The notes beneath the pieces were generated by a model, which saw only the letters and a program-made list of their open reading frames with translations, searched no databases and was not told the DNA's origin. Below are positions 1-22,690 of a stretch of DNA of 22,690 bases, piece after piece. The position numbers were made by a program, and so were the translations under genes. Positions within the stretch are counted from its first letter, which is position 1. Every line of letters begins with the position of its first letter. Origin of the DNA: a virus; the IMG/VR virus record IMGVR_UViG_3300042865_000090, positions 1 through 22,690 of that record. One strand, 5' to 3'.

Positions 1-105
1 ATCCCATTAAACTGCCGTTACTTCTATATCTGCTACTTCATCCCAAAGATACCTGTTACCACCCAAACAAGCGTAAAGATTTAATACTTTAATCTTCTTC
101 ATCAT
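1..105 (-). pseudogene. C5-cytosine DNA methyltransferase, N-terminus with in-frame stop (runs off the left edge)
   Basis: Reading minus from the ATG at 105-103 (a second ATG follows at 102-100) gives a peptide of about 32 residues containing VLNLYACLGGNR, which fits motif I (SAM-binding loop) of phage cytosine-C5 methyltransferases, followed by WDEV and DIEVTAV. In that family the next residue is the motif II glutamate, usually VTAVE followed by a large residue and D. Here the codon at 9-7 is TAA, and it is followed in frame by TGG GAT (W-D), so the sequence reads as the expected protein with GAA changed to TAA. The start overlaps the end of the upstream 75-residue gene, as in an operon. The gene may be a pseudogene, or the base may be a sequencing or assembly error near the window edge. 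Family assignment is from motif recognition only; the catalytic PC motif lies outside the window. Confidence 0.6.
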
Positions 106-316
106 TCACATATTTAGATTTAAAATTTGTCAAATTAAAGCCGAATAACTCTCTTTTGTTGTGCTTCATAGTTACACACCCTCTAATATGATCTCTATAT
201 GCTATCTCTTTGATTGACTTTATTGTCTTAAAGAAGTTCATACGTTTACGATTTTGGTTATTACCCTCGCTTTGTAGGTAACACTTGAAGCGAATTTCTC
301 TGTCTAATGATTTCAT
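89..316 (-). CDS. Small basic protein of unknown function, early operon
   Basis: I do not recognise this 75-residue protein. It is rich in Lys, Arg and Asn in its first half, has no hydrophobic segment long enough for a membrane helix, and ends in an acidic tail (NDEED). The start ATG at 316-314 sits in the AATTATG context seen for most early genes here. It lies between the amino-methyltransferase gene (stop at 319) and the cytosine methyltransferase start (105), overlapping the latter by 17 bases, so it is probably co-transcribed and translationally coupled with both. Its place between two methyltransferases might suggest a DNA-related role, but nothing in its sequence shows this. Confidence 0.6.
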   Translation of the reverse strand: MKSLDREIRFKCYLQSEGNNQNRKRMNFFKTIKSIKEIAYRDHIRGCVTMKHNKRELFGFNLTNFKSKYVNDEED

Positions 317-318
317 AA

Positions 319-945
319 TTAAAATAGTTTAGTTTGTGCTTTATGATTGTTTATTCTTTGCATTGCTTTGTCGAAGTATTCTTTATCTAATTCACATGCT
401 GTCAAATCAAATCCGTAATCGTGACACGCTATCGCAATGCTTCCGCTTCCTAAATGAGTATCTAAAATTTTATCTCCTTGCTTTGCGTAGTTTTCTAATT
501 GCCATTTATAAAGATTGTACGGTTTTTCTGTGGGGTGTATTCTGTCTTGTGGCATTTGTTTTCTAAAACCATTCCAAGTAAATTTATAACGTCTAACTGC
601 AGTCTTAAAACTACACCAAGCTAGCTCTCCATCAGCAAAATCACCATAACCATCTTTATCCCAAAACAACCAACAACTTGAATTTTTATTAATACTTTCT
701 ATAAAATGATTAGCACCCCAGATAATTTGATTTTTTGAAACTCTGAATAACTCATCAAAATATTCTTTTGAAGGTGTTGAATCATCCCAATCTTTCGCAG
801 TATATTTTAATTGACTTTTACCTCTTGAGTGTATTTTTTTGCTTCCTTCACCAATCCCATACGGAGGGTCGCAAATTGCTAAATCAAAATAGTTGTCAGG
901 GTAGCGTGACATTAACTGCATATTACATTCGTTTGTTATATTCAT
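319..945 (-). CDS. DNA adenine-N6 / cytosine-N4 methyltransferase
   Basis: This 208-residue protein transfers a methyl group from SAM to an exocyclic amino group in DNA. It carries the catalytic motif IV DPPYG at residues 26-30, near the N-terminus, and the SAM-binding motif I near the C-terminus (ILDTHLGSGSIAIA, about 160-173) followed by a motif II acidic residue in CELD. The order IV, then target-recognition region, then I is the beta-class order. An HPTEKP segment around 137-142 precedes motif I, as is usual for phage enzymes of this type. The length is typical of compact phage orphan methyltransferases, and no restriction endonuclease is adjacent, so protection from host restriction is the likely role (inference). 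Whether the target is adenine-N6 or cytosine-N4 cannot be told from DPPYG alone. Confidence 0.9.
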   Translation of the reverse strand: MNITNECNMQLMSRYPDNYFDLAICDPPYGIGEGSKKIHSRGKSQLKYTAKDWDDSTPSKEYFDELFRVSKNQIIWGANHFIESINKNSSCWLFWDKDGYGDFADGELAWCSFKTAVRRYKFTWNGFRKQMPQDRIHPTEKPYNLYKWQLENYAKQGDKILDTHLGSGSIAIACHDYGFDLTACELDKEYFDKAMQRINNHKAQTKLF

Positions 946-946
946 C

Positions 947-1261
947 TCACTTAACTTTAAATGTTTGTTCTACAATATTTCTAAACTCTTTTAAATTGTC
1001 TGTGTGTTCTTGTGCTAATTGGTCTTTATCTTCGTTGCTATTCTTCCAATACAAACTATTTGCGTTGCGTTCTAATACCTTAATTACATCGTTGGTAAAG
1101 AACTCAGGCATTACACTATTTAACTCCTCGTAGTATTCTATAAATAAAGGTGTCCAAGTTACTATTATACCGATTAATTTATCGTAGTGTTTTTTATCAC
1201 TTAAATAGATTTGCTCTCTGTATTCTCGAGCTAACTTTCTTTTGTATTTGATTTGTGTCAT
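947..1261 (-). CDS. Hypothetical helical protein, early operon
   Basis: This 104-residue protein is not recognised. It is mostly polar and predicted helical, with a basic N-terminus (KYKRKLAREYR) and a moderately hydrophobic patch around residues 30-42 (IGIIVTWTPLFIEYY) that is short for a membrane span and more likely a buried helix. Its ATG at 1261 overlaps the TGA of the upstream DnaA-like gene (ATGA), which implies translational coupling. Its stop at 947 is one base from the methyltransferase start at 945. The tight packing supports it as a real gene of the operon; no function is implied. Confidence 0.65.
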   Translation of the reverse strand: MTQIKYKRKLAREYREQIYLSDKKHYDKLIGIIVTWTPLFIEYYEELNSVMPEFFTNDVIKVLERNANSLYWKNSNEDKDQLAQEHTDNLKEFRNIVEQTFKVK

Positions 1262-1686
1262 AGTGCTAATCGTTTTAAATCGTTTTTTAAATTAGAAGTA
1301 CATTCACGAAAATATTTATCTGTCTTTAGTTTTTGATATTGACCTAAATAATAGATGATAGTATCGTGTTTCAATTCAAAGAAACTACCAATAAACTGCA
1401 ACGTCATGGTTGTGTTCTGTTTTAGATAGTTTACAAGCACTATTCTATTATAAACTAACATTTGCTTTCTACTTCTATTTTTAAGCCCGTATAATTCAAT
1501 TAAATCTAATAACTTAATCGGCGTTTCTTCCGTAGGTTCTCCTTCTTCTGTCGGTGTGTATTCAAGGACTTCGTTAACAAATTTGTCTAAGCCAGTTAAA
1601 TCAAATTGTATTTTCGTGTTGAACCTAATAGACTGTAAGATATTCAATTCATATCCTAAGTCTTTCAGCATTTGTAAATTCTTCAT
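1258..1686 (-). CDS. DnaA domain IV-like DNA-binding protein
   Basis: This 142-residue protein has a C-terminal half (about 72-140) that resembles the DNA-binding domain IV of the replication initiator DnaA. An RKQMLVYNRI helix is followed by MTLQFIGSFFELKHDTIIYY, which parallels the DnaA helix-turn-helix pattern of IG..F..RDHTTVLH, with H107-D108-T109 in the place of the DnaA HTT signature. There is no AAA+ ATPase domain, since the N-terminal half is only about 70 residues with an acidic linker (TPTEEGEPTEE) at 44-54. It sits in the middle of the early operon, overlapping its neighbours at both ends. A role in origin recognition or in titrating or mimicking host DnaA is possible, but this is inference from motif similarity. 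Confidence 0.6.
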   Translation of the reverse strand: MKNLQMLKDLGYELNILQSIRFNTKIQFDLTGLDKFVNEVLEYTPTEEGEPTEETPIKLLDLIELYGLKNRSRKQMLVYNRIVLVNYLKQNTTMTLQFIGSFFELKHDTIIYYLGQYQKLKTDKYFRECTSNLKNDLKRLAL

Positions 1687-1880
1687 AATTTTTCTATTTC
1701 TTGTTTAACTTCAATATAATATTTAATTATTTGTTTATGCAAAATATATGGTTTTATATTGTCAATGTTTAATATCTCATCAACTGCAATTAGTGAGCAA
1801 CTTATAGACATATCCCAATCCATTCCTCTCAAATTATAAAAATTATCTATTAACTCTTTTGCTTTTTCTTTTGGCGTCAT
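1683..1880 (-). CDS. Small early protein, paralogue of the gene at 2291-2518
   Basis: This 65-residue protein of unknown function begins TPKEKAKELIDNFYN and continues with CSLIAVDEILN and a C-terminal EVKQEIEKL. The same arrangement of EKAK, then a Cys-x-Leu-Ile-x-Val-Asp-Glu-Ile-Leu-Asn core, then EVKxEIxxL occurs in the protein at 2291-2518, so the two are paralogues within one operon. It is helical with no membrane segment. Its ATG overlaps the TGA of the upstream gene (ATGA) and its 3' end overlaps the start of the DnaA-like gene by four bases. I know this small family as common in Flavobacterium phages and genomes, always without a known role. Confidence 0.7.
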   Translation of the reverse strand: MTPKEKAKELIDNFYNLRGMDWDMSISCSLIAVDEILNIDNIKPYILHKQIIKYYIEVKQEIEKL

Positions 1881-2113
1881 ATTGTTATCGGCTTATCAAT
1901 TAATGCTATTGTTAATTCTCCACTTTCATATCTATAATTCTTATAGTATTCGTTCCATTGCACTTGATAACCTTTGTCAAATAATAGTTTCTCTAGTTCT
2001 GGATTATTCCACGCTAATAATAATAAGTTAAATTTTTTAATCTCAACACTAAAGAAGTTCTCTAAGTTCAATTCGTAGTGTAATTTTGTTGCTAAGTCTA
2101 ATTTGCTTTTCAT
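1877..2113 (-). CDS. Hypothetical early protein
   Basis: This 78-residue protein is not recognised. It has an amphipathic N-terminal half containing KKFNLLLLAWNNPELEKLL (about 26-44) and an aromatic Tyr/Trp-rich middle (QVQWNEYYKNYRYE, about 50-63). The leucine run is too short and too flanked by charge to be a convincing membrane helix. The start at 2113 follows an AATTATG context and lies two bases beyond the stop of the upstream 51-residue gene, and its TGA overlaps the ATG of the next gene. Operon position and these junctions are the main evidence that it is expressed. Confidence 0.6.
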   Translation of the reverse strand: MKSKLDLATKLHYELNLENFFSVEIKKFNLLLLAWNNPELEKLLFDKGYQVQWNEYYKNYRYESGELTIALIDKPITI

Positions 2114-2115
2114 AA

Positions 2116-2271
2116 TTATTTGTTTTTTGGTTTATATTCGTTTTTATCCCATCCTTGTTTAACTTTCCCTAATTCTACTGCGTACATTCCGAAGAACCAC
2201 ATGCTCCATTGATTGAAATTCTCGGGTCTGTCTTTTGGAAATACTGTTTTTGAGATTTTAATTGTTTTCAT
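2116..2271 (-). CDS. Small 51-residue early protein
   Basis: A short ORF fills what would otherwise be a gap of about 180 bases in the operon. It begins with ATG at 2271-2269 in an AAAATTATG context and encodes KTIKISKTVFPKDRPENF, then an aromatic stretch QWSMWFFGMYAVELG (about 21-35) and a Lys-rich C-terminus, ending TAA at 2118-2116. The spacing to both neighbours is small, the start context matches the other early genes, and the composition (several Trp, Phe, Tyr) is unlike a random AT-rich frame. Function is unknown. The aromatic patch is too short and polar for a confident membrane helix. Confidence 0.6.
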   Translation of the reverse strand: MKTIKISKTVFPKDRPENFNQWSMWFFGMYAVELGKVKQGWDKNEYKPKNK

Positions 2272-2290
2272 AATTTTAGTTTTTAGTTGT

Positions 2291-2518
2291 TTATAATCTT
2301 TTAATTTCTTCTTTTACTTCTTTCCAATATTCAGAATTATCAACTAATATCCAACCATCTCCTCCGTAATCTTCAATGCAAGGGTTTGAATTTAGTATCT
2401 CATCAACACATATTAAAGCACATTGTTTACTATGTTGTGGGTGCATTATACATAATGGTTTAATAGGTTCTAGTTTAAATTTTTCAACTAGTTGCTTTGC
2501 TTTTTCTTCTGCTTCCAT
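2291..2518 (-). CDS. Small early protein, paralogue of the gene at 1683-1880
   Basis: I place the start at ATG 2518-2516, giving 75 residues that open with EAEEKAKQLVEKFKLEP. The frame is open further upstream, but the extra 23 residues overlap the preceding gene and read as low-complexity Leu/Lys. The core CALICVDEILNSNP and the C-terminal YWKEVKEEIKRL align with the paralogue at 1683-1880. Between them lies HPQHSKQC, an insertion that the other copy lacks. The function is unknown. The pattern of an N-terminal EKAK helix, a Cys-hydrophobic-VDEIL helix and a C-terminal YWxEVKxEI helix suggests a small helical bundle. Confidence 0.7.
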   Translation of the reverse strand: MEAEEKAKQLVEKFKLEPIKPLCIMHPQHSKQCALICVDEILNSNPCIEDYGGDGWILVDNSEYWKEVKEEIKRL

Positions 2519-2522
2519 AATA

Positions 2523-2717
2523 TTAGTCTTGAATTTGTATTGCTTTTTTATTTTCGTATTTTTCACTAATAACAGTAAATAAAGCAACTTCTTTTGTATC
2601 TCCTAATTTTAATAATGAATTAAATAATTCTAATTCTATTTTATTAAAGTTAAATAATACATTGTTAAATTCTTTTTCTGTAATCTCTGATGCTAGTTTG
2701 TAAATTTCTGTTTTCAT
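2523..2717 (-). CDS. First gene of the leftmost early operon, hypothetical
   Basis: This 64-residue protein is not recognised. It is helical with alternating acidic and hydrophobic residues (for example FNNVLFNFNKIELELFNSLLKL, broken here only by description) and a Lys/Glu-rich C-terminus. It is the first gene after the promoter at 2750-2780; the ATG at 2717-2715 has an AAAATTATG leader and lies about 25 bases downstream of the expected transcription start. Being first in the operon it should be among the earliest and most abundant early products, but nothing in the sequence gives a function. Confidence 0.6.
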   Translation of the reverse strand: MKTEIYKLASEITEKEFNNVLFNFNKIELELFNSLLKLGDTKEVALFTVISEKYENKKAIQIQD

Positions 2718-2749
2718 AATTTTAAGTATTAATTTGTTTTTGTATACGA

Positions 2750-2780
2750 CAAATATAAGTACTCTTTATTGAACTCACAA
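2750..2780 (-). promoter_or_regulatory. Bacteroidetes-type promoter for the leftmost early operon
   Basis: On the minus strand TTG (2780-2778) is followed after 20 bases by TATATTTG (2757-2750), matching the Bacteroidetes -33 TTG / -7 TAnnTTTG consensus. Transcription should start near 2743, giving a leader of about 25 bases before the ATG at 2717. The promoter lies just downstream of the terminator at 2814-2848, exactly where a new operon should begin. Confidence 0.75.
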
Positions 2781-2813
2781 GTTTTATTCACATTATTTTT
2801 AAAATAATTAACA

Positions 2814-2848
2814 CAAAAAAATAACTGCCTAGTATTTAGACAGTTATT
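2814..2848 (-). terminator. Rho-independent terminator ending the ERF operon
   Basis: On the minus strand a 12-base-pair stem (AATAACTGTCTA pairing with TAGGCAGTTATT, with one G-U pair) closes a 5-base loop and is followed by a run of Ts. It starts six bases after the stop of the small gene at 2855-3013 and precedes the promoter at 2750-2780. Confidence 0.85.
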
Positions 2849-2854
2849 GATAAA

Positions 2855-3013
2855 TTATTTTTTCTGAAATGACTTAACCACCTCTTTAAATTCGCAAATT
2901 CGCTCAATAGGTATCAAAGCCTTGACTATCTTTGCGTTGTTTATCTTCGGGCGTCCTGCTGAAGGGTAGGTAGTTTGCTGAATCTCCGTTGTATATTTCT
3001 TCTCTTTCTTCAT
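2855..3013 (-). CDS. Small 52-residue basic protein with an AGRPK motif, last gene of the ERF operon
   Basis: ATG at 3013-3011 (TTATTATG context) opens a 52-residue frame ending TAA at 2857-2855, just before the terminator. The N-terminal third is basic and disordered-looking (KKEKKYTTEIQQTT), then comes SAGRPKIN, and the C-terminal part (AKIVKALIPIERICEFKEVV) looks like a beta strand followed by a helix. That layout resembles short ribbon-helix-helix or AT-hook-like DNA-binding proteins, but the match is weak and I do not name a family. It overlaps a 67-residue ORF in another frame by about 110 bases. Its fit to the terminator and the natural-looking C-terminus make this frame the better-supported one. 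Confidence 0.6.
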   Translation of the reverse strand: MKKEKKYTTEIQQTTYPSAGRPKINNAKIVKALIPIERICEFKEVVKSFQKK

Positions 3014-3107
3014 AATAAAAATTCGGTATTGTTTCGTTTTCTTTTTTTGAACGGAGTAGCAATATTAACACTACTCCGATACAAGGCATGATTAATACTT
3101 TAGACAT
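2904..3107 (-). CDS. Possible small membrane-anchored protein overlapping the AGRPK gene
   Basis: This 67-residue frame starts at ATG 3107, overlapping the end of the HEXXH gene by 16 bases, and opens with a hydrophobic segment LIMPCIGVVLILLLR (about residues 5-19) followed by a charged, Tyr/Glu-rich tail. The first 31 codons are not covered by any other gene, which argues that it is real, while the second half lies under the AGRPK gene in another frame. It could be a small inner-membrane protein or a chance frame in the spacer. No family is recognised. Confidence 0.4.
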   Translation of the reverse strand: MSKVLIMPCIGVVLILLLRSKKENETIPNFYYEEREEIYNGDSANYLPFSRTPEDKQRKDSQGFDTY

Positions 3108-3466
3108 ATCTTACTGATTTCAATTGCTAATTGTTCGCTTTCTGTTATCAAATCCTCTTCATTCTCTTTCAAAGTATCGTAGTACTTTCTAAAATAGTAG
3201 TGTGTACTTTCATGGAAAATTAAACCAAAGTCAATTAATAAATCATTTGTATAAGCACTTTCATTTATAAATAAATAATATTTTTTTGAGTCTGTTGGTA
3301 ATTGGTTGCACATTCCATCTATGTACGTTCCGCCCTCTTTAATTCTTTCAAGACAATCTATTCTATTTAATCCGTGCAATTCATCAACTTCAAAATAATC
3401 AAACAAACTAATTGCTGACTCACCTACTAATAAGACTAAGTCAGCCTTTATGTCTACTTTAAACAT
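3092..3466 (-). CDS. Putative zinc metallopeptidase-like protein (HEXXH)
   Basis: This 124-residue protein contains LIFHESTHYYF, in which H85-E86-S-T-H89 fits the HEXXH zinc-binding and catalytic motif of zincins. The motif follows a hydrophobic strand-helix segment (LLIDFGLIFHE). Glutamates 15-25 residues further on (EEDLITESEQLAIEI) could supply the third zinc ligand, as in the compact ImmA/IrrE-like and related phage zincins. There is no signal peptide, so it would act in the cytoplasm. It overlaps the upstream gene by eight bases within the ERF operon. A protease cleaving a host regulator is one possibility; a degenerate fold without activity is another. The motif is seen directly; function is inferred. 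Confidence 0.55.
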   Translation of the reverse strand: MFKVDIKADLVLLVGESAISLFDYFEVDELHGLNRIDCLERIKEGGTYIDGMCNQLPTDSKKYYLFINESAYTNDLLIDFGLIFHESTHYYFRKYYDTLKENEEDLITESEQLAIEISKICLKY

Positions 3467-3899
3467 TCTTAATTGATATAGAATTTTTGCTAAATGTTAT
3501 TATCGGACGTTTAAGAATTTCTCCAGTGCTTTCATCTAAACTTGTCAAACTGCTTAAAGCAACTTGCTTATATTTGTCCTCAATCTCTTTTAAATTAGCC
3601 TTTGCGATTTGATACTCCTCAATGTTAGAATAGTCAATCATTCGTCTACCTTCTACTTTAGTAACTTTGAAGTTTCCAAAATTAAAAGTTTTCTCTGTAC
3701 GTTTTTCTGCTTCCTCAATCGCTAAACTTTGCACCTCGATTTTAACTTTCTGAGCGAGGTCCTCAATCTCTTTCGCTTTTCCGTACAATTCTAACGGGTT
3801 TAATTCTCCATTTCTAACTGCTTCGATTAATATTCCGAAGTAGTCTTGCAATGTTGTTGGTGTTACTTCTATTACGCTTTGTCTTTGTAAATTTTCCAT
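3459..3899 (-). CDS. Hypothetical helical protein next to the ERF recombinase
   Basis: This 146-residue protein lies five bases downstream of the ERF gene. It is largely helical and charged, with a long probable coiled-coil stretch (ELYGKAKEIEDLAQKVKIEV, about 38-57) that continues into EEAEKRTEKTF, then a short beta-like part (GNFKVTKVEGRRMIDY) and a second Lys/Glu helix. This layout recalls small phage proteins found beside single-strand annealing proteins, such as Gp157-like helical partners, but I cannot assign it to one with confidence. Its position suggests an accessory role in recombination or replication (inference). Confidence 0.65.
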   Translation of the reverse strand: MENLQRQSVIEVTPTTLQDYFGILIEAVRNGELNPLELYGKAKEIEDLAQKVKIEVQSLAIEEAEKRTEKTFNFGNFKVTKVEGRRMIDYSNIEEYQIAKANLKEIEDKYKQVALSSLTSLDESTGEILKRPIITFSKNSISIKNV

Positions 3900-3904
3900 A
3901 ATTT

Positions 3905-4417
3905 CTATTTATTTGTTATTTCGTTAATTTCTAAAATTTGTTTAGGTGTTAATGTATATGCTTTAATTAACTTATCAAATACATCTAATTCTAAACCTTC
4001 ATATCTCGCAACCGCTTTATCAAATAAAAGTTCTGAGCAAATTGGTAATTGTTTAAGTTGCGGTTGACTGGCTAACTGCCCATCGTCGTCCATCGCTTGC
4101 ATAGATAATAAACTTTGTAAAGTATATCTACGATAGTAAGTAATTGCACTCCCCATCGCCTGAGGTGTTCCAGTTGTTGGTAAATCAATAAATGATTCAA
4201 TTGATTGTTCTGATTCAGCATCTACTATTCTAGTGTAAACTTTACCATTTTCAATAGGCTGTAAGAGTATTAAACCTTTCTCTAGTAGTATTGGCTCAAC
4301 TGCTTCGATTAATGCGTTTATATCCGCATAAGTGTTTTTAAAATGTGGGTTAGTTTTTGTTTTTAAAACTTTTCCCATTTCTAATTTTGCTTCTAATAAT
4401 TTTGCGTAAATTTTCAT
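3905..4417 (-). CDS. erf: ERF-family single-strand DNA annealing protein
   Basis: This 170-residue protein belongs to the ERF superfamily of phage recombinases, which anneal complementary single strands during recombination-dependent replication and genome circularisation. Typical features are a KTKTNPHFKNTYADINALIE segment (about 19-38), the central TPQAMGSAITYYRRYTL motif (about 84-100), and the acidic DDDG at 110-113. The length fits a small ERF protein lacking an extended C-terminal region. Its ATG overlaps the TGA of the 71-residue gene (ATGA). No exonuclease or single-strand binding protein is recognisable beside it in this window. Identification is by motif pattern and is fairly secure. 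Confidence 0.88.
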   Translation of the reverse strand: MKIYAKLLEAKLEMGKVLKTKTNPHFKNTYADINALIEAVEPILLEKGLILLQPIENGKVYTRIVDAESEQSIESFIDLPTTGTPQAMGSAITYYRRYTLQSLLSMQAMDDDGQLASQPQLKQLPICSELLFDKAVARYEGLELDVFDKLIKAYTLTPKQILEINEITNK

Positions 4418-4629
4418 AATTCGCTCTCAATTGATTCGTAAATTCTTTCTTTAATGTCAATGATTTGATTTTCGTTAAATAAGTCTGAAACTTCCGTTTC
4501 CTGAACATAGATAAAAAGATCATACATTTGACCGCCTGACTCTGGCTCGTGTTCTGTTTGCTCGAAAATTGGGTAAATTTCAAATTCGCATCGTAAATCA
4601 ATGCCTCTGTAATCGATTTTTGTTTCCAT
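4414..4629 (-). CDS. Small acidic protein, first gene of the ERF operon
   Basis: This 71-residue acidic protein is not recognised. It has an N-terminal beta-like part (KIDYRGIDLRCEFEIYPIFE), a central SGGQMYDLFIYVQ and a C-terminal acidic helix (DIKERIYESIESEL). It follows the promoter at 4658-4687 with a short A/T-rich leader ending in AAAATTATG, and its TGA overlaps the ATG of the ERF gene, so its translation is probably coupled to that of the recombinase. Another frame across the same bases is a shadow, since it has no proper start context. Confidence 0.65.
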   Translation of the reverse strand: METKIDYRGIDLRCEFEIYPIFEQTEHEPESGGQMYDLFIYVQETEVSDLFNENQIIDIKERIYESIESEL

Positions 4630-4657
4630 AATTTTTAGTATTTAGTTATTAATACTG

Positions 4658-4687
4658 CAAATCTACGAAACTTATTTGAATAAACAA
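4658..4687 (-). promoter_or_regulatory. Bacteroidetes-type promoter for the ERF operon
   Basis: On the minus strand TTG (4687-4685) is followed after 19 bases by TAGATTTG (4665-4658), fitting the -33 TTG / -7 TAnnTTTG consensus. It lies between the late-operon terminator (4711-4740) and the first early gene (ATG at 4629), leaving a leader of about 20-25 bases. Confidence 0.8.
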
Positions 4688-4710
4688 TACCTTTTATTAT
4701 TTATTTTCAC

Positions 4711-4740
4711 AAAAAAAAGCGAATGAACTAAATCACTCGC
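4711..4740 (-). terminator. Rho-independent terminator of the late operon
   Basis: On the minus strand GCGAGTGA pairs with TCATTCGC (8 base pairs, one G-U) across a 6-base loop and is followed directly by eight Ts. It lies 46 bases after the lysozyme stop and marks the end of late transcription. Confidence 0.87.
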
Positions 4741-4785
4741 CTTAATTAACTAACCACCTAAAAATTATGAATTCAAATATAGTAA

Positions 4786-5223
4786 TTATTTCTTTACAAA
4801 AAGTACTGCTTCCGCTTTTCTTCTCCTAACTAATCCGTTTAACACTTTACCGCCACCCATTATATAGTGAGAAACCCACCAATTAACAATATTCATTTCG
4901 CTAAATTTTTCATTAACCATTTTAAATAAAGTCTTTGAACTTCCACAATTCCAACAGAACGAAACCAAAGCATCAAATTGATTCTGTGTTAATGGCACTT
5001 TAATGTTATTTAAGACAGTCTTTTCGTATTTAGGTAGTAAGTCTAAAAACAATTTATTCGCTTCGTCTTGCGTTATCTTATCACCTAACTTTACTTTATT
5101 ACCGTTTGTATAATAGGTGTTCCCAAAGCCAATTGTGTTTACTCCAGCACTACATTTATATGCAGTTAATTTGCAACCCTCAAAAGATTTAATTAAATCT
5201 ATTCCTACCTGACTTGTTTTCAT
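4786..5223 (-). CDS. Phage lysozyme (endolysin), glycoside hydrolase family 24
   Basis: This 145-residue endolysin hydrolyses peptidoglycan glycan strands at the end of infection. The T4-lysozyme-type active site is visible: FEG with Glu15, then Cys24 in YKCSAGVNTIGFG, then Thr30, with the same spacing as T4 E11, D20 and T26. Cysteine stands in the Asp position, a variant seen in other GH24 endolysins. Downstream QNQFDALVSFCWNCG matches the conserved NQFDALVSFxFNxG helix, and GLVRRRKAE the conserved C-terminal GLxxRRxxE motif. There is no signal or signal-anchor segment, so it needs a holin for release. I prefer ATG 5223 to the upstream in-frame TTG (5232). It is the last gene before the late terminator. 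Confidence 0.93.
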   Translation of the reverse strand: MKTSQVGIDLIKSFEGCKLTAYKCSAGVNTIGFGNTYYTNGNKVKLGDKITQDEANKLFLDLLPKYEKTVLNNIKVPLTQNQFDALVSFCWNCGSSKTLFKMVNEKFSEMNIVNWWVSHYIMGGGKVLNGLVRRRKAEAVLFVKK

Positions 5224-5281
5224 TTTGCTCAATAATTAAAATTACTACTATCCCCAACAATATAGCGAAAGTCGAAATCAT
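5189..5281 (-). CDS. 30-residue single-span membrane peptide in the lysis cassette
   Basis: ATG at 5281-5279 overlaps the TGA of the holin candidate (ATGA) and opens a 30-codon frame ending TAA at 5191-5189. Residues 5-17 (FAILLGIVVILII) form one hydrophobic helix, and the rest is a polar tail (EQNENKSGRNRFN). The lysozyme start lies inside this gene in another frame. The exact ATGA junction and the clean membrane helix argue for a real product, perhaps a second holin or antiholin-like peptide or a small spanin-like component. It has no lipobox cysteine, so it is not an Rz1-type lipoprotein. The small size makes it easy to overlook, and chance cannot be excluded. Confidence 0.45.
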   Translation of the reverse strand: MISTFAILLGIVVILIIEQNENKSGRNRFN

Positions 5282-5466
5282 TGTTTAGTCAACTTTGATA
5301 TAGCACTAACTGTGGTGCCTACCGTTACGAGTACTGCACCCACAGACGCAGTAACTGGGAAACTAATTAAAGCACCGCCTATGATACCAATTCCAATACC
5401 TATGTTGATTAATTTCTTAAAGAATCTAGGTGTTTGGCTATTCCATCTTTTTGTTATTTCTTTCAT
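5278..5466 (-). CDS. Putative holin, two membrane segments
   Basis: This 62-residue protein has a basic N-terminus (KEITKRWNSQTPRFFKK), a first hydrophobic segment rich in Gly and Ile (about 19-37), a short turn with Pro, and a second hydrophobic segment (about 40-57), ending in a short charged tail. Small two-span proteins of this kind, opening with KEI and a TPKFFKK-like stretch, occur just upstream of endolysins in Bacteroidetes phages and are annotated as holins. It stands two genes before the GH24 lysozyme. It would form lesions in the inner membrane that let the lysozyme out. The role rests on topology and position, not on a defined family motif. Confidence 0.65.
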   Translation of the reverse strand: MKEITKRWNSQTPRFFKKLINIGIGIGIIGGALISFPVTASVGAVLVTVGTTVSAISKLTKQ

Positions 5467-5467
5467 A

Positions 5468-6130
5468 TTATTTATATTTTATATTTGCAAATCTTCCATT
5501 CAATGCTTCAAATGTAGTTAACATATCTTTAGGTAGCAAATCGATACCCATTGAATACATCTCATAACACGCTAATATTTTCTCAAAGTTGTTCTTATGG
5601 TATGAACTTGAAAAGATACCGTTTATTCTATTTTGAAAAGATACAACAACATCGTATCTAAATTTCTCAAATAATTCTATTACATAATCTACATCTTCAT
5701 TGTTGATTCCTTTTTCTAACCAAAATGCTCGGATTTGTTTAATGTACTCCCGATGCATTCCCCACATTTCAGACAGTACCAATTGCTTTAATTCATCTGA
5801 ATTGATTTTACTAAAATCGTTATCTAGAAATTCAACAAAAGAATCTGTGCAAACATTACATTTAAACTTAGCAAAATCACTACACATTCTAGACTTATTC
5901 GCATCAAACACTCCATTGGTGTAGAATTTCATGTGTGAAACGTCTTGCTTAACTCTTTGCAGCGTGTTGAATATATCGTGCGACTTCAAGTCCTTTATAT
6001 CTTCCTCAACTTCTTTACGGTTAATTAACTTAGATATATCTTTGTGAAAATAATAAGTTAAAATACCTAAAACAATCACTATAAATAGTAAGTAAGGGGG
6101 TAAATTTATATGTGTTAAGAAATCGAACAT
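5468..6130 (-). CDS. N-terminally membrane-anchored helical protein of unknown function
   Basis: This 220-residue protein has one N-terminal membrane helix (PYLLFIVIVLGILTYYF, about 12-28) preceded by a short neutral leader, followed by a long polar helical domain with a charged KEVEEDIKDLK stretch and two cysteines in KCNVC (about 91-95). The type of topology, short outside or periplasmic start and long soluble domain, would also fit a spanin-like or superinfection-related protein, but no family is recognised. Its ATG overlaps the TAA of the upstream gene (TAATG), and its stop is one base from the holin candidate, so it belongs to the lysis end of the late operon. Confidence 0.7.
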   Translation of the reverse strand: MFDFLTHINLPPYLLFIVIVLGILTYYFHKDISKLINRKEVEEDIKDLKSHDIFNTLQRVKQDVSHMKFYTNGVFDANKSRMCSDFAKFKCNVCTDSFVEFLDNDFSKINSDELKQLVLSEMWGMHREYIKQIRAFWLEKGINNEDVDYVIELFEKFRYDVVVSFQNRINGIFSSSYHKNNFEKILACYEMYSMGIDLLPKDMLTTFEALNGRFANIKYK

Positions 6131-6369
6131 TATATAAGCGGTGTTTGTTGTTTAGGTTCATAAATAGAACTTATTAAGTCTTTAACAAATAGCAATTCAG
6201 TAGGGCATTCGTCTAAATACCATAACCCTATAATTAGATAATATTCATTCTCAGAAATTAAATAGTTGTTATTAATATCCTGAATAGGCTCAAATTTAAT
6301 AAAATCGTTTACTGAATTAATTAATATGTCCTTTTGCTCGTTTGTAATTAAATAAATATTAATAGCCAT
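6130..6369 (-). CDS. Hypothetical small acidic late protein
   Basis: This 79-residue acidic protein is not recognised. It has alternating hydrophobic and acidic residues (FIKFEPIQDINNNYLISENE) and a Tyr/Trp-rich middle (YYLIIGLWYLDECP). It overlaps the 3' end of the LamG gene by 11 bases and its own TAA overlaps the next ATG. A small protein immediately downstream of a receptor-binding-type gene is sometimes a tail-fibre chaperone, but that is only a guess from position. Confidence 0.6.
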   Translation of the reverse strand: MAINIYLITNEQKDILINSVNDFIKFEPIQDINNNYLISENEYYLIIGLWYLDECPTELLFVKDLISSIYEPKQQTPLI

Positions 6370-7054
6370 ATCTCGTTTTAAATTCGTTAAAATCTGTTGT
6401 CATATCACCCGTACTTCTATACTCATTGAATATCTTTAACATTGAGCATCTACCATTTAAAAAGTAGCCAGTACTATCATAAGTTCCAATTTTAGCTGGT
6501 ATAGTAGAAGAGTTAGTTGGTATAACAGTTTGTAATATAGAGTATTGTAAGACATTGTTAAAATATAACTCTAAATTTGTTCCATTAAATCTTAATGTTA
6601 CATAAACCCACGTTGCATTCGCTAGTTTAGTGGATGTTTTAGTTTGAGCAGTAACTGAATTTCCAATGACAGTATAAAATAGTGATGAATCTTGCCAAAA
6701 TGTTACAGTGTCTTTATTTGCGTTTAAATTTCCATCAGAATACAACATCCCAACACCACTATTAATATAAAACCAACCACTTATCGTTCTCGCTAAAGTG
6801 GGGCGAATTGCAGTATTATTAGATAAATCAACATATTGATTAGTTCCATTCATCGTAAAGTAACCTCCATTAGAAGTAGAATAACCAACACCATTAATTA
6901 AAGTAGCATTTTGCGTACCAATTAAATCTGTTACAGTTGTTCCACTTCCTGAATAAGACAAAGGATTCCCAGCATCAATAAACAACTTCAAAGAAGATGG
7001 ATATGAAGGAGTAGCCGAAGCCCTTTTCATACTATTTATTAGTCCGTAGTACAT
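6359..7054 (-). CDS. LamG / concanavalin A-like lectin-fold tail appendage protein
   Basis: This 231-residue protein opens its domain with LKLFIDAGNPLSYSGSGTTV and DLIGTQNATLING, followed by YFTMNGTNQYVDLS, TISGWFYI, WVYVTLRFNGTNLELYFNN and AKIGTY. These are the strands typical of a LamG-type jelly roll that binds carbohydrate. The domain covers almost the whole protein. It follows the fibre genes, with its ATG overlapping the TAA of the out-of-frame fibre C-terminus (TAATG). A receptor-binding or adhesin role at the tail tip is likely by fold and position. It lacks a visible collar or trimerisation repeat, so it may attach to another fibre. Confidence 0.82.
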   Translation of the reverse strand: MYYGLINSMKRASATPSYPSSLKLFIDAGNPLSYSGSGTTVTDLIGTQNATLINGVGYSTSNGGYFTMNGTNQYVDLSNNTAIRPTLARTISGWFYINSGVGMLYSDGNLNANKDTVTFWQDSSLFYTVIGNSVTAQTKTSTKLANATWVYVTLRFNGTNLELYFNNVLQYSILQTVIPTNSSTIPAKIGTYDSTGYFLNGRCSMLKIFNEYRSTGDMTTDFNEFKTRYGY

Positions 7055-7290
7055 TATGCTTGAATATTATAACCGATTACATCCCATTTTCCATCTGTAC
7101 TATTGTAAATAACCCCTAAGTACATAGTCTTACTTATTACCGTTGTTGTCGGTAAAGTAACTCCTATTGCTCTGTAGTTAGTATCAAATGCTATTGTTCT
7201 AGCAGTTGCGTTGTCTTTTATTCTAATCATTAATGCCTGACCCTCTGTGAATGTTCCCGTTGGATTTGCTAAAGTTAAACCAACCGCTTG
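7054..7290 (-). pseudogene. Out-of-frame C-terminal part of the fibre gene
   Basis: From about 7290 to TAA at 7056-7054 the minus strand has an open frame, without a start codon, that reads AVGLTLANPTG, FTEGQALMIRIKDNATART, YRAIGVTLPTTTVISKTMYL and GKWDVIGYN. This is a natural-looking beta-rich C-terminal module of a type I know from the ends of Bacteroidetes phage fibre proteins. It is in the +1 frame relative to the annotated fibre gene at 7223-8242. Its stop overlaps the ATG of the LamG gene (TAATG), as expected for the real end of the upstream gene. It cannot be reached upstream of the TAA at 7293-7291 in this frame, so the break lies within about 7278-7293. Confidence 0.75.
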
Positions 7291-8242
7291 TTACTGTTTG
7301 AACTCGTGCATTTAAGAAAGTTTGATCTCCCGTGTTAGTTCCGCTTGAAGTTCCTGAGAAAGTACCACTTTGAGTTGCTAAAGTACCTAAGCCTGAAACA
7401 TCTGTATTTGCTATACTCGCCCAATTTGCTTCACCATTAGCAGTAACAGACTTTAAAAACTTTCCGCTTCCCTCTGTTCCATCTGTTAATTGAATAGAAT
7501 AGTTTGTCGCTCCTCCAGTTGCTCCGAATACTGCACCCTTGTTTGTTCCTCCAGCACCCGTTGCACTTGCGTTAACTCCAATCTTAACACCCGTTACACT
7601 TGTAGAAGTGAATGAACCACCAACACCATTTGAACCGCTTGAAGTTCCTGAGATACCAACACCCGTTGCTTGCGAGTTTTCAGAAACTAAAGTTGTGTCT
7701 GTTGAATTTGAAGATACTTTTATTAAGTTGTTTGATACTGGAGTAGTACCGATTGATAAGGTTGTTCCGTTATCTTGAATTAATGAAACGCCTATTGCTG
7801 ATGAACTGCTCCATTTTGTTAAACGGTTCGTTGTTCCACCGCTCAGCAAAGGTTGGTAACCGCTTAAGTCTTGGTCGCCAGTGTTAGAACCTGACAAAGT
7901 AGTAACACCTAACTTTGTTTTAATAGTTGTAACCGTTTCATCACCCGTATTTACACCGCTTGTATTACCTATTAATGTACTTTCAGCACTTGTAATTAAT
8001 CTACTTCCAACAACTTTGTCTACCTTTAAATCTAAAGCGGTTTTAACTGCATCTTGACTAGGTGCCGTTGTAGTAATTCCACTTGTAATTGTCTGAGCAA
8101 CCGCAGCACCAACTAATTGATTACCCGTTACACTTTTTAAATCATAGTCTGTACCATTTGAAACACCAACTATAACTAAGTCGTTTGCTCCAATATTAGA
8201 ACCCTTAGCGGTTAACTCGCTTATTTTTTTTATTACTGCCAT
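7223..8242 (-). CDS. Tail fibre-like protein, C-terminus altered by a frameshift
   Basis: This 339-residue frame encodes a low-complexity, Ser/Thr/Gly-rich, beta-type protein. The N-terminus (KKISELTAKGSNIGANDLVIVG, then SVTGNQLVG) is an attachment-type module. The body contains repeated NTGDE/NTGDQ units (GVNTGDETV, GSNTGDQDL, GTNTGDQTF), a feature of phage fibres, and a KFLKSVTANGEANWASI segment. The last residues (from about FNFSKSN on) are probably not native: the expected C-terminal module continues in the +1 frame to 7054. The restored gene would span 7054-8242. It lies between a fibre-like gene with a similar N-terminus and the LamG protein. Whether the break is a mutation, a small deletion or an assembly error cannot be told from the sequence. 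Confidence 0.78.
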   Translation of the reverse strand: MAVIKKISELTAKGSNIGANDLVIVGVSNGTDYDLKSVTGNQLVGAAVAQTITSGITTTAPSQDAVKTALDLKVDKVVGSRLITSAESTLIGNTSGVNTGDETVTTIKTKLGVTTLSGSNTGDQDLSGYQPLLSGGTTNRLTKWSSSSAIGVSLIQDNGTTLSIGTTPVSNNLIKVSSNSTDTTLVSENSQATGVGISGTSSGSNGVGGSFTSTSVTGVKIGVNASATGAGGTNKGAVFGATGGATNYSIQLTDGTEGSGKFLKSVTANGEANWASIANTDVSGLGTLATQSGTFSGTSSGTNTGDQTFLNARVQTVTSGWFNFSKSNGNIHRGSGIND

Positions 8243-8243
8243 A

Positions 8244-8696
8244 TTAATTAATTATTTTAATCTCAATTGAATCACTGCTTAATAAGTCATCTGCTAAAGC
8301 ACCCGCACCCGTCCAAGTTTTAATTGTTATAACTGTTGTGCTTGTCATTGCATATTCAAATAAACGATTATAAGCACCGCCACTTTTTTGGAAAAAAACA
8401 AACGTATTATTAGCTGTAAATTCTGCTACTGAATTAGTAATTGTGTACGTTCCAACTGCTGTACGTGCAAGTGTAATAGTTCCAGTTAATTGAGAATAAC
8501 CGCCCGTTACTGTTGGTGCTGCTGTTCCCGATTGACTTATATTTGTTATATAAACTTTGTACGGAACAATCTGATTACCTAGTATTTTTTTAGTTGTAAA
8601 TATCGTACCATTCCAATCATCAACCATCATAACATCGGTAGATTTTAAGGCTCCCGTTTTTGCTGTGAAATCTGTAAATTTTCTTTCTATTGACAT
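8244..8696 (-). CDS. Tail fibre-like or head-fibre-like protein
   Basis: This 150-residue protein begins SIERKFTDFTAKTGALKSTD, with a later TTKKILGNQIVP, paralleling the N-terminus of the next fibre gene (ELTAKGSNIGANDL ... SVTGNQLV). The rest is Thr/Ala/Gly-rich and beta-like, with alternating strands such as GYSQLTGTITLARTAVGTYT and VITIKTWTGAG. The shared N-terminal module suggests that both proteins dock on the same structure. It lies between the connector and the larger fibre gene. The family is not recognised; a small appendage protein is the best reading. Confidence 0.65.
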   Translation of the reverse strand: MSIERKFTDFTAKTGALKSTDVMMVDDWNGTIFTTKKILGNQIVPYKVYITNISQSGTAAPTVTGGYSQLTGTITLARTAVGTYTITNSVAEFTANNTFVFFQKSGGAYNRLFEYAMTSTTVITIKTWTGAGALADDLLSSDSIEIKIIN

Positions 8697-8727
8697 ATTT
8701 TTTAAACGTAAATTGTTTTAATTGTGT

Positions 8728-9231
8728 TTAGCCTAAATACCAATTTGTTAAATCTGTTTTTATTTTAGGTGCTATATCTTCGTCAATATTTGTTAAATAT
8801 TCGGGAAACAATGGGTAGTTAAAAGCCATATATTTAATGAATCGTTCGGCATAATTCTCCGCAATTTTGCGTTCCTTTTCTACTAAATAATCAACTTCGT
8901 TTTTGCTGACAACCTCGCTATTTTCTGCACTATGTTTATACACTCCTTTATTTGTAATTGAATAGGCTATAAACGGGTACATCTCAACCGCTGTAAAATG
9001 AATAAGCATAGGCTTTACAAAGTTAGTAATCAAATTACTGTAATCACTCGTTAAGGTGTTCGCTGCTGTATCTGTTTTTAACTTGTTTAACAAATTACTA
9101 CCTAGATATTGTTGAATGTAAATATCTTGAGCAATTTTGATAAAGTGAATAGTTTTGTCTGCATCTATGTTTCCATTCAATGCTGTGAATTTAACTAGGT
9201 CTTTATTTGAGATTAATAATACTTCTGCCAT
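8728..9231 (-). CDS. Head-tail connector (adaptor) protein, DUF6712-like
   Basis: This 167-residue helical protein sits directly downstream of the portal gene. Its pattern, an N-terminal ISNKDLVKFTALNGNIDADK, then HFIKIAQDIYIQQYLGSNL, and a later FVKPMLIHFTAVEMYPF, is that of the DUF6712 family, which I know from Bacteroidetes phages in the slot of gp6-type head-tail adaptors. These proteins form a ring beneath the portal after DNA packaging. Length and helical content suit that role. The assignment is from remembered family pattern plus position. Confidence 0.72.
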   Translation of the reverse strand: MAEVLLISNKDLVKFTALNGNIDADKTIHFIKIAQDIYIQQYLGSNLLNKLKTDTAANTLTSDYSNLITNFVKPMLIHFTAVEMYPFIAYSITNKGVYKHSAENSEVVSKNEVDYLVEKERKIAENYAERFIKYMAFNYPLFPEYLTNIDEDIAPKIKTDLTNWYLG

Positions 9232-9239
9232 TTTATAAA

Positions 9240-11093
9240 TTATTTAGGTAAAAAGCCTCTGTTAGGCATGTCAATAGGACGTTGGTAAACTCTCGAATCA
9301 TTTACGGGTGCAATTTCACCTAACTTTCTACTTTGTGAAGCGGTGTAAGTTTGTGCAAGTGGTGAATTTACGTCTGATTTTTTTAAATAAGTTTCTCTTA
9401 ACCAATAATGATGACAGTTACCTCCGCCTTTGTATAAGAATCTATCAAATGTGATTGCTCCATTTGGTCCCCATCCGATAGTTCTACCATCTTTATTTGT
9501 ATAATGGTCGCCTAAATCAGAATTACTCATATTAACAATATCCTCTTTACGATAAACTTTATTTTGAGTTGTCATTTTAGAACAAAAAACTCTTGAATCT
9601 CCTGAAGTTTCACCCATATAACGGTAACGAGTTTTAAAAATGTTTCCATCTTGTTCACTTTTTGCATTTCCTCTCGCTATACCTGTACTAACTAATTTTG
9701 CTAAGAATGATTTTTTAGGTTTTAAATTTTCTAATTCTTCATCCAAAGCAATTTCTTCATCATAATCTACTTTGCGAGAATCTACTAAAAGCCATTCATC
9801 GTCTATTTCTTCACCTATTGATTCAAAATCGAATACTTCAGCACTTAATGTTGTATCACTCGCTACTGTTGGTTGCAAATTACTACCACCTTGCTCGGGA
9901 ACTAAACCAACTAAACTTCTAATTTCGTTTGCGGTCATTGATTCAAGTACTTTATTAGCAACTAAAGGGCTTAAACTATTAATGCCGTCAATGATACGTT
10001 TAGAACCCCCATTTGTTAACTCACCGCTATTATCTAAAGGCTGTAAAGGTAAAAATTCAAGTTTTAAACTGATTGAATTAACCGCTAATATTTTATTAAA
10101 TCCTTCTATAATTAACTCTTGAAACGGTCTAATAACCATGTTATCAAATAGTATTGCACTATTCTTTAATTCGTCTGCATTTGAGCTGAAACCCGTACTT
10201 GTTGAAATACCAAATAAAAGTGGTGAAGTTACGTTGTGTCCCACTAAAATTTTGTTTCTCGCTTCATCACTTAAGTATTGATATTGGTCCGCAGCCTTTT
10301 GCAATTGAATAGTATCAATAGTTGTTTTCGATTCGGGGTTATCGTTAAATGAAATAATAACTTTTTTACCCGTAGAACCAGTTAACTTGTTTGTAACGTC
10401 GTCGCTAATTTGTCGCTTCTGGTCAGGGGTCGCTTGTCCATTGTTAAAATTTAAAATACTCGTGGGCGCAAATGAGTTACTAACCTCATTTATAAGATAT
10501 TCACTAACTTTTTCCTCTAATAAACAGTAATCTAAAGCACCTTGATAATCAACATATGAATAGTACTTCATTCCTGCACTATAAGGTTGAATCATTAGAA
10601 TTTCAATCTCACTTTTTGAAGTTCCAAAAGCATCAAATCTGATTGGCTTGTACTCTCTAGTTTTTTGCCAGTTATCTGAATAGTAATAAGCCACTACATC
10701 ACCATCTTCATTACACTTTGCAGAACGGACTAAGTTAACGGGTAAATGTAGAAATTGTTTAACCGTTCTGTCTTTATTGTAGTGTACTTGGATAGCACTT
10801 TGACCCAACATTTTAGTATCTGAAATAATACGTTTAATATCGTCCTTAGAAACTAAACTCAAAAAGTTAGCATAGTCAGTTGGTTTTTGTGAAGCATCTA
10901 AGGCTGTTATTCCACGCCCATAAATAAGTTTGCAAATATTATTTATTACAGCGTTATTAGTAGCCGAATTTTGAAACCTATCAATTAAAAAATTGTAATG
11001 GTTATTACCTTGCCCAAAATCTACCCAACCCTCATTTCTTTGCTCAGTAATTACGGGTGTAGTGTACTGACTTAACTCAATTACTTTATTCAT
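9240..11093 (-). CDS. Portal protein with a MuF-like C-terminal domain
   Basis: This 617-residue protein has a portal-type body (about 1-420): an early GWVDFGQGNNHYNFLIDRF, INNICKLIYGRGI, a stem/clip region with YVDYQGALDYCLLEEKVSEY, and a GISTSTGFSSNADELKNSAI stretch with FDNMVIRPFQELI, all recognisable from Bacteroidetes phage portals. The portal dodecamer would form the DNA channel at one capsid vertex. After an acidic linker (about 415-470) comes a separate domain (about 487-617) with DSRVFCSKM, KVYRKEDI, GWGPNGA and GGGNCHHYW, resembling the Cys/His pattern of MuF/SPP1 gp7-type minor head proteins. So portal and minor head protein appear fused. It overlaps the upstream gene by eight bases. 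Confidence 0.85.
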   Translation of the reverse strand: MNKVIELSQYTTPVITEQRNEGWVDFGQGNNHYNFLIDRFQNSATNNAVINNICKLIYGRGITALDASQKPTDYANFLSLVSKDDIKRIISDTKMLGQSAIQVHYNKDRTVKQFLHLPVNLVRSAKCNEDGDVVAYYYSDNWQKTREYKPIRFDAFGTSKSEIEILMIQPYSAGMKYYSYVDYQGALDYCLLEEKVSEYLINEVSNSFAPTSILNFNNGQATPDQKRQISDDVTNKLTGSTGKKVIISFNDNPESKTTIDTIQLQKAADQYQYLSDEARNKILVGHNVTSPLLFGISTSTGFSSNADELKNSAILFDNMVIRPFQELIIEGFNKILAVNSISLKLEFLPLQPLDNSGELTNGGSKRIIDGINSLSPLVANKVLESMTANEIRSLVGLVPEQGGSNLQPTVASDTTLSAEVFDFESIGEEIDDEWLLVDSRKVDYDEEIALDEELENLKPKKSFLAKLVSTGIARGNAKSEQDGNIFKTRYRYMGETSGDSRVFCSKMTTQNKVYRKEDIVNMSNSDLGDHYTNKDGRTIGWGPNGAITFDRFLYKGGGNCHHYWLRETYLKKSDVNSPLAQTYTASQSRKLGEIAPVNDSRVYQRPIDMPNRGFLPK

Positions 11094-11505
11094 ATATTAT
11101 AAAATCATTTGTCGTTTCTCGTTTGTTATAAATACCCTCATTTACCGTATATGGTAATGATTGATCTGTGGCTAAAACTTTACCTAAAAAACGAGTGTTT
11201 GTTTTTGAATCTCTGTAAATTCTCATTACATAAGTATGCCCCTCAATCAATCCACTAAAAGCAAGTGTAATTGTATGATAGTATTCAGAAGTTGTAAAAG
11301 TAGATACATTATAAGTAACACTTGTGTTTGTTTGTTCATCTGTTAAGTCTAGTTTATTATAGTCAGTATAAGAAGTGTTAACCCTAAAATTAAATATAAC
11401 ATTTGTTTGCTCGTCTTGAATTGGGAAAACGTCGAAATCTATATCCTCAGTTCTAGGAACAAAATTAAAAGTTTGTGCTGTCGTATCCGTTGTTAATACT
11501 ATCAT
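11086..11505 (-). CDS. Beta-rich structural protein of unknown role
   Basis: This 139-residue protein is beta-rich: TTDTTAQTFNFVPR at the start, then NVIFNFRVNTSYTDY, YYHTITLAFSGLIEGHTYVM, and a C-terminal LPYTVNEGIYNKRETTNDFI. The FNFVPR start and the NEGIY...TTNDFIIY end are a pattern I know from small proteins in the structural cluster of Bacteroidetes phages. It lies between the probable major tail protein (with a terminator in between) and the portal gene, whose ATG it overlaps. An Ig-like accessory or decoration protein fits, but the role is not known. Confidence 0.68.
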   Translation of the reverse strand: MIVLTTDTTAQTFNFVPRTEDIDFDVFPIQDEQTNVIFNFRVNTSYTDYNKLDLTDEQTNTSVTYNVSTFTTSEYYHTITLAFSGLIEGHTYVMRIYRDSKTNTRFLGKVLATDQSLPYTVNEGIYNKRETTNDFIIYE

Positions 11506-11538
11506 AGTTATTAAACGATAATGTCTTAAATTGTATTC

Positions 11539-11570
11539 AAAAAAAAAGGCTACCGATTAAGATAGCCTTT
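11539..11570 (-). terminator. Terminator after the probable major tail protein gene
   Basis: On the minus strand AAAGGCTATC pairs with GGTAGCCTTT (10 base pairs, one G-U) across a 6-base loop, followed by nine Ts in total. It lies 20 bases after the stop of the gene at 11590-12135. No matching promoter is visible downstream, so it probably allows read-through to the portal gene. Confidence 0.85.
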
Positions 11571-11589
11571 AAAGTAGTAGTAGTATTTA

Positions 11590-12135
11590 TTAAGAAGTTA
11601 CTAAAGTAGCACCAGTAAACAAAGTAAGCATCGCAGCCTCTGTTGTAGCATCTAATAAATTTGCATAACAAACTTCTTCACCTTTGAACGTTAATGAGTA
11701 CCCATTGAAGTCAGCCATTTTCCCGCCTCCTGAAATTTCACCCCCCACTAGGTCTAAGCCATTCAATAGACCAGCAATATAAAACTTGCCATTATAGTCC
11801 TGCAAAATACAATGAGGCATGGAATAGGCCAATAATTTCACATTTTTTGAAGTTGCAGCATCTTGTTTTTTCAATTTTACACTTAAATTTTGCTCAAAAT
11901 AAGTTGTTCCAGCGATTGGGTCCGCCATTATAGTTTGATTGAAACTATTTTCTCCTTTTAATTCAAATTTGTATAAAGTATCTACGTTTACAATTGTATC
12001 AATTACATCTGTGTTTGTTGCGTCGTATGTAATATCACTTTTTACAATTTGGTTATTGATAAAGTAAAGTGCTTTAAATCCGCCTACTGAATCTTTATCT
12101 TGTTCTTTTCTTCCGTTTGCTATTGTTATCGGCAT
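11590..12135 (-). CDS. Probable major tail (tube) protein
   Basis: This 181-residue protein has beta-rich segments, including DTLYKFELKGENSFNQTIMA, the NLSVKLKKQDAATSKNVKLL stretch, HCILQDYNGKFYIAGLLNGL and a closing MADFNGYSLTFKGEEVCYAN. A KKQDAAT...LL, then DxNGxFxxxG, then GxxMxDxxGYxLxxxGEE layout is shared with proteins of Bacteroidetes siphophages that I regard as tail tube subunits. The gene follows the major capsid gene and both are followed by terminators, as expected for the two most abundant virion proteins. The tail tube role is inferred; a second capsid-associated protein is the alternative. Confidence 0.65.
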   Translation of the reverse strand: MPITIANGRKEQDKDSVGGFKALYFINNQIVKSDITYDATNTDVIDTIVNVDTLYKFELKGENSFNQTIMADPIAGTTYFEQNLSVKLKKQDAATSKNVKLLAYSMPHCILQDYNGKFYIAGLLNGLDLVGGEISGGGKMADFNGYSLTFKGEEVCYANLLDATTEAAMLTLFTGATLVTS

Positions 12136-12149
12136 AATGTTTTTTTATT

Positions 12150-12182
12150 AAAAAAGGGGTAGTGTATTTCTCACCACCCCTT
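12150..12182 (-). terminator. Terminator after the major capsid gene
   Basis: On the minus strand AAGGGGTGGTG pairs with CACTACCCCTT (11 base pairs, one G-U) across a 7-base loop, followed by a short T run. It is the most GC-rich hairpin in the window and lies 24 bases after the capsid gene stop. Confidence 0.87.
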
Positions 12183-12205
12183 AGATTATTAATTTAATTT
12201 AATTC

Positions 12206-13222
12206 CTATCCTCCGTAAAGTACACCTTTAGTAGCTTGTCCAACGTGTGCAGCCATTGTATAGATTGCTCTAATAAATTGAGTATCTCCGTCTGCTACTA
12301 GTTTGTCCACTGTAAAACGAGAAATATCATCTGCTAGGTCCGTCGCCCAAATTACAGCTGCTTTTCTTTGTGCGTAAGCCATTAAATTGTTAGGAGTTGG
12401 TACGAATAAAATCTCTACACCGTTGTAGTAACATCTTGCATCATTTGCTCCTGATTCAAACTCGAAGTTAATTTGTTGTGCTGCTCCTACTGAGTTGTTA
12501 GCAATACGTGCTAATTGTCTCCATGCTCTTGGTGCGTAAATAACTGTTGGCGAAACTGTATCTGCTAAATTTTCCGCTGGTATTGCAGCATACAGTAGGG
12601 CCATTTGCGCCGCTATATTGGAAGAAGTTACCGTTGTTCCCGTTACCTTAATATAACCACCTAAAGCAGAGTTATCATATAACACTTTAGAAAATACACC
12701 ATCAACTAATCCAGCTGTGATTGAACTTACAGCCGTTTGAGTAGCCGCAGTCATAGAACCTTGTGAAGCACCAGGAGTTAATGCAGCAATAGCGGTTTTT
12801 GTAGCCGCTGTAATTCCACCCCAAAAGATTGATTCAGCATCTTGTGAAACTTGTGGCCCATATTGTGCTAATACAGTAGAAGCAAACTCAGAAGATTCAA
12901 TGTTAAATGCTCCAGGATTCATTGAACGACCAAAACGACCAGCTCTTAATGATTCTTGTAAGAATGTTTGTTTGTACTCTAATTTAGTTGGTGTAATAAT
13001 TCTGTCAGTAATGTTGATTGAACCTGAGTTAGATAATGCAGCACCCGTATATAATTGTGCTGTTACGTCCATACCAGCCTCTGTAAAAATTGTTCCTGCT
13101 TTTACGTCAGTTGCAAATGTTACATAGTTGTCTGAAATTGTTTTGTTTGCGAATAATACTTCTTCTAAGATTGGCTCAACTGCTGCGCCTCTTATGTCCA
13201 CTCCTGTTAATGAAATTGCCAT
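12206..13222 (-). CDS. Major capsid protein, HK97-like
   Basis: This 338-residue protein forms the icosahedral shell. It has the Ala/Thr-rich, low-charge composition of a capsid subunit, an N-terminal ILEEVLFANKTISDNYVTF, a KLEYKQTFLQESLRAGRFG stretch, a central low-complexity Ala/Thr/Ser part (about 140-180), VSPTVIYAPRAWRQLARIAN (about 235-254), and a C-terminal DTQFIRAIYTMAAHVGQATK. The length fits an HK97-fold capsid. It lies downstream of an XkdF-like protease and an acidic scaffold-like protein. A strong terminator follows. The identification rests on composition, context and similarity to Bacteroidetes phage capsids. Confidence 0.82.
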   Translation of the reverse strand: MAISLTGVDIRGAAVEPILEEVLFANKTISDNYVTFATDVKAGTIFTEAGMDVTAQLYTGAALSNSGSINITDRIITPTKLEYKQTFLQESLRAGRFGRSMNPGAFNIESSEFASTVLAQYGPQVSQDAESIFWGGITAATKTAIAALTPGASQGSMTAATQTAVSSITAGLVDGVFSKVLYDNSALGGYIKVTGTTVTSSNIAAQMALLYAAIPAENLADTVSPTVIYAPRAWRQLARIANNSVGAAQQINFEFESGANDARCYYNGVEILFVPTPNNLMAYAQRKAAVIWATDLADDISRFTVDKLVADGDTQFIRAIYTMAAHVGQATKGVLYGG

Positions 13223-13225
13223 TGT

Positions 13226-13393
13226 TTATTTGTTTTTATTTTGTTTATAATGTTTTAAATCCTCTATTAACCATTCAATCTGTTCTACGGTTAATTTTCC
13301 TTTGCAATATGTTTTAATTGTTTTGCTTCCAACTGCTTTTAAGAACATTTCGTAATTTACACCCGTTTTAAATGGGTCTACAAAACTATCCAT
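13226..13393 (-). CDS. Small 55-residue protein between scaffold and capsid genes
   Basis: ATG at 13393-13391 overlaps the stop region of the scaffold gene, and a 55-residue frame runs to TAA at 13228-13226, three bases before the capsid ATG. The protein reads DSFVDPFKTGVNYEMFLKAV, then TYCKGKLTVEQIEWLIEDLK and a Lys/Asn tail. It looks like a small two- or three-helix domain. Similar short proteins with a GVxYxxFL start and a LTxEQxxWLxxxLK end occur next to capsid genes in Bacteroidetes phages, to my knowledge without a defined role. Exact packing between two structural genes and the natural-looking sequence support it. Confidence 0.62.
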   Translation of the reverse strand: MDSFVDPFKTGVNYEMFLKAVGSKTIKTYCKGKLTVEQIEWLIEDLKHYKQNKNK

Positions 13394-13949
13394 TCATTCT
13401 ACTTTTTGCGTATCTGTATCTTTCTAATGAAGACATAGATTCAAAGTTAATCACTTCCTTTTTTTCGGGATTGTGTTTGATTGGTTTTACTTCTTCCAAT
13501 TCTACAACCTCAACTACTTCCTCAACTTTAGACAATTCTAAAATCTTTGCTTCCAACTCCTCAATCTTCGCTTCTAACTTTGAGAAGTGTTGCTCCTCAA
13601 CTGTTGAACGAACGATTTTTTTCGCTGTTGTTTGTTGTTGTACTTTCTCCGCTTCAACTGGCACTTCCGTAGGTTCTACTGTTTCAGCTTCTTCCTCTAC
13701 CATTTCAACTGAAGCGATGATACCTTCAACTTCAACCTTTAAAATTCTCCCATCTGCTAACTCATACTCCCCAATCGGCAAAGGTACTGGTTCCGCTTCA
13801 GGCATAACGATAAAAACCGCTTGACCCTCTTCAAAACTTTCCGCTTGGATTGTAGTCATACCGTCCGCTAATGGTAAATCTTCCAATTTTGTTTCCATTC
13901 CTAAAAATGCTTTAATTGTTTTTAATGCTTCTTTAACATTTTCTTTCAT
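13386..13949 (-). CDS. Acidic scaffold-like protein
   Basis: This 187-residue acidic protein has an N-terminal helix (KENVKEALKTIKAFLGME), beta-type segments (GQAVFIVMPEAEPVPLP, GEYELADGRILKVEVEG), a long acidic Glu/Val-rich stretch (about 80-105), and a coiled-coil (KLEAKIEELEAKILELSKVE, about 124-143), then another acidic run and a basic C-terminus (LERYRYAKSRMNG). A protein with acidic middle, coiled-coil and basic C-terminal tail directly upstream of the capsid gene is the usual layout of a capsid scaffold. It would be cleaved or expelled on maturation. No sequence family is named with certainty. Confidence 0.6.
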   Translation of the reverse strand: MKENVKEALKTIKAFLGMETKLEDLPLADGMTTIQAESFEEGQAVFIVMPEAEPVPLPIGEYELADGRILKVEVEGIIASVEMVEEEAETVEPTEVPVEAEKVQQQTTAKKIVRSTVEEQHFSKLEAKIEELEAKILELSKVEEVVEVVELEEVKPIKHNPEKKEVINFESMSSLERYRYAKSRMNG

Positions 13950-14005
13950 AACTTTTTAACATTTAATTATTGATTTGTATTTATTTATTTACTTAACTTA
14001 TTGAT

Positions 14006-14533
14006 TTATAACTCTGTAACTATAACGTTAAAGTGTGCTAATGTAACATTGTTTGAACTTTGATTTTTTATCCATACTTCTAAATAGTCATCAACTGCCA
14101 TATTTGTAACACATTGAATCGAATTAGATTGAGCTTTACCACTACCCGAGCAAGTAACATCAATTTCGCTTGAATCTACTTTAACACCATTCTTGAAAAA
14201 AGCAATATTTAATACGTTATTATTCCCGCTTGTTAATGAAATATTACATTCTGCTTTTACGTTTCTCGAGTTTACTGTATTTGTAACTCTATTGTTTGAA
14301 TGTGTGAAATTATCGTTGTATAAACCTAATGTAGTACTTGAATTTAATTTGTAAAAGTTTGTTGTTGTGATCGTTGTTACTGAATTAGAAACTACATCGT
14401 AATAATTTATAAAACTATTAAATTTACTTCTAACAAGTTGTTGAAGAATGCCAGTTCCATTATCAAAATAAATTGAATCTGTCGCAGAAATATGGGTTGC
14501 TTCTTTGTATCTTACGTTATAGTTTAAACTCAT
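14006..14533 (-). CDS. Beta-sandwich protein, TNF/C1q-like jelly roll candidate
   Basis: This 175-residue protein has an N-terminal half rich in Ser, Thr and Asn and a C-terminal half with NVKAECNISLTSGNNNVLNI, AFFKNGVKVDSSEIDVTCSG, SNSIQCVTNMAVDDYLEVWI and SSNNVTLAHFNVIVTEL. This strand order (SxxNNVLxxAxFKNG...DYIEVWVxN...VTV) is that of TNF/C1q-like jelly-roll domains that occur in Bacteroidetes phage structural proteins. It starts 17 bases inside the end of the protease gene. A capsid decoration protein is one reading, and a head fibre or tail fibre head domain is another. Confidence 0.6.
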   Translation of the reverse strand: MSLNYNVRYKEATHISATDSIYFDNGTGILQQLVRSKFNSFINYYDVVSNSVTTITTTNFYKLNSSTTLGLYNDNFTHSNNRVTNTVNSRNVKAECNISLTSGNNNVLNIAFFKNGVKVDSSEIDVTCSGSGKAQSNSIQCVTNMAVDDYLEVWIKNQSSNNVTLAHFNVIVTEL

Positions 14534-15113
14534 TGATTAAGTCTTTAATTAAATCAATTAATTCTTCTCTATTATCTTCTTCACTCATTTTCAGTTGGTC
14601 CAATCCGTCGAACATTCCTTCTATTGAAATACCGTTTATCTTACCTACTTTAGCAAGTTCCCAAATATCATCGTTATAAACTTTTAACTTTACAGCCCAT
14701 GCACCTTTTACAGCATTTAAATTATAAATATTAGTCTTATCGTTTTTAGGGTCTTCAACAATCCAACTTTCAATAAGACTAACTCCGTTAACTGGCTTTT
14801 CGTGGTCTATTGTAACGTTGTTTGCACGTAAATTCTTCAAATAAAGTTCCTGAACTTTCTCAACTGTTTGCTCTGAAAACTCTATATTAAAATCAATATT
14901 ATCTTTACGTCTTAATATCTTTTTATTCGGCACTAAAGCAAGCCCTATTAACTCCCTTTTTTCTTCATTTACAACTTTTAAATCAACTTGTAAAGAGTTA
15001 AGCATTACCCAATCCTCCTCAATAGCGGGTTTATCTACTAAACTAATTGCGAAAACACCTTCTTTTAATTCGTCTTTAATTGTTAATTCTATCGTTTGCA
15101 GTTCTTTTTTCAT
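14517..15113 (-). CDS. XkdF-like prohead protease
   Basis: This 198-residue protein resembles the XkdF family of putative phage serine proteases. It opens with LTIKDELKEGVFAISLVDKP, and then shows VTIDHEKPVNGVSLIESWIV (about 100-119), in which the His fits the catalytic histidine of prohead proteases, followed by EDPKNDKTN and later KINGISIEGMF (about 158-168), in which Ser of SIEG is the expected nucleophile. An acidic helical tail follows. Such proteases process the scaffold and the capsid N-terminus during maturation. The position, two genes before the scaffold and four before the capsid gene, supports this. The start at 15113 leaves four bases to the tape measure stop. Confidence 0.82.
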   Translation of the reverse strand: MKKELQTIELTIKDELKEGVFAISLVDKPAIEEDWVMLNSLQVDLKVVNEEKRELIGLALVPNKKILRRKDNIDFNIEFSEQTVEKVQELYLKNLRANNVTIDHEKPVNGVSLIESWIVEDPKNDKTNIYNLNAVKGAWAVKLKVYNDDIWELAKVGKINGISIEGMFDGLDQLKMSEEDNREELIDLIKDLINEFKL

Positions 15114-15117
15114 ACTA

Positions 15118-16950
15118 TTACAATGTTGCGTTCCTTACTCTATTCCTATCTAATGATTGTGCTGTTGACATCGCACCACTTACTACATATGCCTGAACGG
15201 GTGCTTGTTTTAATTGGCTCAATTGGTTCAATCCGTTATTACCTACTATATTAAACGAAGGTGCTTGAATTTGTGCGTTATTTCCACCGCCACCGCCCGA
15301 AGGAGTTGAACCACCGCCACCGCCACTAGAACCGCCACCGCTTGAAAATTGTGTAGATGCAATTTTTTTAACATTTAATAATCCAGCAGTCAAAACAACC
15401 CCACCCGCTATACCTTTTATAATTGGTCCACCAGGAGTAGATGCGTATGTTGACATAACAGCCTTATAAGTATCTATTGTTGCGTTTGCTATATTAGCAG
15501 CCTTTTGAATTTTAAATGCTGTTTCTTGTTGTTTCCTAGATTTACCCGCAAATAATTCGGATAAATTAGCAATAATTGTAAATGTATCTTGAACCGCTTG
15601 TAGTTGTTGATTTTGTATTATTTTCTTTTCGGCTGCTACTTTTTTATCATTCGCAATTATTGCTTCTCCCGCTGCCTTATTTGCTGCTGCTGTTTTTTGT
15701 AGTGCTTCAACTTCTGATTTGTGCTTATCTTCATCGAATTTTTTAGCATCTGCTAACTCCTTTGCATCTTCTGCTTGTTGTGATATTCTGTCCGCTTGCT
15801 TCTTTTTAAAAGCCTCTTCATTGTCTGCGTTTATTTTGTCAAGTTTTGTTTTATTATCGGCTACTTCTTTTTTATCTATATCTTTTATTTGAAGTAATAA
15901 ACCAGCCTTATCATTTTCTAATTTTACTAAACCTTTTTTATGCTCTTTAATAACTTCGTCCGCTTTTTTAGAAGTTTCCGAAGGGTCGAAAATTAAGTTT
16001 GCTATTTTATTATTAATACCGTCAAAATCTTTAAGTATTGTATTTACATTAAATTTAGCAATGTCTACTCCTGGTATCTTATTCAAGACTCCTATCGCTT
16101 CGTTGACAAACACAAAAAAGAACTCAGTTAGTTTCTTTTGTGGATAGGTTATAAAGTCAAGGAAACCTTTTAAATATTCTTTATTTCTTTTGGCTGCTGC
16201 AATTTGGTTTTGCTTTGTTACAAAATCATTTTGTAATTGAATTTTAGATGCTAATTGCACCGCTTCAATTTGAGCAATTTTATATTGTAGTATTTGCTTT
16301 TCGCTTTTACCTTGAAGTTTTAAAACGTTATCTTGTTCACCTATTTTATCTAACTTTTCATTTTCTAAAACAACATTTCTATTTACTTCCTCATTAAGTT
16401 TGCGTTGCTCATCACTTACACCGCCTACCAATTCTTTAATGTCGTCCCAATAAGCGTATAAAGTCCCTAAAGCAATTACTAACAAACCTATTCCCGTTGC
16501 TCCTATTGCTGTTTTAATACCCTTAAAAGTATCTATTGCAACCGCTTTTAATTGTTTAAATGAATCTCTCGCTTCTCCAAGTCCTTGCAAACCTTGAGAA
16601 ATAGCCATAGCACTTTGAACCTTTAAAAGTTGCTTTTCTAAATCTTTAGACTCAACACCAACTAAACCTAATGCACCTTGATAAGCAGCGAATCCACTCG
16701 CTACACCACCCAAAGAACTTGTTAAAGCGTTGAATTTAGCGTCGGGGTTGAATCCTTCCGTTAATGCTTTTGCATCTCCTATCGCATCTTTTAACTCTGC
16801 GGCTTTTTTAGCTGCTTTAACCGCTTCGTCCGAAGTTGCTCCAAACTTTGCCGCTAAGGCTTCAACTTCTTTTTGTGCTTCTCTAAGTTGCTTTTTTAAC
16901 GGTTCAACGTTCGTCTTTACTTCTAAATTTACTACTTTAGTTTCTGCCAT
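15118..16950 (-). CDS. Tail tape measure protein
   Basis: This 610-residue protein sets tail length by spanning the tube. It has an N-terminal coiled coil (VEPLKKQLREAQKEVEALAA, about 15-34), a Gly/Ala-rich part, a hydrophobic helix (TGIGLLVIALGTLYAYWDD, about 152-170), a long Lys/Glu/Ala coiled-coil region (about 330-450), a second hydrophobic Gly-rich stretch near residue 510 (KGIAGGVVLTAGLL), and a poly-Gly/Ser linker (about 537-558). If it obeys the usual length rule for siphophages, the tail would be about 90 nm long (inference). Its ATG overlaps the TAA of a 49-residue gene (TAATG). It lies between tail proteins and the head protease. Confidence 0.87.
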   Translation of the reverse strand: MAETKVVNLEVKTNVEPLKKQLREAQKEVEALAAKFGATSDEAVKAAKKAAELKDAIGDAKALTEGFNPDAKFNALTSSLGGVASGFAAYQGALGLVGVESKDLEKQLLKVQSAMAISQGLQGLGEARDSFKQLKAVAIDTFKGIKTAIGATGIGLLVIALGTLYAYWDDIKELVGGVSDEQRKLNEEVNRNVVLENEKLDKIGEQDNVLKLQGKSEKQILQYKIAQIEAVQLASKIQLQNDFVTKQNQIAAAKRNKEYLKGFLDFITYPQKKLTEFFFVFVNEAIGVLNKIPGVDIAKFNVNTILKDFDGINNKIANLIFDPSETSKKADEVIKEHKKGLVKLENDKAGLLLQIKDIDKKEVADNKTKLDKINADNEEAFKKKQADRISQQAEDAKELADAKKFDEDKHKSEVEALQKTAAANKAAGEAIIANDKKVAAEKKIIQNQQLQAVQDTFTIIANLSELFAGKSRKQQETAFKIQKAANIANATIDTYKAVMSTYASTPGGPIIKGIAGGVVLTAGLLNVKKIASTQFSSGGGSSGGGGGSTPSGGGGGNNAQIQAPSFNIVGNNGLNQLSQLKQAPVQAYVVSGAMSTAQSLDRNRVRNATL

Positions 16951-17099
16951 TATTTCACCGCTTTTAATTGTCTAACTCCTTGCTTATATGCTTCTTTTAT
17001 CGTTTTAGGTATTTCATTTTTACCCTTAACAATATCAATCGCTTCACTTTCTCCGTAGAAGTTAGATAAGGCTAACATTTCTAATATATTCTTTATCAT
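16950..17099 (-). CDS. Small 49-residue protein upstream of the tape measure gene
   Basis: ATG at 17099-17097 overlaps the TGA of the 781-residue gene (ATGA), and the frame ends with TAA at 16952-16950, overlapping the tape measure ATG (TAATG). It encodes IKNILEMLALSNFYGESEAI, then DIVKGKNEIPKTIKEAYKQG and a Lys-rich end. It is probably helical and soluble. The two coupled junctions at its ends strongly suggest a real gene. A small protein before the tape measure gene may help in tape measure folding or initiation, but that is only a positional guess. Confidence 0.65.
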   Translation of the reverse strand: MIKNILEMLALSNFYGESEAIDIVKGKNEIPKTIKEAYKQGVRQLKAVK

Positions 17100-19441
17100 T
17101 CTTGTAGTATTTCAATTGTATAAGCATCTGTTGAACCGTCTCTCATCGTTTCATCTACATCAATTACTATTGTTGCATCGTCTCCTTGTTGGCTTCTTAG
17201 ATTAAACGAATCTTGACTAATTAGTATTTCACCACTTTGAGAAGTTAAAATATATTTAGGGTTAGGATTGGAAGGAATCGTAACTAAAACATTTGTATCT
17301 GTTGTAATTGTAGAAGTACTAAATGTAACTCCGGGTGTTACTGTCGATATGTTGCTACTTTGGGCTGTTGTGCTTAAACCAACTCCAACCTCAACCGTTC
17401 CACCTAAATCACCAACTGTAAATAAACCCGTTGAATTTCTAATCGGTCTGAAATCGTTTATTAATTCTAATTGTACCTTACCGTTTGTGATCTCAGAATT
17501 AATTGTGTTTATTAAATATCTTTTGTCTTTAATAACTAAACGATCATTTAACTTTAAAGAAGTAATTAATGAAATTGGGAAGTATGCTGTTAATTTTGTT
17601 AATCTATTTTTTGAGTTAAATAAATTCGATAAGTAACCAAAGTAATAATTAGCAAATAAACTATTTTCAATTGGCTTGTCATACCAAGTACTTGTTTCGG
17701 GTGCAAAGTTTAAACTATAAATTTGATTGTTGTAACTTAAATCATTACCAAATAATGCTAAATTAGTTTCTGTTGTTTCTGTCGTTCCATCATAAAATCT
17801 AATTGCTGTTGTCATTGCACCGTTATAATATAAAAGCACTGGCTTCGGGATATAAGATTTGAAGTCGGGATATTTTGTCAAACTATATCCAACTTGCATA
17901 GGTGTCGTGCTAAACTTACTAAATTGTAAATTTTCAAATGGTAGTTTAACGGTATAATCGCCTCCGTCGTAATCGTAATTCAAAGAAGTATCTCCCCACT
18001 CTCTATTTGAAGCATCTCCAAAGGCTCTATTAATAAAACTTTCGCTTTTCTCGTAGTTAAAAGAAATATTTTTGTATAATGGTAGCCTATCAATATTAAT
18101 ATCATTAACATCTACATACTTTGTAATGTCAATTACAGCACCTTTAGAATACCAATCATCTATTGGCTCAATTTGAAAAGTATTGAAAGCGGTTGCATAA
18201 CAAGTTAAATTGAACTGTTTTAATATACCGCTAAAGAAATCCGCTACTGTTATGTTTGGAACATTTAAATAGATTGAGTTACTAGACGAACTCATTGCTA
18301 AAGCTGTGCTTTTAATTGCGTTAACTGTACCTATTAATTGAGTCGCTACACCTCCGTAATTTGTATATCTTGACTTACTTAAATTTAGAGTATATTTTAA
18401 ATTTATAGAACTTTCAGAACGTACTTTTAACTCAATATAATTAAAAGCATTACCTAAAGTTATAATTGAATAAACAATACTATAATTTGAAGTATCTAAA
18501 TTATAAGTTACTGTATTATTTAATAACCCGTTTAAATAAACATCAACATAAATAATAGTGCCAGGTGAATGAATGCTATCAATCCTAACAGCTAAACTAT
18601 GTATAACATATTCGTTTACAGTTCCAAACAAATTAAAAACACTAGTAGTTGAATCGTAAGATGGTGAACCTGTTGTATCTGTAAAAGTATCTGAAGTCAT
18701 TAAATAACCATTCATTTTATTGTCTTGGTTATCCGTATTTTTACACCAAAGAAACAACTTTTTGAATAACTCAGAATTTAGAAAGTTAGAATTGAAAGTC
18801 AATCCGAAATCTGTTTGTATTGCTTCAAATATCTTTGATACTTTTATAGCGGGAAACAACTCATTCCAAGTTAATCGACCAGTTGACGTGCTTAAATCTG
18901 TACTTGTTGCATCTCCATACGTCCAATAACCATCACTTGAAATTAAAGGGTAACGTACATCGTAATCTGTCGTAGTGTCTGTAATTCTCGCTTTAACTCC
19001 AGCAGCATTGTATGGGTTAGATATTGCTGAATAGTTTAAGTCTGAAAGTTTTTTATTACTAAATGTATCTTTTAAACTAACTAAATCACCATAGAAAGTT
19101 ATTGTATAGTGTTCTGCTTTGCTATTCTTAACAATAGAACCCTCTAACTGAATTTTTCCACTTCTAAACGGTGTTTTGCCTACTTCAATATAGGCATATC
19201 GTCTTAAGTTATGATCTATTGCATTATCTACATCGTTCTGATAAAAGTATTCAAATATCTTATCATTGTTTGGAGTAGATGGAACGGTAAACGATTGCGA
19301 GAAATCTGTATAAACTTTAGATAAATCTTGAATGTTTTGAATTGAACTTGAAATGTTAATAAATTCATCTTTAAATAAATCAATTTTGTCGTAATTGTTA
19401 ACCGTAGTTCCCTCAATATAAATATCAACTTCCCTATTCAT
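17096..19441 (-). CDS. Large tail/baseplate-type structural protein (Bacteroidetes phage type)
   Basis: This 781-residue protein is beta-rich. It opens with NREVDIYIEGTTVNNYDKID and LFKDEFINISSSIQNIQDLS, then KVYTDFSQSFTVPSTPNNDKI, IFEYFYQNDV and RRYAYIEVGKTPFRSGKIQL. This N-terminal block (FKDE...SSIQ...S.V.TDF...FTVPA..NN.KIF.H.Y) is conserved in large structural proteins of Bacteroidetes phages. The C-terminal region is a low-complexity Thr/Ser part ending in DDATIVIDVDETMRDGSTDA. It is the largest gene in the window, upstream of the tape measure gene, so a distal tail, hub or baseplate component that contacts the tail tip is likely. I do not know a solved homologue. Confidence 0.72.
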   Translation of the reverse strand: MNREVDIYIEGTTVNNYDKIDLFKDEFINISSSIQNIQDLSKVYTDFSQSFTVPSTPNNDKIFEYFYQNDVDNAIDHNLRRYAYIEVGKTPFRSGKIQLEGSIVKNSKAEHYTITFYGDLVSLKDTFSNKKLSDLNYSAISNPYNAAGVKARITDTTTDYDVRYPLISSDGYWTYGDATSTDLSTSTGRLTWNELFPAIKVSKIFEAIQTDFGLTFNSNFLNSELFKKLFLWCKNTDNQDNKMNGYLMTSDTFTDTTGSPSYDSTTSVFNLFGTVNEYVIHSLAVRIDSIHSPGTIIYVDVYLNGLLNNTVTYNLDTSNYSIVYSIITLGNAFNYIELKVRSESSINLKYTLNLSKSRYTNYGGVATQLIGTVNAIKSTALAMSSSSNSIYLNVPNITVADFFSGILKQFNLTCYATAFNTFQIEPIDDWYSKGAVIDITKYVDVNDINIDRLPLYKNISFNYEKSESFINRAFGDASNREWGDTSLNYDYDGGDYTVKLPFENLQFSKFSTTPMQVGYSLTKYPDFKSYIPKPVLLYYNGAMTTAIRFYDGTTETTETNLALFGNDLSYNNQIYSLNFAPETSTWYDKPIENSLFANYYFGYLSNLFNSKNRLTKLTAYFPISLITSLKLNDRLVIKDKRYLINTINSEITNGKVQLELINDFRPIRNSTGLFTVGDLGGTVEVGVGLSTTAQSSNISTVTPGVTFSTSTITTDTNVLVTIPSNPNPKYILTSQSGEILISQDSFNLRSQQGDDATIVIDVDETMRDGSTDAYTIEILQE

Positions 19442-20478
19442 ATAATATCGTTTGTAAAGTTAAATTCTAAAGGATAGTTAATCATTTTATTATTGATATT
19501 CTTTTGCAAGTCTATTTGTTTAGTGTTTAGTTTTGCAGGTCTATTGTTTACCAATATCCTATCACTTAATAAAAGTTGTTTAATCGTTTCCTTAAATGAT
19601 TCATCTACCCAACCGCTATTAACTTTTATTGATTCTGTCCCGTTAATATTAAATGTTTGTACTAAATTCTCTTGAGTGTTAAATGTCGTTTCGTTTGCTC
19701 TATAATTTTTATACTCAGAGTTAGAAACATTCATAGAATCAACTGAAGCACCTAAGAAAAACTCTCTTTGAAAAGCACCGTATTTATTTACAAAATCAAT
19801 AGTTACACTTCCGTATTTATTCGCTTCGATAGGTTTAAAATAATACGTTTTTAAAACTGTATTTGAAGCGTTTAAAATCTCTAACTTATTACCGTTAGAT
19901 AAGTAACTAGAATAAACTCTAAACGGTTGCAAAACTCTTGAATCTACACTTGTATAAGTTCTATTTGTTCCCGTTACCAAGTCAGTATATTTATATTTAT
20001 AACCGCTTACATTATCAACCGATAAATCACCAGGATTTAAGTCTTTATTATAATAATAAGTACCCTCTGGAAGTAGATAAGCCCCTAAGTCAATATTAAT
20101 TCCTTCAGTATTATAAACGTAACCATTAAAGCAAGTGTAACTAACCGTATCAATTAACGTATATGTAGAACCTATTAATTTATATCGTTTAATTCTAGCA
20201 AAACAAAAACTTTGCTCACTCATAAAATTCGGCTCAGTAGTTGTGTTTACAGTATAACTTAATGTATTTAAAAAGTTTTGTATATATTCCGAAATATCAA
20301 AATAACAAGTTGGAGCATTTGAAGAAGATATTAATTTACTTAGTGTGTAACTCGGTAACGTTGGATATACAACAACTCCATTTTGTGGTTTTTTTAAATA
20401 AATTTCAACTTTAGCACCAATCTGACTGGCTTCGTTGATTTCAATAATATACGGACTTTTTGCAAATATTCTACTCAT
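19438..20478 (-). CDS. Tail/baseplate-associated structural protein, Bacteroidetes phage type
   Basis: This 346-residue beta-rich protein opens with FAKSPYIIEINEASQIGAKV and has a C-terminal module NINGTESIKVNSGWVDESFK, ETIKQLLLSDRILVNNRPAK, then NKMINYPLEFNFTNDII. The C-terminal combination of an induction-to-strand segment with WV-E---TIKQLLLSD and a final INY-LEFxF strand occurs in similar-sized structural proteins of Bacteroidetes phages beside the 781-residue type. It overlaps both neighbours by four bases (ATGA-like junctions), forming a coupled tail block. A baseplate or tail-tip part is the best reading; no precise function is known. Confidence 0.68.
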   Translation of the reverse strand: MSRIFAKSPYIIEINEASQIGAKVEIYLKKPQNGVVVYPTLPSYTLSKLISSSNAPTCYFDISEYIQNFLNTLSYTVNTTTEPNFMSEQSFCFARIKRYKLIGSTYTLIDTVSYTCFNGYVYNTEGINIDLGAYLLPEGTYYYNKDLNPGDLSVDNVSGYKYKYTDLVTGTNRTYTSVDSRVLQPFRVYSSYLSNGNKLEILNASNTVLKTYYFKPIEANKYGSVTIDFVNKYGAFQREFFLGASVDSMNVSNSEYKNYRANETTFNTQENLVQTFNINGTESIKVNSGWVDESFKETIKQLLLSDRILVNNRPAKLNTKQIDLQKNINNKMINYPLEFNFTNDII

Positions 20479-21044
20479 TTTACTTTTGGTTGTTCTATTG
20501 TACTATTAAATAACGTAATTGCATCTAATCCGTATTTATCAATTAATTCTATTGGTAATTTACTAAATGCCTTTTCAAATGGTTTAGTAAAAAATAAACT
20601 TGGTTTAATTCCATGCCTAAATATTGAACGAGCGATTAAAAATTTTAAAGTTTGTCTACTTATAAATTTACCGTCCTTTCCTCTTGGTGCTATTCCTTTA
20701 CGAACTATCCAATTATCTAGTTTGCTTGGTGGTGGCATTCCTTTTAAACCTCTTACACCACCTTTTGAAGTATAACTATACTTCCCATCTCTAACTACTT
20801 TTTTAGGGTTTCCGTTTTTATCTTTTCCTGCGGGACCAACTCCATTAACTCCTTTGTCCTGGTAATGTCCATAATCTTCCATTGAGAAGTAAACACCAAA
20901 AGAATTTTTCATTAACTTACTTTCACCCTTTATAGAGTTATATAGTTTTTTACTACTATTCTTTTTTAAGTTTGTTAAATTGCTTCTACTTTGTTGTATT
21001 ATATACTTAACAAACTTTTCTAACTCTTTTTCAGTTTCTAACAT
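20475..21044 (-). CDS. HK97 gp10-like / neck-type tail completion protein
   Basis: This 189-residue basic protein has an N-terminal helix (LETEKELEKFVKYIIQQSRS), then GVYFSMEDYGHYQDKGVNGV (about 49-68) and a Gly/Lys-rich loop, a central LDNWIVRKGIAPRG, and LIARSIFRHGIKPSLFFTKP (about 135-154). A YGxYxDxGVxG segment with a later FxxARSIFRHGIKPxxFF is the pattern of HK97 gp10-like proteins of Bacteroidetes phages. Such proteins sit at the head-tail joining region. It is followed by tail genes and preceded by the 149-residue protein. The function is inferred from family resemblance. Confidence 0.7.
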   Translation of the reverse strand: MLETEKELEKFVKYIIQQSRSNLTNLKKNSSKKLYNSIKGESKLMKNSFGVYFSMEDYGHYQDKGVNGVGPAGKDKNGNPKKVVRDGKYSYTSKGGVRGLKGMPPPSKLDNWIVRKGIAPRGKDGKFISRQTLKFLIARSIFRHGIKPSLFFTKPFEKAFSKLPIELIDKYGLDAITLFNSTIEQPKVK

Positions 21045-21045
21045 C

Positions 21046-21495
21046 TCAATAAATTACCATTGTATTTTCTGTGGATATATCAAATGTCATAGTCCAACCC
21101 GCTACGGAATCGGTGAATTTATCAAAGAATGGTTCGCACGTTGCATCTGAAAGTATATCGTAATTTATCTTTAAACTACCCCTATACATTTGCTCATACA
21201 ATCTGTTAAGTATTGCTAAAGTTGAATTCATTACATCGTCTTCATTATTATTGCCAACATACAAAGTAACTGTTTCATCTTTGCTAAAATCAACTGCATC
21301 CATACAAATGATAGAAATATTGTAATTAACAACCTGATTTGAAAACGTTGTATTGTTGAACATGATATGACAAAGTGGAAACATATTTTGTTTCTGCAAT
21401 AATACTGCTGATAAATCCCCTTTAGTAACTTGATTAACTAATGGGTCGGTGTTTAATGTATCATATAATTTTGTAGATATATCGAAGTAACTCAT
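21046..21495 (-). CDS. Tail terminator/completion-like protein
   Basis: This 149-residue protein reads SYFDISTKLYDTLNTDPLVN, QKQNMFPLCHIMFNNTTF, VVNYNISIICMDAVDFSKDE, then NNNEDDVMNSTLAILNRLYE and a C-terminal EPFFDKFTDSVAGWTMTFDI. Proteins with a FPLxHIMxNN, FxxSIxxMDxVDxSKxE, NNNExDVLNxxLAxLNRL and FxxxxAGWTxTFD layout are found in Bacteroidetes phages in the slot of a tail terminator. Its ATG overlaps the TGA of the -1 frame of the chaperone gene (ATGA), which is key evidence for that frame. The exact role is inferred from position. Confidence 0.7.
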   Translation of the reverse strand: MSYFDISTKLYDTLNTDPLVNQVTKGDLSAVLLQKQNMFPLCHIMFNNTTFSNQVVNYNISIICMDAVDFSKDETVTLYVGNNNEDDVMNSTLAILNRLYEQMYRGSLKINYDILSDATCEPFFDKFTDSVAGWTMTFDISTENTMVIY

Positions 21496-22261
21496 TTTAA
21501 TTGATTTTTCTTTATTTGATTAATTTCTATTTGTGTCTTTTGCTTCTCGAAAGTTAGAAAGTTAAGGACGGTAAATAATTCAAGTTTGAGAACTTCATCG
21601 AACTTTCTAAGGTCTCCTTGAGCGACTTGATATATTGATTGATACCAACCCCATTGTTTGCTAAATTGAGCTTCTTCACTAAAATCTGTTGGTTGCTCAT
21701 CGTCAATGTCTTGAGGCTCTTCTCTAAATAATTTACTGTAGCCTTCAGTAACTCCTTTTCTAAATTCAAAAAAAAAACGTGTGCTGAAAGAGCAACTGAT
21801 AAAGGTGTGTACTTCATCATCTCTCCAAACTCATCGACGTTGTTAAATGGTGCTATTAAATACTGCCCTTTCTTATTCTTTTCAATTATAGGACGATATA
21901 AAACCGCTAAGGCTTTATGAAACGAATCAAAGTTTACTATATGAGTTTCTGCTTCAATATATTCTTCCCAACTAATCTTATCGAAGTTAGGAATTAAGCC
22001 AAGTTCTAATTCGTTAATTTTAAATGTCGTTTGTAGTTTTGGAATCTCAGAAAATAGTTTATTAAAATGATTAACCAATTCAACCATATCATTGAATTTA
22101 ATCTTAACTACTTCTTTCAATTCAATGCCACAAAATATCTGAATCATCTTTTGCCCTAAAAATTCAGGGTCCGTATTGTTCTTGCAAATATCCATATATT
22201 TTTGGTAGTGAAGCAATGGAATTTCACTTAATGAAGTTGGAATTGTTAAATTTAATTTCAT
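21492..22261 (-). CDS. Tail assembly chaperone-like protein, predicted -1 frameshift product (256 residues)
   Basis: The frame begins at ATG 22261 and, if the ribosome or polymerase slips by -1 in the T10 run at 21777-21768, continues with EFRKGVTEGYSKLF, EEPQDIDDEQPT, FSKQWGWYQSIYQVAQGDLR, KFDEVLKLELFTVLNFLTFE and a Lys-rich end, stopping at TGA 21494-21492. The new 91 residues look like a natural domain with the AT-rich codon choice of the neighbours, and the TGA overlaps the next ATG. The shared part (1-165) is helical with VNFDSFHKALAVLYRPII in the middle. A G/GT-type pair, in which the extended form bridges to the tape measure protein, is the likely analogy. It lies upstream of the tail genes. 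Frameshifting is inferred. Confidence 0.6.
21554..22261 (-). CDS. Tail assembly chaperone-like protein, unshifted product (235 residues)
   Basis: In the zero frame the gene encodes 235 residues. The body (LHYQKYMDICKNNT, KMIQIFCGIELKEVV, NELELGLIPNFDKISWEEYI, AVLYRPIIEKNKKGQYLIAP) matches a helical protein type found just after terminase or near the tail genes of Bacteroidetes phages. After the T10 run the zero frame stays open for another 70 codons (LNLEKELLKATVNYL, NNGVGINQYIKSLKETLE), but with AAG, GAG, CTC and TCG codons that are unlike the AT-ending codons used elsewhere, as expected if the other frame is the one under selection. Both products may be made, the short one in excess. If only one is real, the -1 form is better supported. 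Confidence 0.72.
   Translation of the reverse strand: MKLNLTIPTSLSEIPLLHYQKYMDICKNNTDPEFLGQKMIQIFCGIELKEVVKIKFNDMVELVNHFNKLFSEIPKLQTTFKINELELGLIPNFDKISWEEYIEAETHIVNFDSFHKALAVLYRPIIEKNKKGQYLIAPFNNVDEFGEMMKYTPLSVALSAHVFFLNLEKELLKATVNYLEKSLKTLTMSNQQILVKKLNLANNGVGINQYIKSLKETLESSMKFSNLNYLPSLTF
21768..21777 (-). promoter_or_regulatory. T10 slippery run, candidate programmed frameshift or transcriptional slippage site
   Basis: Minus-strand GTT TTT TTT TTG contains ten consecutive Ts. T TTT TTT in zero-frame phase fits the X XXY YYZ heptamer for -1 frameshifting, and a run of this length also permits polymerase slippage. Codons 162-165 of the chaperone-like gene cover it. No obvious stem-loop follows directly. 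Confidence 0.6.
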
Positions 22262-22292
22262 AGTTTTTAAACGTTTAATTTTGTAAATGTGT

Positions 22293-22690
22293 TTAGTAAA
22301 TAGAATAGTTACCTTTGTTTGGATTGCTTAATTGATAAGATACAGCATACCTAACAGCATCAAGTGCATGGTTAAATTTATCTATCGGAGTTTCTGACTT
22401 ACGCTCTAACCATGAGTAATTATTCAACTCTTTTATTAAATCAATCGAATCGCAATCTATTATCATTTCGTAATCTCTTAACATCTCAATACCTTCTGTA
22501 ATCTTATGCTTAACACAAGCCACAACATTATTTCCTTGATGTTTTAATTCACTTATCAAACGTGGTTCTGCATTGTCTCCAACTATTAAACCGCCTTTAG
22601 TAAAATGATTGTTTAACCTTGCAAGTTTTGTCGTTACTAATTGAGTTTGATAAATATGTAACTTTAAATAAATTAACTTTCTACCCTTAT
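22293..22690 (-). CDS. terL: Terminase large subunit, C-terminal nuclease domain (partial, runs off right edge)
   Basis: The frame is open from the right edge (first full codon at 22688) to the stop at 22293, giving the last 131 residues. It reads LARLNNHFTKGGLIVGDNAE, then PRLISELKHQGNNVVACVKH, IEMLRDYEMIID, LIKELNNYSWLER and PIDKFNHALDAVRYAVSY. This is the RNase H-like nuclease domain of the large terminase: the Asp of VGDNAEP and the Asp of FNHALDAVRYA are catalytic-site carboxylates, and the LIKELNNYxW motif is typical. The protein cuts concatemeric DNA and drives packaging. A start at the internal TTG (22559) would be an artefact of truncation; the ATPase domain lies outside the window. 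It is the first recognised gene of the late region here. Confidence 0.93.
   Translation of the reverse strand, partial: KGRKLIYLKLHIYQTQLVTTKLARLNNHFTKGGLIVGDNAEPRLISELKHQGNNVVACVKHKITEGIEMLRDYEMIIDCDSIDLIKELNNYSWLERKSETPIDKFNHALDAVRYAVSYQLSNPNKGNYSIY

Follow-up and report, generated by a model that had tools for sequence, protein, structure and literature searches.

The DNA analysed here, referred to as the window, is a stretch of 22,690 bases from a virus record (IMG/VR IMGVR_UViG_3300042865_000090). The features relevant to this study, listed in the order in which they are read, are the following:

22293..22688, minus strand: C-terminal part of the large terminase, the upstream neighbour (Terminase_3C, E 5.4e-7, and terminase PHROGs)
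21554..22261, minus strand: zero-frame ORF of the slippage gene, 235 aa, made up of the N-domain and the zero-frame tail (ORF list; phrog_32199, E 4.4e-8; AlphaFold, pLDDT 80)
21770..22261, minus strand: segment common to both predicted products, 164 codons through GTT TTT TTT (alignments; invariant residues including a YRP motif)
21768..21777, minus strand: T10 (U10) slippage run (T9 or T10 in 240 of 240 tabulated loci, 70 classes)
21492..21770, minus strand: T domain, i.e., the -1-frame C-terminal domain, 92 codons plus TGA (WGWY motif kept in all homologues; matched in position, when aligned, to the C-terminal end of single-ORF relatives)
21554..21769, minus strand: dual-coding overlap, with the zero-frame tail (71 codons plus stop) lying over the T domain (selection on both frames)
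21046..21495, minus strand: downstream gene, 149 aa (phrog_30964, E 1.2e-9), whose ATG overlaps the -1-frame TGA
15118..16950, minus strand: tape-measure protein, the expected partner if the slippage gene is a tail chaperone, not adjacent to it (phrog_9483, E 1.6e-15)

The T10 run at 21777-21768 is read in the phase GTT TTT TTT TTG. From the ATG at 22261, the zero frame continues for 235 codons up to the stop at 21556-21554, and the -1 frame adds about 91 residues past the run before its TGA (21494-21492), which shares bases with the start codon of the downstream gene (ATG, 21495-21493). Past the run, 71 codons are open in both frames. An earlier note on this DNA had described the same T10 run, two frames open for about 70 codons and the TGA/ATG overlap, all of which were reproduced. 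The order of the structural genes on the minus strand is unusual (9240-22688): the terminase is followed by the slippage gene, tail genes and the tape measure, and only then by protease-like, capsid-like and tail-tube-like genes, with the portal last. The slippage gene sits near a DNA-packaging enzyme, as it does in this group of Bacteroidota phages.

The arrangement is conserved. When IMG/VR was first searched for the fused protein, 80 homologues were retrieved, whose best segments were 48-96% identical, and all 80 show a net -1 shift between the N- and C-parts, T9 or T10 at the junction, and both frames open across it. The run and the -1 shift were found again in a wider search, in one Bacteroidetes MAG contig, which was the single contig obtained from a search of a genome collection, and in the isolate Nonlabens phage P12024L; every locus from these later searches that was not interrupted by a contig end has the -1 arrangement. 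A scan of DNA patterns by the WGWY motif of the -1 domain, in which the run was not used, added 80 loci, and all but three of these have T9 or T10, those three being ended by a contig edge. The 240 tabulated loci comprise 217 with T9 and 23 with T10, and none with a shorter or longer run. It should be noted that some contigs recur between searches, so that the 70 non-redundant classes (62 T9, 8 T10) are a better count than the 240 loci. Thus, a run of at least nine A/T is present at the switch in all tabulated loci, and the codon TTC is absent from the run across them. One locus outside this table, L177, reads GGT TTT TTT TTG and has nine Ts in another phase; a search with the L177 protein gave no additional members of its clade. 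The isolates P12024L and P12024S, with a protein identity of about 26%, carry the same gene with a T9 run and a -1 T domain, and the profile of phrog_32199, the family of P12024 gp40, matches the zero-frame protein in 31 of 31 members tested as well as in the window. Because the same net -1 layout recurs across the homologues, it lies far beyond chance. These results strongly support the recoding that the earlier note had proposed; a T run of at least eight with both frames open in homologues, which it had named as the check, is what was found.

Homopolymers are error-prone, and distant relatives do possess a single ORF. The main alternative considered earlier was therefore a homopolymer indel or a pseudogene, i.e., a gene that truly has one frame and in which a T has been lost or gained. 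This we reject as having practically no probability, because the same net -1 and a T9 or T10 run recur in every locus, across independent assemblies and two isolate genomes, because none of the close relatives shows a repaired frame, and because both frames are under selection. An assembly or sequencing indel as such is ruled out by the 240 loci and the two isolates.

Based on the sequence, ordinary expression would yield the zero-frame protein, consisting of the N-domain and a helical tail of 71 residues, and a one-base slip at the U9/U10 run would yield a longer form, in which the same N-domain is joined to the 92-residue -1-frame domain. We infer that both proteins are made. In the AlphaFold model of the zero-frame form (mean pLDDT 80), the N-domain is fairly confident and runs into a long helix that spans the slip point, and the tail forms a second, less certain helix; the -1 domain is modelled as helical and is confident from about residue 32. 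Searches of Pfam, PDB sequences and PDB folds with the gene products gave nothing significant, an absence that does not amount to a new fold. A fold search of viral models with the N-domain retrieved the P12024S protein and many other phage proteins, and several viral models of 226-267 residues match the N-domain and -1 domain models alike.

Following up a weak fold match to Flavobacterium phage 6H, we identified relatives of about 260-300 aa that are encoded by a single ORF in Duneviridae (Flavobacterium phage 2A, Ingeline_1 gp5, laban6-1), Helgolandviridae (Leef_1 gp2), a Microcystis phage and Bacteroides phage BT-TP2 (gp31). These relatives share the N-domain and the T domain over their whole length, and differ in having one continuous frame, no run and no second C-terminus. 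Against these proteins, the fused profile gives an alignment of 243 columns (score 101.8, E 2.4e-14), whereas the zero-frame profile matches more poorly (score 65.9), and the -1 domain alone matches weakly (E 0.012) but in the correct position. In addition, phrog_25418 is matched by six of the six single-ORF relatives and by two members of the window's family (best E 5e-4). As the single-ORF relatives align end to end with the fusion, the -1 fusion is best read as the full-length form, and the longer product would correspond to what related phage families encode in a single ORF as their full-length protein. Homologues with a continuous -1 domain and no run, which had been named beforehand as evidence against recoding, therefore do exist, but among distant relatives only; all closer relatives keep the run, and we thus regard the single-ORF state as a difference between phage families and not as a refutation. 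In phage 6H itself, the relative (L302, 10352-10927) is 191 aa long, versus one 882-nt ORF in 2A and FPSV-D15; the aligned stretch differs from that of the sister phages by 2 bases, pointing to an indel in 6H, either an error or real. In GenBank, the P12024L and P12024S loci (L001 and L002, both 3001-3695) are annotated as two hypothetical proteins, gp40 and gp41 in P12024L, the second of which starts inside the -1 frame.

The zero frame, counted from the first slip codon, is open for 51-93 codons in 66 of the 70 classes. When the -1 frame was resampled with synonymous codons, a zero frame open over such a length was obtained with p <=0.05 in 30 of 31 lineages and with p = 0.08 in the other. 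Observed synonymous difference relative to that expected amounts to 0.7-0.9 across the N-domain, drops to about 0.3 on reaching the run, holds at 0.5-0.7 beyond it and is back to about 0.85 near a frequent end point of the zero frame, with a second dip at the extreme end of the -1 frame. We compared substitution classes in 57 disjoint pairs, expressing rates per possible change; all close pairs were also analysed. The silent rate in the N-domain is 0.126. Changes that are silent in the T domain and alter the zero frame occur at a rate of 0.051, which is 0.40 (95% 0.35-0.45) of the N-domain silent rate, i.e., they are 2.5-fold rarer, and T-silent changes that would create a zero-frame stop occur at 0.006, or 0.12 (0.02-0.24) of the T-silent zero-frame-changing rate. 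Among substitutions that change the T domain, those silent in the zero frame occur at 0.025 and those changing both at 0.010, a ratio of 0.40 (0.32-0.48). Resampling and substitution classes together rule out a chance open frame.

Could the reduced silent divergence stem from a nucleic-acid element (RNA or DNA) within the overlap, the zero-frame tail itself being nonfunctional? The constraint on silent sites is indeed greatest in the first 20 codons past the run. Changes silent in both frames, however, proceed at the full rate (0.317, on just 122 sites), T-changing substitutions favour those that are silent in the zero frame, and RNA structure is no greater than in shuffled sequences, which make this explanation improbable. 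Two protein-coding frames account for the substitution pattern, which an RNA element would not produce. Judged by this pattern, the zero-frame tail is under purifying selection, and the overlap is dual-coding, specifying two overprinted alternative C-termini that would be read from one DNA stretch, each of them kept by selection. The earlier note, whose proposal of recoding is strongly supported, missed the selection on the zero-frame tail, which the substitution classes revealed. The exceptions to purifying selection on both frames are the P12024 clade and L147, which have 16-25 and 19 zero-frame codons past the slip, respectively; a long overprinted tail is therefore a property of most of the group and is not universal. 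The 19-codon tail of L147 (2501-3246) compares with about 78 codons in its near relatives, and may be a natural loss or an error. The third frame behaves differently: past the run, the +1 frame stays open for a median of 2 codons (71 sequences), and in 60 of the 71 it is shut exactly two codons past the run, so that deletion of one U would yield a third, truncated product. The early closure may follow from the conservation of Phe-Arg codons. Taken together, we estimate a probability of about 85% that this is a programmed two-product gene in which both C-termini are functional.

Which machine slips is a separate matter. RNA polymerase may add one U to the transcript, after which the ribosome would read the longer mRNA normally; alternatively, as for lambda G/GT, the ribosome itself may shift by -1 at the in-frame heptamer U_UUU_UUU, runs of nine or more Ts then arising only from flanking hydrophobic residues. 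Based on sequence features, we consider slippage by the polymerase the likelier of the two, by a modest preference, and ribosomal frameshifting a strong competitor that falls somewhat short of even odds. The run is strictly 9-10 Ts long and never below nine, yet runs of 7 or 8 would suffice for the ribosome. This length equals that of the RNA-DNA hybrid, given as 9-10 bp by Atkins et al. (PMC5009743), and according to Baranov et al., many bacterial genomes show selection against A/T runs at a length of nine (PMC1088944). L177 may be viewed as a compensating case, in that it retains nine Ts, albeit in another phase, despite GGT as its first slip codon; this favours the polymerase and counts against the ribosome. 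In the other genes of these genomes, runs of at least eight Ts or eight As are avoided in all three phases, and runs of at least nine Ts number 2 in about 1,300 other ORFs versus about 35 expected from codon shuffles (copies of the slippage gene were removed from this count by reading the list, the unfiltered totals of the script being higher); such avoidance could equally reflect replication slippage.

Stimulatory RNA structures are common, although not obligatory, in -1 ribosomal frameshifting. Beside the run, no RNA structure was detected either upstream or downstream, the mean z being about 0 on both sides in 70-71 sequences compared with shuffles under a model of pseudoknot-free folding, and this again is more in line with the polymerase than with the ribosome. 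On the other hand, the G/GT frameshifts that have been characterised are ribosomal (PMC5009743), every tabulated locus contains the in-frame U_UUU_UUU heptamer (X_XXY_YYZ), and hydrophobic columns often hold T at the second position, 18 of the 55 mostly-T columns of the N-domain being fully T. In the literature searched we found no phage tail genes with transcriptional slippage. A parallel exists in Shigella spa13, where the extension produced by transcriptional slippage runs at its end into the following gene (PMC5009743), as does the extension here. Like spa13 and Thermus dnaX, the gene contains an A/T run of about nine; unlike in these, polymerase slippage is here only a candidate, and a conserved overprinted tail is not described for them in the literature searched. 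The earlier note had overlooked transcriptional slippage, a serious rival to ribosomal frameshifting.

The earlier note had also called the gene G/GT-like. Like lambda G/GT and its frameshifting relatives, it is one gene with a conserved slip site near the end of the shared part, at which a -1 extension of the upstream ORF would give a minor, longer form. It differs in that the run is U9-U10 and not a heptamer, and in that the frames overlap by 216 bases, both selected, compared with a 19-base overlap of the annotated G and T genes in lambda. A homology search gave no match to the lambda G and T families. Nor is the gene flanked by those for the major tail protein and the tape measure: in the window, the terminase precedes it, and the tape measure comes four genes later. 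The Ingeline_1 relative lies between an adaptor and the tape-measure gene, with the latter two genes downstream. Further matches are weak: phrog_166 ('tail protein') in 7 of 31 members (best E 5e-4; not found in further records searched), ORF12 of phage p2 in one profile match (E 0.029), and named chaperones in the fold search (E 0.12-0.24). A tail-chaperone role is plausible and would fit the two-product design, the position in Ingeline_1 and the weak tail-protein and p2 ORF12 matches, while the terminase neighbour and the lack of a lambda G/T match count against a tail role. By analogy, we consider it slightly favoured that the product pair acts in tail assembly as lambda G and GT do. The claim of a G/GT-like gene is thus supported for the way of working, not for membership: we do not file the gene as a G/GT member because one defining feature, the gene position, differs. 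Among the closest known counterparts are gp40-gp41 of Nonlabens phages P12024L and P12024S (phrog_32199), which share the T9 run, the -1 T domain and the place after the terminase, and differ in a zero-frame tail of 25 codons past the slip and in being annotated as two genes.

Conserved two-product recoding can be extended to a large Bacteroidota phage group whose database entries list either a single truncated gene or two hypothetical genes. A further feature, of which the literature searched gave no report, is that selection acts over about 50-90 codons on the two alternative C-termini of a recoded phage gene at once. A search of open-licence papers, which constitutes weak evidence, likewise gave no report of recoding of this gene or of dual-coding tail chaperones. 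A more far-reaching reading, to which we give somewhat less than even odds, is that this is a phage assembly gene with polymerase slippage on an obligatory U9-U10 run and fully overprinted C-termini, both of which are needed. If true, a ratio so far known to be set by ribosomal frameshifting would be set by a transcript-level switch across a large Bacteroidota phage group. The strict run length and the availability of the isolates P12024L and P12024S make polymerase versus ribosome slippage directly testable.

Finally, the leader in front of the slippage gene (22302-22259) is about 80% identical over 44 bases to a second copy at 8739-8694 on the minus strand, which precedes the ORF 8696-8244. 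Both copies hold ACGTTTAAAAA before the ATG, and the repeated leader is perhaps a promoter or start signal.
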